From Vineibacter terrae (GTDB taxonomy: Bacteria > Pseudomonadota > Alphaproteobacteria > Reyranellales > Reyranellaceae), in the NCBI RefSeq assembly GCF_008039615.1, contig NZ_VDUZ01000043.1, positions 1 to 64,000 on the forward strand: a stretch of 64,000 bases of DNA, read 5' to 3'. Of the stretch, positions 1 to 64,000 are shown piece by piece. A model generated the notes under the pieces. The model ran no database searches. It saw nothing but the letters and a program-made list of their open reading frames with translations, and was not told the origin of the DNA. Every line of letters begins with the position of its first letter. Positions within the stretch are counted from its first letter, which is position 1. The translations under genes and the position numbers were made by a program.

Positions 1-81
1 ATAAAAGGCACTTGGTCTTCACTACAGCCGCTCGCCGACCGACACCCCTTGAAATGATTCGCGTTTTCACACTTTCCAACC

Positions 82-567
82 TCAAAATTGCCGTTTCAGC
101 CCTCCAGTTGGGAAAGTTGGGCTAGCGTCCGCCTCCCGCCGCCGCTTCTCCGAAACTGCGATTGTGAGGCCGGGCCGGTGGGCGGCGCTGAGGTAGCAGC
201 CCGGCACCCGCTCGCGCTGGTGGGGCGTCGCCTTCGCGCGCGCCCGCAGCGCCTGCGGGCTTTGGCCGGTGATGTCGTGGAACGTGCGCCCGAACGTTCC
301 CAGGCTGTTCCAGCCGGTCTCGAACGCGATCTCGGTGATGGGCAGGTCGGTGTCGCGCAGCAGCGCCGTGGCCCGCTCGATCCGGCGCGTGAGCAGGTAG
401 CGATGCGGCGGAATGCCGAAGGCCTCCTTGAATGACCGCGCGAAATGCGCCTGGGAGACGCCGCTCACGCGCGCCAGCCGTGGGACGGGCCACGCTTCGT
501 GCGAGGCGCCGTCCATCCGGTCCTTGGCGCGCAGCAGGCGGCGCAGCAGGTCGGGGTCCTGGCTCAC
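82..567 (-). CDS. AraC-family transcriptional regulator (DNA-binding domain only)
   Basis: A 161-residue protein made almost entirely of an AraC/XylS double helix-turn-helix domain (about residues 10-110), with the family signature around residues 75-100 (ITEIAFETGWNSLGTFGRTF). There is no upstream sensor domain, so it belongs to the short class. The C-terminal 45 residues are basic and not recognised. The start is GTG, and its codon overlaps the TGA of the upstream DUF1801 gene, so the two are probably translationally coupled and co-transcribed. In this family such pairs often couple a small DUF1801 or glyoxalase-like protein to a stand-alone AraC regulator; the target genes are unknown. Confidence 0.88.
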   Translation of the reverse strand: MSQDPDLLRRLLRAKDRMDGASHEAWPVPRLARVSGVSQAHFARSFKEAFGIPPHRYLLTRRIERATALLRDTDLPITEIAFETGWNSLGTFGRTFHDITGQSPQALRARAKATPHQRERVPGCYLSAAHRPGLTIAVSEKRRREADASPTFPTGGLKRQF

Positions 568-1028
568 AAGCGCTCTCCGGGCAACCGGCTGGCCTGTTTC
601 ACCCAGTCGGTGAATTGCGCCTCGTCGAGCGCGTCGTCCTCGTGGATGTCGAGGTAGCGCACGTCCTTGTGCTTCGACGTGCCGGGCGGAACGGGAGAGA
701 GCGACGCGCCGCGGAAGAAGGCGACCTTCACGTACTTCGTGAAGCAGTGGAAGCTGATGAACCAGCGTTCCTCCTCGATGCCATAGAGTGGCGTGTTGTA
801 CTTGACCGCCTTGCCCACGCCGGGAACGGCGCGCGTGATGAGCGCATCGAGGCGCCGCCCGACGCCGCTCTTCCAGTCCGGCATGGCCGCGATATAGGCC
901 TGCACGGGCGCGTCGCCATAGGCCTTCGCGATCTGGGGGTTGCCGCCCGAGAGCAGGGCCGGCTTCGCATCCACCGGGGCCTTGCTCCTGGTTGCGGCAG
1001 CGGCCTTCCTGGGCGTCTTGCCCGCCAT
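564..1028 (-). CDS. DUF1801 domain protein (YdhG-like)
   Basis: A 154-residue protein. After a basic Ala/Lys-rich N-terminus (residues 1-25) it carries the DUF1801 fold: the stretch YIAAMPDWKSGVGRRLDALI, then an aromatic WFISFH block and a KYVKVAFFRGASL strand. The fold belongs to the iron chaperone/frataxin-like and YdhG group; no enzymatic activity is established. ATG at 1028 is preceded by GGAGCG. Its TGA overlaps the start of the AraC-type gene downstream, so they form a two-gene unit. It is divergent from the crotonase-like gene that starts at 1159. Confidence 0.85.
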   Translation of the reverse strand: MAGKTPRKAAAATRSKAPVDAKPALLSGGNPQIAKAYGDAPVQAYIAAMPDWKSGVGRRLDALITRAVPGVGKAVKYNTPLYGIEEERWFISFHCFTKYVKVAFFRGASLSPVPPGTSKHKDVRYLDIHEDDALDEAQFTDWVKQASRLPGERL

Positions 1029-1083
1029 AGTGCTCGCTCCGTCACATGTTGCGTTTCAGGGTGCCGTCCGCGCCGGCAGCAAG

Positions 1084-1132
1084 GTTAGCATGCAGCCGGC
1101 GCGTAAGGGCGGCGAGAAGCCGGTGCTATGGT
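1084..1132 (+). promoter_or_regulatory. Putative promoter, copy 1 of a shared box
   Basis: A 21-bp box (1084-1104, beginning GTTAGCATGCAGCCGGC) is followed after exactly 20 bp by GCTATGGT (1125-1132). The same box with the same spacing occurs upstream of the dioxygenase gene at 2954. It lies 27-75 bp before the ATG of the crotonase-like gene, so GCTATGGT is placed as a -10-like element. This is inference from the repeated layout, not a match to a textbook sigma-70 promoter. Confidence 0.45.
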
Positions 1133-1158
1133 CACAGCAAGAACATCCGGAGACGACG

Positions 1159-1953
1159 ATGCAATTCCATGACTACGAGACGCTGCGCTTCGAGTACCGC
1201 GGCCGCGTGCTGCGCGTCACCATCGCCGGCAAGAGCCGCATGAACGGTGTCGATGCCCGCATGCACGAGGAGCTGGCGCGCGTCTTTGCGGACCTGCAGC
1301 GCGACCCCGACAGCGACATCATCGTGCTGACCGGCGCCGGCCCGGCCTTCTGCGCCGGCGGCGACATGGCGTGGTTCCAGCAGATGATCGACGATCCCAC
1401 CAAGTTCCGCGGCATCGCGCCTGAAGCCAAGCGCATCATCATGGGCTTGCTGGAGCTGGAGAAGCCCATCGTCTGCCGGCTCAACGGCGCGGCGGCCGGG
1501 CTGGGCGCGTCGCTGGCGCTGCTGTGCGACGTCATCGTCGCCGACGAGACGGCGCAGATCGGCGACCCGCATGTCAAGGTGGGGCTGGTGGCCGGCGACG
1601 GCGGCGCGGTGATGTGGCCGCAGCTCATCGGCTTCGCCCGCGCCAAGGAGATGCTGCTGACCGGCGACATGATGCGGGCCCGGGAAGCCGTCGCCATGGG
1701 GCTGATCAACCACGCGGTGCCGGCCGACCAGCTCGACGCCAAGGTCGACGAGATCGTCGGCAAGATCCAGGGCAACCCGCGCTGGGCGGTGCGCTGGACC
1801 AAGACGGCGGTGAACGTGACCCTGCGCGACATCGCCAACAAGGTCAACGACGCGGCCATCGCCTACGAGATGCTGAGCAACATGATGAGGGATCGCCAGG
1901 AGGCGGTCTCCGCCTTCGTCGAGAAGCGCAAGCCGAACTACACGGGGGAGTGA
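1159..1953 (+). CDS. Enoyl-CoA hydratase/isomerase family protein, atypical active site
   Basis: A 264-residue crotonase-fold protein. The oxyanion-hole segments are clear: GAGPAFCAGGDMAWF near residue 57 and NGAAAGLGASLALLCD near residue 105, followed by the usual C-terminal helical region. The two glutamates that add water in classical enoyl-CoA hydratases are not conserved: GCELA reads GASLA (Ser) and PEILLG reads PHVKVG (His). It is thus probably an isomerase, hydrolase, decarboxylase or other CoA enzyme of the superfamily rather than a standard beta-oxidation hydratase. The ATG at 1159 follows GGAGACGACG; the frame is open further upstream, but there it runs through the divergent gene and promoter. 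It lies downstream of a promoter-like box shared with the gene at 2954. Confidence 0.85.
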   Translation: MQFHDYETLRFEYRGRVLRVTIAGKSRMNGVDARMHEELARVFADLQRDPDSDIIVLTGAGPAFCAGGDMAWFQQMIDDPTKFRGIAPEAKRIIMGLLELEKPIVCRLNGAAAGLGASLALLCDVIVADETAQIGDPHVKVGLVAGDGGAVMWPQLIGFARAKEMLLTGDMMRAREAVAMGLINHAVPADQLDAKVDEIVGKIQGNPRWAVRWTKTAVNVTLRDIANKVNDAAIAYEMLSNMMRDRQEAVSAFVEKRKPNYTGE

Positions 1954-1994
1954 GATTTCCTCCTCTTCCCGCGGGAGCGCTATAGCGTGCGACC

Positions 1995-2119
1995 CCTCCC
2001 CCAACGCAGTTGGGGGAGGTGGCCGAAGGCCGGAGGGGGAGCCGACGTGATCTCAGTTACATAGACCACGTCGGCTCCCCTCCGCCCCTTCGGGGCACCT
2101 CCCCACTGCGTGGGGAGGA
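1995..2119. repeat. Family A palindromic repeat, copy 1
   Basis: About 125 bp between convergent genes. Each end is a mini-hairpin (CCTCCCC...GGGGAGG), followed by a GAA- or TTC-loop mini-hairpin (GGCCGAAGGCC on one arm, CCCCTTCGGGG on the other), then a GAGCCGACGTG stem core facing CACGTCGGCTC across a short AT-richer loop. Seven other copies lie in this window. Confidence 0.9.
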
Positions 2120-2159
2120 AAGCTCTGTCCACGCCGTAGCGCTCGCGCGGGCAGAGGTG

Positions 2160-2840
2160 TTACCGCTCATTCCCGAACAGCAGCGTGTAGGTCCCGACGA
2201 TCGGCGCGCCGGTGACGCCGAACGGCGCCAGGGCGCGGCGGGAGAGCGTGGCGCGTGACGCCGCCGCCGTGGCGGCGGCGGCGCCCTCGAGCACCACGGC
2301 CCATTCGATCGTGCTGGCCTGCGGGTAGTCGACGCCCTGGGCGCGGGCCGGCGCATTGGCGACATCCAGCTCATTCGATGCAGCGAACCCGCCCACCATC
2401 CCGGGCCGCTCGATTGCCGCCGGCAGCGCCACCCGCCGCAGCCAGGTGGCCAGCCGCCCCGCCATCGCCGGGTCGGGCACGAAGCGAACGCAGGTGACCG
2501 CGCCGCCGACGCCATGCGCCAGGTCGGCGCGGATGCGCAACGTCAGCCGATGGAACCTGGTGAAGCGCGCCATGACGCGCTGGGTCCACGGCGTCTGGTT
2601 GGCCAGCAGCTTCAGGTAGCGCCGCGTCGCGAGATCGCCCACCGTGTCGCATTCATAGGTGGCCATGTAGCGCGGATCGGCCTGGCCGTCGGCCGCCACG
2701 TAGCGGCGGGCACGCCGGAAGCCCGGCAGGTTGACCCGCTCGTCAATATGCTCGCGGTTGTACCATTCGTTGAAGTCGCGCTCGTCGCGCGGCTTCACGT
2801 CGGTGAAGGTGATCAGCATGCCCTTGCCCCGCAGCGCCAT
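2160..2840 (-). CDS. EthD-like / dimeric alpha-beta barrel protein
   Basis: A 226-residue protein with two repeats of a dimeric alpha-beta barrel (ferredoxin-like) fold. The N-terminal half has the family pattern MLITFTDVKPRDERDFNEWY followed by EHIDERVNLPGFRRARRY, typical of EthD/DUF4286-like proteins that bind small aromatic or polyketide substrates. The C-terminal half (from about residue 110) keeps the same strand-helix pattern more weakly. ATG at 2840 follows GGAGGATGCT. It is divergent from the TauD-type dioxygenase gene and shares a 113-bp intergenic region with it, so a common catabolic role is possible. The substrate is unknown. Confidence 0.75.
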   Translation of the reverse strand: MALRGKGMLITFTDVKPRDERDFNEWYNREHIDERVNLPGFRRARRYVAADGQADPRYMATYECDTVGDLATRRYLKLLANQTPWTQRVMARFTRFHRLTLRIRADLAHGVGGAVTCVRFVPDPAMAGRLATWLRRVALPAAIERPGMVGGFAASNELDVANAPARAQGVDYPQASTIEWAVVLEGAAAATAAASRATLSRRALAPFGVTGAPIVGTYTLLFGNER

Positions 2841-2868
2841 AGCATCCTCCCTCTGCGCAGGAAGCAAC

Positions 2869-2917
2869 GTTAGCATGCAGCCGGCGCGTGAAGGCATCGC
2901 CCGGCGCATGCTAGGGT
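2869..2917 (+). promoter_or_regulatory. Putative promoter, copy 2 of a shared box
   Basis: Second occurrence of the 21-bp box (2869-2889), again 20 bp ahead of a GCTAGGGT element (2910-2917), 37-85 bp before the dioxygenase ATG. The box is identical to the one at 1084-1104 while the 20-bp spacer differs, which favours two functional contact regions over a recent duplication. Confidence 0.45.
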
Positions 2918-2953
2918 GGCGCCAGCGAAGATCTGTCGAAGGGAGAGGCGCCC

Positions 2954-3823
2954 ATGCCCGATACGGCCATGGTCCAGGCGGATCGCATCCGCATCGTCCC
3001 CACAGGCGGCGCGCTGGGCGCCCGCATCGAGGGCTTCGACCGCACGCAGCCGTGTGATCCATCGCTGCGCGCCGCGCTCAACCAGGCCTTCCTCGACCAC
3101 CAGCTCCTGGTCCTGCCTGGCGCGCCGATGACGGCGGCGCAGATGCGCGACATGTCGGCCATCTTCGGCGAGGTCGTGCCGCAGCTGCTGCGCTACAAGC
3201 GCGTCGGCGAGCTGCCGGAAGTGTCGCGCATGGACAGCACGCTGAAGCCCGACGGCGGCACCGACAAGACCGCGATCCGCGCCGAGCGCTGGCACACCGA
3301 CGACTCCTACATGCAGATCCCGGCCAAGGGGACGGTGCTGCATGCGCACCAGATCCCCGGCAGCGGCGGCATGACGTGGTTCTGCAACATGCACGCGGTC
3401 TACGATGCCCTGCCCGAAGCGCTCAAGCGGCGCATCGACGGCCGCCAGGCGGTGCACGCCTATGACACGCCACGGGCGCTCAACCGGCCATCGCCGCGCA
3501 CGCCGCAGGAGATCGCGGAGACACCCGATGTCGTGCATCCCCTGGTGCGCACCCACCCCGAGACCGGACGCAAGGCGCTGTACCTGAACTTCAACCGGCT
3601 CGATCGCATCCTCGACATGCCGCGCCCCGAAAGCGACGCGCTGCTGGATGAGCTGCAGGGCATCGCCGAGACGCCGCGCTTCCACCACGGGCATCGCTGG
3701 ACGGTGGGCGATGCCATCGTCTGGGACAATCGCTGCCTGATGCACCGGGTCGACGTCGACTACCCGCAGGGCGAGCCGCGCATCATGCTGCGCACCCTGC
3801 TGCGCGGCGACCGGCCGGTGTGA
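2954..3823 (+). CDS. TauD/TfdA-family Fe(II)/2-oxoglutarate dioxygenase
   Basis: A 289-residue protein of the TauD/TfdA family, close to the usual 280-300 residues. The iron-binding triad is visible: His114 and Asp116 in WHTDD, and His264 in NRCLMHRVD; Arg280 in the RTLLRG motif is in place to bind 2-oxoglutarate. Family members hydroxylate sulfonates, phenoxyacetates, sulfate esters or other small acids to split or activate them; the substrate cannot be read from the sequence. ATG at 2954 follows GGGAGAGGCGCCC. It lies downstream of promoter-like box copy 2 and ahead of an enolase-superfamily gene, separated from it by a family C repeat. Confidence 0.9.
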   Translation: MPDTAMVQADRIRIVPTGGALGARIEGFDRTQPCDPSLRAALNQAFLDHQLLVLPGAPMTAAQMRDMSAIFGEVVPQLLRYKRVGELPEVSRMDSTLKPDGGTDKTAIRAERWHTDDSYMQIPAKGTVLHAHQIPGSGGMTWFCNMHAVYDALPEALKRRIDGRQAVHAYDTPRALNRPSPRTPQEIAETPDVVHPLVRTHPETGRKALYLNFNRLDRILDMPRPESDALLDELQGIAETPRFHHGHRWTVGDAIVWDNRCLMHRVDVDYPQGEPRIMLRTLLRGDRPV

Positions 3824-3830
3824 AAACGAC

Positions 3831-3923
3831 CGCTTCATGGTGAGCCTGTCGAACCATGAAGCGGGTCCACACCCGCGGTTCGTGCGAGGCCTTCATGGTT
3901 CGACAGGGCTCACCATGAAGGCG
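3831..3923. repeat. Family C palindromic repeat, copy 1
   Basis: The left arm (TTCATGGTGAGCCTGTCGAA and on) and the right arm (TTCATGGTTCGACAGG with CTCACCATGAAG) are inverted copies around a central AGCGGGTCCACACCCGC-type loop. It fills the gap between the dioxygenase and the enolase-superfamily gene. Other copies: 29278-29363 and 42074-42160. Confidence 0.85.
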
Positions 3924-3945
3924 ACCAAGACCTGGGAGCCAATCC

Positions 3946-5121
3946 ATGAAGATCGCGCGCATCGAGAACCTGCATTGCGACGCCGGCTGGCGTGTCTTCT
4001 CGTTCCTCAAGATCACGACCGATGACGGGCTCGTCGGCTGGTCGGAGTACAACGAGAGCTACGGCAGCCACGGCCTGACCGGCATCATCCGCAAGCTGGG
4101 CGAGCGGCTGATCGGCCAGGATCCGCGGCCGGTCGAGCGCATCAGCGCCACGCTCTACGCCATCACGCGCCAGGCGCCGGGCGGCATGAACAGCCAGGCG
4201 ATCGCGGCCATCGAGAACGCGCTGCTGGACGTCAAGGCCAAGGCCCTGGGCGTGCCGGTCTGCGCGCTGTTCGGCGGCCCGGTGCGCGACCGGCTGCAGC
4301 TCTACTGGTCGCATTGCGGCAGCTATCGCCTGAACCAGGCGGAAAAGATGGGCGTCGAGCCCGTGCGCTCGCTCGACGACCTGGTGAAGTTGGGACGGCA
4401 TGTGCGCGAGCGCGGCTTTGCGGCGCTGAAGACCAACATCTTCCGCTTCGACGCCAATCCGCCCTACATGCACCAGCCCGGCTTCACGCGCGGCCCGGGC
4501 TTCCCCGAGCTGAACACCGATGCCCGCCTGCTGGCGGCGATCCGCGACGAGCTGGCAGCGTTCCGCCAGGGCGCCGGCCCCGACATGGGCATCCTGCTCG
4601 ACCTGAACTTCAATTTCAAAACCGAGGGCTATGTGAAGGTCGCGCGCGCTGTCGAGCCCTACGACCTCTTCTGGCTGGAGATCGACAGCTACGATCCCGA
4701 AGGGCTGGCTTATATCCGCAGCCGCGCCGGCATGCCCATCGCCTCCTGCGAATCGCTGTTCGGGCGGCGGCAGTTCTGGCCCTTCTTCGAGAACCGGTCG
4801 ATGGACGTGGCGATCGTCGACGTGCCGTGGAACGGGCTCACCGAGTCGGTCAAGATCGCCGCCATGGCCGACCCCTACGAGATCAACTGCGCGCCGCACA
4901 ATTTCTACGGCCATCTCTCGACCTTGATGAGCGCGCATTTCTGCGCCGCGATCCCCAATTTCCGCATCATGGAGATCGACATCGACGACGTGCCGTGGAA
5001 GGACGATCTCGTCACCCATCCACCGGTGATCGAGGACGGCCACCTGCTGGTGCCGACCCGCCCCGGCTGGGGCGCCGACGTCAACGAAGACGCAATCCGC
5101 GCACATCCGGTGAAATCATAA
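3946..5121 (+). CDS. Mandelate racemase/muconate lactonizing (enolase superfamily) enzyme
   Basis: A 391-residue enolase-superfamily protein with an N-terminal capping domain (about 1-125) and a C-terminal barrel. The three metal ligands are Asp219 (DLNFN), Glu245 (WLEIDSY) and Glu269 (SCESLF), and His318 in APHNFYGHLS is a likely general base/acid. The pattern is nearest to acid-sugar dehydratases such as galactonate or gluconate dehydratases, but the exact substrate is open. ATG at 3946 follows GGGAGCC. It is downstream of and co-oriented with the TauD-type gene, so both may serve one catabolic route. Confidence 0.88.
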   Translation: MKIARIENLHCDAGWRVFSFLKITTDDGLVGWSEYNESYGSHGLTGIIRKLGERLIGQDPRPVERISATLYAITRQAPGGMNSQAIAAIENALLDVKAKALGVPVCALFGGPVRDRLQLYWSHCGSYRLNQAEKMGVEPVRSLDDLVKLGRHVRERGFAALKTNIFRFDANPPYMHQPGFTRGPGFPELNTDARLLAAIRDELAAFRQGAGPDMGILLDLNFNFKTEGYVKVARAVEPYDLFWLEIDSYDPEGLAYIRSRAGMPIASCESLFGRRQFWPFFENRSMDVAIVDVPWNGLTESVKIAAMADPYEINCAPHNFYGHLSTLMSAHFCAAIPNFRIMEIDIDDVPWKDDLVTHPPVIEDGHLLVPTRPGWGADVNEDAIRAHPVKS

Positions 5122-5440
5122 CCTCTCCCGCAAGCGGGCTGCGGCATTCACACATCTTCACTGTCATCCCGAGCGCCAGCGAGGGATCTCCCGCGAATGG
5201 CGCACCGTGCGTCTTTCGCGGGGGATCCCTCGCTGGCGCTCGGGATGACAGTCCTATTTTTCGGGACGCAAGCTTCCTGAGACTGGATGTGTGAATCCTG
5301 TAGCGCAAGCGGGAGAGGTCGACGGGCGCGGAAGCGCCTGGCGGGTGAGGGCCTGCACACTCGGCGCCTCGTCCTTGGCCCCTCACCTTCCCATCGTGCT
5401 GCGCACGATGGGCCCCTTCCTCTCCCGCGCAGCGGGAGAG
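5121..5440. repeat. Family B palindromic repeat, copy 1 (interrupted)
   Basis: The outer arms are CCTCTCCCGC-AAGCGGGAGAGG hairpins. The right part (5304-5440) matches in inverse orientation the repeat at 51566-51729, including GGGTGAGGGCCT and the CATCGTGCTGCGCACGATGGG hairpin region. The left hairpin is split by the 165-bp insertion at 5139-5303. No gene is seen in this 323-bp gap. Confidence 0.85.
5139..5303. mobile_element. MITE-like element inserted in a family B repeat (family D repeat, copy 1)
   Basis: A 165-bp segment is flanked by a perfect 10-bp direct repeat, CGCAAGCGGG (5129-5138 and 5304-5313), whose single copy restores an intact family B hairpin. Its ends are 18-bp inverted repeats matching at 15 positions (CTGCGGCATTCACACATC versus CTACAGGATTCACACATC). 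Inside is a long palindrome, GTCATCCCGAGCGCCAGCGA facing TCGCTGGCGCTCGGGATGAC. It carries no coding capacity. This is the structure of a miniature inverted-repeat element mobilised in trans; no matching transposase is in the window. A single end with GATGTGTGAAT recurs at 44018-44050. Confidence 0.75.
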
Positions 5441-5444
5441 GAGC

Positions 5445-6317
5445 TTATTCCGCGGCGGCCTTCTTGGCGGCGTTGGCCTTGGTCTGCATCGGGCCCATCA
5501 GGCCGGTGGGATCGACCAGCGTGCCGTGCACCAGGGCGTTGTGGGCGTGCGCCAGGTGATGCAAGGCGAACGCTGTCTGCATCGCCTGCCGGCGGCCCTG
5601 CGCGTCCTGCGCCGTGTTGACCGCCTCCTTCACCAGCTTGAGCGCGAACAGCGGCTTCTTGGCGATGCGCTCGGCCATCGCCAGGGTGAACGCGTCGAGC
5701 TCCGGCCGCGGCACGACATGGTTCACCATGCCCAGCCGATGCGCATCCTTGGCGTCGAGCCAGTCGGCCGTGAACAGGAACTCCTTGGCCTTGCGCACGC
5801 CCAGCTCCCAGGGGTGCATGAAGAACTCGGCGCCGCCCACGCCCATGGCTACGGTCTGGTCGAGGAACTGCGCATCCTCCGACGCGATCACGATGTCGCA
5901 CGGCCACATCAGCATCAGCCCGCCGGCGATCACCTTGCCCTGCACCGCAGCGATGGTGGGCTTGGGGATGTTGCGCCAGCGCTCGCAGAAGCCGATGTAG
6001 ATCTCCTTCTCGCGCGCGAACTGCGCCTCGGCGCCGGGCTTGCCGAAGCCGCTCCAGGTCTCGACGGTGCGATGCTTGCGCATGTTGCCATGCCCGTCCG
6101 ACTCGCGCAGGTCGTGGCCCGACGAGAAGTGCGGACCGTTGGCGGCGACGATGATCACCTTGATCTCGTCGTCCTGCGCCGCGCGGTCGAGCGCGTCGTT
6201 GAAAGCATACAGGAACGCCGTGTCTTGCGCGTTGCGGGTGTCGGGCCGGTTCAGCACCAGCCGCGCCACGTGCGGCGCCGGCGTTTCGTAGAGAATGGGC
6301 GAGTCGGTGGCAGTCAT
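5445..6317 (-). CDS. Enoyl-CoA hydratase/isomerase family protein, atypical active site
   Basis: A 290-residue crotonase-family protein, a little longer than the usual 260 because of a Lys/Ala-rich C-terminal tail. The oxyanion segments are ANGPHFSSGHDL (about residue 59) and QGKVIAGGLMLMWPCD. Both classical hydratase glutamates are absent: the GCELA position is GLMLM and PEILLG reads QTVAMG, so hydration is unlikely and the reaction is unknown. ATG at 6317 follows AAGAGGAAG. A family A repeat separates it from the upstream SDR gene, with which it is probably co-transcribed. Confidence 0.85.
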   Translation of the reverse strand: MTATDSPILYETPAPHVARLVLNRPDTRNAQDTAFLYAFNDALDRAAQDDEIKVIIVAANGPHFSSGHDLRESDGHGNMRKHRTVETWSGFGKPGAEAQFAREKEIYIGFCERWRNIPKPTIAAVQGKVIAGGLMLMWPCDIVIASEDAQFLDQTVAMGVGGAEFFMHPWELGVRKAKEFLFTADWLDAKDAHRLGMVNHVVPRPELDAFTLAMAERIAKKPLFALKLVKEAVNTAQDAQGRRQAMQTAFALHHLAHAHNALVHGTLVDPTGLMGPMQTKANAAKKAAAE

Positions 6318-6349
6318 CGTGGGCTTCCTCTTGAGTTGGATCATACCTT

Positions 6350-6472
6350 CCTCCCCACGAATGTGGGGAGGTGCCCCAAAGGGGCGGAGGGGAGCCGACG
6401 TGGTCTCGAAAACCAGGTACCACGTCGGCTCCCCATCCGGCCTTCGGCCACCTTCCCCGCAAGCGGGGAAGG
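6350..6472. repeat. Family A palindromic repeat, copy 2
   Basis: Terminal hairpins CCTCCCC-acgaatg-GGGGAGG and CCTTCCCC-gcaag-GGGGAAGG enclose the GAGCCGACGTGG / CCACGTCGGCTC core. It lies between the stop of the SDR gene (6484) and the start of the crotonase-family gene (6317). Confidence 0.9.
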
Positions 6473-6483
6473 CATGAAGATGT

Positions 6484-7296
6484 TCACCGCGGCGACGGCG
6501 ATTCGGCGCGGCCCGCCGTGGCGCCGGCGTCGACCGGCAGGATGACGCCGGTGAGCCAGCGGGCATCGTCGCTGGCCAGGTAGAGCGCGGCATGGCCGAC
6601 ATCCCAGCCCTCGCCTTCGACCTGCAGCAGCGAGCGCAGCTTGCGCGCCTCGCGCAGCGCCGGCGTCATGCCGCGGGAATAGACCATGGGCGTGTAGACC
6701 ATGCCCGGCGCGATGCAGTTGACGCGGATGCCTTCGCGGCCGTGATGCGAGGCCATGGCCCGGGTCATCTGCACGACGGCACCCTTGGAGGTCGGGTACA
6801 GCAGGTGCGGATGCCCGCCCTGCAGTCCGGCCACCGACGCGATATTGATGATCGACCCGCCGCCTGTCTTGCGCATCTCGGGGATGGCGTATTTCGCCAT
6901 CAGCACCATCGAGGTGACATTGACCCGCATCGCCTGCTCCCAGGCGGCGATGTCGACATCGACCGCGGTGCCCGGCGGGCCGCCGATGCCGACATTGTTC
7001 AGGAGGATGTCGAGGCGTCCCCAGGCTTCCATCGTCGCTGCCACCGCCGCCGCGCAGGCGGCCTGATCCGTGACATCGGCCAGGCGCGCCATGCATGTGC
7101 CGCCCTCGATGGTGATCATCTCGGCCGTGCGGTCGACCCATTCCTTGACCGTATCCAGCAGCATCACCTTGGCGCCGGCACGGGCCATCAGGATCGCCGC
7201 AGCGCGGCCATTGCCGATGCCGTCGGCGCGCGATCCCGCACCAGTGACGATCGCCACCCTGCCGGCCAGGCGGCTGTCCTTCACGACCTCGTTCAT
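6484..7296 (-). CDS. Short-chain dehydrogenase/reductase
   Basis: A 270-residue classical SDR. The cofactor motif is TGAGSRADGIG (residues 19-29), LNNVGIGG is the NNAG equivalent, IASVAG carries the catalytic Ser, and YPTSK the Tyr-x-x-x-Lys pair. The C-terminal VDAGATAG end is usual. The substrate is unknown; the cofactor cannot be assigned firmly. Downstream on the same strand, past a family A repeat, lies a crotonase-family gene, which suggests a short catabolic operon. ATG at 7296 follows GAGGCAG. Confidence 0.9.
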   Translation of the reverse strand: MNEVVKDSRLAGRVAIVTGAGSRADGIGNGRAAAILMARAGAKVMLLDTVKEWVDRTAEMITIEGGTCMARLADVTDQAACAAAVAATMEAWGRLDILLNNVGIGGPPGTAVDVDIAAWEQAMRVNVTSMVLMAKYAIPEMRKTGGGSIINIASVAGLQGGHPHLLYPTSKGAVVQMTRAMASHHGREGIRVNCIAPGMVYTPMVYSRGMTPALREARKLRSLLQVEGEGWDVGHAALYLASDDARWLTGVILPVDAGATAGRAESPSPR

Positions 7297-7420
7297 GTCT
7301 GCCTCGATGATTGCAATGGCGATGGTGCATCACGCCCGGGCGGGGCGTCACGCCGGGGATGCCCTGACGTATCACTATGCGGGTCATTATCCGGCGGCGG
7401 CCTGCCGGCGGCGCCCGCCA

Positions 7421-7816
7421 TCAGCTGGAGGAGCCGATCATGGCGATGGCCTCGATCTCGACCAGGGTGTCGGGCGTCGCCAGCGCCCGGATCTCGACCA
7501 GGGTGCTGGCCGGGAAATCGCCGCTGAAGACCTCGCTGCGCGCCTTCCAGACCTTGGTGTTGTTGCGGATATCGACCAGGAAGATCGTGACCTTCACGAC
7601 ATCGTTGATCTGGCCGCCGGCCGCCTCGACGAGATCCTGAATCTTGCCGAAGATGATCTTCGACTGCTCGTACTCGTCGGCACCCTCGATCTTCTCGCCG
7701 ACACGCGCGGTCATGCCGGACACGAACACCATGTCGCCGACACGCAGGCAGTTGGACCAGCGCTGCGGCGGTGGTTCCGCGACCTCCGGGCTGATGATTC
7801 GCGTCCGCTTGGCCAT
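7421..7816 (-). CDS. RidA family (YjgF/YER057c/UK114) protein
   Basis: A 131-residue RidA-fold protein. RidA proteins deaminate reactive enamine/imine intermediates made by PLP enzymes; subgroups act on specific catabolic imines. The typical pattern is present: VGDMVFVSGMTA near residue 27, a central IFGKIQDLVEAAGGQINDVVKVTIFLVD block, and the C-terminal LVEIEAIAMI strand. ATG at 7816 follows GGAGGGCAATGCC; the frame is open upstream, but there it runs into the repeat and promoter of the divergent gene. It is divergent from the GST-type gene at 8041. Confidence 0.88.
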   Translation of the reverse strand: MAKRTRIISPEVAEPPPQRWSNCLRVGDMVFVSGMTARVGEKIEGADEYEQSKIIFGKIQDLVEAAGGQINDVVKVTIFLVDIRNNTKVWKARSEVFSGDFPASTLVEIRALATPDTLVEIEAIAMIGSSS

Positions 7817-7868
7817 GGCATTGCCCTCCACGCGCCGGCGTGTTGAAGCTGCCGGCGCTTTGTGCACA

Positions 7869-7917
7869 GGTGACAGCTTATCGCCGGGCAGCGTGTGTCG
7901 AAAGGCGGCGCTATGGT
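7869..7917 (+). promoter_or_regulatory. Possible third, weaker copy of the shared promoter box
   Basis: GCTATGGT at 7910-7917 is identical to the element at 1125-1132. At the corresponding upstream position (7869-7889) there is only a partial match to the 21-bp box (AGC, a T and GCCGG align). It would drive the GST-type gene at 8041 and would put the family E palindrome inside the transcript leader. Confidence 0.3.
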
Positions 7918-7918
7918 G

Positions 7919-8027
7919 GCCGGGAGCGCGCCACTCCAGTGGCGCACCGGCCCGGCGGGCCGGCTCCTTCCCAGCCAACGATCAGGCGCTGCGCGCCTGT
8001 GCGCCACTGGAGTGGCGCGCTCCCGGC
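7919..8027. repeat. Family E palindromic repeat, copy 1
   Basis: Inverted arms GCCGGGAGCGCGCCACTCC and its complement near 8003-8027; each arm also folds by itself (GCGCCACT-cc-AGTGGCGC). It sits between the promoter-like element and the AAGGAGG ribosome site of the GST-type gene. The second copy is at 61459-61530. Confidence 0.85.
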
Positions 8028-8040
8028 AAGGAGGCGGCCG

Positions 8041-8688
8041 ATGATCAAGATCTGGGGACGGCGCAGCTCGTTCAACGTGCAGAAGGTGCTGTGGCTGGCA
8101 GGCGAGCTGGGGCTGGCCCATGAGCACATCCCGGCTGGCGGCAGCTTCGGACGGCTGGACGAACCGTCGTTCCGCGCCTTGAACCTGCATGGACGGGTGC
8201 CGGTGCTCCAGGACGGCGATCTCGCCGTCTGGGAGTCGCAGGCGATCCTGCGCTACCTCGCGGCCCGCTACGGGCAGGATCGCTTCTGGTCCGACGACCC
8301 GGCGGCGCGCGCGCCGATCGACGGCTGGATGGACTGGTCGCAGACGGCCCTGCAGCCCGACTTCCTCAACGGCGTGTTCTGGGGCTACTACCGCACGCCC
8401 GAAGCGCAGCGCGACTGGCCCGCCATCCGCAAGAGCATCGGCCGCTGCAGCCGGCATTTCCGCCTGCTCGATTCAGTGCTCGCGACCCGCCCGTTCCTTG
8501 GCGGCGACCGGCTGTCGCTGGCCGACATCCCCGCCGGCACCGCGCTCTACCGCTATTTCGAGCTCGACATCGAACGCCCCGACGTTCCCAACGTCGTGGC
8601 CTGGTATCGCCGGCTGCAGGAACGGCCCGCCTTCCGCGCGCACGTCATGGTGCCGTTCGACGAGCTGCGCGGACGGCTCGACTACTGA
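8041..8688 (+). CDS. Glutathione S-transferase family protein
   Basis: A 215-residue GST. The N-terminal thioredoxin fold (residues 1-80) has IKIWGRRSSFNVQKVLW, the glutathione-site LHGRVPVLQDGDLAVWES segment and a conserved cis-Pro; the C-terminal helical domain (about 85-210) includes LADIPAGTALYRY, the usual N-capping box. GSTs conjugate or isomerise electrophiles with glutathione; the substrate is unknown. ATG at 8041 follows AAGGAGGCGGCCG. It is divergent from the RidA gene, with a family E repeat in its leader. Confidence 0.9.
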   Translation: MIKIWGRRSSFNVQKVLWLAGELGLAHEHIPAGGSFGRLDEPSFRALNLHGRVPVLQDGDLAVWESQAILRYLAARYGQDRFWSDDPAARAPIDGWMDWSQTALQPDFLNGVFWGYYRTPEAQRDWPAIRKSIGRCSRHFRLLDSVLATRPFLGGDRLSLADIPAGTALYRYFELDIERPDVPNVVAWYRRLQERPAFRAHVMVPFDELRGRLDY

Positions 8689-8743
8689 GACGGCGTGCGG
8701 GCAGGCCGCCTGCGCTCGCCGTTCCTGGCAAAGCATCGAGACC

Positions 8744-10072
8744 TCAGGAGCGTGGAGATCTCACCATCCGGGACTCCCGCAGCTGGATCTTCCACGGGAT
8801 GAGATCACGCTGGCCTACCGCGTAGCCTTGGCGATCAAGGCAGTCCTGGAAGGTCGGGTCGAACAGGGCGTCGTCGCCCTCGGGCACAGCGCACAGGCCA
8901 CTGCGGAGATCGGCATCCCGGCTTTTCGGATAGGCAACGAGCGCCGACGCGTCGACGAAGCGGGCGCGATTGGCGCGGGACTGGCCCACCTGCAGCAGCA
9001 ACAGCTCGACGCTGTCGCGCAGAAGCTGGTCGGTGACCACCTCTTGGGTGCGCCCGGCCATCGCCAGCAGGTCCAGCCGCTTCTTGCCGACACAGTCGCG
9101 CATCACCCTCATGTCGCCGCTGACGACGATGGCCAGGTCGATCGGCCGATGGGCCGCGGACAGGCTGTAGCGCTCCAGTCCCGATGTCCGCGGTTCGCGT
9201 GGCTGGCCCTGCACGGCCGCCATGACCTCGCGCGCGATGAAGGCATGGCGCCGGGCGCCGCCGTCCACGTACATGTTCCCGTCGATGAACACCGGCGGAA
9301 AGGCGATCGGGATTGCCGCCGATGCCATCATGACGTCGATGATCCGACGCCGCCGCTCCTCCAGGGTTTTGGTCGCGTCGGATGCCATCTCCGTGATGTC
9401 GAAAACCTCCGGCACGCCGCTGTCGAGATTCACGACCAGCAGGGCCAGCATGCGGTTCTTCTCGTTTTCCCGGGCGATGCGCAGCACCATCCCGGTATCG
9501 AGAAGGCTCTCGACCCGGCGACGCAGTGGCGCGGTGTCGTACAACGACGTGCTCGCCAGCGCCGTGAGCAGCGACCGCTTGGTGAAGACCTGGTCGTTGG
9601 TCAGGGTGCGGTAGGTGCCGCGCAGCCGTTCGATGTCGCCCTGGTCGTTCAGGAAGATGATCGGCGCGATCATCGACCCGGTGCTGACGCCCGTCACGAT
9701 GTCGAAGCGGGGACGCGGGTCCGGGCCGGCGTTGTGGCCCCAGCCGTCCAGAAAGCCGATCGAGAAGGCGCCCCAGGCGCCGCCGGCCGAGACGGAGAGA
9801 ACTTCCAGCGGCTTGGCTGTCGGCACGGCATAGCGGCGACTGACCTTGTCGCGGAAGCCGCGGTTCTCGGGCCGCACGAGCAGGTCGGCATCACCCTGGC
9901 GCACGGCCCGCAGGGGCGTCGCCGACTGCAGGATATCCGGCCAGGGATACGGCGCCCGGCCTTCCGTGGCGATCGAGCGGCAGACGTCGCCCTGCTGCTC
10001 TGCCGGCCGTGGCCCGCCGCAGCCGGCGAGGAGCGCTGTCGAAACCAGCGCAGCCATGGTTCGTGTGATCAT
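8744..10072 (-). CDS. Patatin-like phospholipase, lipoprotein
   Basis: A 442-residue protein with a lipoprotein signal (residues 1-19, lipobox LLAGC), so it is probably anchored in the envelope. The patatin domain spans about 80-330: oxyanion loop SAGGAWGAFSIG, nucleophile Ser130 in GVSTGS, and Asp270 in the DGG motif (YVDGGARRHAF). These are the Ser-Asp dyad residues of patatin lipases, which cleave acyl esters of lipids. The C-terminal 110 residues are not recognised. ATG at 10072 follows GGGGAGGGGATTC. It stands alone, divergent from the amidohydrolase gene at 10290. Confidence 0.88.
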   Translation of the reverse strand: MITRTMAALVSTALLAGCGGPRPAEQQGDVCRSIATEGRAPYPWPDILQSATPLRAVRQGDADLLVRPENRGFRDKVSRRYAVPTAKPLEVLSVSAGGAWGAFSIGFLDGWGHNAGPDPRPRFDIVTGVSTGSMIAPIIFLNDQGDIERLRGTYRTLTNDQVFTKRSLLTALASTSLYDTAPLRRRVESLLDTGMVLRIARENEKNRMLALLVVNLDSGVPEVFDITEMASDATKTLEERRRRIIDVMMASAAIPIAFPPVFIDGNMYVDGGARRHAFIAREVMAAVQGQPREPRTSGLERYSLSAAHRPIDLAIVVSGDMRVMRDCVGKKRLDLLAMAGRTQEVVTDQLLRDSVELLLLQVGQSRANRARFVDASALVAYPKSRDADLRSGLCAVPEGDDALFDPTFQDCLDRQGYAVGQRDLIPWKIQLRESRMVRSPRS

Positions 10073-10289
10073 GAATCCCCTCCCCTTTTTGGAGCATTGG
10101 ACTTGAGACACGCTCTACGCTGGGTGCAGAAAAATCCGCAGCTGGTCGCGATACAGTGGCGCGCTGCCAGACCGGCAGAGGGCCGTCGCGTCCTGCAAGG
10201 ATAGATCGAATGCCATGTCCGGTCTGCGGATATCGCATGGGCGGGGCGGTCGGGCGGTAGTACGTTGACCCGCTTCCCGGGAGGAGCCG

Positions 10290-11963
10290 ATGAGCTACGA
10301 TCTCGTGATCAAGAACGGCACCGTGGTCGACGGCACGGGCGCGAAGCGCTACCAGGCGGATGTCGCGATTGCGGCCGGCAAGGTTGCTGAAATCGGCAAG
10401 GTGACGGAAGGCGCGAAACGCACCATCGATGCCCACGGGCTGGTCGTGGCGCCGGGCTTCGTCGATCCGCACACCCACTACGACGCGCAGATCTGCTGGG
10501 ACGGCGCGGTCACTCCTTCGTCGTGGCACGGGGTGACCAGCGTGGTGATGGGCAATTGCGGCGTCGGCATCGCGCCCTGCAGGCCCGAGACGCGCGAGAT
10601 CGCCATGCGCGATCTGGTCAATGTCGAGGGCATCCCGTTCGACGTGCTACACCAGGGCATCACCTGGGACTGGGAAACGTTCCCGCAGTTCATGGACTCG
10701 GCCGCGCGACGCGCGCCGTCGCTGAACCTCGCCTTCATCGCGCCGTTGACACCCTTCCGCCACTACGTCATGGGCGAAGCGTCGCTGGAGCGGGCCGCCA
10801 CCCCCGAGGAGACGGCGAAGATCGCCGCCCTGATCGGTGAGGCCATCGACGCCGGCGCGCTGGGCTTCTCGAGCACGACGCTCAACCAGCATATCGGCTT
10901 CCAGGGCAAGCCGCTGGCCTGCCGCAATGCCAGCCACGAGGAGCTGAAGGCCTATGCCAATGCGCTGAAGACGCGGGGCAAAGGCGCGATCGAGATCGCG
11001 CTCACCCGCCAGGTCGGCGTGCTGGAGGAGGACCAGTGCGAGCTGCTGGATTTCCTGCTCACCGAGAGCGGCCGGCCGGTGACCTTCATCGCCCTGTTCG
11101 ATCGTGACGACATCCCCGAGGCCGTGCGCGACACGTTGCGCCGCGCCGCGCCCATGATCGCCAAGGGCGCGCGTCCGCAGACCTCGCCGCTGCCGTTGAC
11201 CCGCGAAATCAACATGGACAATCCCTTCTCCTTCGCCGCCTTTCCATCGTGGAAACGGGTGTTCGCGGATAGCTCGAAGGAAGCGCAGAAGGCCGTCTAT
11301 GCCGATCCGGCCTTTCGCAACCAGTTCCGCGAGGACCTCAAGAAGCCAATGGGCTTCAGCAACTGGAGCCGCATCGTGGTGCATACCGTCCGCAATCCGG
11401 CGCTGAAGCATCTGGAGGACAAGTCGATCGCCCAGATAGCGGCCGGCCAGGGCACGGTCGGCGGCGATGCCTTCCTCGACACGGTGCTGGCCGACAACCT
11501 CGAGCTCGAGCTGACCATGGCCTCTTGGAACACGCGTGAGGATCGCATGCGCGAGCTGCTGAACAATCGCGCCATCCTGATGGCGCTGGGCGACGGCGGC
11601 GCGCATGTCGACATGTTGTGCGATGCCGGCTATCCGACCTACCTGCTCGGCACCTGGGTGCGCGAAAAGGAAGCCATCACCCTGGAAGAAGGCGTGCGGA
11701 AGCTGACGTCGGATCCCGCCGACCTGTTCGGCCTGAAGGACCGGGGACGGCTCGCCAAGGAGGCGCCGGCCGACGTGGCGATCTTCGATCCCGCCCGCGT
11801 CGGCTCGACCAACCATGGCGAGCGCCGCTACGATCTTCCCGGTGGCGCCAAGCGCATCGTGATGCCATCGCAGGGCGTCGAATACACGCTCGTCAATGGC
11901 GCCATCACCTGGGAGCAGGGACGACTCACCGAGGCCAAGGCGGGCACGGTGCTGCGGGGATAG
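10290..11963 (+). CDS. D-aminoacylase / N-acyl-D-amino-acid deacylase family amidohydrolase
   Basis: A 557-residue amidohydrolase-superfamily protein. The metal-binding PGFVDPHTHYDAQ motif is at residues 53-65, the NCGVGIAPCRP segment typical of N-acyl-D-amino-acid deacylases follows near 90, and the late GDGGAHVDM segment holds the catalytic Asp near residue 435. The family hydrolyses N-acyl-D-amino acids and related amides using one or two zinc ions. A paralogue lies at 51734-53443. ATG at 10290 follows GGGAGGAGCCG. Its stop lies 4 bp from the stop of the convergent PLP decarboxylase gene. Confidence 0.88.
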   Translation: MSYDLVIKNGTVVDGTGAKRYQADVAIAAGKVAEIGKVTEGAKRTIDAHGLVVAPGFVDPHTHYDAQICWDGAVTPSSWHGVTSVVMGNCGVGIAPCRPETREIAMRDLVNVEGIPFDVLHQGITWDWETFPQFMDSAARRAPSLNLAFIAPLTPFRHYVMGEASLERAATPEETAKIAALIGEAIDAGALGFSSTTLNQHIGFQGKPLACRNASHEELKAYANALKTRGKGAIEIALTRQVGVLEEDQCELLDFLLTESGRPVTFIALFDRDDIPEAVRDTLRRAAPMIAKGARPQTSPLPLTREINMDNPFSFAAFPSWKRVFADSSKEAQKAVYADPAFRNQFREDLKKPMGFSNWSRIVVHTVRNPALKHLEDKSIAQIAAGQGTVGGDAFLDTVLADNLELELTMASWNTREDRMRELLNNRAILMALGDGGAHVDMLCDAGYPTYLLGTWVREKEAITLEEGVRKLTSDPADLFGLKDRGRLAKEAPADVAIFDPARVGSTNHGERRYDLPGGAKRIVMPSQGVEYTLVNGAITWEQGRLTEAKAGTVLRG

Positions 11964-11967
11964 GTCT

Positions 11968-13380
11968 TCAGGACAACCGACCGGCGATCGCGCGGATGAC
12001 GTCGAAGGCGAGGTCGATGTCGGCCTCGCTGGTGGTCATCGCGCCGACCTGGAAGCGGATGGCGACGCGGCCGTCCACCCGGGTCTGGGTCAGGTAGAGA
12101 CGTCCGTCGTCGTTGATCGCCGCGACCAGCGCGAGGTTGTGGGCATCGAGATCGCGCCCGTCGCCGGGGTCATGGCGGAAGGAGAACAGCGACAGCACCG
12201 GCTCCGTGACCAGTGCAAACCCCGCCGTCGCCGCGAGCCGCCGCGCCAGGGCCTGCGACCAGCGCACGTGGTCGCGGATCATGGCGCGCAGGCCCTCAAG
12301 TCCGTGCGCGCGCAGCAGGAACCACAGCTTCAGCGCACGGAAGCGCCGGCCCAGCGGAATCGACCATTCGCTGTAGTTGACGATGCCCTCGCGGCCGTAG
12401 GTGCGCAGGAACTCGGGCTCGACCGCCAAGGTGCGCACCAGCGCGGCAGGATCGCGCACGAAATGCGCCGAGCAGTCGAACTGCGCGCCCAGCCACTTGT
12501 GCGGATTGAGCACCAGGCTGTCGGCCTGCTCGATGCCCTGCCACATCGCACGGAACTCGGGGCAGATCATGGCGGCGCCGGCCCAGGCGGCATCGACATG
12601 GAGGTAGAGGCCATAGCGCTGGGCGATGGCCGACGTGGCCGCCACATCGTCGGCCGCCCCGACGCTCGTGCCGCCCACGCAGGCCACGATGCCCGCCGGC
12701 AGCAGGCCCGCGGCACGGTCGGCGGCGATGGCGGATTCCAGCGCCTCGGTATCCATGGCGCGTGACGGGCCCCTGGTCGGAATCCGCACCAGGTTGTCCT
12801 GGCCGATGCCGGCGATCCACACCGCCTTGTCGATCGAGGAATGCACCTCGTGCGAGGCGTAGATCCGCACCCGGGCATGCGCGGCAAGGCCCTGCCTGTT
12901 GCCGGCGAACCCCAGCGCCCGCTCGCGCATGGTGAGGATGGCGGCCAGCGTTGCCGACGACGCCGAATCCTGGATGACGCCGTGGAAGCCCTCGGGCAGG
13001 CCGATCGCGTCGCGCAGCCACTGCAGCACCACCGTTTCCATCTCGGTGGCGGCCGGTGAGGTCTGCCACAGCATGCATTGAGCGGCCATCGCCGAGACCA
13101 GGATCTCGGCGATCACCGAAACAGGGGCGGCGTTGGCGGGGAAGTAGGCGAAGAAGCGCGGGTGCTGCCAATGCGTCATGCCGGGGAGCACGACACGCTC
13201 GAAGTCGGCGAAGATGTCGGCCATCGGTTCGGCCGTCTCGGGCGCGCGCGGCGGCAGCTGCGCGGCAACGGCACCGGGCTTCGTCTGGGCCCGCACCGGC
13301 CGTTCGGCCAGGGTGGCGCGGTAGTCGGCAGCCCACTCGGCGGCACGCACCACCCAGTCGCGGAACGCTTGGTTGTCCAT
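11968..13380 (-). CDS. Pyridoxal-phosphate group II decarboxylase (aromatic-L-amino-acid decarboxylase type)
   Basis: A 470-residue fold-type I PLP enzyme of the DOPA/tryptophan/tyrosine decarboxylase family. Visible features are HPRFFAYFPANAAPVSVIAE near residue 75, the LHVDAAWAGAA segment whose Asp binds the pyridine nitrogen, and Lys295 in NPHKWLGAQFDC, the Schiff-base lysine. It should remove CO2 from an aromatic or related amino acid to make the amine; the substrate is not readable. I prefer the ATG at 13380, 9 bp after AAGGAG, over the ATG at 13389, which abuts the ribosome site. It is convergent with the D-aminoacylase-type gene. Confidence 0.9.
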   Translation of the reverse strand: MDNQAFRDWVVRAAEWAADYRATLAERPVRAQTKPGAVAAQLPPRAPETAEPMADIFADFERVVLPGMTHWQHPRFFAYFPANAAPVSVIAEILVSAMAAQCMLWQTSPAATEMETVVLQWLRDAIGLPEGFHGVIQDSASSATLAAILTMRERALGFAGNRQGLAAHARVRIYASHEVHSSIDKAVWIAGIGQDNLVRIPTRGPSRAMDTEALESAIAADRAAGLLPAGIVACVGGTSVGAADDVAATSAIAQRYGLYLHVDAAWAGAAMICPEFRAMWQGIEQADSLVLNPHKWLGAQFDCSAHFVRDPAALVRTLAVEPEFLRTYGREGIVNYSEWSIPLGRRFRALKLWFLLRAHGLEGLRAMIRDHVRWSQALARRLAATAGFALVTEPVLSLFSFRHDPGDGRDLDAHNLALVAAINDDGRLYLTQTRVDGRVAIRFQVGAMTTSEADIDLAFDVIRAIAGRLS

Positions 13381-13574
13381 GTTGCACATCTCCTTCGAAC
13401 GCGCGTGGCCGCTGCGAACGGCTGTCCAGCGCCCGGGAGGAGACTACGCACTCAGGCTGTTGCGCGCATCCGTGCCTCGGTCAGCGGCTGCGGTTTGCAT
13501 CGCGTCCAAAAGCCCATGACGTCGCGGACTCCAACTCCGCTCGAGAAGGCGGGCTTCCGAGATAACTCGGCCTT

Positions 13575-13686
13575 ACCATCAAGTGCTTGCACACCTGCTC
13601 AGACATCAGCGACTTGGCGGGCCCGGACAGCACAACCTCGCCGCGAGCCATGACGCTGATGCGGTCGGCCGGCAACTGCGAGATAC
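13575..13686 (-). pseudogene. Duplicated 3' fragment of urtE
   Basis: About 112 bp match 14043-14162, the end of urtE, at roughly nine bases in ten for the first 95 bp. Translated, it reads ADRISVMARGEVVLSGPAKS, then LMSEQVCKHLMV, against the UrtE tail ADHISVMDRGEVVLSGPAKS and LTSEQVRKHLMV. The stop that ends urtE is missing, so the frame runs on, and there is no ATPase core upstream. It is a relic: either an old tandem duplication of the urt end or a direct repeat left by an insertion at the urtE 3' end. Confidence 0.8.
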
Positions 13687-13799
13687 AGACAAGATGTCGC
13701 GGATTCCGCTCCGCCACACTGTGCACAATCAGGAGGTTGCATGTTAATGTAGTTCTATCTTGGTTAGTCGACTGCTTTAGCGGCCCCGATTGGGCTTGG

Positions 13800-14009
13800 A
13801 TGATGTCCTCAAATCTGGGGCTTGCCTGGATAGTACTCTCGATCCAATCTGGTTGGTTCGTTGGCCCGGTATCCTTGTTCGTTGCAATCAAAGGCTACGG
13901 GCTGAATTGGGTTGGTCGCTTGATTGTGGGGGCGATTTCATTTTTCAGTCTCGCCCCCATTGTGTGGATGGTGGTGCGGCTCTTGGTTTGGCGGTATCTT
14001 CACATTTAG
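13800..14009 (+). CDS. Possible small membrane protein in AT-rich insert
   Basis: A 69-codon frame beginning ATG-ATG, with two hydrophobic stretches (about residues 5-28 and 37-62) and a basic C-terminus. It lies wholly inside the AT-richer segment between the two copies of the urtE tail. No good ribosome site precedes it, and an AGGAGG further upstream (about 13731) leads only into a three-codon frame. It may be a remnant of an acquired gene; I do not recognise a family. Confidence 0.3.
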   Translation: MMSSNLGLAWIVLSIQSGWFVGPVSLFVAIKGYGLNWVGRLIVGAISFFSLAPIVWMVVRLLVWRYLHI

Positions 14010-14038
14010 CAGTGCTGGCCTCATTGCCTGCTTCCGCC

Positions 14039-14734
14039 CTACACCATCAAGTGCTTGCGCACCTGCTCGGACGTCAGCGATTTGGCGGGCCCGGACAGCA
14101 CGACCTCGCCGCGGTCCATGACGCTGATGTGATCGGCCAGCGCCTGGGCGAAGTCGAGATACTGCTCGACCAGCAGGATGGCCATGTCGCCACGATCGGC
14201 CAGCATGCGGATCACGCGCTCGATATCCTTGATGATCGAGGGCTGGATGCCCTCGGTGGGCTCGTCGAGCACCAGCAGCTTGGGCCGCGTCACCAGCGCT
14301 CTGGCGATCGCCAGCTGCTGCTGCTGGCCGCCCGAGAGATCGCCGCCGCGGCGATGCAGCATGTCCTGCAGCACCGGGAAGAGCGTGAAGATCTCGTCCG
14401 GGATGTGGCGCAGCGGCTTGGCCAGCGGCGCGAAGCCGGTCTGCAGGTTCTCCAGCACGGTCAGCCGCGGGAAGATCTCGCGCCCCTGCGGCACCAGCGC
14501 CAGGCCGCGGCGGGCGCGCTCGTGCGGCTTCAGCCCGGCGATGTCCTGGTCCTGCCAGACGATCCTGCCGCCACGGATCGCCTGCAGGCCGAAGATGGCC
14601 CGCAGCAGCGAGGTCTTGCCCACGCCGTTGCGCCCCAGCACGCAGCTGACCTTGCCCACTTCCGCCTCGACGCTGACTGCGCGCAAGGCATGTGAGGCGC
14701 CGTAAAACAGGTTGATCTTCTCGACACGCAGCAT
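14039..14734 (-). CDS. urtE: Urea ABC transporter, ATP-binding subunit UrtE
   Basis: A 231-residue ABC ATPase of the branched-chain-amino-acid/urea type. Walker A is GRNGVGKTS (residues 34-42), the signature is LSGGQQQQLAIARAL, and Walker B is LLVLDEPTEGIQPSI; the switch His is replaced by Gln in LLVEQYLDFA, as is normal for this LivF/UrtE group. It is the last gene of urtABCDE and powers high-affinity urea uptake with UrtD. ATG at 14734 follows GAGGACC. A family A repeat separates it from urtD, and its 3' end is duplicated at 13575-13686. Confidence 0.96.
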   Translation of the reverse strand: MLRVEKINLFYGASHALRAVSVEAEVGKVSCVLGRNGVGKTSLLRAIFGLQAIRGGRIVWQDQDIAGLKPHERARRGLALVPQGREIFPRLTVLENLQTGFAPLAKPLRHIPDEIFTLFPVLQDMLHRRGGDLSGGQQQQLAIARALVTRPKLLVLDEPTEGIQPSIIKDIERVIRMLADRGDMAILLVEQYLDFAQALADHISVMDRGEVVLSGPAKSLTSEQVRKHLMV

Positions 14735-14747
14735 GGTTGGTCCTCAA

Positions 14748-14873
14748 CCTCCCCCAACGCAGTTGGGGGAGGTGGCCGAAGGCCGGAGGGGGAGCCGACG
14801 TGGTATTGGTAACTGGGACCACGTCGGCTCCCCTCCGCCCCTTCGGGGCACCTCCCCAGCAAAGCTGGGGAGG
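14748..14873. repeat. Family A palindromic repeat, copy 3 (urtD-urtE gap)
   Basis: Complete copy with GAGCCGACGTGGT / ACCACGTCGGCTC core. On the transcribed strand it ends in GGGGGAGG only 13 bp before the urtE ATG. It starts 12 bp after the urtD stop. Confidence 0.92.
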
Positions 14874-14885
14874 AAATACTTCTGC

Positions 14886-15668
14886 TCAACGCCCCAGATA
14901 CACGTCGACGACGCGCTGGTTCTTCTGCACGTGATCGAGCGAGCCTTCGGCCAGCACCGAGCCCTCGTGCAGCACGGTGACGCGCACGCCCAGCTCGCGC
15001 ACGAACTGCATGTCATGCTCGACCACCACCAGCGTATGGCTGCCGGCCAGCTCCTTGAACAGCTTCGCCGTCTGCTCGGTCTCGATGTCGGTCATGCCGG
15101 CGACGGGCTCGTCGAGCAGCAGCAATTGCGGCTCGGCCAGCAGCAGCATGCCGATCTCCAGCCATTGCTTCTGGCCGTGGCTGAGCGCGCCGGCCGACCG
15201 CGCCTTGTGGCCGCCCAGCCCGATCAGCGCCAGCATCTCGTCGATCTTGCGCAACGCCGTGCCGTCGAGCCGGGCCATCAAGGTGGCGAAGGTGCCGCGG
15301 CTGGTCTTCAGCGCCAGCTCGAGATTCTCGAACACCGTGAGGTTCTCGAACACGGTCGGCTTCTGGAACTTGCGCCCGATGCCGAGATTGGCCACGGCAG
15401 CCTCGTCGAGCCGGGTCAGGTCGATGCGATCGCCGAACTGCACGCGCCCGGTGTCGGGCCGGGTCTTGCCGGTGATCACGTCCATCATCGTGGTCTTACC
15501 GGCGCCGTTGGGCCCGATGACGGTGCGCATCTCGCCCTTGCCGATGGCCAGCGACAGCGCATTCAACGCCTTGAAGCCATCGAAGCTGACGGTGACGTCC
15601 TCCAGGTAGAGCAGCGTGTCGCCCATCGCCGTGTCGGCGATCGGATCGGCCAGGGCGATGGCGTTCAT
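14886..15668 (-). CDS. urtD: Urea ABC transporter, ATP-binding subunit UrtD
   Basis: A 260-residue LivG-type ABC ATPase. Walker A is GPNGAGKTT near residue 52, the signature motif is LSHGQKQWLEIGMLL (the SHGQ variant common in UrtD), Walker B is LLLLDEPVAGM, and the switch His is in VVEHDMQFV. It pairs with UrtE on the UrtBC membrane core. ATG at 15668 follows GGAGGCGAC and overlaps the urtC stop (ATGA), so translation is coupled. Confidence 0.96.
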   Translation of the reverse strand: MNAIALADPIADTAMGDTLLYLEDVTVSFDGFKALNALSLAIGKGEMRTVIGPNGAGKTTMMDVITGKTRPDTGRVQFGDRIDLTRLDEAAVANLGIGRKFQKPTVFENLTVFENLELALKTSRGTFATLMARLDGTALRKIDEMLALIGLGGHKARSAGALSHGQKQWLEIGMLLLAEPQLLLLDEPVAGMTDIETEQTAKLFKELAGSHTLVVVEHDMQFVRELGVRVTVLHEGSVLAEGSLDHVQKNQRVVDVYLGR

Positions 15669-16798
15669 GTCGCCTCCACGGGCTTGGCAGCCACGGCTGT
15701 CGCGCGCGACGCGGCACGGCGCGTCTGCCAGTCGCGCATCACGCCCAGCACGCCGCGCGGCAGCAGCAGGGTGACGACGATGAACAGGGCGCCGAGGAAG
15801 AACAGCCACACCTCGGGCGCGGCGCCGGTCAGCCAGGTCTTGGCGGCGTTGACGATGAAGGCGCCGAGGATCGCGCCCACCAGCGTGCCGCGGCCGCCGA
15901 CCGCGACCCAGATCGCGATCTCGATCGAGTTGGCGGGCGAGAACTCGCCGGGATTGATGATGCCCACCTGCGGCACGTAGAGCGCGCCGGCAATGCCCGA
16001 GATCATCGCCGCCACCACGAACACGAACAGCTTGGCGCCGGTGGGCGAGTAGCCCAGGAAGCGCACGCGGCTCTCGGCGTCGCGCAGCGCCCGGCAGACA
16101 CGGCCCAGCTTGGAGCCCACGATCCAGCGGCAGAGCAGGAACGACAGGCCCAGCCCGACCGCCGAGGCGATCAGCAGGCCGACACGGGTCGTGGGCGACT
16201 GCACCTGGAGGCCTAGAAGATCCTTGAAGTCGGTGAGGCCGTTGTTGCCGCCGAAGCCCATGTTGTTGCGGAAGAAGGCCAGCATCAGCGCGAACGTCAT
16301 CGCCTGCGTGATGATCGAGAGATAGACGCCGGTCACGCGCGAGCGGAAGGCAAGCCAGCCCAGCACGAAGGCCAGCGCCGCCGGCACCAGCACCACCATG
16401 AGCGCGGCGAACCAGAACATGTCGAAGCCCTGCCAGTACCAGGGCAGCTCCTTCCAGTTCAGGAACACCATGAAATCGGGCAGCACCGGATTCTTGTAGA
16501 CGCCGCGATCGCCGATCTGGCGCATCAGATACATGCCCATGCAGTAGCCGCCCAGGGCGAAGAAGGCACCTTGGCCCAGGCTGAGGATGCCGGCGTAGCC
16601 CCAGATCAGGTCCATCGCCAGCGCCAGCATGGCGTAGCAGCAATACTTGCCGATCAGCGGCACCAGATAGTCCGGCAGGTAGAGCCAGCCGCCGGGCGCC
16701 GCCAGCCGGTTGGCCGCCGGCAGCAGCACGATCAGCACGAAGCCTGCGGCCAGGAACACCAGCCAGCCGCGCGGCGTCAGCAGGCTGTGGCGTGTCAT
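15665..16798 (-). CDS. urtC: Urea ABC transporter, permease subunit UrtC
   Basis: A 377-residue inner-membrane permease of the LivM type. About nine or ten hydrophobic segments are visible. The conserved GYAGILSLGQGAFFALGGY motif is near residue 67 and VGGRGTLVGAILGAF is near 295. It forms the urea channel with UrtB. ATG at 16798 follows GGAGGAAACA, which directly abuts a family A repeat; the stop overlaps urtD. Confidence 0.95.
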   Translation of the reverse strand: MTRHSLLTPRGWLVFLAAGFVLIVLLPAANRLAAPGGWLYLPDYLVPLIGKYCCYAMLALAMDLIWGYAGILSLGQGAFFALGGYCMGMYLMRQIGDRGVYKNPVLPDFMVFLNWKELPWYWQGFDMFWFAALMVVLVPAALAFVLGWLAFRSRVTGVYLSIITQAMTFALMLAFFRNNMGFGGNNGLTDFKDLLGLQVQSPTTRVGLLIASAVGLGLSFLLCRWIVGSKLGRVCRALRDAESRVRFLGYSPTGAKLFVFVVAAMISGIAGALYVPQVGIINPGEFSPANSIEIAIWVAVGGRGTLVGAILGAFIVNAAKTWLTGAAPEVWLFFLGALFIVVTLLLPRGVLGVMRDWQTRRAASRATAVAAKPVEAT

Positions 16799-16807
16799 TG
16801 TTTCCTC

Positions 16808-16931
16808 CCTTCCCCACGAAGTGGGGAAGGTGCCCGAAGGGCGGATGGGGAGCCCACGTGGTCTTTATTACTGAGACCGCGGACGCTCCCCTCCGCCCCT
16901 TCGGGGCACCTCCCCAACTTCGTTGGGGAGG
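16808..16931. repeat. Family A palindromic repeat, copy 4 (urtB-urtC gap)
   Basis: Terminal hairpins CCTTCCCC-acgaa-GTGGGGAAGG and CCTCCCC-aacttcgtt-GGGGAGG. The core is slightly degenerate on the right (GGACGCTCCCC in place of GTCGGCTCCCC). It ends 9 bp before the urtC ATG, so the urtC ribosome site joins the repeat end. Confidence 0.9.
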
Positions 16932-16957
16932 AAAATGCAAGCCACACTCCCGTCATG

Positions 16958-18565
16958 TCATTGCTCCACGAAGCGGCCCTTGAGCGCGAACAGGCCGCGC
17001 GGGCGCCACTGGATGAAGAGGATGATGAACACGAGCACCGCCACCTTGCCCAGCACGGCGCCGGCGAACGGCTCGAGGATCTTGTTGATCAGGCCTAGCG
17101 ACAGCGACGCCACCAGCGTGCCGACCAGGTTGCCGACGCCGCCGAACACCACCACGAGGAAGCTGTCGACGATGTAGATCTGGCCGAGATTGGGGCTGAC
17201 GTTGCCGATCTGGCTCAGGGCCACGCCGGCCATGCCGGCAAGCCCCGATCCCAGGCCGAAGGTCAGCGCATCGACGCGGGCCGTGGGGATGCCCATCGCC
17301 GCCGCCATGTCGCGGTTCTGCGTCACGGCGCGCATGTGCAGGCCGAAGCTGGTGCGGCGCAGGACGAGCGCGATGATGCCCAGCATCAGGAAGCAGAAGA
17401 TGATGATGTAGAGCCGGTTCCAGGCGACGAAGAAGCCGCCCATCAGGTCGAACCCGCCGGTCATCCACTCGGGATTGGCGACTTCCTTGTTCTGCGCGTC
17501 GAAGATGGAGCGCACCGCCTGCTGCAGCACCAGGCTGATGCCCCAGGTCGCCAGCATGGTCTCCAGCGGCCGGCCGTAGAGGTAGCGGATCACGCCGCGC
17601 TCCAGCAGCACGCCCACGGCGCCGGAGACGAGGAAGGCGATAGGCAGCGAGAGCACGAGATAGTAGCCGACCAGGTCGGCGGGCAGCAGGGCGCGGCAGA
17701 CGAGCTGCACGCTGTAGGCGGTGTAGGCGCCCAGCATGATCATCTCGCCATGCGCCATGTTGATGACGCCCATCACGCCGAACGTGATGGCGAGCCCGAC
17801 CGCGGCCAGCAGCAGCACCGAGCCCAGGCTGATGCCCTGGAACACGTTCTCGAGAATGCCGACCATCGCCAGCCGGCGCTCGATCGACGTCAGCGCCGCT
17901 TGCGCCGCCTGCCGCACCTCCGACGGAGCGTCCCTGGTGTCGAGCACCGCCGCCAGCAGATTGCGCACTTGCGGATCGGCCGTGCCCGCCAGCGACTCGA
18001 TGGCCTTCACCCGGTCGGCGACCTCGCCGGCGGTCACCTGTGCTGCCGCCAGGCTGAAGCGGATGGCCGCCAGCACCTCCGGGGCCTTCTCGCTCCTGAG
18101 CGCGCGGTCCAGCGCCGCCGCGGTCTGCGGCGTCGGGTTGGCGAAAGCCTGCTTGGCCGCCGCCAGTCGGGTGGCGCGATCGGCGCTGAACAGCGACAGC
18201 TTGGAGAGCGAGGCCGAGATCACGCCCCGCAGGCGGTTGTTCACGCGCACCTTGTCGACATCGGCGGCCGGCAGCTCGCCCAGCCCCTTGCCGCTGGCGG
18301 CATCGAAATAGCGGCTGCCGTCCTGGATCAGGGCGGCACCGTCTGATTTACGGACATAGAGCGCGCCGTCGGACAGCGCCTTGAGCGCCGGCACGGCCCG
18401 GCCGTCGCCCAGGTCGCCGAGCTTTTCGGCCGCCTCCAGCTTGTCGCCGAAATCGTCGGCCGCCAGCTTGCGCACCCAGTCCTCGAATGTCTGGGCGTAG
18501 GCGGGCACTGCGACGGCGGACAGCAGCAGCAGCAATGCCGCCGCTATAGCCTTCAGACGCGACAT
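16958..18565 (-). CDS. urtB: Urea ABC transporter, permease subunit UrtB
   Basis: A 535-residue protein with the layout specific to UrtB: a signal peptide (cleaved near PAYAQ, residue 24), a periplasmic HEAT-like N-terminal domain of about 200 residues, then a LivH-type permease (about 240-530) with GVMGVINMAHGEMIMLGAYT, the LAIT/LGLI membrane segments and FGGVGNLVGTLVA. It forms the membrane channel with UrtC. ATG at 18565 follows GGAGCCGTC. It lies between two family A repeats. Confidence 0.95.
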   Translation of the reverse strand: MSRLKAIAAALLLLLSAVAVPAYAQTFEDWVRKLAADDFGDKLEAAEKLGDLGDGRAVPALKALSDGALYVRKSDGAALIQDGSRYFDAASGKGLGELPAADVDKVRVNNRLRGVISASLSKLSLFSADRATRLAAAKQAFANPTPQTAAALDRALRSEKAPEVLAAIRFSLAAAQVTAGEVADRVKAIESLAGTADPQVRNLLAAVLDTRDAPSEVRQAAQAALTSIERRLAMVGILENVFQGISLGSVLLLAAVGLAITFGVMGVINMAHGEMIMLGAYTAYSVQLVCRALLPADLVGYYLVLSLPIAFLVSGAVGVLLERGVIRYLYGRPLETMLATWGISLVLQQAVRSIFDAQNKEVANPEWMTGGFDLMGGFFVAWNRLYIIIFCFLMLGIIALVLRRTSFGLHMRAVTQNRDMAAAMGIPTARVDALTFGLGSGLAGMAGVALSQIGNVSPNLGQIYIVDSFLVVVFGGVGNLVGTLVASLSLGLINKILEPFAGAVLGKVAVLVFIILFIQWRPRGLFALKGRFVEQ

Positions 18566-18582
18566 GACGGCTCCGACTTCTT

Positions 18583-18708
18583 CCTCCCCCAGCTTCGCTG
18601 GGGGAGGTGGCCGAAGGCCGGAGGGGGACACGACGAGATCTTGGCAATTGAGACCACGTCGGCTCCCCTCCGCCCCTTCGGGGCACCTCCGCAGCTTCGC
18701 TGGGGAGG
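18583..18708. repeat. Family A palindromic repeat, copy 5 (urtA-urtB gap)
   Basis: Nearly complete copy; one core arm reads GACACGACGAGAT, so it is more diverged on that side. It begins 12 bp after the urtA stop and ends 17 bp before the urtB ATG. Confidence 0.9.
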
Positions 18709-18720
18709 AATGACCAACAC

Positions 18721-20004
18721 CTACTGTGAGTACTTCGGCTTCTCGCAGTTGCCGCAGACCCAGGGATAGGTCCAGTCGGCGGTGAGCTTGGCGCTCTCGG
18801 GGATGTACTTCGACCAGGCATCGGCCTTCACCGGGCCCTTGGTCTGCCAGACGATCTCGAACTGGCCGTTGCCCTGGATCTCGCCGATCAGCACCGGCTT
18901 GCTGAGGTGGTGGTTGGTGTTCATCACCGCCTCGAAGCCCGACGGCGCCGCCACGCGCTGGCCGTAGAGCGCCTGGCGCACGGCGTCGATGTTGGTGGTG
19001 CCGGCCTGCTGCACCGCCTGCGTCCACATCTTGAAGCCGATATAGGTGGCTTCCATCGGGTCGTTGGTGACGCGCTTGTCGTTCTTGATGAACGTCTTCC
19101 ACTGCTTGATGAAGGCATCGTTGACTGGCGCCTTCACCGACTGGAAGTAGTTCCAGGCCGCCAGATGGCCGACCAGGTTCCTGGTGTCGATGCCGGCGAG
19201 CTCCTCCTCGCCCACCGAGAACGCCACGACCGGGATGTCGGACGCCTTGATGCCGGCGTTGGCCAGCTCCTTGTAGAATGGCACGTTGGCGTCGCCGTTG
19301 ATGGTCGAGACCACGGCCGTCTTCTTGCCGGCCGACGCGAACTTCTTGATGTCGGCCACGATGGTCTGCCAGTCGGCGTGACCGAACGGCGTGTAGTTGA
19401 TCATGATGTCTTCCTTGGCGACGCCCTTGGCGAGCAGGAAGGCCTCCAGGATCTTGTTGGTCGTGCGCGGGTAGACGTAGTCGGTGCCGGCCAGCACCCA
19501 GCGCTTCACCTCACCGCCTTCCTTGGACATCAGGTATTCGACGGCCGGGATCGCCTGCTGGTTGGGCGCCGCGCCGGTGTAGAAGATGTTGCGCGAGCTT
19601 TCCTCGCCCTCGTACTGCACCGGGTAGAACAGCAGCCCGTTCAGCTCCTCGAACACCGGCAGCACCGACTTGCGGCTGACCGACGTCCAGCAGCCGAAGA
19701 CCACGTCGACCTTCTCCTTCTGGATCAATTCGCGCGCCTTCTCGGCGAACAGCGGCCAGTTCGACGCCGGGTCAACCACCACAGCCTCGACCTTGCGGCC
19801 CAGCAGCCCGCCCTTCTTGTTGATGTCGTCGACCATCATCAGGACCGTGTCCTTGAGCGTGGTCTCCGAGATCGCCATCGTGCCCGACAGCGAGTGCAGC
19901 ACGCCGACCTTGATCGGCGGTTGCTGAGCCGTTGCGCCCAGCGCCCATCCCGCGACGGCCGCCACGACGGCCGAGGCTGATGCCCACGTCTTCCAGCTTC
20001 CCAT
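18721..20004 (-). CDS. urtA: Urea ABC transporter, substrate-binding protein UrtA
   Basis: A 427-residue periplasmic binding protein (Peripla_BP_5/Livelihood type I fold). The signal peptide spans about 1-26 (ALGATAQQ). Segments typical of UrtA are IKVGVLHSLSGTMAISE at the mature N-terminus, YPVQYEGEESSRNIFYTGA in the middle and the Cys pair CGNC near the C-terminus. It captures urea for UrtBCDE. ATG at 20004 follows AAGGGGGCATCGC. It is the first gene of the operon, with a sigma-54-type promoter 73-87 bp upstream. Confidence 0.96.
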   Translation of the reverse strand: MGSWKTWASASAVVAAVAGWALGATAQQPPIKVGVLHSLSGTMAISETTLKDTVLMMVDDINKKGGLLGRKVEAVVVDPASNWPLFAEKARELIQKEKVDVVFGCWTSVSRKSVLPVFEELNGLLFYPVQYEGEESSRNIFYTGAAPNQQAIPAVEYLMSKEGGEVKRWVLAGTDYVYPRTTNKILEAFLLAKGVAKEDIMINYTPFGHADWQTIVADIKKFASAGKKTAVVSTINGDANVPFYKELANAGIKASDIPVVAFSVGEEELAGIDTRNLVGHLAAWNYFQSVKAPVNDAFIKQWKTFIKNDKRVTNDPMEATYIGFKMWTQAVQQAGTTNIDAVRQALYGQRVAAPSGFEAVMNTNHHLSKPVLIGEIQGNGQFEIVWQTKGPVKADAWSKYIPESAKLTADWTYPWVCGNCEKPKYSQ

Positions 20005-20076
20005 GCGATGCCCCCTTCTCGGCGCCGGCGCCGGCCCGCCCTGAGCCGCACGTCCCCTATGCGCAGCCGAAGGAAA

Positions 20077-20092
20077 GCAAGAGGCGGGCCAA
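20077..20092 (-). promoter_or_regulatory. Sigma-54 (-24/-12) promoter of urtABCDE
   Basis: Read on the minus strand, the site is TTGGCCCG-CCTC-TTGC followed by TTT. Against the consensus YTGGCACG-N4-TTGCW there is one mismatch (A to C), and the GG-N10-GC spacing is exact. Transcription would start near 20065, about 60 bp before the urtA ATG. RpoN/NtrC control of urea uptake is established in several bacteria, so the site fits its context. Confidence 0.7.
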
Positions 20093-20351
20093 GCGTGGTC
20101 AAAGAGCGCGCAGCCCCCCAGAAGGCGTCGGGGATGACAAAATGGGCACGATCGCCGCGATCCCGCCCACAAGCGCGCCGCACCGGGTCAAGCGCCTAAA
20201 TCTTGGGCGATCGACTGGTCATCGGCCGACCATTGTCCGTGCCACAAAATGGAACTGCCTCGAAGTTGGGCATAGGCCAGCTGGCCGTGGCGCGCCGGAT
20301 CCCGAGGGCCATAATGGAGGCTGGCGCGCCATCTACAGACCAGAGGGAAAC
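20093..20351. promoter_or_regulatory. Divergent control region between urtA and the GST pseudogene
   Basis: No gene is seen. The octamer CAAAATGG occurs twice (20138-20145 and 20245-20252), 107 bp apart; the second lies in GCCACAAAATGGAAC, which agrees with an NtrC-like GCAC-N7-GTGC-type dyad only partly. These could be activator sites for the sigma-54 promoter, but the match is weak. Confidence 0.3.
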
Positions 20352-21138
20352 ATGCTCACGCTCTACGAACACCCGCTCTCGCCCTATGTCCAGAAGGTGA
20401 AGATCGCGCTGCGCGAGAAAGGCATCCCCTTTCAGGCCGTGACGCCCAACGCGATCGGTTCCGGCGCCGCGGCGGGTGCGTTCGTCGAGGCCAACCCGCG
20501 GGCCGAGGTTCCGGCCCTGGTCGACGGCCAGACGCGCATCTTCGATTCGACCGTGATCCTGGAATACATTGAGGACTCATGGCCGTCGCCGGCGATGCTG
20601 CCCGCGAGCCCCGCCGAGCGGGCCCCGGGTCCGCATGATCGAGGACGTGATGGATACCCAGTTCGAGGCCATCAACTGGGGCCTGAGCGAGATCCACCGC
20701 TTCAAGCGCGCCGAGGGCGCGCTGGCGGACGCCCTTCTCGCCCGGGCCGCGGCGCAGACGGCCGGCTTCCTGGCCTGGCTCGAGCGCGCCCTGGGCGATC
20801 GCCCCTGGTTCAACGGCGAGGCGTTCGGCTGGGGCGACCTGTCGGTCGTGCCCTATCTCAACGGTGCCGTCGGCTTCGGCAACGCGCCGGCGCGCGGCTC
20901 GCCGCTGTCGGACTGGCTCGAGCGCGCCAACGCGCGCCCGTCGGTGGCCGAGACGGCGCGCGAGGCCAAGGCGTCGCTGGCCAGCTTGGCTCAGGTCGCC
21001 CAGGTCATCGAGTCGGGCAGGTTCAAGCGCGAGTACCGCGATCACCGCCTGGAATGGATGATCAAGTCGGGCGGCGTCGAGGTGGTGCTGAAGGGCCTGG
21101 AGAAGAGCAACATCCGCTTCAGCACCGATTTCAAGTGA
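20352..21138 (+). pseudogene. Glutathione S-transferase family gene with a frameshift
   Basis: The first part (20352 to about 20625) encodes a GST N-terminal domain: LTLYEHPLSPYVQKVKIALR, EVPALVDGQTRIFDSTVILE and YIEDSWPSPAMLPASPAERA. The rest continues in the next frame as RVRMIEDVMDTQFEAINWGL through the helical domain to a TGA at 21138. Removing one C from the run CCCC at 20623-20626 joins the two into one protein of about 261 residues. It is either a real single-base pseudogene or a homopolymer sequencing error; codon bias is normal on both sides, so the event is recent or artefactual. ATG at 20352 follows AGAGGGAAAC. Confidence 0.8.
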
Positions 21139-21271
21139 CCCGAGGCAGGCCGATAGCCTTGCGGATGGAATAGACCGCTGCGGAAAGGGTCTATTTGCTG
21201 TAAAATGCGGTTTTGCGCGTTGGTCTGGCTGTCCGCCGGTCGAACAAAACAAGATCGCGTTCTTTTTTGTG

Positions 21272-21300
21272 TTGACGAGTGCTCACTCACTTTCTAAAAG
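21272..21300 (+). promoter_or_regulatory. Sigma-70-like promoter with an overlapping dyad
   Basis: TTGACG (21272-21277), 17 bp, TAAAAG (21295-21300). The spacer begins with GAGTG-CT-CACTC, a dyad of the kind bound by TetR-family repressors. It lies 27 bp ahead of the caspase-like gene. No adjacent regulator gene is present. Confidence 0.5.
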
Positions 21301-21326
21301 TGAACCGCCCGTCACAGGAGGCTGTC

Positions 21327-22808
21327 ATGTTTCGCATCGTCGCGCTGGTCGCGGCCCTGCTCGGCTCATTCATCGCTTCGGCTGCCCATGCCGACCGCCG
21401 CGTCGCGCTGGTGATCGGCAACGGCGCCTACAAGCAGGCGGCGGCGCTGGCCAATCCCGCCAACGACGCGCGTGCCATCGCTGCGGCGCTGGAGCGGCTC
21501 GGCTTCGAGGTCGTCTCGGGGTTCGACCTCAGCAACGCCGACATGCGCAAGACGGTGCGGGCCTTCGCCGACAAGCTGGTCGGCGCCGACGTGGCGATGT
21601 TCTTCTACGCCGGCCACGGCCTGCAGGTGAGCGGCGAGAACTACCTGATCCCGGTCGATGCCGCGATCCGCTCCGAGGCCGACCTCGACTTCAACGCCGT
21701 CAAGATCGACCTGATCTCGCGCCAGATGGACCGCGAGACCAAGGTCAAGATCATCATGCTCGACGCCTGCCGCGACAATCCGTTCGAGAAGGAGCTGTCG
21801 CGCAGCCTGGGCAAGACGCGCTCGACCATCGTGAAGCAGGGCCTGGCCGAGGTCGGCACCGCCGGCGGCACCATCATTGCCTTTGCCACCGACCCCGGCT
21901 CGGTGGCGCTGGACGGCGACGGCCAGCACAGCCCCTTCACCACGGCGCTGCTCAAGCACATCGAGGCGCCGGGCATCGAGATCGGCCTGATGCTGCGCCG
22001 CGTCACCAAGGACGTCTACGAAAGCACCGGCGAGCGCCAGCGCCCCTGGACCAACGCCTCGCTGACCGGCGAGCTGTACCTCAAGCAGGGCGAGGCCGCC
22101 GGCACGCCGCAGAGCCCGGCCGCCACCGCGACGGCCCCGGCCGCGCCGCCGGCCGCCACCGGCTTCGACGACCGCCAGATGGAGCTGGCGATGTGGCAGG
22201 CGGCCGACAAGAGCGGCCAAGCCTCCGACTACCAGGAGTACCTCAAGCGCTACCCCAACGGCCAGTTCGCGGGCCTGGCGCGCAACCGGCTCGAGGCGCT
22301 GAAGAACAAGCCGGCGGGCACGCCGACCAACACCGCCGCCGCCGACCCCGGCCGCTCGGTCGACCAGAGCCAGAACCGCTCCGCCGAGGAGGCCGCCGAG
22401 CTGCAGATCGGCCTGACGGCCAGCGACCGCAACGCCATCCAGCGCCGGCTGACGCTGATCGGCTTCGACACGCGCGGCATCGACGGCGCCTTCGGCCCGG
22501 GCACACGCAACGCCATCTCGCGCTGGCAGACGTCGCGCAACTTCATGCCGGCGTCAGGTTTCCTCAACGCCCAGCAGTACCAGGCGCTGATCACCCAGAG
22601 CGAGACGGTCTACACCAACTGGGTGGTGCAGCAGCAGAAGCTGCGCCAGCAGCAGCAGGCGGCGCCGCAGCCGCAGGCGCCGCAACCGACGGCCACGGCC
22701 GCGCCGCCGCCGCAGCCACAGCCGCCGCAGCAGCAGGGCCCGTCGGCACGCGACGTGCTGCAGGGCGTCGGCACGATCACCGACACGATCCGCATCTTCC
22801 GCCGCTAG
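21327..22808 (+). CDS. Secreted caspase-like (peptidase C14) protein with peptidoglycan-binding domain
   Basis: A 493-residue protein. The signal peptide (1-22, ASAAHA) points to export. The caspase-type p20 domain (about 23-235) keeps the catalytic pair His97 (YAGHG) and Cys148 (LDACRDNPF). A tetratricopeptide-like stretch (about 275-330) and a PG_binding_1 domain (about 366-430, AIQRRLTLIGFDTRGIDGAF) follow, then a Pro/Gln-rich tail. Such proteins are called alphaproteobacterial metacaspase-like or orthocaspase proteins; they usually cleave after Arg/Lys, but a role at the cell wall is inference from the binding domain. ATG at 21327 follows CAGGAGGCTGTC. Confidence 0.9.
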   Translation: MFRIVALVAALLGSFIASAAHADRRVALVIGNGAYKQAAALANPANDARAIAAALERLGFEVVSGFDLSNADMRKTVRAFADKLVGADVAMFFYAGHGLQVSGENYLIPVDAAIRSEADLDFNAVKIDLISRQMDRETKVKIIMLDACRDNPFEKELSRSLGKTRSTIVKQGLAEVGTAGGTIIAFATDPGSVALDGDGQHSPFTTALLKHIEAPGIEIGLMLRRVTKDVYESTGERQRPWTNASLTGELYLKQGEAAGTPQSPAATATAPAAPPAATGFDDRQMELAMWQAADKSGQASDYQEYLKRYPNGQFAGLARNRLEALKNKPAGTPTNTAAADPGRSVDQSQNRSAEEAAELQIGLTASDRNAIQRRLTLIGFDTRGIDGAFGPGTRNAISRWQTSRNFMPASGFLNAQQYQALITQSETVYTNWVVQQQKLRQQQQAAPQPQAPQPTATAAPPPQPQPPQQQGPSARDVLQGVGTITDTIRIFRR

Positions 22809-22825
22809 CCGGCGCAGGCCGAAAC

Positions 22826-22865
22826 AAGACGGCGCGGCCGGGCAGGCCGCGCCGTCTTTGTTTTT
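22826..22865 (+). terminator. Rho-independent terminator after the caspase-like gene
   Basis: A perfect 14-bp stem (AAGACGGCGCGGCC with GGCCGCGCCGTCTT) around the loop GGGCA, followed by TGTTTTT. It ends the caspase-like transcript 18 bp after its stop and separates it from the polysaccharide-type module. Confidence 0.9.
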
Positions 22866-22966
22866 GCGGCCCCGGTTCATCCCGGCAATGGTCACAATTT
22901 GATCGCTTCAGGTCTCGGCCGGCATTGCCCTTCATCGGTCGGCGATGGCTCGTGCCTCTCCGGCTC

Positions 22967-23818
22967 ATGTCCGCGATCGCCGATCCTAGCGACCGAACCC
23001 TGGCCCGGCGCGCGAAGCGGATGCTGCGCCGCGTATGTCCGCGCGCGATCCTGATGTGGCGGGAGGCCTCATACTTCCGGCGATTCGGCGAGGTCGAGCT
23101 GGGAATCGTGCGGCTTCTCTGCCGACCGGAGGCGGATTCCGTGGATATCGGCGCCAACGAAGGCAGCTACATCCATTTCATGCGGCGCTATTCGCGGCAC
23201 GTCCATGCCTTCGAGCCGGTGCCGTGGCTGGCGGACCTGCTGGCGTCCAAGTTCCCCAAGGGTGTCACCGTCCACGGTATGGCCCTGTCGGACACCAGCG
23301 GCACGGCGGTGCTGCAGATTCCCATCGCCGCGGGCGGCGTCGTCACCGGGCTTGCAAGCCTCAATCCCAGGGCAGTGGCTGACTATCCCGAAAGCCGGCG
23401 CATCGAGGTGCCGATGGCGCCCTTCGATGCGGTCTATTCCGGTACGGTGGGCTTCATCAAGATCGACGTGGAGGGCCATGAGGAGGCGGTCCTGGACGGT
23501 GCCCGCAAGGCGATCGAGCGCTGCCACCCGCGGCTGCTGATCGAGATCGAGGAGCGGATGTCCCCGGGTGCGGTCAGTCGCATCACCCGGATGCTGGGCC
23601 GGTTGAACTATCGCGGCGACTTCATCCGCGGCCGAGCGCTGGAACCGATCGAGCACTTCGATGCCCGGTCGATGCAACGTCCCGAGGACATCGCCGGCTT
23701 TGGCGGCGGCGTGCCGCGGCGACACTTTGCAGGCTACATCAACAATTTCCTGTTCTTTCCGCCGGACGAGCCGGAAACAACGTTGCCGCAGATCCAGGCC
23801 CGCCTGCGTCGCGTGTGA
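22967..23818 (+). CDS. FkbM-family methyltransferase
   Basis: A 283-residue SAM-dependent methyltransferase of the FkbM family. SVDIGANEGSYIHFM (about residue 60) is the SAM-binding motif I, HAFEPVPWLADLL is motif II, and FIKIDVEGHEEAVLDGA near residue 165 is the family hallmark. FkbM enzymes O-methylate sugars or polyketides; here the neighbours (GT2, flippase, second FkbM) point to glycan methylation. ATG at 22967 has only a weak ribosome site, and an in-frame GTG at 22952 is an alternative start. Confidence 0.85.
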   Translation: MSAIADPSDRTLARRAKRMLRRVCPRAILMWREASYFRRFGEVELGIVRLLCRPEADSVDIGANEGSYIHFMRRYSRHVHAFEPVPWLADLLASKFPKGVTVHGMALSDTSGTAVLQIPIAAGGVVTGLASLNPRAVADYPESRRIEVPMAPFDAVYSGTVGFIKIDVEGHEEAVLDGARKAIERCHPRLLIEIEERMSPGAVSRITRMLGRLNYRGDFIRGRALEPIEHFDARSMQRPEDIAGFGGGVPRRHFAGYINNFLFFPPDEPETTLPQIQARLRRV

Positions 23819-23921
23819 TCAAATCGTGGTTTGGTTGAGGAATGGCGCATCGAGGGTCATCTTCATCAGAGAACGCCAGCGGCGGCCGCACGCCCCAGCA
23901 CTCTCTCCAGAGGAACCAGCG

Positions 23922-24884
23922 ATGTCCGGGCGCGTGTCCGTATTGCTCTGCACCAGGAACCGACCGGAGAAGGCCAGGCGCTGCATCGCATCCATCCTTG
24001 CCAACAGCTACCGCGACTTCGAGCTGATCGTCGTCGACCAGAGCACCGACGACCGCACCCGAGATGCCGTCGACGGCATCGACGATTCCCGGCTGGTCTA
24101 TATCCGCACCACGACCGTGGGCCTGTCGCGCTCGCGCAACATCGCGGTCCGGGCAAGCCGCACCGAGACGATCCTGTTCACCGACGATGACTGCATCTGC
24201 GATGCGGACTGGATCGGCGCCGTGGTGGCCGAATACGACCGCGATCCGCTGCTGATGGGCGTGTTCGGCAGGGTCGTGGCATACGGCACCGGCGCCCCGG
24301 GGATGTTCTGCCCGTGCCTCATCGAGCGCGACGAGCGGCAGGTCGTCGACCGTCCCGTGACGCCCTACGACGTGCTGGGCGCCGGCAACAACATGTCGTT
24401 CCGCAAGGAAGTCTTCCGCCGTATCGGCCTGTTCATCGAGACCCTGGGTGCCGGCACCTGGATGAAGTCGGGCGAGGACACCGAGTTCGTCTATCGCGCG
24501 CTGCACAATCGCATGCGCTTCGCCTACGCGCCCGGCCCGCTGGTCGAGCACGACAATTGGCTGTCGCGGGCGCAGTACCCGGCGCTGGCGCGCGGCTACA
24601 TCCTCGGCGCCACCGCGGTGCTGACGGCCTTCGCGCTGCGCGGCGTCAGAAGCGCGCGCCGTGATCTGGCACGCAACACGCGCAATGTGCTGACCAACAA
24701 GCTGGGCGCCGGCGGCGTGGCGCCGGCGCTGGGGCCGCTCACGCTCGGCTGCCTGATGGGCGTCCGCTACCTGCTGGCATCGCCGCCGCGCCTGCAGGAG
24801 CTCGTACAGGTGCGTCCTCAACGCCTGAGCCGGGATGTCGCGGCAGCGCCGCTGCGCGATCTTGTCGGCGACGGGCGCGGCTGA
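23922..24884 (+). CDS. Glycosyltransferase family 2
   Basis: A 320-residue GT2 enzyme with a GT-A fold. The N-terminal SVLLCTRNRPEKARRCIASI and VVDQSTDDRT segments bind the nucleotide sugar, ILFTDDDCI is the DxD-type metal motif near residue 90, and GAGNNMSFRKEVFRRIG with GEDTEF supplies the acceptor/base region. The C-terminal 90 residues are partly hydrophobic and may touch the membrane. ATG at 23922 follows AGAGGAACCAGCG. It lies inside a co-directional glycan module with a flippase 19 bp downstream. Confidence 0.9.
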   Translation: MSGRVSVLLCTRNRPEKARRCIASILANSYRDFELIVVDQSTDDRTRDAVDGIDDSRLVYIRTTTVGLSRSRNIAVRASRTETILFTDDDCICDADWIGAVVAEYDRDPLLMGVFGRVVAYGTGAPGMFCPCLIERDERQVVDRPVTPYDVLGAGNNMSFRKEVFRRIGLFIETLGAGTWMKSGEDTEFVYRALHNRMRFAYAPGPLVEHDNWLSRAQYPALARGYILGATAVLTAFALRGVRSARRDLARNTRNVLTNKLGAGGVAPALGPLTLGCLMGVRYLLASPPRLQELVQVRPQRLSRDVAAAPLRDLVGDGRG

Positions 24885-24903
24885 CGGCGCGAGGACCGGC
24901 GCC

Positions 24904-26424
24904 GTGGCGCAACGCGACAATGAGCAGCCGCTGCGCGTGGATCACCTGCAGTCTGACCTCGTGGGCCGCTCGGTGCGCGGCGGTGCCGTCACCGTCGGCG
25001 CCCAGGCGCTGAAGGTCGTCATCCAGTTCGGCACCATCCTGATCCTCAGCCGGCTGCTGCCGCCTTATGCCTTCGGCCTGCTGGCGATGGTCGCGGCGCT
25101 CACCGAGATCCTCGACCAGATCAAGGATTTCGGCCTCTCCATGGCCACCATCCAGAAGCCTGACGTCACGCACGAGCAGGTGACGGCGCTGTTCTGGATC
25201 AACTCCGGCATCGGCGCCACCGCCGCGACGGCGCTGTGGACGGCAGCACCTTTGGTGGCCCAGTTCTACGGCCACGCCGAACTGACGGAGATCACGCGCT
25301 GGCTGGCGCTGGGCTTCCTGATAAGCGGCCTCGCCACCCAGCACTGGGCGCTGCTGCGCCGCCAGATGCGCTTCAGCACCATCGCCGCCATCGACCTGGG
25401 CTGCGAGGTGCTGGCCATGGCCACGGCCGTGGTCGCGGCCGCCCACGGCGCCGGCCTGTGGGCGCTGGTCGCCCAGCGGCTGACCTACGGCGCCGCCGTG
25501 ATGCTGGCGTCGTGGAGCACGGCGGGCTGGCGCCCCGGCCTGCCGCGGCGCTGTGCCGGCGTCGGCTCGCTGCTGACCTACGGCGCCTCGGTGACGGGCA
25601 ACGGCATCGTCAACGTCGTGGCCCGCACGCTGGACCAGGTCCTGATCGGCTGGTTCTGGGGACCGCAGCCGCTGGGCCTCTACGAGCGAGCCTACAAGCT
25701 GCTGATGGGTCCCATCAACCAGGTCACGATCCCGCTCTACAGCGTCGGCATGCCGGCGCTGAGCCGCATGGCCAGCGACCCCGACCGCTACCGCCGCACC
25801 TATATCGCGCTGTCGGAGCGGCTGGCGATGCTGACCGTGCCGCCGGCGGCGCTGCTGATGGTGACGGCCGACTGGGTCGTGGCCGTGATGCTGGGCTCGC
25901 AGTGGGGCGAGGCGGCGCCGATCCTGGCCTGGCTGGGCCTGGCGGCATCGCTGATGCCGGTGGCCACCATCACCGGGCTGCTGTTCCTCACCCAGGACCG
26001 GGCCGGCGACCTCTTCAAGGTCGGGCTGCTGGGCGCCGCCATCAGCATTGCCGCGATCCTGGCCGGCCTGCCGTTCGGGACGGTGGGCGTCGCGGCCGGC
26101 TTCGCGCTGGGCATGACCTGCCTGCGCATCCCGATGTGCTTCTGGCTTGCCGGGCGCAAGGGGCCGGTCGGCACCGGCGACCTCTACCGGTCGCTGCTGC
26201 CTTCGGTCGCCGCCGCTGCGGCGGTCTTCCTGGTCGCCACCCTCCTACGGACACTGCCCACGCTGCAGGCCGCCAGCCCGATCCTGGGCCTCGCCATCAC
26301 CGGCGCCGCTTCCATCGCCACGATGCTGCTGTGCTTCAGCCTGATCCCCCGCAGCCGCAGCGCCCTGCTCGGCCTGCTCCACCTGCCGCGCCTCGCGCTC
26401 GGCGCCCGCAAGGCCCGCGCATGA
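24904..26424 (+). CDS. Lipopolysaccharide/oligosaccharide flippase (MOP superfamily, Wzx-like)
   Basis: A 506-residue polytopic membrane protein with about twelve to fourteen hydrophobic segments, matching the polysaccharide-export branch of the MOP superfamily. The start region (SVRGGAVTVGAQALKVVIQF) and the IGWFWGPQPLGLYERAYKLL segment are typical of WzxC-like transporters. It should flip lipid-linked glycan across the inner membrane. I chose GTG at 24904, with GAGGAC 9-14 bp upstream; the frame also opens earlier, within the GT2 gene. Its TGA overlaps the ATG of the next gene. Confidence 0.88.
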   Translation: MAQRDNEQPLRVDHLQSDLVGRSVRGGAVTVGAQALKVVIQFGTILILSRLLPPYAFGLLAMVAALTEILDQIKDFGLSMATIQKPDVTHEQVTALFWINSGIGATAATALWTAAPLVAQFYGHAELTEITRWLALGFLISGLATQHWALLRRQMRFSTIAAIDLGCEVLAMATAVVAAAHGAGLWALVAQRLTYGAAVMLASWSTAGWRPGLPRRCAGVGSLLTYGASVTGNGIVNVVARTLDQVLIGWFWGPQPLGLYERAYKLLMGPINQVTIPLYSVGMPALSRMASDPDRYRRTYIALSERLAMLTVPPAALLMVTADWVVAVMLGSQWGEAAPILAWLGLAASLMPVATITGLLFLTQDRAGDLFKVGLLGAAISIAAILAGLPFGTVGVAAGFALGMTCLRIPMCFWLAGRKGPVGTGDLYRSLLPSVAAAAAVFLVATLLRTLPTLQAASPILGLAITGAASIATMLLCFSLIPRSRSALLGLLHLPRLALGARKARA

Positions 26425-27323
26425 CCACCCTTTCGACCGCCACCGCCATCGTGCCACCCCATGCCCTCGCGCTCGACGGCTTCGCGCTGAGCGGAACCAT
26501 CCCGGCCCGGATGGAGAAGCTGGCGCGCCGCCTGCTGCGCGCGCGCAACCCCGACTGCGCCGTGGTCAAGCGGTTGCGCCGCCTGCGCCATGCCTCGGCT
26601 GACGGGCTCGGCCACCTGACGGTGCGCACCCCGGACCGCGCGCAGCGCCTGCACTACCGCTTCGGCACGTCGGATGAGGACGTGATCTGGCAGATCTTCG
26701 GCGGCGGCGACTACGACCTGACCCGGCTGCGCCGCTTCGACGACATCAGCCGCCTGGTCGAGCGCCGCGCCGCCGCCGGCCAGCGGCCGCTGATCATCGA
26801 CGCGGGGGCCAATATCGGCGTCAGCGCCGTCTTCTTCGCGCTGACCTTCCCCACCGCCGTGGTGGTGGCGATCGAGCCCGAGGCCAGCAATTTCGCCCTG
26901 CTGGAGCGCAACACCCAGGGCCTGGGCGTCCATTGCCGGCGCGCAGCGCTGTCGGCCGAGGCCGGCCACGCCACCGTGCACGACGGCGGCGAGGGCCCCT
27001 GGTCGTTCCGCACCGAGAAGGCGGCGCAGCCCGGTGGCGGTGTGCCCTGCCTCACGATCAACGAACTCTTCGCGGCCCATGCCGGTCCCGACGTCTTCCC
27101 CTTCCTGGTGAAGATCGACATCGAGGGCGGCGAGGAGGACGTGTTCGGACGCAACACCCAGTGGGTGGCGCAGACGCCGGTGATCATCACCGAGCTGCAC
27201 GACTGGCTGCTGCCGGGCCAGCGCACGGCGCTGCCCTTCCTGCGCTGCATCAGCGCCCTGGACCGCGATTTCGTCTATCTCGGCGAGGACGTGTTCTCGA
27301 TCGACAACCGCCTGGCGGGCTGA
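26421..27323 (+). CDS. FkbM-family methyltransferase (second copy)
   Basis: A 300-residue FkbM-type methyltransferase with a 90-residue N-terminal extension. IIDAGANIGVSAVFFAL near residue 132 is the SAM motif I, VAIEPEASNFALLERN is motif II, and LVKIDIEGGEEDVF the family hallmark. It overlaps the flippase by ATGA, so the two are translationally coupled. It is only distantly similar to the FkbM protein encoded at 22967, so the two probably methylate different positions or sugars. Confidence 0.88.
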   Translation: MTTLSTATAIVPPHALALDGFALSGTIPARMEKLARRLLRARNPDCAVVKRLRRLRHASADGLGHLTVRTPDRAQRLHYRFGTSDEDVIWQIFGGGDYDLTRLRRFDDISRLVERRAAAGQRPLIIDAGANIGVSAVFFALTFPTAVVVAIEPEASNFALLERNTQGLGVHCRRAALSAEAGHATVHDGGEGPWSFRTEKAAQPGGGVPCLTINELFAAHAGPDVFPFLVKIDIEGGEEDVFGRNTQWVAQTPVIITELHDWLLPGQRTALPFLRCISALDRDFVYLGEDVFSIDNRLAG

Positions 27324-27424
27324 CGCGCATAGCTGCTGCGCGCCGCGGCCGACGGGGCTGCATTGCCGGGCCCGATCGGGCAAGTTGCCGGCCCGTCATC
27401 GCTGGCCTCGTCACCCTTCCCCCC

Positions 27425-28660
27425 ATGCACGCGCCGTCGCTCGAAAGCCCTTACGCGTGGCGGCTCGCCGTCGCGTCGATGCTGTGCATCGCCATCGGCG
27501 CCGGCGGCTTGTACATGCCGGTGGTGGCGATGACCGACATCGCCGCCGAGTTCGGCAACCGCCGCCAGGTGCCGTCGCTGGCCTACACGCTCGCCTATAT
27601 CGGCACCGGCATCGGCGGCATCGCCATGGGCTGGCTGGCCGATCGCGTCGGACCGCGCTGGCCGGTGATGATGGCCGGGGTGATGATCGCCGTGGGCAGC
27701 TGGACGGTGGCGCAGGGCGGCGAGGCCGTCCTGCTGGCGGGCTACGGCCTCCTGGTCGGGCTGCTGGGCCAGTCGGGCACCTTCACGCCGCTGGTCAACA
27801 ACATCACCGGCTGGTTCGACCGCCGCCGCGGCACCGCCATCGCCATCGTGGCCATCGGCAACGCGGTGGGCGGCTTCATCTGGCCGCAGGTGTTCCGGCT
27901 CAGCCTGCCGGCCTGGGGCTGGCGCGACAGCCTCATGGCCTACGGCGCCTTCGCCGCCGTCACCCTGGTGCCGCTCAGCTTCTACGTCCGCGCCGCGCCG
28001 GTGCGGCGCGACACCGCCGGCGGCGGCGCCGCCGCCGCGGGCGGCCGCCTGCCCTACCGCTCGCCGATCACCATGGCGCTGCTGGGCATCGCCGGGCTGT
28101 GCTGCTGCGCGCCGATGGCGATGCCTGTCGTGCACATGGTGGCGTTCTGCAGCGATCTCGGCTTCTCGGCCGCTCGCGGCAGCGAGGCCGTGTCGCTGGT
28201 GCTGCTGGTGGCGATCGTCTTTGCCTTCATCATGGGCCGCCTGGCCGACCGCATCGGGCCGCTGCCCGCCATCCTGATCGGCTCCAGCCTGCAGGCGCTG
28301 GCCCTGCTGGGCTTCATGTTCGTCGACAGCCTGCCGGGCCTGCTCGCGCTCTCCGGCCTGATGGGCATCCCCTTCATCGCCACCGTGCAGGCCTACGCCC
28401 TGGCGCTGCGCGACTTCTACGGCGCCCGCGCCGCCGGCTGGCGCCTGGGCTTCATCATGCTGTTCACGCTCTGCGGCATGGCGCTGGGCGGCTGGCTGGC
28501 CGGCATCATCTTCGACCTCACCCTGCGCTACCAGGCCGCCTTCGGCATCGGCTTCCTGTTCAACCTCGTGAACCTGCTGGCCGTCGCCATCCTCCATGTC
28601 GGATGGCGACGGGTCCGCCGCGTCAGCCCGCTGCCAGCAGCGCCACGCCGCCCAGCGTGA
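27425..28660 (+). CDS. MFS transporter
   Basis: A 411-residue major facilitator protein with about twelve hydrophobic segments and the loop 2-3 motif GWLADRVGPRWPVM (about residue 70); the equivalent in the second half is GRLADRIGPLPA. The subfamily resembles oxalate/formate- and monocarboxylate-type antiporters, but the substrate is not readable. No convincing ribosome site precedes the ATG at 27425. Its last 38 bp overlap the 3' end of the convergent hupE gene. Confidence 0.85.
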   Translation: MHAPSLESPYAWRLAVASMLCIAIGAGGLYMPVVAMTDIAAEFGNRRQVPSLAYTLAYIGTGIGGIAMGWLADRVGPRWPVMMAGVMIAVGSWTVAQGGEAVLLAGYGLLVGLLGQSGTFTPLVNNITGWFDRRRGTAIAIVAIGNAVGGFIWPQVFRLSLPAWGWRDSLMAYGAFAAVTLVPLSFYVRAAPVRRDTAGGGAAAAGGRLPYRSPITMALLGIAGLCCCAPMAMPVVHMVAFCSDLGFSAARGSEAVSLVLLVAIVFAFIMGRLADRIGPLPAILIGSSLQALALLGFMFVDSLPGLLALSGLMGIPFIATVQAYALALRDFYGARAAGWRLGFIMLFTLCGMALGGWLAGIIFDLTLRYQAAFGIGFLFNLVNLLAVAILHVGWRRVRRVSPLPAAPRRPA

Positions 28661-29210
28661 CCAGGCCGCCCAGCGCGCGCGTGCCCGCCAGGCCGCCCAG
28701 GCGGCGGGCGGCGATGCCGATGCCGATGCCCAGCGAATGCAGCGCCGCCGTCGCGAGCACGAAGCCTGCGGCATAGGCCAGCGGCGCGGCCGCTGCCGGC
28801 ATCTCGGTGCCGTGGGCATGGCCATGGAACAGCGCGAACAGGCCGACCGCGATCATCGGCGCCCACACCGGCAGGGTCGGCGCCGCCAGCAGGATCACGC
28901 CCAGCAGCAGCACCGAGCCCAGGATGCCTGCCTCGACCATCGGCAGGCGCAGGCCGGCCACGGCCAGCGCGCCGCCCAGCACCATCACGGCCACGAACGC
29001 GGCCGGCACCAGCCACACCGCGCGGCGGTCGCGGGTGGCGACGTGCGCCGCCCAGATGCCGACTCCCACCATCGCCAGCAGGTGATCGAGCCCGCCGACC
29101 GGATGCAGGAAGCCGACCACGGCGCCGCCCAGCTCGTGGCCGGCATGCGCCTGCACGGCACCGGCCGTGGCGGCCAGCAGCGCTGCGGCGAGGAAGATGA
29201 GACGGGTCAT
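28623..29210 (-). CDS. hupE: HupE/UreJ-family nickel permease
   Basis: A 195-residue protein with a cleavable-type signal (1-21, VQAHA) and about six hydrophobic segments. The family motif HPVGGLDHLLAMVGVGIWAA is near residue 36 and FHGHAHGTEMP near 128; their His and Asp residues bind nickel. As the last gene of the urease cluster it should supply Ni2+ for the urease centre. ATG at 29210 follows AAGGAG. It overlaps the MFS gene tail to tail. Confidence 0.9.
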   Translation of the reverse strand: MTRLIFLAAALLAATAGAVQAHAGHELGGAVVGFLHPVGGLDHLLAMVGVGIWAAHVATRDRRAVWLVPAAFVAVMVLGGALAVAGLRLPMVEAGILGSVLLLGVILLAAPTLPVWAPMIAVGLFALFHGHAHGTEMPAAAAPLAYAAGFVLATAALHSLGIGIGIAARRLGGLAGTRALGGLVTLGGVALLAAG

Positions 29211-29277
29211 GGACGGGAACTCCTTGGGACTTTGTGACGGGCATCATAGCGATAGATCGTATCGCGATGGGAAGTGC

Positions 29278-29335
29278 GCTTCATGGTGAGCTTGTCGAAC
29301 CATGAAGCGACCGCACAGACGATCGTGCGAGGCCT

Positions 29336-29363
<28 letters not shown>
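29278..29363. repeat. Family C palindromic repeat, copy 2 (overlaps the ureG 3' end)
   Basis: Arms TTCATGGTGAGCTTGTCGAA and TTCATGGTTCGACAGGCTCA face each other. The right arm is translated as the last codons of ureG, and the stop of ureG lies inside the repeat. Confidence 0.85.
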
Positions 29364-29986
<623 letters not shown>

Positions 29987-29998
29987 GGGCTTCTTCTC

Positions 29999-30125
29999 CC
30001 TTCCCCACGCTTGCGTGGGGAAGGTGGCCGAAGGCCGGATGGGGAGGCGACGTGGTCTCTGTTACAAAGACCACGAGGGCTCCCCTCCGCCCCTTCGGGG
30101 CACCTCCCCAACTTTGTTGGGGAGG
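29999..30125. repeat. Family A palindromic repeat, copy 6 (ureF-ureG gap)
   Basis: Terminal hairpins CCTTCCCC-acgcttgcgt-GGGGAAGG and CCTCCCC-aactttgtt-GGGGAGG around a slightly diverged core (GAGGCGACGTGGT / ACCACGAGGGCTC). It starts 15 bp after the ureF stop and ends 12 bp before the ureG ATG. Confidence 0.9.
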
Positions 30126-30140
30126 AAGACATAAGCATCA

Positions 30141-30824
30141 TCATGACCTGAACAATCTCGTGTACTGGGTTTCATGGCGCATCGAGCACCAGTCGAGCAC
30201 GGGCGACGCGGTGCCGACATCGTCGAGCGATGTCACCGCCAGCGCCGCGGCGACGGCGCGGTCGACCGCTTGTGCCAGCGCCGCCAGCGCGCGCTGGCCG
30301 TCGGACTGGCCCAGCGGGATGGCGCGCACGGCGGCCGAGCACAGATTGGCGGCGAAGGCGTGCAGGTAGCCGGTCAGCGCCAGCTCAAGGGCGACGCCGC
30401 CGAAGGCTGATGCCATCGCCACCGCGACCGGCAGCGCGCACTGGCCGTCGCGGCGCCGGGCGACGGCATCCAGGCGCGGATCCGGCCAGGCGGTGCGCGT
30501 GATCGACAGGAACGAGGCGCCCTGCTGGCGCTGCTCCAGGGCCATCTCGGCCGTGCCGCGCCAGGCGGCGGCGAGGTCGGCGACATCGTCCAGCGCCGCG
30601 TCGTCGCCGGCCTGCGCCGCCCGCCAGGCGGCGGCGAACAAGGCGCCATCGACACGGCCGGTGCCATGATCGAGCACGCCCTCGACCCAGGCGACCAGCG
30701 AGTCGCGGTCGCCGACCAGGCCGGCATCGATCGCGGCCTCCAGGCCATGCGAATAGCTGAAGGCGCCGATCGGGTAGGACGGCGACAGCCACGCCAACAG
30801 GCGATAGAGGGCGGTGGGGGTCAT
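30141..30824 (-). CDS. ureF: Urease accessory protein UreF
   Basis: A 227-residue all-helical UreF. The N-terminal LLAWLSPSYPIGAFSYSHGLE is the family signature, and the GxxD-DVADLAA and C-terminal SMRHETQYTRLFRS motifs contact UreD and UreG. It acts as the activation checkpoint for UreG. ATG at 30824 is preceded by GGAGGAAGGCTGGGCC; the GGAGG is the terminal base block of a family A repeat, so the repeat seems to donate part of the ribosome site. Confidence 0.94.
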   Translation of the reverse strand: MTPTALYRLLAWLSPSYPIGAFSYSHGLEAAIDAGLVGDRDSLVAWVEGVLDHGTGRVDGALFAAAWRAAQAGDDAALDDVADLAAAWRGTAEMALEQRQQGASFLSITRTAWPDPRLDAVARRRDGQCALPVAVAMASAFGGVALELALTGYLHAFAANLCSAAVRAIPLGQSDGQRALAALAQAVDRAVAAALAVTSLDDVGTASPVLDWCSMRHETQYTRLFRS

Positions 30825-30835
30825 GGCCCAGCCTT

Positions 30836-30957
30836 CCTCCCCACGCAGTGGGGAGGTGCCCCGAAGGGGCGGAGGGGAGCCGACGTGGTCTCCATAACAA
30901 AGACCACGTCGGCTCCCCCTCCGGCCTTCGGCCACCTCCCCCACTGCGTGGGGGAGG
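30836..30957. repeat. Family A palindromic repeat, copy 7 (ureE-ureF gap)
   Basis: Complete copy with GGAGCCGACGTGGTCTCC / GACCACGTCGGCTCC core. It lies 8 bp after the ureE stop and 11 bp ahead of the ureF ATG. Confidence 0.92.
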
Positions 30958-30965
30958 GAATGGGA

Positions 30966-31439
30966 TCAATGCCCATGGCGGTGCGGGTGGCGCTGGTCAT
31001 GGTTGTGCTGGCCGTAGGCGCCGCCTTCGGGATTGAAGGGCGCCGAGACGTGACGTACGTCGGCGCCCAGGCCCTTGAGCATGTCGACGATGACGTGGTC
31101 GTCGCGGATCAGCAGGCGGCCGGCGTCGATCTGCGTCGGCAGGTGGCGGTTGCCCAGGTGCCAGGCCAGGCGCACGAGCAGCGCCGGGTCGGCGGCGCGG
31201 ATCTCGACCAGCGGCTCGTCGGCGGCCCTCACCATGACGTAGCCGCCCTCCTCGAGCACCAGCCCGTCGCCCTCGCGCAGCACGCGCGGCTCCGGCAAAT
31301 CGAGCAGGAAATCGGTGCCTGAATCGCCCAGCAGGCGCAGGCGGCGGCGGTAGCGGTCGTCGAAGATCAAGGTGATCGTGTCGACCTGCTCGGCCAGCGG
31401 CCATGTGCCGGACAGGGCCACGGCAGTGGCGTGCTTCAT
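30966..31439 (-). CDS. ureE: Urease accessory nickel chaperone UreE
   Basis: A 157-residue UreE with an N-terminal peptide-binding domain (1-75, including RRLRLLGDSGTDFLLDLPEP) and a C-terminal ferredoxin-like metal domain. The LAWHLGNRHLPTQI segment holds the conserved metal-site His, and the protein ends in a His-rich tail (QHNHDQRHPHRHGH) that stores or binds Ni2+. ATG at 31439 follows GGAGAGGGGCGCAGCC, which overlaps the end of a family B repeat. Confidence 0.95.
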   Translation of the reverse strand: MKHATAVALSGTWPLAEQVDTITLIFDDRYRRRLRLLGDSGTDFLLDLPEPRVLREGDGLVLEEGGYVMVRAADEPLVEIRAADPALLVRLAWHLGNRHLPTQIDAGRLLIRDDHVIVDMLKGLGADVRHVSAPFNPEGGAYGQHNHDQRHPHRHGH

Positions 31440-31447
31440 GGCTGCGC

Positions 31448-31631
31448 CCCTCTCCGCCCACGCAGTGGGGGGAGAGGGAGGGGCCCGCGCGCAGCGCGGG
31501 AGGGTGAGGTGGGTCGCGGGCCGGTCATGGTTTCTCCAGGCTAATCTCGTGTGGTCGCAACACCCACCTCACCCTCCCATCGCTTCACGATGGGCCCCTC
31601 CCTCTCCCCCCGCTGCGCGGGCGGAGAGGGG
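31448..31631. repeat. Family B palindromic repeat, copy 2 (ureBC-ureE gap)
   Basis: CCTCTCC-type outer arms, GGGAGGGTGAGGTGGGT facing ACCCACCTCACCCTCCC, and a hairpin CCCATCGCTTCACGATGGG in the right half. It fills the whole gap between ureBC and ureE. Confidence 0.85.
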
Positions 31632-31635
31632 TCCA

Positions 31636-33687
<2,052 letters not shown>

Positions 33688-33775
33688 GCGGGGCTCCTGT
33701 GGCGTGGGGCAGAATGAACGCCTGCCCTTTCCCAGGACGGCAGGGCGATCACGTTTGAACGTACGGGTGCTGTCT

Positions 33776-33946
33776 CCTCTCCCCGCAAGCGGGGAGAGGA
33801 AGGGGCCCATGCCGAAGGCATGGGAAGGTGAGGGGTAGGAACGATCAGGCCATGCGGAGAGAACAGGGACTGGTCGCCCGTACCCCTCACCCTCCCATCG
33901 CTTCGCGATGGGCCTCTCCCTCTCCCCGCTCTCGCGGGGCGAGGGG
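33776..33946. repeat. Family B palindromic repeat, copy 3 (ureA-ureBC gap)
   Basis: Outer hairpin CCTCTCCCC-gcaa-GCGGGGAGAGG, then GGGCCCATGCCGAAGGCATGG, GGTGAGGGGTA facing TACCCCTCACC, and a closing CCCATCGCTTCGCGATGGG hairpin. It starts 5 bp downstream of the ureA stop. Confidence 0.88.
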
Positions 33947-33951
33947 GAAGG

Positions 33952-34512
33952 TCAGGTCGGCTTGGGCGCATCGGGGGACGGCTCGGTCTGGGCGGGGCTG
34001 GCCTTGGGCTCGGCGGGCGGCTCGGGCTCAGCCGCCGGCGGCTCGGGTGGCGGTTGCGGCGCGGACGCGACGACCGGCGGCGATGGCGGGGCCGGCACGA
34101 CCGGTGGGGCTGCCGAAGCGGGCGGCGGGGCGGCCACCGGCGCCGGCCCGGGCATCTGGGTGATGAAGGGGTCTTCCTCGGGCGGCAGCGACTTGATGGT
34201 GGGTACGCGCGGCCGGATCGGGTTGTGCACCGTCACCAGCTTGGTGCCGTCGGGGAACGTGGCCTCGACCTGGATCTCGTGGATCATCTCGGTGATGCCG
34301 TCCATCACCTGGTCGCGCGTCAGCACCGTGGCGCCGTCACGCATCAGCGCCGCGACGCTCTTGCCGTCGCGCGCGCCCTCGACGACGAAGTCGCTGATCA
34401 GCGCCACGGCCTCGGGGTAGTTCAGCTTCACGCCGCGCTCCAGGCGGCGGCGCGCCACCATGGCGGCCATGGCGACCAGAAGCTTGTCCTTTTCTCTGGG
34501 CGTCAGGTTCAA
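33952..34512 (-). CDS. ureA: Urease gamma subunit UreA with long Pro/Ala-rich tail
   Basis: A 186-residue protein. Residues 1-100 are a standard urease gamma subunit ([20 protein letters not shown] through TVHNPIRP). The remaining 86 residues are almost only Pro, Ala, Glu, Ser and Val, with a short ordered-looking [17 protein letters not shown] start, and should be disordered. The normal gamma subunit stops near residue 100. The start codon is TTG at 34512, 8 bp after GAGGGA; this start gives exactly the conserved family N-terminus. The tail may be an unused linker from a once-fused gamma-beta arrangement or a new binding segment. Confidence 0.93.
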
Positions 34513-34534
34513 GGTTTGTCCCTCAAGGTCATTC

Positions 34535-34660
34535 CCTCCCCCAACTGCGTTGGGGGAGGTGGCCGAAGGCCGGAGGGGGAGCCGACGTGGCCTCCGTAAT
34601 CAAGATCACGTCGGCTCCCCTCCGCCCCTTCGGGGCACCTCCCCAGCTTCGCTGGGGAGG
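34535..34660. repeat. Family A palindromic repeat, copy 8 (ureD-ureA gap)
   Basis: Complete copy with GGAGCCGACGTGGCC / GATCACGTCGGCTCC core. It starts 11 bp after the ureD stop and ends 22 bp before the ureA TTG. Confidence 0.92.
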
Positions 34661-34671
34661 ATTTATGAGCA

Positions 34672-35484
34672 CTAAACATGCCACACGCGCGGCAGGCGGG
34701 GCGGCAAATCCAAGCATACCGACCGCATGTTCGCCAGCCATGACGCAAGCCCGCGGCGCACCGGCAACGCCGCGCCCAGGAAGCGCGCCAGCAGCAGCCC
34801 GTTCACCACGGTGGCGCCGGCCTTCACGTCGGACGGCAGCGCCGAGCGCGCGGCCTCGAGATGGCGCGCCGCGTCGTCGGCGACATAGAGCGCCATGGCC
34901 ACGGACGTGGCGTCGCCGAAGCCGGCGGCCACCGGCGCCGCCGTGTCCAGCCGCAGGGCATCGGCCCACACCAGCCTGCCGTCGCGCCGCACGCGCCACG
35001 CATCGAGCAGCAGGCCCGAGGTGAAGCGCTCGCCGCTGGCGATGCGGCCCAGCACCACCATCTCGCAGGCCAGCAGGCGACCACCGGCGGCGATGTCGAC
35101 CACCGTGCGCCGCCGCAGGCGGGCGCCGTCGAACAGGATCGTCTCCTGCGGCAGCCATTCCAGCGCCGCGCCTGCCGCGACCGAGACCGCGATGTCGATG
35201 ACGCAATCGGCCGCCACCGGCGAGGCGCGGTAGATCTTCTCCGCCGCCTGGGTGGTCGCCGTCGCGACCGCGCCCGCGTGCAGGCGCGCCTGCAGCCGCA
35301 GGCGGTCGCCATCGGCCAGGCCACCCGACATGGTGACGAACACGGCTTGCGGCGGATCGCCGGGCTCGCCGTGGGGAAAGAGCACGCGGCAGGGATCGCG
35401 CTGATAGAGGTCGGCCAGCGCCGTGCCCTGCGGCCCCAGCGCATAGGCCACCGAAGCCGCGCCGTCGCCGCGCTGCAGCTTCAT
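34672..35484 (-). CDS. ureD: Urease accessory protein UreD
   Basis: A 270-residue UreD (UreH-type) protein. Typical segments are TALADLYQRDPCRVLFPHGE at the N-terminus, MSGGLADGDRLRLQARLHAG near residue 52, TTQAAEKIYRA, and LEWLPQETILFDGARLRR. It scaffolds UreF and UreG on apo-urease and forms a nickel tunnel. It is the first gene of the cluster. The ATG at 35484 has only a weak ribosome site (CGGATGG); the frame continues upstream but without family similarity. Confidence 0.93.
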   Translation of the reverse strand: MKLQRGDGAASVAYALGPQGTALADLYQRDPCRVLFPHGEPGDPPQAVFVTMSGGLADGDRLRLQARLHAGAVATATTQAAEKIYRASPVAADCVIDIAVSVAAGAALEWLPQETILFDGARLRRRTVVDIAAGGRLLACEMVVLGRIASGERFTSGLLLDAWRVRRDGRLVWADALRLDTAAPVAAGFGDATSVAMALYVADDAARHLEAARSALPSDVKAGATVVNGLLLARFLGAALPVRRGLASWLANMRSVCLDLPPRLPRVWHV

Positions 35485-36006
35485 GCTCGACCATCCGGGC
35501 TGATCACGCCGCCATGCCTCCCCCGCCGGCGCGGGGTTATGGCACAGCGCGCCGCCGCGGTCAGGCGTTCCGGTTCTTGTCCGCCATCCACGCGACTGCG
35601 CCTGCGCTGTTTCAGATATTGCCAACACGGTGGATTTCGAAGCCGCATCAACAAGTTAAATCAGAGCGGCATGACTGCCGGAAACCTGCGCTGTTTGCGG
35701 AGAAAGCATATCCGTCCAGCCGGGGCGGCAGGACACTGAGCGTCAGGTGGTGTTCCATGGCGTTCGACTCCGGAAGTCAGCCGCAGCGGCGCGATACATC
35801 TGATGCCGACGAGAATGCGAGGACGAGACAATGCCCTGTGACGACCGGGCCGGCGAAACGCCCGCTATGCCTCGCAAGATCATGGTCTCGCGGCACGCCC
35901 GGCGGCGGCGAAGAACATCATTACATCACGGCCTCGATCGCCGCAACGGAATGAAAAGAGACCAGGCTTGTTTTGCTGTCGGCGACTGTTCACGGAGGGG
36001 GAGACC
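35485..36006. other. 522-bp divergent intergenic region
   Basis: Between ureD and the 1260-residue gene. It is the divergent control region of both. A plus-strand frame of 146 codons runs through it (35514-35954) but has Arg/Ser-rich, unstructured composition and no ribosome site, so I do not call it. I see no sigma-54 site and no family A-F repeat here. Confidence 0.5.
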
Positions 36007-39000
36007 GTGGCCGATCTCAGCCAACCGCTCGTCAGCACCGCTGCCGGTGCGTCCAATCCCTGGGGCAGCGCCGCGATCCAGGGCAACGCGCTGGCCACCT
36101 TCAAGGCCGAGCTGCGGCACGGCGTTGCCTTCGACCTCGGGCTCGGCGCCTACGTCAACCTCGACGCCAAGTTCCAGAAGTACGTCGCCGCCGAGCTGAC
36201 CGGCCAGGCGATGGCCGAGGTGCGCGTCACCGGCCAGGTGCAGGTGCCGCTGAACCTGTTCGAGGAGATCGGCCTGGCGGTGCGCCTGAAGCTGGCGGCC
36301 GAGGCCGCCGCCGGCGTGTCGCTGCGGCTGGGGCTGAGCGCCGGCGAGCTGCTCAGCCTGGTGCAGACCGACCTGCGCGTGCAGGGGCTACCGCTGAAGC
36401 TGTTCATGATCTTCCTCGACGAGGCCACGTTCGGCGGCGGCCTGTATGCCAAGGCCGCCGCGTCGGCGATGGCTTACGTCAATCTCGTCGTCAGCGGCCG
36501 GGCGCTGCAGGGCCCGACCCAGAACGAGACGCCCGGCTTCAACTTCCTGTTCGAGATGGGCGCCGGGCTGAAGGCGGGCGCCGGGTTCCGCTTCTTCGTC
36601 AATGCCGGCATCGGCAGCTTCGAAAGCCTTGTGAGCCGTTCGGTCGATGCCGTCGTCGACGAGGTCGTGGTCCAGATCCTGCAGCACCTGCCCGCGTCGG
36701 CCTCGGCCGAGGCCGCGATCACCCGCGCCTTCGCAGCGCCCGCCAAGATCGCGCTGCGCAACGCCTACGAGATCGGTGTGCTGCTGGGCAGCACGACGCA
36801 GCCCGTACCGGTCTCCGCCGACGGCGCCAAGCGGCTCGCCCTGCGCTGCTGCCAGGTGATCCTTGAGGAAAGCCAGCGCTACCTGCTGCAGCGGATCGCG
36901 TCGGCCGCCGTGCTCGACCTGCAGCGCACGCTGGAGCAGCAGCTTGCGAGCCTCACCGGCGTCACCTGGACCACCGCCAATGACGCCGTGCGAGCGCTGG
37001 GCCAGAAGATGACGCAATGCCCGGCCGATCCGTTCGCGGCCGCCAGCCTCTCCTATTGGACCGCGCTCGTGCCGCTGGCATCGCAGGCGCTGGACGCCGT
37101 CTCGCCCGGCACGCCGCTGCCACGCAAGCCAGTGGCGCTGCTGTGGGCGGCGATGGAGCTGCTCGGCATCTGCGCCAGGCGCCTGACCGATCCGCAGGCC
37201 CGCGCGTCCTTCACGCTGGCCGGACTGAATCCGGCCTCCGCGCAGCAGAGCTTCCAAGGCCCAACCGTCTCCGATCCCGGCGCGGCCATCCGCCGCGAGA
37301 TCCGCGGCAACACCACGACCGCCCCGTTGCGGCTCGAGGAGCTGATCCAATACCTGGTGGACCAGGGCATCCAGCTCGCCGTCACGGTGCTGCCCGACGT
37401 CGCGGTGTACCTCAAGATCTTCCAGGGTCCGGTCGGGGCCACGGTCGCCGATGTGGCGGCCGTGCTGCTCTCGCAGCTTGGTCCGATGAAGACGGACAGC
37501 CAGGGCAGCCCGGACGTCAAGGCCAGCCTCGGCGCCCTGGCCGCCGGGCTGTCCGGCTTTCTGGTGCAGACCGTGCGCGGGCAGCTCGCCCCCATCGTGC
37601 AGAACCTGGCAGCCGACAACCCGGACCTGCGACTGTACTTCGACGAGGTCCTGGTGCCGTCGCTGAACCTCACGACCGAGCTGGTGTTCGATCGCGTGCT
37701 GGCCTGGGACACGCAGCCCGTCGACAAGAGCGCCTTCACCGAAGCACTCTCCAGCGTGCTGGTGATGCTGTTCGGCCGCAGCCTGACGGTCACGGCCGAC
37801 ATCCTGATGACCACCGCCCAGCAGCAGATGCAGGCCCTGCTGCTGGATCTGGCCGACCATGTCGACGATGTCGGCCTGGTGCGCATGCTGACGCCGGTGA
37901 TGGGCGGCGCCAGCGCCCAGGAGATCGCGGAGACCATGGCCGAGGTGCTGCGGGTCGGCGCCGATGTGTTCGGCCCCCTGCCGCAGGAGACGCGCGCCCA
38001 TATCCGCAACCTGTTGTACGAGCTGCTGGAGCCGCTGCCCCTCACCGGCCAGGCGGGCTTCGTGGACCAGCTTGCCGACAATCTCTTCCTGCCCGATCCG
38101 GCCGGGCTCGATGCGCTTTCCAAGGAGCTGGCCGGGATCGCCGGCCAGCGCTTCATGCAGTTCGTCGCCTTGCTGCTGGTGCGGATCGGCCAGAAGGTGA
38201 TCGAGGACCTGCTTCAGACGCTGCAGGCGATCCAGGCCCAGGTGCAGCGCTGGCTCGCCGACCTGGAGCATCTGGCACAACAGATCCTGCAGCGACTGGC
38301 CGACCTCGCGCGCCAGATCGAGCAGCTGGCGGCCCAGGTTGCAGCTGCCTTCGCCGATGCGCTCGATCAGCTGCGGGATCTCATCCACACGCTGTCATCC
38401 GGCCCGGGTCGCAACCAGCTGCGCACCGGCCTGTCGGCGGCGGTGTACGACTTCATCAAGCCGCTGCTGACCGACAACCTGGTCTATGCCGCGCTGCCCG
38501 GCGGGGTGAAGCAGGTGGCGCGCAACGCGCTCAAGGGTGCCATCGACGCTGCCCTCGACAATGCCGTGGCCGACCGGGTCTGGGACGCCATCGGCGCGGT
38601 GGCGGCCGAGACCGACGACCTGATCGATCGCTTCCGCGACATCGAGCCCGGTGCGAACCTGGCCAGCGAGGTCGCCGATGTGCTGGTGGACTGGTTCGTC
38701 GACCGCATCCTGGATCGCATCGGTACCACACCCACGATTCCCATCCGCTTCGACGTGTCCTGGACCATGGACGTGGTGGAGATCGACTTCTCGGGCGTGC
38801 ATGTCCGCACCAGGCGCTTCGAGCAGGAGATCAACCTCGGCGCGGTCCGGCTGGACCTCGGCTGGCTGGAGCCGACGCTGCGAGACATGATCAAGGGCCT
38901 GCAGCTGTTCCAGGGCACCGTCAACCAGATCGCTACGTCGCTGGCCCATGCCTTCGGCCTGGAGCAGGATCTTGACCAGGCGCAACGCGATCGCGACGAG

Positions 39001-39789
39001 GCGCAGGACGAGCAGCAGCACGTGAACGCCCAGCGCGCCGACTCGCAGGCGCACGAACGCAGCATCCACATCGAGACACCGGGCCACGCAACCGCTCTCG
39101 ATCGCGACATCCCCGTCAGCATCGCGCTCGACGGTGTGCCGCTGTCGTTCCTCGGCCTGGGCGACAACGAACAGCAGCGCGTCTTCGTCTGGCTCGACGG
39201 CGTGCCCGTCGATCTCGACCGGTTCCAGGTGGAGAGCACGCCTGACGGCCTGGCGAATCGTATCGGCGACATCCGCCGCAATGCCGGCGCCTGGGGCCAG
39301 CACGTGCTGCCCGGCCTGCGCATGGGCGCTCCGGGCGCAGCGCTGAAGGCGGTGCCCGCCACGTGGGCGAGCGCGCCGGTGCTCGGCGCCAAGGCGCGGA
39401 CGCGGAAAGGCGGCCGTGCCGCAGCGGTCCCTGTCATCCCGGGCGCAGCGAGCGGTCCAGGGGGCCTTCGCCTGCGCATGACCTTGGACATCGAGGGTCT
39501 CGACGAGGGCCTGCACACGCTGCTGGTCGTCATCGCCGAAGGCCAGAGCCGCGTGGAGCAGACCGCCGCGTTCCTGGCGGTGCCGCCGATGGCGGTGAAG
39601 AAGCCGCCGGTCCGCGTGCACGTGCCGATGCCCGGCACGGCGCGCCCGCCCAAGGCGCCGCGCAAGCAGAAGGCCCGCTTCCTGTTCGAGCGGGCGGCGC
39701 TGCGCCAGGAGGCGCAAGGCCGGCTGCTGCGCCAGGTGCAGGCGCAGAAGATCACGCCACGATCGCGCATCCTGCGCGGGCCGGCGTGA
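36007..39789 (+). CDS. Large protein of unknown function (1260 aa)
   Basis: I do not recognise a family. Visible layout: no signal peptide; residues 1-220 are amphipathic with alternating Gly/Ala/Val patterns (LGAYVNLDAKFQKYV, FEEIGLAVRLKLAAEAAAGV); 220-730 are helical and Leu/Ala-rich; 731-798 is a strong coiled coil (LLQTLQAIQAQVQRW onward); about 905-945 has beta-like TIPIRFDVSWTMDVVEIDF; 988-1019 is a charged coil rich in Gln, Asp and Arg; 1035-1205 looks like Ig/beta-sandwich material (RVFVWLDGVPVDLDRF, LDEGLHTLLVVIAEG); the last 45 residues are very basic. Start: GTG at 36007 after GGAGGGGGAGACC. It is followed 231 bp later by another unknown large gene. Confidence 0.8.
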   Translation: MADLSQPLVSTAAGASNPWGSAAIQGNALATFKAELRHGVAFDLGLGAYVNLDAKFQKYVAAELTGQAMAEVRVTGQVQVPLNLFEEIGLAVRLKLAAEAAAGVSLRLGLSAGELLSLVQTDLRVQGLPLKLFMIFLDEATFGGGLYAKAAASAMAYVNLVVSGRALQGPTQNETPGFNFLFEMGAGLKAGAGFRFFVNAGIGSFESLVSRSVDAVVDEVVVQILQHLPASASAEAAITRAFAAPAKIALRNAYEIGVLLGSTTQPVPVSADGAKRLALRCCQVILEESQRYLLQRIASAAVLDLQRTLEQQLASLTGVTWTTANDAVRALGQKMTQCPADPFAAASLSYWTALVPLASQALDAVSPGTPLPRKPVALLWAAMELLGICARRLTDPQARASFTLAGLNPASAQQSFQGPTVSDPGAAIRREIRGNTTTAPLRLEELIQYLVDQGIQLAVTVLPDVAVYLKIFQGPVGATVADVAAVLLSQLGPMKTDSQGSPDVKASLGALAAGLSGFLVQTVRGQLAPIVQNLAADNPDLRLYFDEVLVPSLNLTTELVFDRVLAWDTQPVDKSAFTEALSSVLVMLFGRSLTVTADILMTTAQQQMQALLLDLADHVDDVGLVRMLTPVMGGASAQEIAETMAEVLRVGADVFGPLPQETRAHIRNLLYELLEPLPLTGQAGFVDQLADNLFLPDPAGLDALSKELAGIAGQRFMQFVALLLVRIGQKVIEDLLQTLQAIQAQVQRWLADLEHLAQQILQRLADLARQIEQLAAQVAAAFADALDQLRDLIHTLSSGPGRNQLRTGLSAAVYDFIKPLLTDNLVYAALPGGVKQVARNALKGAIDAALDNAVADRVWDAIGAVAAETDDLIDRFRDIEPGANLASEVADVLVDWFVDRILDRIGTTPTIPIRFDVSWTMDVVEIDFSGVHVRTRRFEQEINLGAVRLDLGWLEPTLRDMIKGLQLFQGTVNQIATSLAHAFGLEQDLDQAQRDRDEAQDEQQHVNAQRADSQAHERSIHIETPGHATALDRDIPVSIALDGVPLSFLGLGDNEQQRVFVWLDGVPVDLDRFQVESTPDGLANRIGDIRRNAGAWGQHVLPGLRMGAPGAALKAVPATWASAPVLGAKARTRKGGRAAAVPVIPGAASGPGGLRLRMTLDIEGLDEGLHTLLVVIAEGQSRVEQTAAFLAVPPMAVKKPPVRVHVPMPGTARPPKAPRKQKARFLFERAALRQEAQGRLLRQVQAQKITPRSRILRGPA
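39429..39482. repeat. Family D-like palindrome inside the 1260-residue coding sequence
   Basis: GTCATCCCGGGCGCAGCGAG (39431 on) resembles one arm of family D, and a loosely inverse GCCTTCGCCTGCGCATGAC follows. In frame it encodes about VPVIPGAASGPGGLRLRM between an Arg/Lys/Gly-rich linker and a beta-strand region, so it looks like an in-frame repeat insertion. Confidence 0.5.
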
Positions 39790-39828
39790 TTCGCAACCTT
39801 CCCCGAGGGAAGGCGGCGCACGAAATCA

Positions 39829-39998
39829 CCTCTCCCCGCGAGAGCGGGGAGAGGAAGGGGCCCATGCCGCAGGCATGGGAAGGTGAGGGGTAGGAACGCT
39901 CAAAGCATGCGCCGGAATACCGGGACTGGACGATCGTACCCCTCACCCTCCCGCGCTACGCGCGGGCCCCTCCCTCTCCCCGCTCCCGCGGGGAGAGG
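39829..39998. repeat. Family B palindromic repeat, copy 4
   Basis: Outer arms CCTCTCCCCGC-gaga-GCGGGGAGAGG and CCCCGCTCCCGCGGGGAGAGG, inner GGTGAGGGGTA facing TACCCCTCACC, hairpin CCCATGCCGCAGGCATGGG. It lies between the two unknown large genes and ends 22 bp before the second. Confidence 0.88.
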
Positions 39999-40020
39999 TG
40001 TCAGGGAGGAGGAAACGACC

Positions 40021-41943
40021 ATGCCTGACGCGCTTGATCGCGATCTCTCGTTCGCCGACCTGATGGTGCGGATCGGCTATCAGCTGCTGGCCGGCGTCCA
40101 GGCGTTCTGGTTCGGCGGGCCGACGCAGAATCCCAACGAGGCGCTGGCGATCGTCGACGATGCCGCGCGCCTGCGGGCGGCACGCGCCTACTGGACCGGC
40201 ACGCTGGCACCGTGGATCGCCGACCTGTCGCAGCTCGATGCCGCGCCGCCTCCGGCGCTCACGTTCTCCGCGGCGGCGTCCGACCCGGACGTGATCGGCA
40301 CTGATGCGGGCCGCCGCGGCCTGCACGCCGAGCCCATGCCCGACATCCTGCTGCAGGACCTCGGCTGCATGGTGGCGCTGGACGAGGTCGCCGCCTTCAC
40401 GGCGCAGCTGGCGACGTTTCCCGGGCAGACATTGCTGTCGCTGATGCGCCAGGTGCTGCAGGGCCAGACCGCATCGCTGACGCGCGAGGTTCAGGCGATC
40501 GGCCTGCAGGCCGCGCGGCAGGTGCATGAGCTGGTTCGCCGCTTCGACTACGTGACCCGGCTGAGCATGCTGCCGGCGCGCCACACGGTCTCGTTCACCG
40601 AGCTGCTGGCGCTCTACCGCATGGAGGGGAATTGCTGCTGCGCCCCGCCCGAGCTGAGCTTTCCCCATGGCCCCCTGACGCTCACCCGCACGGGAACATG
40701 CCGCACGCCTGACGTCATCCGCGACAGAGGCGCCGCTGCCGCCGACAAGTCCGCCAGCCGGCCGGGATGGCTCCTCGTGATCAGCGCCAGCCTTCTGACG
40801 ACGGGCGCCGACGAAGACTTCCGCCTGAAGCTGGCCCAGGAAAATCTCAACTGGATCGGCGGGCTGGACGCCCTGACGACATGGTCGCTGCAGCCCGGCG
40901 ACGAGCTGCGCGAGATCGCGGAAGCCGACTTCCGCTCGAACAGCGCGCGTGCGGCATCGCTCACCCGCAGGAGCAGGCTCGCCGTCGTCAACCGGCCGAC
41001 CTACGACCGGCTGCTCGAGACGCTATGGATGAGCGCGCTCGAGACGCAGGACAGCCTGCCGGCGCTGGGGCCCAGCCTCGATGCCGCCTATGCCGAGCTC
41101 AACGAGCTGATGCGCCTGCACAAGGCGCGAGCAGAGCCGACAGCCGCCAATCCCGAACGCCTCTTCCTGCTGAGCGACGACTATGGCAACGCCACGTTCG
41201 CTGCCTTGAAGGCGGCGGCGCGCTGGTATCGATCGCGCCTCAATCCGCTGTCCTTGCTCGCCTGGCGTGACCGCGCGGCCGATCCAACGGTGCCGCGCTT
41301 TGGTCCGTTCACCGCCTATCTGCGTTATCACCTTGGCGACGTGCTGTTCATGGGGTGCGTGATCCGCGTGCTGAAGGATCTGCTGCGGCTGCGAAGCAAG
41401 TGGGAGGCCGAACCCGCCGCTTCCGGCTGGAGGAGCGCGATTCCCGACGCGAGCTGGCTTCCCGCCCTGCTGGACAATGCCGGGTGGACGCAAGGCACGG
41501 CGAGCGCGCATGCCGCCGCCTTGCAGGCTGCGGACCGGTTCTGGAGCCAGAACGCCGTCTACTACAATCCACCCGGCACAGGCTTCGATCCGACCCTGCC
41601 TGCGGGCGAGCTGGTCTGGCGCACGGTCGGCGTGCAGCAGGCGTGGCGCGCAGCGGGCGGTGTGCCGCCATGGTTCCCGCCCATCGCAGCGCCAGATGCC
41701 GTGGCGCTGCAGGCAGCCGATACGGTCAATACCGTGATGACGATCATCCGGGACAACGGGCTGGTGCCGGCCCTCGACGCGGCCCTGGAGTACTCCCTGC
41801 AGCGCCAAGTGTTCTCGCTCCCGGCCATGCAGGGGCACAGCAACCTGAAGAAAAGCTTCGCCGTGGCGGAAAACTTCCGGAGACTGCAGCTCTACCTCGA
41901 AGCCGCCCGGGACCACGCCGGGCTGGACATCAACGGCGCCTGA
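40021..41943 (+). CDS. Protein of unknown function (640 aa), partner of the 1260-aa gene
   Basis: I do not recognise a family. No signal peptide or membrane segment is evident. The protein is mainly helical with many aromatic residues; a notable motif is EGNCCCAPPELSFPHG (about residue 202), with three consecutive cysteines that could bind a metal or form disulfides. A C-terminal segment NLKKSFAVAENFRRLQLYLE precedes the end. ATG at 40021 has a strong GGGAGGAGG ribosome site. It is co-directional with the 1260-residue gene; the 231-bp gap holds only a family B repeat, so they probably form one unit. Confidence 0.78.
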   Translation: MPDALDRDLSFADLMVRIGYQLLAGVQAFWFGGPTQNPNEALAIVDDAARLRAARAYWTGTLAPWIADLSQLDAAPPPALTFSAAASDPDVIGTDAGRRGLHAEPMPDILLQDLGCMVALDEVAAFTAQLATFPGQTLLSLMRQVLQGQTASLTREVQAIGLQAARQVHELVRRFDYVTRLSMLPARHTVSFTELLALYRMEGNCCCAPPELSFPHGPLTLTRTGTCRTPDVIRDRGAAAADKSASRPGWLLVISASLLTTGADEDFRLKLAQENLNWIGGLDALTTWSLQPGDELREIAEADFRSNSARAASLTRRSRLAVVNRPTYDRLLETLWMSALETQDSLPALGPSLDAAYAELNELMRLHKARAEPTAANPERLFLLSDDYGNATFAALKAAARWYRSRLNPLSLLAWRDRAADPTVPRFGPFTAYLRYHLGDVLFMGCVIRVLKDLLRLRSKWEAEPAASGWRSAIPDASWLPALLDNAGWTQGTASAHAAALQAADRFWSQNAVYYNPPGTGFDPTLPAGELVWRTVGVQQAWRAAGGVPPWFPPIAAPDAVALQAADTVNTVMTIIRDNGLVPALDAALEYSLQRQVFSLPAMQGHSNLKKSFAVAENFRRLQLYLEAARDHAGLDINGA

Positions 41944-42073
41944 AGATCCTGCATCGCGCGGCGGCTGCCCGCCAATCGGCAGATAGCAGGGCGATCGCGT
42001 GTCGCACCACGAAAAGAAAACCACAGAGGCACAAAGGCACAGCGCAGCCTTTGGCCGCAACCAAGCGGAAGGA

Positions 42074-42160
42074 CCGCTTCATGGTGAGCCTGTCGAACCA
42101 TGAAGCGCCGTACCACTGCTCGTGCGACGCCTTCATGGTTCGACAGGCTCACCATGAGGC
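42074..42160. repeat. Family C palindromic repeat, copy 3
   Basis: Arms TTCATGGTGAGCCTGTCGAA and TTCATGGTTCGACAGGCTCA with a GTACCACTGCTCGTGCGAC loop. It is nested inside the family F composite. Confidence 0.85.
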
Positions 42161-42165
42161 TACTT

Positions 42166-42326
42166 AAATCACCGTAACTTGCGAAGATTTCTTGAGGTCA
42201 GTAGTACAGAGGCAACACAGAGAGAAAATCATTGCGCGCCTTCGGCGCGCGATGATGTCTTGCTCTGTGTGAACTCTGCGTCTCTGTACTATTGACCTCA
42301 AAAATCTTCGCAAGCCGCGGTGATTT
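42166..42326. repeat. 161-bp imperfect palindrome (family F, inner)
   Basis: AAATCACCG, CTTGCGAAGATTT, TTGAGGTCA and TAGTACAGAG on the left recur inverted on the right (CTCTGTACTA, TGACCTCA, AAATCTTCGCAAG, CGGTGATTT), around a central GCGCGCCTTCGGCGCGC hairpin. Confidence 0.85.
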
Positions 42327-42329
42327 GAG

Positions 42330-42482
42330 CCGGCTCGCTGTCACCCTGAGCGCAGCGAAGGATCTTTTGGGCGGTGCTATCGCACAGGCCCGTCGCTGGC
42401 GCATGGTGCGTCGATGGTTCCGGCCGTGCGAGCCGATGGTCCAAGAGATCCTTCGCTGCGCTCAGGATGACAGCGAGCCGGC
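42330..42482. repeat. Family D palindromic repeat, copy 2
   Basis: GGCTCGCTGTCACCCTGAGC and GCGCAGCGAAGGATCTTTTG on the left face AGATCCTTCGCTGCGCTCAG and GATGACAGCGAGCC on the right. It is directly followed by the right arm of the family F composite. Confidence 0.85.
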
Positions 42483-42612
42483 AACATGCAGCGTGCCCGC
42501 TGGGTTGCGGCCAACGGCTGCGCTGTGCCTCTGTGGTTCGTCTTTCGATAGTTCCGCCGGCAACGCCACATGTGATCGCCCTGCGCCAGACGGGGATGGC
42601 GCCAGGGATTGC

Positions 42613-42930
42613 CTACGTCGTGTGTGGCAAGTCCAAAATCCGGCGCGAGGTCATCGACACGATGCCGGCGGCGATCCAGATCGCGCCCGCCACCAGCTTC
42701 ACGACAAGGCCCGCCGTCCCATCGGCCACCAGCCCGAGGGCGATGTTGAGGACGCCAAGGACCAAGCCGATCCAGCTCATCACCGTGAGCTGGCGCCGGT
42801 ACTTGGCGACGAACTCGGCATGGTCGCCCTTGAAGTTCTTGCGCATCCAGCCGCCGCGCACCTTGCGGGTCTCGATCGGAGTCCAGATGCACACCACCAC
42901 CGCCGCCACCAGCGCGATCAGCTCGAGCAT
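42613..42930 (-). CDS. Small membrane protein of unknown function
   Basis: A 105-residue protein with three hydrophobic segments (about residues 2-18, 50-68 and 74-95), separated by a basic loop (ETRKVRGGWMRKNFKGDHAE). It resembles uncharacterised small integral membrane proteins; no function can be given. ATG at 42930 follows GGGGAGGCGGGG. It stands alone between repeat-rich gaps. Confidence 0.7.
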   Translation of the reverse strand: MLELIALVAAVVVCIWTPIETRKVRGGWMRKNFKGDHAEFVAKYRRQLTVMSWIGLVLGVLNIALGLVADGTAGLVVKLVAGAIWIAAGIVSMTSRRILDLPHTT

Positions 42931-43009
42931 CCCCGCCTCCCCTGCTGCACGGCCACAACATACATCGTCATGTAGAAATATAAAATGCGGCTGCGGGCGC
43001 GCCGCGCTA

Positions 43010-43043
43010 GGACCGCGCGGCGCGTGGGGTCGCCGCGCGGTCC
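43010..43043. repeat. Perfect 13-bp GC hairpin
   Basis: GGACCGCGCGGCG pairs with CGCCGCGCGGTCC around an 8-nt loop (CGTGGGGT). No T-tract follows on either side, so it is not a standard terminator. It lies in the gap between the small membrane protein gene and the PAP2 gene. The rest of this gap is AT-richer, but I see nothing else in it. Confidence 0.6.
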
Positions 43044-43201
43044 AGCACCCGATGGCGGGTGGGGTTCAGGTGGTCGCCACCGGGATATCGCGGCACGAAG
43101 CCACAACGGGTTGACGAGAGCGTTACCTACGGGATGCGGCGCCGCGGTTCCCATTAAAACTTCTAAAATAAAATATGCCCGGTGGCGCCGGCTGTGGATC
43201 G

Positions 43202-43924
43202 TCAGGCGCCGGCGGGCTCGATCTGGCCGCGGCGCTGCAGCCACAGCGCCACCATCCAGCACAGCGTCGCCCAGGCGGCGCCCAGGCACCACCCGGCCAG
43301 CACGTCGGTGGGCCAGTGCACGCCGATATAGACCCGGCTGTAGCCCACCATCAGGGTGAGGATCACCGCCACGACCAGGAAGAACGGCCGGGCCCGGCGG
43401 TCGGTCTCCACCCGGGTCAGCAGGGCGCCCAAGGTCAGGTAGGTGACAGCCGACAGCATGGCGTGGCCGCTGGGAAAGCTGGCCGACAGCTCGACCGGCG
43501 CGCCAGGCACAAGATCGGGCCGGGTGCGACCGACCAGCGCCTTTAGCATATTGCTGAGCCCCAGGCCGCCCAGCACGGCGACCAGCACGAACAGCGCCGC
43601 GTGGCGCTTGCGCACCAGCACGAGGTAGCTGACGGTGAACACCACGATCAGGCTGAGCACCGCGATGCTGCCCAGCGCCGTGATGTCGAGCGCCACCGCC
43701 GGCAGCCAGTGCGGGCCGACCGTGGCGGCGGGATCGCCGGGCTGGCGGAAGGCCAGCAGCACGGCGCGATCGAAGGCGGCGGTCTCGCCTTCGATTACCT
43801 CGTCGGCGATCGCCAGGAATCCCAGCAGGCCGCCGGTGACGATGGCCAGGGCCACCAGCAGGCCGACCTCGTCCTTGATCAGCCGCCAAGTGGTCGCCCA
43901 GAACGGGCTGCGCAGGATGTTCAT
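43202..43924 (-). CDS. PAP2-family membrane phosphatase
   Basis: A 240-residue protein with about six membrane segments and the three phosphatase motifs in order: KALVGRTRP (motif 1), PSGH (motif 2) and SRVYIGVHWPTD (motif 3, catalytic His). Family members remove phosphate from phosphatidic acid, undecaprenyl diphosphate or related lipids on the outer face of the inner membrane. ATG at 43924 has a weak ribosome site. Confidence 0.9.
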   Translation of the reverse strand: MNILRSPFWATTWRLIKDEVGLLVALAIVTGGLLGFLAIADEVIEGETAAFDRAVLLAFRQPGDPAATVGPHWLPAVALDITALGSIAVLSLIVVFTVSYLVLVRKRHAALFVLVAVLGGLGLSNMLKALVGRTRPDLVPGAPVELSASFPSGHAMLSAVTYLTLGALLTRVETDRRARPFFLVVAVILTLMVGYSRVYIGVHWPTDVLAGWCLGAAWATLCWMVALWLQRRGQIEPAGA

Positions 43925-44017
43925 GCCGCGGTGATGCCGGCTCACCCGGCGGGGGTCAACGCCCGGATGCAGCGCCGGGCTCGACATGACGGATTGTGCC
44001 CGGAAATCTGGACTGCG

Positions 44018-44050
44018 CTCCCGAGCGCAGCGAGGGTGAAGATGTGTGAA
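44018..44050. repeat. Single end of a family D/MITE-like element
   Basis: CCCGAGCGCAGCGAGGGTGA leads into AGATGTGTGAAT, matching one terminus of the element at 5139-5303. The other end is missing, so it is a fragment. Confidence 0.6.
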
Positions 44051-44131
44051 TACGTATCCTCCGGGGAGAGGATCAAGCCACAGACCACGACGGCGGCGCA
44101 GGGTGCCGCTTTTTGGGTGAGGGTGGATGGC

Positions 44132-44914
44132 ATGTCGGATCTCGGCTTGAACGACGCGCAGATCGAGCAGTTCATCGCCGACGGGTTCGTGCGGATCGAG
44201 GCGGCGTTCCCACGCGCGGTCGCGGACGCGGCATGCGCGATTCTGTGGCCCGCGACCGGCTGCGATCCGGACGATCCGTCGACATGGACGCGGCCCGTGG
44301 TGCGGCTGGGATACCACGGCCAAGCGCCCTTCACGGCGGCCGTCAACACGCCGACGCTGCACCGCGCGTTCGACCAGCTGGTCGGACACGGGCGCTGGCG
44401 GCCTCGAGGGGATCTCGGAACATTTCCCGTACGTTTCCCCGTGCCCGGCGATCCCGGCGACACAGGCTGGCATATCGATGTCAGCTTCGGGCCCGCGGGT
44501 ACGGATTACTTCCACTGGCGGGCCAATATCGCCTCGAAGGGACGTGCGCTTCTGATGCTGTTCCTGCTCAGCGATGTCGGTCCGCATGACGCGCCGACCC
44601 GTATCCGTGCCGGCTCGCACATCGATGTCGCGCGGCAGCTTGCCCCTGCGGGCGAGGATGGACTGTCGCTTGCCGAGCTGGCGTCGAGCGGCTTCGCCGA
44701 GTCGGCGGCGCGGCCGGAGGTGCACGCCACGGGCACGGCCGGCACGGTCTATCTGTGCCACCCCTTTCTGGTGCACGCCGCCCAGCAACATCACGGCACG
44801 CAGCCGCGGTTCATGGCCCAGCCACCGCTGCATCCGGCGGAGCCTCTGCGCCTGATGCGCGACGACGGCGCCTACGCGCCGGTCGAGGAAGCGATCCGGC
44901 GGGCGCTGGCGTAG
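44132..44914 (+). CDS. Phytanoyl-CoA dioxygenase (PhyH) family protein
   Basis: A 260-residue Fe(II)/2-oxoglutarate oxygenase of the PhyH family. Iron ligands are His114 and Asp116 (GWHIDVSF) and His215 (FLVHAAQQH), with an Arg about ten residues later (PRFMAQPP) to hold 2-oxoglutarate. The substrate is unknown; bacterial members hydroxylate varied small molecules. ATG at 44132 follows GAGGGTGGATGGC. The gene is convergent with the formamidase gene. Confidence 0.86.
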   Translation: MSDLGLNDAQIEQFIADGFVRIEAAFPRAVADAACAILWPATGCDPDDPSTWTRPVVRLGYHGQAPFTAAVNTPTLHRAFDQLVGHGRWRPRGDLGTFPVRFPVPGDPGDTGWHIDVSFGPAGTDYFHWRANIASKGRALLMLFLLSDVGPHDAPTRIRAGSHIDVARQLAPAGEDGLSLAELASSGFAESAARPEVHATGTAGTVYLCHPFLVHAAQQHHGTQPRFMAQPPLHPAEPLRLMRDDGAYAPVEEAIRRALA

Positions 44915-44975
44915 CCGAGACTGAACGCTCGGGCGAAGTGAGCGCCCGGAATGAGAGGACCGATCTGATCGGCGC

Positions 44976-46118
44976 TCAGCGATCGAACACGTCCAGCGGC
45001 AGCACGGCGGAGACGGTCATGTTGGGGACGTCGACCACCTGGCTGATGCGCAGGTCGACGGCGACGCTGGCCAGGCAATAGGCCTGCTCGCGCGTGAAGC
45101 TGTAGGCATCGGCGATGTAGTCGATCATGTTGACCAGCGCGTTGCGCGCCGCCAGCGTGATGTCCTCCGATTCGGCGCGGCCGTCGGCGCGCAGCGACAT
45201 GCCGGTGGTGGCGTAGTAGCCCTTGCTGGGCGTCACGCCGTGGGCGCCGTGCACGCCGGCGGCGCCGTGATGCGCATGGCCGGGCAGCTTATAGGACGGG
45301 TCGCGCTGGCCGCGGCGCCCGGCCTCGCCCTTCAGCACCTCGAAGCGGGCCACGAAGGTGGCCGAGGTCTCGACCGCGGTGCCGCAGGATTCGCCATCGC
45401 CCTGCGCGAAATGCGCATCGCCGACCGAGAACAGCGCCCCCGGCACCTGCACCGGCAGATAGAGCGTGGCGCCGGCCGTGAGCTGCTTGATGTCGAAATT
45501 GCCGCCGGTTTCGTGCGGCGCGATGGTGCGGATCGCATGGCTGGCGATGCCTTCGGCCGTCGGCACGGCGCCGACCGCGTCGGGCGGCAGCGCCATGCCG
45601 CCGCGGCCGGCCAGCTCGGCCTCGCGCGCCACGATGCGCTGCAGCAGCTCGTGCGAGGGTGCCACGCCCATCACGCCCATGAACGGCGCGCCGGCGATGC
45701 GCACGCCGGGGAGCTGCTCGGAACGCGCGAAGCCGTCGGCCATCTCCCAATGCACGAGGAACGGCGTGGCGAAGAGATCGCGCAGGAAGCCGAAGCCCGG
45801 CAGGATCATGGTGAAGCCGCGGCTGGCCGGCAGGACCTGCTCGATCCTCACCGCCAGCAGATCACCGGGCTGCGCCCCTTCGACATGCACCGGCCCGGTC
45901 AACGGATGGATGCGGCCCATCTCGATGCCGGCGAGGTCGGCCGCCGTGGTGCGCGCCGTGATCTGGCCGTCGAGGCCATCGAGCGTCTCCATCTCGACCG
46001 TCGAGCCCGAGGCGATGCGCACGGCTGGCGCGATGTCCGGATGCCAGCGGTTGTGGCCTTTGTCGGCCTGGCGCGCCAACGGCAGCGCCGGATCGATGTG
46101 GATGTGGTTGTGCGCCAT
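44976..46118 (-). CDS. Acetamidase/formamidase family protein
   Basis: A 380-residue FmdA/AmdA-type amidase. Typical segments are HPLTGPVHVEGAQPGDLLAV near residue 72, GVMGVAPS, HETGGNFDIKQLTAGATLYL near 205 and the GDAHFAQGDGESCGTAVE active-site region. It hydrolyses formamide or acetamide (or short amides) to ammonia and the acid, which fits the nitrogen-scavenging context. ATG at 46118 follows GGGGGGACAC; a much longer open frame upstream has no family similarity. Confidence 0.9.
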   Translation of the reverse strand: MAHNHIHIDPALPLARQADKGHNRWHPDIAPAVRIASGSTVEMETLDGLDGQITARTTAADLAGIEMGRIHPLTGPVHVEGAQPGDLLAVRIEQVLPASRGFTMILPGFGFLRDLFATPFLVHWEMADGFARSEQLPGVRIAGAPFMGVMGVAPSHELLQRIVAREAELAGRGGMALPPDAVGAVPTAEGIASHAIRTIAPHETGGNFDIKQLTAGATLYLPVQVPGALFSVGDAHFAQGDGESCGTAVETSATFVARFEVLKGEAGRRGQRDPSYKLPGHAHHGAAGVHGAHGVTPSKGYYATTGMSLRADGRAESEDITLAARNALVNMIDYIADAYSFTREQAYCLASVAVDLRISQVVDVPNMTVSAVLPLDVFDR

Positions 46119-46164
46119 GTGTCCCCCCGCTTTCGCGACACATCGTTGTCTGCGCGGAAGGTGA

Positions 46165-46491
46165 ATGCAATTGAAATGCCACGGCAGGCCGGGAGCCAAT
46201 GATGACGTCATGCGTTGTCCCGCCATGGCGCCGGTGAACCGACTTGCCGCAAGGCTGCGCGATGCCGTGCACAAAGCCGCCGAGGGAGACATGCGGCGGT
46301 GGATCCCGCTGCGCGACATCCAGCGCAAGCTGCGGGTGACCGACGACGCAATCGGCCAGGCGGCTGCGCGCCATGCCGCCGACGAGGGCTGGGTGCAGAC
46401 CATCGGCGGACGCGACGTGCACAGCGTGCGGCTCACGGCCGAAGGCGTGCGCCTGGGCAACAAGATCAGGATCAGGCTCGAGGCGGATTGA
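46165..46491 (+). CDS. Small basic protein, winged-helix-like
   Basis: Up to 108 residues. The core (about 25-105) reads like a compact winged-helix: AARLRDAVHKAA, then RDIQRKLRVTDDAIGQAAAR, then a wing-like GGRDVHSVRLTAEG. That would fit DNA binding, but no family is recognised. Start is uncertain: ATG at 46165 is 3-4 bp after GGAAGGTGA, while ATG at 46210 or 46225 would give a shorter protein closer to the folded core. It is divergent from the formamidase gene and could regulate it; that is inference. Confidence 0.5.
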   Translation: MQLKCHGRPGANDDVMRCPAMAPVNRLAARLRDAVHKAAEGDMRRWIPLRDIQRKLRVTDDAIGQAAARHAADEGWVQTIGGRDVHSVRLTAEGVRLGNKIRIRLEAD

Positions 46492-47000
46492 AAGGCACAC
46501 TACTTTCATTCCGCGAGTAGCCTTCCGTCATCCCTAGCGCCCCTTCGACAGGCTCAGGAGAGGGATCTCCTGCGAGGGATGCACAGCGCAGCCGTTGGCC
46601 GCAATCAAAAGACAGGGCTCGCCACGCGCTCGCTGTCATCCTGAGCGCAGCGAAGGATCTTTTAGACCGTCGTTTCGCACGGGCACGCCCCGTCGAGACG
46701 ACGTACGCCACCATCGTTCCCGTGCCATAGAACCGTTCAAAAGATCCTTCGCTGCGCTCAGGATGACAGCGAGCAGACTCAAATCGCCGATGACAATCTC
46801 CCTATCGGCTGCGGCCTGCCAGCCCGAGCAGGGCACCGACGACGAACAGCACCAGGAAGATGAAGAACGGATGCGCGACCGCTTCTTGCGGCCAAGCAAC
46901 GTAACGGCCGGCGGCGGGTTCCTGTTCGCAGCAATGCCGCAGTCTACCGGATTCTGCGCTTCGTGCAGGACTATGAATGCAGGACGGTGAAAAATGCGCC
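46492..47000. other. 509-bp repeat-filled gap
   Basis: It holds a partial family D arm (46525-46580, split by CCCCTTCGACAGGCTCAG), a family F half-arm (46581-46612) and a full family D palindrome (46628-46775). From 46802 to about 46985 a minus-strand frame without an ATG encodes a hydrophobic end (HPFFIFLVLFVVGALLGLAG), possibly a decayed small membrane protein. Confidence 0.6.
46628..46775. repeat. Family D palindromic repeat, copy 3
   Basis: GCTCGCTGTCATCCTGAGCG and CAGCGAAGGATCTTTT face AAAAGATCCTTCGCTG and CGCTCAGGATGACAGCGAGC. The preceding family F half-arm stands in the same relative position as beside copy 2, so F and D travel as a composite. Confidence 0.85.
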
Positions 47001-47381
47001 TCAGGACGAAAGCCGCAGCCACGCGGAGCGCATGGCGCTCATCGCGCTGCCGCGGTGCGTGGCCACCGGCACGGCAGCGACCGCCTTGGCCGATCCTGGC
47101 GCCTGCGCCTTGGCCAGGTTCGCGACCAGCTCTTCCATCATCACCAGCACGCGCTCCATCGCGTCCTGCATCTCGGCCATGATGTGATCGGACCATGCCG
47201 CATCGAGGCCGGGCACGACCTGGCCGCGCAGATTGGCGCGCAGGGCCTCATTGGCAGCCTTCATCTTGCGTTCGGCATCGGGCACCTGCGAGATCGCCAC
47301 GGCGTACATGTTGGCGACCAGGTACTCGATGGCCGCCAGGCGCATCTCAAGCTTGAACAGCCGTTCTTTCGTCGTGTCCAT
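47001..47381 (-). CDS. Hypothetical helical protein
   Basis: A 126-residue protein with no recognised family. Residues 1-90 form long amphipathic helices (RLFKLEMRLAAIEYLVANMY, then KMKAANEALRANL and MQDAMERVLVMMEELVANLA), which suggests a coiled-coil or four-helix-bundle protein; the Ala/Val/Pro-rich C-terminus looks disordered. ATG at 47381 follows GAGAGGACCGCG. No partner gene is evident. Confidence 0.6.
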   Translation of the reverse strand: MDTTKERLFKLEMRLAAIEYLVANMYAVAISQVPDAERKMKAANEALRANLRGQVVPGLDAAWSDHIMAEMQDAMERVLVMMEELVANLAKAQAPGSAKAVAAVPVATHRGSAMSAMRSAWLRLSS

Positions 47382-47702
47382 CGCGGTCCTCTCGGAGGGA
47401 GCGCAGAGAGAATGGATTTGAGGCGCGGAGGCTGCCGGGGGGTGGATAAAAAATGCTACGGCGCAGATTGGTCACAGGACGGGTGGCGCAGCCCGAGCCG
47501 GTCATCCCGAGCGCAGTGAGGAGCCGGGTGCCGTGTCTGAAACCTTCGCCTTTGACTCGAGATGACACCGTGATCGCTGTCGGTCGTTCAGCTTCGTTGA
47601 AGCGGCCAGATCAGAAACAGGCGCCGCTGGAGCGGCGCGGCCCGACACGTATGATGGTACCGTGTGCGATGGTCTGCGTCCGGCCTAGCAGAGGCAAAGC
47701 TG
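47382..47702. other. 321-bp gap with degenerate repeats
   Basis: No gene is seen. A degenerate family D arm (GGTCATCCCGAGCGCAGTGA near 47500) and a short GCGCCGCTGGAGCGGCGCGG hairpin near 47620 are present. Confidence 0.5.
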
Positions 47703-48956
47703 CTAGAGGCTGATGGCGTATCGTCCGTCGAACGTGGCGGTCTCGAACGCAAGCCCCAGCTCGCGCGCGCGATGCCAGGATTGCGCCAGCTCGGCAGACA
47801 ATGGCGGCCGGGCAATCCCCGCGTATTGCGGGCGGTACTTGTCGCTCGCCGGATCGCAGAAATTGTCGGGATGGTACTGCGCCATCACGTTCACCGGCGC
47901 GGCCGGCATGTTCCCGGCGATCCATTCCAGCACCGGGAACGTGCAGCAGTCGACGTGGTTGGGCATCACCAGGTGGCGGATGGTGAAGTCCTCGTCCCAT
48001 TCGGCGAGCAGCGCCAGGTTGCGCGTCACCGTCTCCCAGTACCAGGGCGTCTTCGCCAGGGACATCGCGCAGCGGCCGGGGCCGAACTTGAAATCGGGCA
48101 GCCAGGCATCGATCAGGACGCGCAGGATCTTCATGCTCTCAGGTGTCACGAAGAAGTTGCTGTTCCACAGCATCGGCACATTGAACTTGCCGTTGTAGGC
48201 GGCGGCGGCCGGTCTTTCGTCGAAGGCGGAGAAGCGGTCGGCCTTGGTCTGGCGCGCCCGCGCCAGCTCGGCAGGCTTGGGCGTGAAGTCGCGGCCCAGC
48301 AGCGCGATGGCATCGACGATGGCGTGCAGGTGGATCACGACCTCGCCGCCCACCCAGTTGATGTTGTGGCAGCCTTCGCGGCGCAGCGTCCAGGCCATCG
48401 CCGCGATCACACGCGGGTTGGCCTCCACGCCATTGTCCTTGTCGGTGCTGATGTCGCCGTTCTGGCAGAAGGCGCAGCGCATGTTGCACGAGGTGAAGAA
48501 GATCGTGCCCGAGCCCTGGGTGCCACGATAGAACAGCTCCTCGCCGGTGTGATGGAAATGCGCGCTGACACGCGACCCCGCGGCCAGCTTGCAGGCACCG
48601 AGCTTCGTGCCCGCGGCGCGATCGACGCGGCAGTCCCACGGGCAGAAATTGCAATGGGCGAGCATTCGGTAGGACAGCGCCCGGCACAGCTCCAGGAGGC
48701 TCGGGCCCGGCGCCGGCGTCGGCAGCGGCGCCCCGGCGCGGATCGCCTGCCAGCGTTCGAGGAAGAGCGGCGTGAGGCGGTCGAGCTCGACCCACAGCGC
48801 ATCCTCGCCGCTGGATGCGAGGTCGAGCGGCGTCGGCAGGGTCGCGGCGATGCGGAACTTGGCGGGGCGATAGTTCTCGGCGACGGCGACATACCACGAC
48901 AGCGCCCTGCGGATCGCGGGGTCTTCCCAGATGCGCAGCCTGGGCAGGTCGCTCAT
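47703..48956 (-). CDS. Radical SAM protein, PflX/AmrS-like, with an extra Cys cluster
   Basis: A 417-residue radical SAM enzyme. The SAM-cluster motif is C157-NMR-C161-AF-C164 (CxxxCxxC) followed by QNGDIS, as in PflX (COG1313)/AmrS-like proteins. A second cysteine group lies upstream: C102-NF-C105-PWD-C109 and C122 in GACKL, as in that family, where it may bind a further cluster. The substrate is not known. The ATG at 48956 is not preceded by a strong ribosome site. Downstream is a repeat-rich gap; upstream, past a family B half-repeat, lies a SAM hydrolase gene on the same strand. Confidence 0.85.
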   Translation of the reverse strand: MSDLPRLRIWEDPAIRRALSWYVAVAENYRPAKFRIAATLPTPLDLASSGEDALWVELDRLTPLFLERWQAIRAGAPLPTPAPGPSLLELCRALSYRMLAHCNFCPWDCRVDRAAGTKLGACKLAAGSRVSAHFHHTGEELFYRGTQGSGTIFFTSCNMRCAFCQNGDISTDKDNGVEANPRVIAAMAWTLRREGCHNINWVGGEVVIHLHAIVDAIALLGRDFTPKPAELARARQTKADRFSAFDERPAAAAYNGKFNVPMLWNSNFFVTPESMKILRVLIDAWLPDFKFGPGRCAMSLAKTPWYWETVTRNLALLAEWDEDFTIRHLVMPNHVDCCTFPVLEWIAGNMPAAPVNVMAQYHPDNFCDPASDKYRPQYAGIARPPLSAELAQSWHRARELGLAFETATFDGRYAISL

Positions 48957-49062
48957 GGGGCGGCTCGAGTCGTGTGGACGACAGCATAGGCGGAAATGCC
49001 CCGGGTGGGAATCGGCCTCGCCTGCTTGCAGATGAGGCTTCGAAGGCGGCACCCGGTCTGTG

Positions 49063-49126
49063 GGCCCTCACCTTCCCATCGTGCTGCGCACGATGGGCCC
49101 CTTCCTCTCCCGCGCAGCGGGAGAGG
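49063..49126. repeat. Family B half-repeat, copy 5
   Basis: Only the right half is present: GGCCCTCACCTTCCC, the hairpin CCCATCGTGCTGCGCACGATGGG in part, and CCTCTCCCGCGCAGCGGGAGAGG. It lies 5 bp from the stop of the SAM hydrolase gene. Confidence 0.8.
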
Positions 49127-49130
49127 AGAT

Positions 49131-49856
49131 TCATGAGATCGTGACAGGCGCGCCGATCGTGAGGCCAAGCGCGTGGTCGGCGCGGCCCTGGTTGACGGCG
49201 ATCTCGACCAGGCCGTTGGAGTTCTCGTACCACAGCGCGGTGCCGGGCGGCTGGTCGCCGAAGGTGCGGGCGCGCGGCAGGGCGCGGCCGCCAACAGCGA
49301 GCGTCGCGTCGGGCGCCAGCACGGCGGCGCGCAGGCCGGTCATGGCGTTGCCGTAGTGGTCGACATAGACGATCTCGGCGAGATCGTCGGGCCAGTCAGG
49401 GAAACGGTCCGAATCGTCATGGCGCAGGCGGCCGGGCGGCTGCTCGCCGCGCGCCAGCGCCGCGGCCACCGGGGCGAAGAGATCACGGCCATGGAAGCTC
49501 GCCGACAGGCGCTCGGGCTGCCAGGAAATGTCCCAGCGCTGCGCCTCGACGGCACGGCGCTGCACCAGCTCGAAGAGGCCGTTGCCGGGACCGACGAACC
49601 ACTTGCCGTCGGCCACCAGCACCAGCGGCGGCCGCGTCCCGCCGACACCGGGATCGACGACGCACAGGAACACAGTTTCGATCGGGAACCAGGCGGCGTA
49701 GGCCGCCAGCAGGTAGGCCGAGGCACGCGGATCTCCCGCCGGTGCGTCGGTGAAGAGGTCGATGATGGCCCGGCCCGGCGTCATCTGGTGCAGCACGGCC
49801 TTCATCTGGCCGGTGTACGGGCCGTGCAGGCCGAAATCGGTGAACAGCACGAACAT
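49131..49856 (-). CDS. SAM hydroxide adenosyltransferase (DUF62 / SAM hydrolase)
   Basis: A 241-residue protein of the DUF62/chlorinase-fluorinase fold. The N-terminal FVLFTDFGLHGPYTGQMKAV holds the conserved Asp and SAM contacts, VVDPGVGG near residue 66 and GPGNGLFE follow, and the C-terminal barrel includes YVDHYGNAMTGL. It should use water or hydroxide to convert S-adenosylmethionine to adenosine and methionine; halogenase activity needs a halide site that cannot be judged here. ATG at 49856 follows GGAGATTGTCGCC. Confidence 0.9.
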   Translation of the reverse strand: MFVLFTDFGLHGPYTGQMKAVLHQMTPGRAIIDLFTDAPAGDPRASAYLLAAYAAWFPIETVFLCVVDPGVGGTRPPLVLVADGKWFVGPGNGLFELVQRRAVEAQRWDISWQPERLSASFHGRDLFAPVAAALARGEQPPGRLRHDDSDRFPDWPDDLAEIVYVDHYGNAMTGLRAAVLAPDATLAVGGRALPRARTFGDQPPGTALWYENSNGLVEIAVNQGRADHALGLTIGAPVTIS

Positions 49857-50245
49857 GCGGCGACAATCTCCGGCTCGTCGGACACCCTCGGCAACCAGAC
49901 CCGGGAACGGCCGGCATGTCCATCATGAAAGCAAATCACACAGACGCACAGGCACAGAGACGGCACAGAGGTAAGACATTGCACGCCTTTGGCTTGGTCG
50001 CGTCTTGCTCTGTGCAATTTTGGAAAGCCGGTGCCGGTCACGTCGGCGTGACAACGCAGGCCGCCGGCGGAATATATCAGCAGCACTGCCGTTCTTTCGT
50101 TCGCACACGTACGACGCGCGGTCCAAAGGGCCGCTTATGACATCGACAAGGAGATCTGATTGGCCGCGTGGGCTTGCTGATGATACCCCGCGATGTCAAA
50201 TATGAGTGCGCACACACTTACAATATACTGACACGGGGCCCCCTC
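49857..50245. other. 389-bp gap with a family F palindrome
   Basis: No gene is seen. 49930-50031 contains CACAGAGGTAAGAC facing GTCTTGCTCTGTG around a GCACGCCTTTGGCTTGGTCGC loop, related to the family F repeats at 42 kb. TATACT at 50224-50229 is a possible -10 element for the cyclase gene; no good -35 accompanies it. Confidence 0.5.
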
Positions 50246-51556
50246 ATGAGCAGCACCACACCATCCGTATCGCCGCCCCTTGTCGAGCGGGTCGCCGCCT
50301 GGCTGCGCGAGCAGGCGCTGACCGATACCGACCTTGCGGCCGTGGTGCAGGGCTGCTGCGAGCGGCTGCAGGGCGCCGGCCTGCCGATCACACGCGTCAA
50401 CGTGGTGTTCTCGGTGCTGCATCCGCTCTATCGCGCCGTGGGCTTCACCTGGCACCGCGGCCTGCCGCTGGAGGCGCACACCTACGCTCACGCCACCGAC
50501 GGGGCGCAGCCGGACTACTTCCGCGAAACGCCCTACTACCACCTGCTCAAGCATGAAGTGGAGCATGTGCGCTGCCGGCTCGACACCGACGGGCCGGCCG
50601 GCTTCCCCAGCCTTGAGAAGCTGCGCCGCGAGGGGCTGACCGACTACCTTGGGTTCGCGCACAACTTCGCCAGGGCCAAGGGCCAGGGCATGCTGGGCTC
50701 GTGGTCGACGGCGCAGCGCGGCGGCTTCAGCGACGGCGAGATCGCGGCATTGCTGGCGGTGCAGTCGTCGCTGGCGATGGCGTGCCGGATGGCGATGCTC
50801 AGCGGTGTCGCCAAGAGCGCCCTGTCGACCTATCTCGGCGCCAATGCCGGCGAACGGGTGCTGGCCGGGCAGATCCGGCGCGGCGACGGCGAGACCACGC
50901 GCGCCGCCATCGTCTGGGGCGATCTGCGCAACTCGACGCGCATGGCCGACCAGCTCGGGCGCCAGGCCTATATCGACAACCTCAACGCGTTCTTCGACGC
51001 CACGGCCGGCGCCGTGGCACGGGCGGGCGGCGACATCCTGGCCTTCATGGGCGACGGCTTCCTCGGAATCTTCCCGTGCGACCGCAGCCGCAAGGAATCG
51101 CGCGAGGCCTGCCGCCGGGCGCTGGCCTCGGCGACAGCGGCGATGGACGCGATGAGCGAGACCAACCGGCGGCGCGCCGCCGACGGCAAGACGGCGCTGG
51201 GCTACGGGCTCTCCCTGCATGTCGGCAGCGTGCTGTTCGGCAATGTCGGGCTGCCGGAGCGGCTGTCGTTCTCGGTGTTCGGCTCGGCCGTCAACGAAGC
51301 GGCACGGCTGGAGACGCTGACCAAGAAGTTCGCGACGCCGATCGTGGCCAGCCGCGCGTTCACGACCGATTGTGGCGGCACATGGGAGAAGCTGGGCCGC
51401 GAATGCCTGCGCGGCGTCGACGCGCCGATCGGCGTGTTCCGCCCGGCGCGGCTGCAGGCGACGGCGCTGGCCGGCATCGAAAGCCCAATCCGCGCCGCCA
51501 ACGACCAGCCCTGCCAGGCGCGCGCGGGACGCCGGCGCGGACCGCGGGCGGCGTGA
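50246..51556 (+). CDS. Class III adenylate/guanylate cyclase-like protein
   Basis: A 436-residue protein. Residues 1-205 form an N-terminal sensor-like region of a type often found on rhizobial cyclases (VVFSVLHPLYRAVGFTWHRG); 215-410 is a class III nucleotide cyclase domain. The metal aspartates are Asp226 (WGDLRNST) and Asp270 (MGDGFL), and the NEAARLE motif has the transition-state Asn and Arg. The purine-recognition Lys expected before GDG is Ala266 (ILAFMGDG), and the usual Asp of the later IGDxVN motif is Ser (FGSAVN). Substrate use may therefore be altered. ATG at 50246 has a weak ribosome site. Confidence 0.85.
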   Translation: MSSTTPSVSPPLVERVAAWLREQALTDTDLAAVVQGCCERLQGAGLPITRVNVVFSVLHPLYRAVGFTWHRGLPLEAHTYAHATDGAQPDYFRETPYYHLLKHEVEHVRCRLDTDGPAGFPSLEKLRREGLTDYLGFAHNFARAKGQGMLGSWSTAQRGGFSDGEIAALLAVQSSLAMACRMAMLSGVAKSALSTYLGANAGERVLAGQIRRGDGETTRAAIVWGDLRNSTRMADQLGRQAYIDNLNAFFDATAGAVARAGGDILAFMGDGFLGIFPCDRSRKESREACRRALASATAAMDAMSETNRRRAADGKTALGYGLSLHVGSVLFGNVGLPERLSFSVFGSAVNEAARLETLTKKFATPIVASRAFTTDCGGTWEKLGRECLRGVDAPIGVFRPARLQATALAGIESPIRAANDQPCQARAGRRRGPRAA

Positions 51557-51565
51557 GCGTCTTCT

Positions 51566-51729
51566 CCTCTCCCGCTTGCGGGAGAGGAAGGGGCCCATCG
51601 CGTCAGCAGCCTGCCCTGAGCCCGCCGAAGGGATGGGAAGGTGAGGGCCCAAGCACGAGGCGCCGAGTGCGTAGGCCCTCACCCGCCGGTTGCTGCGCAA
51701 CCGTCGACCTCTCCCGCTCGCGGGAGAGG
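51566..51729. repeat. Family B palindromic repeat, copy 6
   Basis: Outer hairpins CCTCTCCCGC-tt-GCGGGAGAGG and CCTCTCCCGCTCGCGGGAGAGG. It is the inverse of the right part of copy 1, with an additional stretch (CAGCAGCCTGCCCTGAGCCC) inserted in the hairpin between them. It separates the convergent cyclase and amidohydrolase genes. Confidence 0.88.
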
Positions 51730-51733
51730 TTAG

Positions 51734-53443
51734 CTACGCGCGGCGCAGCAGGCGGCCGGGCCTGGCGCCGGTGTCGGCGCCGTGCTCCTGCGTGACGGCG
51801 CCGCCGACCACGACGGCGGCGATGCCCTGCGCCTTCTGCACCAGGCGACGGGCGCCGCCGGGCAGGTCGCGCTCGACCACGGGCAGCAGCGGCCGCACGC
51901 TCTTGTCGTCGAACACCACGATGTCGGCAGCCATGCCGGGGCGCAGCAGGCCGCGGTCGCGCAGGTCCCAGGCCGAGGCGATGTCGAAGGTCATCTTGCG
52001 CACCGCCTCCTCCAGGGTGAAGGCGCCGCGCTGGCGCACCCAGTAGTTCAGCATGTGGGTCTGCAGCGAGGAGCCCATCTCCTGCGCCACATGGGCGCCC
52101 GAATCGGAGAAGGTGGCCAGGGTGCGCGGATGCTTCAGCAGGCCCAGCACCTCGTCGGGCCGCTCGTTCACCAGCGGCTGCACGAACACCTGATCCTCGT
52201 TGGCCGCCATCAGGTCGAGCATCGCCTCGAGCGGATGCGCATTGCGCCGCCGCGCCAGCTCGCCGACCGAGGGCTCGTCCCAGTCGACGCCCTGCAGGGC
52301 GAAGAGGTTGTCGTAGTCGGGCTTGCGCGGGTCGGTGGTGGCGGCGCCGCCGCCCTGGAAGACGTTGTCGCGCGGCTTCATCTGCGCCTCGGCCTCGACC
52401 AGCGCACGGCGCGTCTGCGGATCGGCGAAACACCTGACCTGCTCGGCGATCGGCAGCGCCCGCACCGCCTGCCAGGCCGGCAGCACGTCGAAGGGCAGAT
52501 AGGATTTGGGCGAGAAGATCGCGTTGATCGAGCGCGTGGTGGTCTGGCCCCAGACGCGGGCACCCTGGGCGGCGACGTCGTCGAGCCATTGCGTCTGGTA
52601 CTGCCAGGGGTTAGGCGCCTCGCCCTGGCGCGTGGCGATGGTGCCGAACATCACCGGCCGGCCCAGCGCCAGCGCCAGCCCGCGCAGGCGCTCGAGGAAG
52701 GCGCGCTGGCGCGCCCCCGAGGTCGTGTCGGGCGCGATCTGGAAGATGCCGGCATCCGCCTCGGCCAGCACCGACGCGATGCGCTCGACCTCGGACCAAT
52801 CGGCGACGCGGCTGGCCACCGGCACGTCGCCCGGCGCGGTGTGGGTGGGCGAGCGCGAGGTCGAGAAGCCCATGGCGCCCGCCTGCAGCGCCTCGCGCAC
52901 CAGCGCGCGCATGCGCGCGATGTCGTCGTCGGTGGCGGGCTCGGTCATGGCCCGTCGGCCCATCACATACATGCGGATCGCCGAATGGCCGATATAGGCG
53001 CCGTAGTTGATGGCCTTGGGCAGAGCATCGACGGTGTCGAGATATTGCGGGAAGCTTTCCCAGCGCCAGTCGACGCCGGCCATGATCGCCTCGGTCGGGA
53101 TGTCCTCGACAGCGGTGAGGCAGCGCGCGAACCACTCGCGCTCCTGCGGCCTGCAGGGCGCCAGCGCGAAGCCGCAATTGCCCATCACCACCGATGTCAC
53201 GCCGTGCCAGCATGAGCATGAGCCCAGCGGGTCCCATGCCACCTGCGCGTCCATGTGGGTGTGGCCGTCGATGAAGCCGGGCGCCACGATCAGGCCGTCG
53301 GCATCGAGCGCACGGCGCGCCGGCGCCTTGATGCGGCCGATGGCGGTGATGCGGCCGTCTGAAATGCCGATATCGGCGCAAAAGCGCGGGCCGCCGGAGC
53401 CGTCGACCACGGTGCCGCCCCGGATGAGCAGATCGAGCGTCAT
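51734..53443 (-). CDS. D-aminoacylase / N-acyl-D-amino-acid deacylase family amidohydrolase
   Basis: A 569-residue amidohydrolase, paralogue of the protein encoded at 10290. The metal motif is PGFIDGHTHMDAQ (about residues 54-66), then NCGFALAPCRPQ, then the late SDSGAHVAQEM segment with the catalytic Asp near residue 456. Reactions are hydrolysis of N-acyl-D-amino acids or related amides. ATG at 53443 follows GAGGAAACGCC. It ends 5 bp from a family B repeat. Confidence 0.87.
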   Translation of the reverse strand: MTLDLLIRGGTVVDGSGGPRFCADIGISDGRITAIGRIKAPARRALDADGLIVAPGFIDGHTHMDAQVAWDPLGSCSCWHGVTSVVMGNCGFALAPCRPQEREWFARCLTAVEDIPTEAIMAGVDWRWESFPQYLDTVDALPKAINYGAYIGHSAIRMYVMGRRAMTEPATDDDIARMRALVREALQAGAMGFSTSRSPTHTAPGDVPVASRVADWSEVERIASVLAEADAGIFQIAPDTTSGARQRAFLERLRGLALALGRPVMFGTIATRQGEAPNPWQYQTQWLDDVAAQGARVWGQTTTRSINAIFSPKSYLPFDVLPAWQAVRALPIAEQVRCFADPQTRRALVEAEAQMKPRDNVFQGGGAATTDPRKPDYDNLFALQGVDWDEPSVGELARRRNAHPLEAMLDLMAANEDQVFVQPLVNERPDEVLGLLKHPRTLATFSDSGAHVAQEMGSSLQTHMLNYWVRQRGAFTLEEAVRKMTFDIASAWDLRDRGLLRPGMAADIVVFDDKSVRPLLPVVERDLPGGARRLVQKAQGIAAVVVGGAVTQEHGADTGARPGRLLRRA

Positions 53444-53674
53444 GGCGTTTCCTCGTGCCGTTGGTTGGCCCGATGATAGGGCGGCCCGGGCTGCGCGCAA
53501 GACGGCGGCGCCGGCGATCATGCAGGGCCTGCCCTGCGATGCCATGACGTGCCCCGACACGCCCCCGGCCGGCGCTGGCCGGCTTGCCTATCCTGCCGGC
53601 AGGCTGGAGGCAGGCATGGGCGCGTGTTACGTGATCAGCAACGGTGGCCGCTGCTGCTATATCGAGTTCGAGAC

Positions 53675-54637
53675 GTGCGCGCCGGCGCCATCAGCACCAG
53701 CCAGAACTGGCGCCAGCGGCCGCCCTTCAACAAGAGCCTGCTGGAGAACATCATCGGCACCTGGGTGCGGATCGCGCCCGTGAGCTCGACCTATGGCGGC
53801 GCCCGCATCCCGGGCGGCGGCAGCATCACGGCGACGGTCTTCCTGGAGGACCAGAACCACCGCCAGATCATGCAGCTCGACCGCCTGCCGGCTGTCGGCG
53901 AGACGGCCAGCGGCGTCATCATCCGGCCCGACGGCTGGCGCGATAAGATCGTGATCGCGCGCATGGCGCCGCGGGTCGACCCGGCGAAAGCCTGGATCGG
54001 CGCCGGGCTCAAGGGCGGCGTGACCGTGGTCGCCGGCGGCAAGGAGGCGCTTGTCGGCTCGCTGTGGAACCTGCACAGCGCCGACCTCGGCTTCCCGTTC
54101 GTGGCGACGGCCAGCCGCGTCGGCCTGGGCGCCGGCGCCAGCGGCGGCGTGGTGCTGTGCCTGGGCTACGGCTTCGACAGCCCGCAGGGCGCGCTCGGCA
54201 TCGGGCTGGGCGGCTGGGACTTCAACCTCAGCCTGGGCGCGCGCTGGTCGGCCTGGCTCAAGAGCCAGCGCCTGGCCAATCCCAAGACCGCCGGCGCGCT
54301 GGCCAAGCTGATCCGGGCCCTGACCCAGGTGCGCACCTCGCAGATCAAGAGCCTCGACAGCCTGATGCAGCTCACCTCGGGCTTCGTGCACAACGAGGGC
54401 ATGATCAACCTGTTCAAGAACCTCGTCGGCCTGAGCAACTTCGACGACCGCATGAAATGCCTGATCACCTTCGACCTGCCGGCATCGGGCGGGCTCGAGG
54501 TCAGCATCGTCTACACCGACGGCAGCGTGGTGGCGGTCGACGGGCCGTCGGCGGCGAAATACATCGGCTCGCTGCAGCCGGCATCGTACCAGCCGCGCGA
54601 GCCCCGCTACGGCAGCGGCAACCGCCCGGCGTATTGA
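53675..54637 (+). CDS. Unknown protein, probably with a frameshifted N-terminus
   Basis: About 320 residues in this frame, not recognised. The middle (about 150-190) is Gly-rich with a beta pattern (RVGLGAGASGGVVLCLGYGF, IGLGGWDFNLSLGARW), and 200-260 is helical. The GTG at 53675 has no ribosome site. A strong site (GGCTGGAGGCAGGC) precedes an ATG at 53616 in another frame, which encodes MGACYVISNGGRCCYIEFET with good third-position GC up to about 53675, where GC bias switches to this frame. One missing base near 53670-53690 would join them, so the intact gene is probably 53616-54637. Confidence 0.6.
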   Translation: MRAGAISTSQNWRQRPPFNKSLLENIIGTWVRIAPVSSTYGGARIPGGGSITATVFLEDQNHRQIMQLDRLPAVGETASGVIIRPDGWRDKIVIARMAPRVDPAKAWIGAGLKGGVTVVAGGKEALVGSLWNLHSADLGFPFVATASRVGLGAGASGGVVLCLGYGFDSPQGALGIGLGGWDFNLSLGARWSAWLKSQRLANPKTAGALAKLIRALTQVRTSQIKSLDSLMQLTSGFVHNEGMINLFKNLVGLSNFDDRMKCLITFDLPASGGLEVSIVYTDGSVVAVDGPSAAKYIGSLQPASYQPREPRYGSGNRPAY

Positions 54638-54716
54638 CGCCGCCACCCGGCTGCCGGTTGCCAGGACGCCCCCAGGCCGTCACGCTGCGGCCGGCAGAAC
54701 ATGCGGGGAGCGGGGC

Positions 54717-55163
54717 ATGGGGGAGCGGACGCCGTCGCCGGCGATGGCGATGGCGGCGGCACCGGCGCGGTCGGGGCTGTGGCGGGATTCGCGGGGCGTC
54801 TACGTGCTGGGATCGCTGGCGGCGACCCTTCTCGAGGCCCTGGTGCTGATCATTGTGGTGTGGCCGGCCTCGGCCGGCTGGGGCGGCGGCGTGCTGCTGG
54901 CGCTGATGCTGCTGGGCACCGGCGCGGCGCTCGTGCTCGCGCCGCTGGCGTCGTGGATCGCCTGGTCGGCGACGCCGCCGATGGCCGCCGCCTTGCGGCG
55001 CTGGCTGCAGCTGACGGCGATCGCCAGCCTCGTCTCGCTGGCAGTGCTGGTCCTGGTGCTGAGCGCGCGGCGCGCCGCCGACCTATGGCTGTGGTATGCG
55101 GCGCCGGTCGCCGGCCTGCATGCCTGGTGGAGCGGGCTGTTCCTGCTGGGGCGGCGGCGCTGA
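54717..55163 (+). CDS. Small four-helix membrane protein
   Basis: A 148-residue protein with four hydrophobic segments (about residues 29-50, 57-82, 99-118 and 125-143) and a basic C-terminus ending GRRR. I do not recognise a family. ATG at 54717 follows GGGGAGCGGGGC. It lies 79 bp after the unknown gene at 53675 on the same strand, so the two may be co-transcribed. Confidence 0.65.
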   Translation: MGERTPSPAMAMAAAPARSGLWRDSRGVYVLGSLAATLLEALVLIIVVWPASAGWGGGVLLALMLLGTGAALVLAPLASWIAWSATPPMAAALRRWLQLTAIASLVSLAVLVLVLSARRAADLWLWYAAPVAGLHAWWSGLFLLGRRR

Positions 55164-55213
55164 CCGGGGGCGTCCCTTCTCCCCGGACAGCATGCCGCAA
55201 GCAGCTGAAGCGG

Positions 55214-56095
55214 CTACGCCGCCTGGTCCTTCCTGAACCCCGTCTTCTTCTTCCAGATCCGTCGCGCCGTCCAGGCGTAGCTGTCGGCATTCTCCAGCCA
55301 CCGATCGTCGGTGATGACGTCGTTGGTGTTCTTCTCCCACCCCGACATCGGGCGCAGCTTCTTGGTGCGTCCTGGCAGCGTGATCTCGCGCTGGTCGTTG
55401 GCCCCGATGATGCCCAGGTCGCGGGCCTCATCGAACTGATCGGCAGGCAGCTTGGCAAACGATCCATCCTTGTAGAGGACGTCCTTGGTGTTGGCGAACT
55501 TGTGCGACGCCTCGTGCACGACGGTGCGGGCGACGGTGTCGGGCGGCTCGCCCTTGACATAGTTGAGGTTGAGCTCGATGTCGCCGATCGCCTGCTGCCA
55601 CTGCTTGTGCCCAAACTCGTCGGTGAACCCGAAATTGCGGCGGATCGGGCTGGCGCCGTCGCGCTTGACCTGCTCGAGCGCCACGCGCGCCTTGGTGGTG
55701 GCGCTCATATGCTCGATGATGATGTCGCAGCTGCGCAACGACAGGCCGGTGTTGATGGTCTGGTAGACCCAGCGGATGCGGTCGATGCGGCTGAGCTGCT
55801 TGCGCCGCGCGGACTCGTTGGCTGCGTCGATCTCGATATGGAAGTACTTCAGCAGCGCCGGCGCGACGACGATGACGTCGGTGTCCGTGGCCGCCCCTGA
55901 CGGGTTCACGCGCCAGGCGCTGTCAAAATTCAAGAGCGCCCAGGACGCCGCCGACACCATTTCGGTGGCCATGTCGAGAATGCGCTTCATCTTGTTCTGG
56001 AACAGGCCATCGTTGGCCAGCGTCGCGGCCTCGCCGGAATTGACGACCCCGGCGGACGCGACAACCTTGAAGTTGCGGTGGTTGAGCAGCAGCAT
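55214..56095 (-). CDS. M35-like (aspzincin) zinc metalloprotease
   Basis: A 293-residue protein. Near the C-terminal half lies HEASH (His194, Glu195, His198), followed by NTKDVLY with Asp205 and Tyr208. This matches the aspzincin layout of HExxH and GTxDxxYG, in which Asp is the third zinc ligand. The NADSYAW segment at 269-275 matches another conserved aspzincin block. Deuterolysin and peptidyl-Lys endopeptidases of this group cleave proteins. There is no signal peptide (start MLLLNHRNFKVVASAG), so the protein would act inside the cell or be exported by another route, such as as a toxin domain. ATG at 56095 follows GGAGGGGAGAG. Confidence 0.72.
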   Translation of the reverse strand: MLLLNHRNFKVVASAGVVNSGEAATLANDGLFQNKMKRILDMATEMVSAASWALLNFDSAWRVNPSGAATDTDVIVVAPALLKYFHIEIDAANESARRKQLSRIDRIRWVYQTINTGLSLRSCDIIIEHMSATTKARVALEQVKRDGASPIRRNFGFTDEFGHKQWQQAIGDIELNLNYVKGEPPDTVARTVVHEASHKFANTKDVLYKDGSFAKLPADQFDEARDLGIIGANDQREITLPGRTKKLRPMSGWEKNTNDVITDDRWLENADSYAWTARRIWKKKTGFRKDQAA

Positions 56096-56297
56096 CTCTC
56101 CCCTCCAGTACCGCCCTGACGACGATTTCCTGCGGCACGGCAGGCTGTTTCCGCGGCAGGGCCGGCTGGCGCCATCTTGCGGCGCATTTCGCACTGCGTA
56201 AGGCCCCACGTCCGGAAGGCACTGGATTTCCGCGTCTTTTCCTGGAAGATCGGCCGGGAAATTCACCGGCGCGGTGAGCCGGCGGCCAGGGGGGCTC

Positions 56298-57221
56298 GTG
56301 GCGCGGGAGATCGACCGCAAACTGCGACTGACGGCGGCGCTGCTGGGCACCGTCACGCGCAAGGACCTTGCGGCTGCGTTCCGCCGGGTCAACCCGGCAA
56401 CGGCATTCGACGTCGAGCGCGCCAGCAAATGGCTGCAGGGCCGCGCCCGGCCGCGCGAGCAGCAGGTCTACGAGGACTGGGCCAAGCTGGTCGATCTCGG
56501 CCGCGCCGGGGCATGGATCGCCGAATGCGACAGCGAGGCCTTCCTCGACGCGCTCTGCGCCCGCCATCAGCGCGACCCCGACACGCTGCGCCGGCACGCC
56601 GACGGGGCCGACGGACCGGCCGGCCATCATCATGAGCACGACGTCTCGCTTGCCGGCATCTACGCCTGCTACTCGCACGCATGGTCGCCGTACTTCCACG
56701 GCCGGCTGATCCGCGGCGCGCTGGCGATCGTGCCGGCGGCGCAGCGGCTGTCGGCAAGCTACGCAGAAACCCTGCCGACCGGACGGATGCAGGTGGACGG
56801 CCCGGTCACGATCAGCAAGCGCGCCCTGCTCATGGACCTGCGCGACCAGGGCGGCATGCAGTTCCTGTTCTGCCTGTTTCCCCCGACACCGCCGGTCAGC
56901 GTGCTGGCCGGCTTCATGTGCGGCGCGACGATCATCGGCCCGCACGCCCAGCCGTCGGTGACGCGCATCGCCATGGTGCGGCTGCCGGCGGCGAGCGCGC
57001 GGCTGCGCGATACGGACGCCTATCTTCCGGCCCAGGGGTCGGTGGCCGGGGACCTGGCGGCGCTGGGCGTGTCCGTCGCCAGCCCCGACCTCGCCGACCG
57101 GCACATGACTGCCTTCCTGGCCGGCGGCCAGGGCGGCGGCCTCGACCAGATCGCGGCGGATGCCTACGCGGCGCTGCTGGAGGTGTTCGACCGCACGTGG
57201 TTGACGGCCGCGGCGGGTTGA
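56298..57221 (+). CDS. Unknown protein, possible regulator, divergent from the metalloprotease
   Basis: About 307 residues, not recognised. The N-terminal 75 residues are helical and basic (RKDLAAAFRRVNPATAFD, ERASKWLQGRARPREQQVYE), as in small DNA-binding or adaptor domains. A central part has HHHEHD and a mixed alpha-beta region follows. GTG at 56298 after CAGGGGGG is the likely start; a GTG at 56274 is possible. It is divergent from the aspzincin-type protease gene, and the two share a 202-bp region, so joint control or an inhibitor/regulator role is possible, but this is inference. Confidence 0.6.
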   Translation: MAREIDRKLRLTAALLGTVTRKDLAAAFRRVNPATAFDVERASKWLQGRARPREQQVYEDWAKLVDLGRAGAWIAECDSEAFLDALCARHQRDPDTLRRHADGADGPAGHHHEHDVSLAGIYACYSHAWSPYFHGRLIRGALAIVPAAQRLSASYAETLPTGRMQVDGPVTISKRALLMDLRDQGGMQFLFCLFPPTPPVSVLAGFMCGATIIGPHAQPSVTRIAMVRLPAASARLRDTDAYLPAQGSVAGDLAALGVSVASPDLADRHMTAFLAGGQGGGLDQIAADAYAALLEVFDRTWLTAAAG

Positions 57222-57247
57222 ACCGCGCTGCGCGCCTTCCTATAGTG

Positions 57248-57259
57248 AACCATATGGTT
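57248..57259. promoter_or_regulatory. Operator-like perfect palindrome AACCATATGGTT
   Basis: A 12-bp perfect dyad next to TATAGTG (57241-57247) lies about 20 bp before the SRPBCC start. Operators of this shape precede ArsR-regulated SRPBCC genes in other bacteria, from general knowledge. No ArsR gene is in the window. Confidence 0.5.
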
Positions 57260-57277
57260 GAGCAACAGGAGGAGCGC

Positions 57278-57742
57278 ATGACGAGCCTGACGCAGGCGCC
57301 GGTCGCCACGGCCGGAATGCTGATCCGCAAGCCGGTGGCCGAGGTATTCAACGCCGTCGTCGATCCGGCGGTGACGACGCGCTTCTGGTTCACCAAGGGC
57401 AGCGGCCGGCTGGAGGCCGGCAAGACGGTGCGGTGGGACTGGGAGATGTACGGCTTCGGCATGACCATCGACGTGAAGGCCGTCGACCAGGACAGGCGCA
57501 TCGTGATCGCCGGCTTCGGCGACGCCACGGTGACGTGGGACTTCACGCCGCGCGCCGACGGCACCTACCTGTCGATCACCAGCACCGGCTTCACGGGCGA
57601 CGGCGATGCCCAGGTGAAGGCGGCGATCGATTCGACGGAAGGCTTCACGTTCGTGCTGGCCGGGCTGAAGGCATGGCTGGAGCACGGCATCGCGCTGAAC
57701 CTGATCGCCGACAAGTTCCCCGACGGGCTGGCGGGGAAGTGA
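57278..57742 (+). CDS. SRPBCC (AHSA1-like) domain protein
   Basis: A 154-residue SRPBCC/START-like protein of the AHSA1 group: IRKPVAEVFNAVVDPAVTTR at the N-terminus, WDWEMYGFGMTIDVKAVDQD in the middle and the long C-terminal helix (GFTFVLAGLKAWLEHGI). Such proteins bind hydrophobic ligands in a deep pocket. I chose ATG at 57278, which follows GGAGGAGCGC; an ATG at 57254 lies inside the upstream palindrome. It is convergent with the polysaccharide deacetylase gene. Confidence 0.85.
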   Translation: MTSLTQAPVATAGMLIRKPVAEVFNAVVDPAVTTRFWFTKGSGRLEAGKTVRWDWEMYGFGMTIDVKAVDQDRRIVIAGFGDATVTWDFTPRADGTYLSITSTGFTGDGDAQVKAAIDSTEGFTFVLAGLKAWLEHGIALNLIADKFPDGLAGK

Positions 57743-57748
57743 TTCTCC

Positions 57749-58645
57749 CTACGGCATCACGCCTTCGGGCAGGGCGGCGCAGTGATCGAAGATGGCGCCG
57801 GGGCGGGTGAGCCAGACCTTGTCGCGCTGGGGATGATCGACGATGTGGCGCAGCGCCTCGCGCAGGGCGCGCAGGCGATAGGGCTGGCCGAAGATCATGG
57901 TGTGCAGCTCGATGCCGCACACCAGCGGCTGCTTCGCCGACTGGCGCAGCATCTCCTCGAACTGGCCGACGATGAAGGCGCAGAACTGCTCGGGCGTGTG
58001 GTGGCGCACCAGGATCTGCGGCGAATCGTTGATCTCCAGCGAATAGGGCACCGACATCAGCCTGCCGGCGCGGGTGCGCAGCCAGACCGGCTGGTCATCG
58101 CAGGGCCAGTCCATCAGGAAGTCGAAGCCGGCTTCCTTCAGCAGGTCGGGCGTGACGTGGCTCTGCGACATCCACGGCCCCATCCAGCCGCGCGGGCGCT
58201 GGCCGGTCTTTTCCTGGATGCGGTCGCGCACATAGGCGATCAGGCGGGCCTCGTCGGCCTCCCACATCTGGCCCTGGCGCTCGGCGTTGGTGCGGCCGTG
58301 GCCGATGAACTCGTCGCCGCGCGCCACGATCGGCGCGATGATGTCGGGGGCGTAGTCGAACACCGTGGTGTTCACCAGATGGCAGGCAGGCAGCGCCAGC
58401 TCGTCGAGGAGATCCAGCAGGCGCCAGACGCCGACGCGGTTGCCGTAGTCGCGCCAGGCGAAGGTGCGCGGATCGGGTGGCGGCAGCTCGCTCGACAGCG
58501 CATGGCCGATGCCGGCGCTGTAGGCGAAATGCTCGATGTTGAGCGCGACATGCACCGCCAGGCGCTTGCCGCCGGGCCAGTCGTAATCGGTCCGCTTGAC
58601 GATCGGCGAATAGTCGTAGCGCCCGTGATGCGGGATGCGCAGCAT
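57749..58645 (-). CDS. Polysaccharide deacetylase family (PuuE-like) protein
   Basis: A 298-residue NodB/polysaccharide-deacetylase barrel. Segments: LAVHVALNIEHFAY near residue 33 (metal-region strand), HGRTNAERQ near 115 and GPWMSQSHVTPDLLKEAGFD near 155. The pattern resembles PuuE-like allantoinases and deacetylases without the strict D-HH signature of NodB; the substrate is unknown. Allantoinase activity would fit the nitrogen theme but is not shown. ATG at 58645 follows GGAGGAACGAGC. Confidence 0.82.
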   Translation of the reverse strand: MLRIPHHGRYDYSPIVKRTDYDWPGGKRLAVHVALNIEHFAYSAGIGHALSSELPPPDPRTFAWRDYGNRVGVWRLLDLLDELALPACHLVNTTVFDYAPDIIAPIVARGDEFIGHGRTNAERQGQMWEADEARLIAYVRDRIQEKTGQRPRGWMGPWMSQSHVTPDLLKEAGFDFLMDWPCDDQPVWLRTRAGRLMSVPYSLEINDSPQILVRHHTPEQFCAFIVGQFEEMLRQSAKQPLVCGIELHTMIFGQPYRLRALREALRHIVDHPQRDKVWLTRPGAIFDHCAALPEGVMP

Positions 58646-58686
58646 GCTCGTTCCTCCGGTCATCGGTCGGTACGAGGGTATTCAAT

Positions 58687-58767
58687 TGTCATTCCGAGCG
58701 CAGCGAGGAATCTCCTGCGAATGGAGACTCCATAATCGGAAGATCCCTCGCTACGCTCGGGATGACC
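58687..58767. repeat. Family D palindromic repeat, copy 4
   Basis: TTGTCATTCCGAGCGCAGCG faces CGCTACGCTCGGGATGAC. Its right end carries the ATG of an upstream alternative start of the aminopeptidase gene (58762), which I do not use. Confidence 0.8.
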
Positions 58768-58797
58768 GACTGGACCAGGCACAATTCCGAGGAAGGC

Positions 58798-61452
58798 ATG
58801 ACCGAACCGCAGCCCACGGCGATCCACCGCCAGGACTACACGCCGCCCGACTACCGGATCGAGACGGTCGACCTCGAGTTCGATCTCGAGCCGTCATCGA
58901 CGCGGGTCAAGGCGCGGCTGGCGATCACGGCGGCGCATGACCGCAGCGGCGGCGCCCGCCCGCTGGTGCTGCACGGCGATGCGCTGGAGCTGGTGTCGGT
59001 GGCGCTCGACGGGCGCGTGCTGGGCGCCGGCGACTATAGGCTCGACGACAAGGGCCTCACCATCGCCGCGCCGCCGCCGGCCTTCACGCTCGACATCGAG
59101 ACGCGGATCGATCCGGCGGCCAACACGCAGCTCTCGGGGCTCTACGTCTCCAGCAACGTGTTCTGCACCCAGTGCGAGGCCGAGGGCTTCCGCCGCATCA
59201 CGTACTTCCTCGACCGGCCCGACGTGATGGCCACCTACCGCACCACCATCCGCGCCGACCGCGCCGCCTATCCCGTGCTGCTGTCCAACGGCAACCTGGT
59301 CGAGCAGCGCCAAGTCGAGGGCGGCCGCCACGTCGCGGTGTGGCACGACCCCTTCCCCAAGCCCAGCTACCTCTTCGCGCTGGTCGCCGGCGACCTCGCC
59401 TGCAACGAGGATCGCTTCACGACGCGCTCGGGCCGCGACGTGACGCTGCGCATCTTCGTGGAGCACGGCAAGCAGGCGCGCACCGGCTACGCCATGGACT
59501 GCCTCAAGCGCGCCATGCGCTGGGACGAGGAGCGCTTCGGCCTGGAATACGACCTCGACCTGTTCAACATCGTGGCCGTCAGCGACTTCAACATGGGGGC
59601 GATGGAGAACAAGAGCCTCAACGTCTTCAATGACAAGTACATCCTGGCCGATCCGGAGATCGCGACCGACGCCGACTACGCCGGCATCGAGACCGTGGTG
59701 GCGCACGAGTATTTCCACAACTGGACCGGCGATCGCATCACCTGCCGCGACTGGTTCCAGCTCAGCCTCAAGGAAGGGCTGACCGTGTTCCGCGACCGCG
59801 AGTTCTCGTCCGACATGCGCTCGCGGCCGGTGAAGCGCATCCAGGACGTGCGCAGCCTGCGGGCGCGGCAGTTCCCCGAGGATGCCGGCCCGCTGGCGCA
59901 TCCGGTGCGGCCCGACTCCTACATCGAGATCAACAACTTCTACACCGCCACCATCTACGACAAGGGTGCCGAGGTGATCGGCATGATGCAGGCGATCCTG
60001 GGCCAGGACGGCTTCCGCAAGGGCATGGACCTGTACGTGCAGCGCCATGACGGCCAGGCCGTCACCTGCGACGACTTCGCCGCCGCCATGGCCGACGCCA
60101 ACGGCGTGGACCTCGGCCAGTTCAAGCGCTGGTACAGCCAGGCCGGCACGCCCGAGCTGGCGATCGAGGGAAGCTACGACACGCGTGCCGGCGCCTACGA
60201 GATGACGGTGACGCAGCGCTGTCCGCCGACGCCGGGCCAGCCCGACAAGGCGCCGATGCACATCCCCCTGGCCATGGGCCTGCTCGACGCCCAGGGCCAG
60301 GACATCAGGCTGCGGCTGGACGGCGAGACCGCCGATGCCGCTGCGCCCGGGCGCGTGCTGGCGGTGACCGCGCCGCGCCAGACCTTCCGGTTCGTGAACG
60401 TGCCGCAACCCAAGGCGCTGTCGGTCAACCGCGGCTTCTCGGCGCCGGTCAACGTCACCCTGGCGCAGGGCGGCGCCGAGCGCGCCTTCCTGATGGCGCA
60501 TGATTCGGATGCCTTCGCGCGCTGGGAGGCAGGCCAGCAATTCGCCACCGACCTGCTGCTGCGCCGCGCCGGCGAGATCCAGCGCGGCGCACCGACGCCG
60601 TTCGATCCCGCCTTCGTCGAGGCGGTCGGCCAGATCCTGCGCGACGAATCACTGGAGCCGGCGTTCGCGGCCGAGGCCATCGCGCTGCCGGGCGAGGACT
60701 ACATCGCCGAGCGCATGGACATCGTCGACGTCGAGGCGATCCATTCAGCGCGCGAGGCGCTGCGCCAGGCGATCGCCACCAGCCTGCGCGCCGACCTCGA
60801 GCGCATCGTGGCGGCCAACGCCAGCCCCGGACCCTACACGCCCGATGCGGCGGCGGCCGGGCGCCGGGCGCTGCGCAATGTGGCGCTGGGCTACCTCGCG
60901 GCATCGGCGGCGGAAGCGCCCGGCACGGCCGACCGGCTGCTCGCCGCCTATCGCGCCGCCGACAACATGACCGACCGCATGGCGGCGCTGCGCCTGCTGG
61001 TCGATCTCGACGGGCCGCAGCGGCAGGCGGCGCTCGACGATTTCCACGACCGCTTCCGCGACGATGCGCTGGTGATCGACAAGTGGCTGGCGCTGCAGGC
61101 CCTCTCGGCGCTGCCCGACACGCTGGCGCGCGTCACGGCGCTGCTCGGCCATCCGGCGTTCGCGCTGGAGAAGCCCAACAAGGTGCGGGCGTTGATCGGC
61201 AGCTTCACCGCCGGCAATCCGCTGCGCTACCACGCCGCCGACGGCTCGGGCTATGCCTTCCACGCCGACCGCACGCTGGCGCTCGATCCGATCAACCCGC
61301 AGGTCGCGGCACGCCTGCTGGCGCCGCTGGGGCGCTGGCAGCGCTTCGATGCCGGCCGGCAGGCCAAGATGAAGGCGGCGCTGGCGCGCATCCTGGCGGC
61401 GCCCAAGCTGTCGCCCGACGTCTACGAGATCGCCTCGAAATCGCTGGCGTAG
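58798..61452 (+). CDS. pepN: Aminopeptidase N
   Basis: An 884-residue M1 metallopeptidase, the usual length for PepN. The exopeptidase motif GAMEN is at residues 267-271, and the zinc site HEYFH-x18-E uses His303, His307 and Glu326 (catalytic Glu304). The N-terminal beta-domain and the C-terminal helical superhelix of this bacterial family are present. It removes N-terminal residues from peptides in the cytoplasm. I chose ATG at 58798 (after CCGAGGAAGGC); the ATG at 58762 lies in a family D repeat. Confidence 0.96.
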   Translation: MTEPQPTAIHRQDYTPPDYRIETVDLEFDLEPSSTRVKARLAITAAHDRSGGARPLVLHGDALELVSVALDGRVLGAGDYRLDDKGLTIAAPPPAFTLDIETRIDPAANTQLSGLYVSSNVFCTQCEAEGFRRITYFLDRPDVMATYRTTIRADRAAYPVLLSNGNLVEQRQVEGGRHVAVWHDPFPKPSYLFALVAGDLACNEDRFTTRSGRDVTLRIFVEHGKQARTGYAMDCLKRAMRWDEERFGLEYDLDLFNIVAVSDFNMGAMENKSLNVFNDKYILADPEIATDADYAGIETVVAHEYFHNWTGDRITCRDWFQLSLKEGLTVFRDREFSSDMRSRPVKRIQDVRSLRARQFPEDAGPLAHPVRPDSYIEINNFYTATIYDKGAEVIGMMQAILGQDGFRKGMDLYVQRHDGQAVTCDDFAAAMADANGVDLGQFKRWYSQAGTPELAIEGSYDTRAGAYEMTVTQRCPPTPGQPDKAPMHIPLAMGLLDAQGQDIRLRLDGETADAAAPGRVLAVTAPRQTFRFVNVPQPKALSVNRGFSAPVNVTLAQGGAERAFLMAHDSDAFARWEAGQQFATDLLLRRAGEIQRGAPTPFDPAFVEAVGQILRDESLEPAFAAEAIALPGEDYIAERMDIVDVEAIHSAREALRQAIATSLRADLERIVAANASPGPYTPDAAAAGRRALRNVALGYLAASAAEAPGTADRLLAAYRAADNMTDRMAALRLLVDLDGPQRQAALDDFHDRFRDDALVIDKWLALQALSALPDTLARVTALLGHPAFALEKPNKVRALIGSFTAGNPLRYHAADGSGYAFHADRTLALDPINPQVAARLLAPLGRWQRFDAGRQAKMKAALARILAAPKLSPDVYEIASKSLA

Positions 61453-61458
61453 GCGCCT

Positions 61459-61530
61459 GGGAGCGCCGGCTTCCAGCCGGCACCGGCGCGACGCGCCGGA
61501 TCATGAGCCGGCTGGAAGCCGGCGCTCCCA
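61459..61530. repeat. Family E palindromic repeat, copy 2
   Basis: Arms GGGAGCGCCGGCTTCCAGCC and its inverse, each with a local hairpin (GCCGGCT-tcc-AGCCGGC), around a GGCGCGACGCGCC centre. The framing GGGAGCGC is shared with copy 1, but the hairpin bases are different and still paired. It lies between the convergent pepN and hypothetical genes. Confidence 0.85.
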
Positions 61531-61532
61531 AA

Positions 61533-61940
61533 TCACGCCAGGACCTTGGAAACGTCGAGCGTGACCTGGTAGTCGGCGTAGCCGCCCGACGACGCACGCG
61601 GGGTCTTGCCCGAGCCCGGCACGCCGACGCTTTGGGCGAGCCGGTCGGCGTGCGCGCGGAAGTTCGGATTGGCCTGGTCGCCATAGAACGTGAACGTTGT
61701 ATATCCGGCCTGGCGCGCCAGGGTTGCCGCTGCCCAGATCATGTAGCGATGGCCGGCACGGGCGTCGGCCAGTGTCGACGACGGCCCTACCAGGATGATG
61801 GCCGCGACACGGTAGACGATGCCGCTGCCGGTGTTGTCGATGCGTGCCCACAGGCATCCAGGCCCACCATAGGCGCCGATCCGCGCAGCCACAGGGTTTC
61901 CACCGACACCGGGCGGACGGGGTGGGGGTGGCTTGGCCAT
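61533..61940 (-). CDS. Hypothetical protein
   Basis: A 135-residue protein with a Pro-rich start (AKPPPPRPPGVGGNP), then a mixed alpha-beta core (ARIDNTGSGIVYRVAAIILV, YMIWAAATLARQAGYTTFTF). I do not recognise a family and see no membrane segment. ATG at 61940 follows AGGGAGAATTCC. It ends 3 bp from a family E repeat, convergent with pepN. Confidence 0.6.
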   Translation of the reverse strand: MAKPPPPRPPGVGGNPVAARIGAYGGPGCLWARIDNTGSGIVYRVAAIILVGPSSTLADARAGHRYMIWAAATLARQAGYTTFTFYGDQANPNFRAHADRLAQSVGVPGSGKTPRASSGGYADYQVTLDVSKVLA

Positions 61941-62045
61941 GGAATTCTCCCTTGTGTGGGCGCTCACATATTTCTAGCACGAACGCGACAGCGCCGCATC
62001 TATTCCCGCTGCTTTTCATGCGCGGGTCATGTAAGAGCCTTTCAC

Positions 62046-62720
62046 ATGAGATGGTCAGGCGATGGATCGGGCGAGCGGCGCGGCTACCACCACGGCAATC
62101 TGCGCGAGGCGCTGATCCGTGCCGCGCTCGATCTGATCGGACAGAAGGGACCGGCGGGCTTCACCTTCGCCGACGCCGCGCGCATGGCCGGCGTCAGCTC
62201 GGCGGCACCCTACCGCCACTATCGCGACCGCGACGCGCTGCTGGCCGACGTGGCGCGGCGCGGCTTCGAGCTGTTCACGGCGGCGCTGGCGCAGGCCTGG
62301 AACGAGGGGCGGCCCGAGCCGGTGAAGGCGTTCGAGAATATCGGCCGCGCCTTCCTCGCCTTCGCGCGCCGCGAGCCGGCCTACTACGCCGCCATGTTCG
62401 AGGCCGGCGTGGCGCTGGATTCGGATCCCGATCTACGCAAGGCGGCCGACGACGCCTTCGCGGTGCTGCGCGGCGCATCGGAGACCCTGTGCGCCGCGGC
62501 GCCGCCGGCCAGCCGGCCGCCGGCCCTGATGATGAGCCTGCATGTCTGGGCGATGTCGCACGGCATCGCCTCGCTGTTCGCGCGCGCTGACGCCGGACGG
62601 CGCGCGCTGCCGATGTCGCCCGAGGACCTGCTGGAAGCCGCCGTGCTGGTCTACCTGCAGGGGCTCGGCCTGGTCGGCGGCGCGGCATCGCACGGCACCG
62701 CGCCGGGCGGGCGCTGGTAG
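62046..62720 (+). CDS. TetR-family transcriptional regulator
   Basis: A 224-residue TetR/AcrR regulator. The N-terminal HTH (about residues 15-62) has GNLREALIRAALDLIGQKGP and GFTFADAARMAGVSSAAPYR, followed by YRDRDALLADVARRGF. The C-terminal domain (65-215) is helical and of the TetR_C_33-like kind with SLHVWAMSHGIASLF. No operator-matching neighbour is obvious; the dyad before the caspase-like gene (21278) is of TetR type but 40 kb away. Confidence 0.88.
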   Translation: MRWSGDGSGERRGYHHGNLREALIRAALDLIGQKGPAGFTFADAARMAGVSSAAPYRHYRDRDALLADVARRGFELFTAALAQAWNEGRPEPVKAFENIGRAFLAFARREPAYYAAMFEAGVALDSDPDLRKAADDAFAVLRGASETLCAAAPPASRPPALMMSLHVWAMSHGIASLFARADAGRRALPMSPEDLLEAAVLVYLQGLGLVGGAASHGTAPGGRW

Positions 62721-62737
62721 AAATTTATGGCGACGGC

Positions 62738-62766
62738 TTGACAGCAGCCGGCGATCCACCAATTAT
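62738..62766 (+). promoter_or_regulatory. Sigma-70-like promoter of the DUF2852 gene
   Basis: TTGACA (62738-62743), 17 bp, AATTAT (62761-62766). The -35 is a perfect match and the -10 is weak, in an AT-rich stretch 37 bp before the ATG. Confidence 0.5.
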
Positions 62767-62802
62767 GTGAATGTAATAAACATTAACATGAGGAGCAGGT
62801 CG

Positions 62803-63201
62803 ATGGGCGTCACAGCAGCTCTCGACAACATCCCCCGGGGCGCCTGGATCGCGTTGCTGGTGGTGAGCTTCGTCCTGTTCTGGCCGATCGGGCTGGGGCT
62901 GCTGATCTACTTGAAATGGAGCGGACGCATGGGATGCTGGAAACATCGCGGTGCCGATCACTGGCGCCAGCGCGCGCAGGACAGCATGCAACGCTGGTAC
63001 CGCGCGCAGGGATCGAGCGGCAACCGCGCCTTCGATGAATACCGCGACGAGACCCTTCGCCGCCTCGAGGAGGAGCAGAAGGAGTTCAAGGACTTCCTCG
63101 AGCGCCTGCGCCACGCCAAGGACAAGGCCGAGTTCGACCAGTTCATGGCCGACCGCCGGGGCCGCGGCGATCAGGGCCCGGCGCCCGAGCCGCAGGCCTG
63201 A
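62803..63201 (+). CDS. DUF2852 domain membrane protein
   Basis: A 132-residue protein of the alphaproteobacterial DUF2852 family. A membrane segment (about residues 13-36, WIALLVVSFVLFWPIGLGLL) is followed by the basic loop and the characteristic C-terminal helix FDEYRDETLRRLEEEQKEFK through AKDKAEFDQFMADRRGRGD. Function is unknown. ATG at 62803 follows GAGGAGCAGGTCG; an upstream ATG at 62788 is in frame but lacks a site. Confidence 0.87.
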   Translation: MGVTAALDNIPRGAWIALLVVSFVLFWPIGLGLLIYLKWSGRMGCWKHRGADHWRQRAQDSMQRWYRAQGSSGNRAFDEYRDETLRRLEEEQKEFKDFLERLRHAKDKAEFDQFMADRRGRGDQGPAPEPQA

Positions 63202-63251
63202 GCACCTGAGACCAGGCCGCGCATCGCCGCCCCAACGCCACGAGGCGCGCG

Positions 63252-63608
63252 ATGCCGGCCACCCGCAAAGCCCGCGCGCTGGGCGTGCATCATGTGGCGC
63301 TGGCCGTCGGCGACATCGACGCGGCGCTGGCCTTCTACGGACGGCTGTTCGAGTTCGCGCTGCTGGACCGCAGCGACGCCTGGGCCTTCCTCGATCTGAG
63401 CGACCAGTTCCTCGTGCTGCAGAAGACGCCCCCGGACAACGGCCGCGACGGCAGTCATTCCGGGGGCTGTCAGTTCGGGCTGGTGGTCGACGACAAGGAC
63501 GCCGTCCTGAACGCGCTGGCCGATGCCGGCATCACGCCGATGCCGGGACAGCTCGTGCACTTCGTCGACCCCTGGGGCAACCGCGTGCGGCTGGTGTGCT
63601 ACGACTGA
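63252..63608 (+). CDS. VOC (glyoxalase/bleomycin-resistance) family protein
   Basis: A 118-residue vicinal-oxygen-chelate protein with the paired beta-alpha-beta units: GVHHVALAVGDIDAALAFYG at the N-terminus and VHFVDPWGNRVRLV at the C-terminus; His14 and the C-terminal-half residues could form the metal site. Substrate unknown. ATG at 63252 follows GAGGCGCGCG. Confidence 0.85.
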   Translation: MPATRKARALGVHHVALAVGDIDAALAFYGRLFEFALLDRSDAWAFLDLSDQFLVLQKTPPDNGRDGSHSGGCQFGLVVDDKDAVLNALADAGITPMPGQLVHFVDPWGNRVRLVCYD

Positions 63609-63636
63609 CGCCGCGCTACACGAGCACTGACCCGCG

Positions 63637-63930
63637 CTAGTTCTGCTGGCCGACGGATCGCTCCGGCAGCTTGTAGCCTTTCGACTGCAGCAGCTTCTCC
63701 AGCGACGCGATCGCCTGCGCCGCGTTGGGGCCCGAGCACTGGTTCTGGGCCGAAATTGTTTCCATGCTCGGCGTCGAGTCGGCAAGGTAGCGGTTGTACA
63801 TCGCGGCGAGCCTGGCGCAGTACGCGGCATCGCCGGTCGTGGTCTGCTGCTGCGCCAGCGACGGCGACGCGGCAAGGATTCCCAGGCCGAGCGCGAGCAA
63901 GCCCGTCCGGATGACGTGATGATGGTCCAT
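63637..63930 (-). CDS. Small secreted protein of unknown function
   Basis: A 97-residue protein with a signal peptide (about residues 1-26, SPSLAQQ). The mature part has two Cys (AYCARLAAMYNRYL and QNQCSGPNAAQA) that could form a disulfide. No family recognised. ATG at 63930 follows GCGGAGGAAAT. Confidence 0.7.
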   Translation of the reverse strand: MDHHHVIRTGLLALGLGILAASPSLAQQQTTTGDAAYCARLAAMYNRYLADSTPSMETISAQNQCSGPNAAQAIASLEKLLQSKGYKLPERSVGQQN

Positions 63931-64000
63931 GATTTCCTCCGCAATTCGGCGATGCGACCACAACGGGTCCGGCATCGCTGAGAGAACGGCTGATGCGATC

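What the first reader, a model, noticed from the sequence alone, without database searches (positions are those of the whole stretch)
36007..41943. Two consecutive unknown large proteins: candidate undescribed system
A 1260-residue protein with Gly/Ala amphipathic, coiled-coil and Ig-like parts is followed by a 640-residue protein with a CCC motif. Both have strong ribosome sites and normal codon bias for this genome, so they are real, but neither shows a known catalytic or structural family to me. The layout (large scaffold-like protein plus a helical partner) could suit an envelope, encapsulation or inter-bacterial assembly. No phage, secretion or toxin gene is beside them, so the role is open.
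Basis: inference. Interest (0 to 1): 0.75.

Follow-up and report, generated by a model that had tools for sequence, protein, structure and literature searches.

The report
Giant protein with swappable neighbour genes
A soil-type bacterium carries a rare, undescribed giant protein that in other bacteria sits directly before one of several unrelated partner genes, one kind of which belongs to a family of injected bacterial toxins, so the pair looks like a fixed carrier with an exchangeable payload.

Summary
Both genes are real. P1 (36007-39789, 1260 aa) belongs to a rare family that no library used here names: 14 of 75 genomes of the host family, plus a few other contigs including a Nitrospirota one. 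P2 (40021-41943, 640 aa) is an orphan in everything searched. So the two named genes do not co-occur elsewhere. P1, however, is followed directly by a partner gene in every inspected homolog whose 3' side is on the contig. Four partner kinds are mutually unrelated by sequence: a papain-like protein (Reyranella-type loci), a 368-aa protein (two genomes), a 299-aa protein (Nitrospirota), and P2 here. In the first three the partner start overlaps or lies close to the P1 stop. In the window the 231-nt gap holds a 174-nt interspersed palindromic repeat. The papain-like partner is homologous to proteins next to PAAR genes on enterobacterial plasmids and fused to Hcp/TssD in Tenacibaculum, so it is an effector-type domain. 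Only 4 of 12 P1 genomes have a T6SS marker, and no immunity-like gene follows. Best reading: a conserved carrier/holder with an exchangeable effector, P2 being this genome's effector. Delivery, target and P2's activity are unknown.

The parts
36007..39789 (+). P1, 1260-aa conserved giant protein (carrier/holder candidate), GTG start
   Evidence: 32-40% identity to homologs over nearly the whole length; codon-position GC
36052..36606 (+). P1 residues ~16-200: best-conserved part, Gly/Ala/Ser-rich, amphipathic beta periodicity; fold not resolved
   Evidence: two-residue periodicity, conservation; pLDDT mostly under 50, strands drawn
36619..38721 (+). P1 residues ~205-905: mostly helical
38098..38397 (+). 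P1 residues 698-797: one ~100-residue predicted helix, coiled-coil-like
   Evidence: weak coiled-coil family matches
38734..38856 (+). P1 residues 910-950: long beta hairpin between helices
39049..39576 (+). P1 residues ~1015-1190: Ig-like beta-sandwich with a disordered insert
   Evidence: Z 9.2, rmsd 2.9 over 100 residues against Ig constant domains
39574..39786 (+). P1 basic C-terminal tail, net charge +15 over 71 residues
   Evidence: basic tails also in homologs
39827..40000 (.). Interspersed paired-palindrome repeat between P1 and P2 (two units 144 bp apart); without it the gap would be about 57 nt
   Evidence: 109 units in the genome, 0 for the reversed control
40021..41943 (+). P2, 640-aa orphan protein in the partner position
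40007..40012 (+). AGGAGG ribosome site of P2

Best explanation
P1 and P2 form a two-gene unit of a rare, undescribed kind: a conserved giant protein (P1) that binds, holds or carries an exchangeable effector encoded directly downstream, P2 being the effector of this genome. Shown: P1 is a conserved family; the slot after P1 is filled by four mutually unrelated protein kinds; the genes are tightly coupled in the other lineages; one kind belongs to a family linked or fused to T6SS parts elsewhere. Inferred: P2 is the equivalent partner here; partners act as toxic or damaging enzymes; P1 keeps the partner inactive or takes it to its target, perhaps through the amphipathic beta region at its N-terminus. 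Unknown: route out of the cell, target, and P2's activity.
For: P1 homologs in 14 of 75 family genomes and in 13 contigs of the GTDB collection, some the same genomes. Partner directly 3' in every inspected homolog with that side on the contig. Junctions read as TGATG in L072, ATGA overlap in L073 and in L013, TGACATG in L010/L012/L021 and 4 nt in L025. The partner kinds show no sequence relation to one another. The papain-like partner family (A3) is homologous to lone genes (hhalign 97.1%, E 7e-11), and these to genes beside PAAR genes and to a TssD fusion. Q-x5-C and His are invariant in 15 members. P1 tree: each partner kind falls on its own branch. In the same-genus genome G002 the ureD-DUF interval holds another gene, so the locus is a variable site.
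Against: P2 has no relative and no recognised domain, so its role rests on position alone, and the 231-nt gap is wider than at other loci. No secretion signal or delivery gene lies beside any P1 locus. Nothing tested shows toxicity or binding. In the Reyranella-type loci P1 sits at one fixed place between an MFS gene and hslUV, as a resident gene would. The papain assignment rests on motif and spacing; a profile search of solved structures gave no papain match.
Confidence: 0.45

Rival explanations
1. Intracellular defence or abortive-infection unit: P1 is a sensor that holds an effector in check and releases it on phage infection; effectors are exchanged, as in known modular defence systems.
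For: Conserved protein plus exchangeable effector; no immunity-like gene after the partner; patchy distribution; no delivery system needed, fitting the low T6SS rate of P1 genomes.
Against: No PADLOC match of weight; P1 shows no NTPase or other recognised sensor domain; loci lie among metabolic genes, and in Reyranella at one fixed site.
Confidence: 0.2
2. P1 and P2 are independent neighbours; P2 is an unrelated orphan gene beside P1.
For: P2 is found nowhere else; the 231-nt gap holds a mobile repeat; the same interval in G002 holds an unrelated gene.
Against: Every other inspected P1 with its 3' side present has a partner in the same orientation and slot; without the repeat the gap would be about 57 nt; the pair is in the same orientation without a predicted promoter or terminator between.
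Confidence: 0.15
3. P1 is a structural or surface protein of the cell and the partner is a processing or assembly enzyme for it.
For: Long helices, Ig-like domain and conserved N-terminus suit a structural protein; a papain-like partner could process P1.
Against: Unrelated partners in the same slot are not expected for one processing step; no signal peptide seen by eye and no hydrophobic segment over the usual membrane threshold in P1; the papain family has T6SS-linked relatives.
Confidence: 0.15

Closest known systems
T6SS cargo and specialised effectors of the papain-like kind (PAAR-linked and TssD/Hcp-fused genes; compare Cpe1-Cpi1, PMC12136450)
   Same: The Reyranella partner family is homologous to genes that follow PAAR genes and to a TssD fusion
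   Different: Partner follows a giant P1 instead of PAAR/VgrG/Hcp; no small gene follows it; 8 of 12 P1 genomes lack TssB; P2 itself is unrelated to this family; homology to Cpe1 itself was not shown
Polymorphic toxin systems (large carrier with exchangeable toxin; PMC3482391)
   Same: Conserved large protein with interchangeable effector-like modules
   Different: The payload is a separate translationally coupled gene, not a C-terminal domain; no immunity gene; P1 shows no known trafficking domain
Modular defence systems with exchangeable effectors
   Same: Constant protein plus variable effector, no separate immunity gene
   Different: No defence-library match of weight; not found in a defence island

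Membership tests
T6SS effector-immunity pair | Physical link to Hcp, VgrG or PAAR (fusion or neighbour) | tested here: not met
   No such gene beside P1-P2 or beside the Reyranella P1 loci; met only by relatives of the papain-like partner
T6SS effector-immunity pair | Host genome encodes a T6SS | tested here: inconclusive
   TssB (PF05591) in the window's genome and in 4 of 12 P1 genomes in all; some of the rest are incomplete assemblies
T6SS effector-immunity pair | Small immunity gene directly after the effector | tested here: not met
   The next gene after the Reyranella partners is hslU on the other strand, about 20-35 nt away in L025, L012, L020; no convincing gene in the 670 nt after P2, which are full of repeats
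Papain-like cysteine peptidase (Reyranella partner, not P2) | Gln-x5-Cys and His in order | tested here: met
   Q73, C79, H232 invariant in 15 sequences
Papain-like cysteine peptidase (Reyranella partner, not P2) | Papain fold or significant profile match | tested here: inconclusive
   No papain in profile search of solved structures; single weak chymopapain match E 0.51; fold not predicted
Papain-like cysteine peptidase, applied to P2 | Gln-x5-Cys motif or homology to the A3 family | tested here: not met
   No motif; hhalign probability 0.1%
Polymorphic toxin carrier | Constant carrier with variable payloads | tested here: met
   Four unrelated partner kinds after P1; that they are payloads is inferred
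Polymorphic toxin carrier | Payload fused to carrier, secretion domain, immunity gene | tested here: not met
   Payload is a separate gene; no secretion domain found; no immunity gene
Known anti-phage defence system | Match to a curated defence model | tested here: not met
   Only a weak LeoBC match, E 0.047, over the long-helix part
Immunoglobulin-like fold (P1 C-terminal part) | Beta-sandwich match to solved Ig domains | tested here: met
   Z 9.2, rmsd 2.9, 100 residues

The most novel reading that the evidence does not exclude
P1 is the vehicle of a so far undescribed protein-delivery or effector-release system, independent of T6SS, that combines carrier and inhibitor roles in one giant protein and uses separately encoded, exchangeable effectors; its amphipathic beta N-terminus would insert into or cross a membrane.
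Probability: 0.15. Interest if true: 0.85.

Novelty: new variant of a known kind. Interest (0 to 1): 0.55.

Why it matters
If P1 is a carrier or holder with exchangeable effectors, it would be a new vehicle for toxin-like enzymes outside the known secretion systems, and the partner slot after P1 would be a way to find unknown effector families (none of the four found here has a name in the libraries used). Relatives of one partner occur with a small downstream gene in PAAR loci and without one in P1 loci, which makes a direct test possible: whether P1 itself is the inhibitor.

Tried and rejected
Family libraries for P1 and P2: only weak matches over the long-helix part of P1, about residues 670-870. 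P2 relatives: weak hits in G080 and G432 look like chance, as the genes in those places are of unrelated kinds. P2 in viral contigs, phages, plasmids: none. P1 in phages, plasmids, viral contigs: none. Shared N-terminal docking helix in all partners: not above the background of other N-termini. Relationship between P2 and other partners: none. P1 as a T6SS-dependent part: 4 of 12 P1 genomes have TssB, so not required. Fold search with the whole P1 model against PDB and viral structures: nothing significant apart from the Ig-like domain by the second aligner; other parts were barely tested. N-terminal 262 residues folded alone: pLDDT 42, not searched because such a model gives meaningless matches. 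Laying the whole genome in the Python box was not available.

Full report
The sequence shows two real genes on the + strand between the urease accessory gene ureD (34672-35628, - strand; named from its position in the urease cluster) and a small gene (42613-42930, - strand). P1 is 1260 aa and P2 640 aa. Both have ribosome sites, and GC by codon position is typical of the genome. No Pfam, NCBIfam, PHROGs or PADLOC family reaches a meaningful score; the weak matches fall on the long helical part of P1. I did not determine the organism's name. The window lies in an 8.76-Mb, 135-contig genome (G000). Named contigs equal in length to those of its family-mates are labelled Reyranella or Alphaproteobacteria, so the family is probably the Reyranella family (inference).

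P1 is a conserved but rare family. It occurs in 14 of 75 genomes of the host family, in no other genome of 398 drawn from the phylum, and in one further genome of 385 of the class as a short match over the long-helix part only. In the GTDB contig collection 13 contigs carry it, among them a Nitrospirota contig with low GC3 and a different gene context. Identity to the window's P1 is 32-40% over nearly the whole length. None of the other three genomes of the window's own genus has it. The window's P1 groups with the Nitrospirota one (97/96) rather than with its Reyranella-type relatives, which suggests horizontal transfer, with the caution that both are long branches.

Anatomy of P1. AlphaFold on a 14-sequence alignment gave a moderate model (mean pLDDT 61, pTM 0.48). 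Residues 205-1010 are mostly helical, with a ~100-residue helix at 698-797 and a long beta hairpin at 910-950. Residues 1015-1190 form an Ig-like sandwich with a disordered insert (Z 9.2, 2.9 A over 100 residues). A basic tail follows. The first 200 residues include the best-conserved stretch (51-200), yet are not resolved by either model. They show strong two-residue hydrophobic periodicity and are rich in Gly/Ala/Ser, so amphipathic beta strands are likely. Whether these strands form a membrane structure is not shown.

The partner slot. Every inspected P1 homolog whose 3' side lies on the contig is followed at once by a gene in the same orientation. In the Reyranella-type loci it is a 305-337 aa protein (alignment A3). 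In G445 and G453 it is a 368-aa protein (A4). In the Nitrospirota contig it is a 299-aa protein. In the window it is P2. The junctions are a 1-nt stop/start overlap in L072, 4-nt overlaps in L073 and L013, a 1-nt gap in L010/L012/L021, 4 nt in L025 and about 30 nt in L020. The kinds show no similarity to each other by BLAST or hhalign. In the window the gap is 231 nt, of which 174 nt (39827-40000) are a paired palindrome of a repeat with 109 units in the genome. Without it the gap would be about 57 nt.

The Reyranella partner is an effector-type protein. Its profile finds lone genes elsewhere in the host family, one of them in the window's own genome (G000:C51), and the relation is confirmed by hhalign (97.1%, E 7e-11). 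One such lone protein finds proteins on enterobacterial plasmids by tblastn (E to 7e-31). In Edwardsiella, Pantoea and Enterobacter these follow PAAR genes and are followed by a ~131-aa gene, the layout of an effector-immunity pair. In Tenacibaculum the domain is fused to TssD/Hcp. Q-x5-C and a His are invariant among 15 members, as in papain-like peptidases. A profile search of solved structures found no papain, so the fold is not proven. Papain-like T6SS effectors are an established class (Cpe1, PMC12136450; EvpQ, PMC7991086), but homology to those proteins was not shown here.

What differs from known T6SS cargo. P1-linked partners have no small gene after them: hslU follows on the other strand within about 20-35 nt. 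P1 genomes often lack TssB (present in 4 of 12), while all six tested genomes with lone relatives have it. The counts are small and several assemblies are incomplete. The P1-linked form is therefore probably not simply T6SS cargo, and P1 may replace both carrier and immunity protein (inference).

P2. No relative was found in 61 related genomes, 75 family genomes, 398 phylum genomes, the GTDB contigs, viral contigs, phages or plasmids. It has no papain motif and no hydrophobic segment over the usual membrane threshold, and no recognised domain. Its CCC triplet has no evident meaning. Its place in the partner slot is the only evidence for its role. In genome G002 of the same genus, the interval between ureD and the downstream small gene holds a 345-aa gene without a family instead of P1-P2, so the locus is a variable site.

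Verdict. The pair is not a conserved P1-P2 system, but it is one instance of a conserved P1 with exchangeable partners, at least one of an effector-type family. The best-supported mechanism is a carrier or holder with an exchangeable effector (0.45). Defence, chance neighbours and a structural role remain open.

Noticed in passing
39827-40000: Interspersed paired palindrome (CCTCTCCCCGC-N4-GCGGGGAGAGG, units about 144 bp apart); 109 units in the genome, many of them in pairs 144-150 bp apart.
   Followed up: partly
42010-42550: Nested set of inverted repeats (arms of 23-57 nt, up to 97% complementary) downstream of P2.
   Followed up: no
L074:9351-10439 (G000 contig C51): The window's own genome has a lone 362-aa relative of the papain-like partner, with an N-terminal part that by eye resembles peptidoglycan-binding domains (Pfam finds none).
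   Followed up: partly
L104:2375-3412 (G002): A 345-aa protein without a family occupies the ureD-side interval where the window has P1-P2.
   Followed up: partly
L107:7935-8249 (G002): A 104-aa peptide with a signal-like start and many Asn-Gly repeats (NGxxxNG), beside a 297-aa gene that resembles peptidoglycan-binding proteins by eye.
   Followed up: no
L020:19786-22347: An 853-aa protein with a metallo-beta-lactamase match and a C-terminal weak match to peptidase family C25 (caspase-like).
   Followed up: no
L083:6667-7062, L085:6654-7049, L086:6654-7049: Small gene of about 131 aa directly after PAAR-linked papain-like genes; the one tested (L085) has no Pfam or NCBIfam family; candidate immunity protein.
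   Followed up: partly
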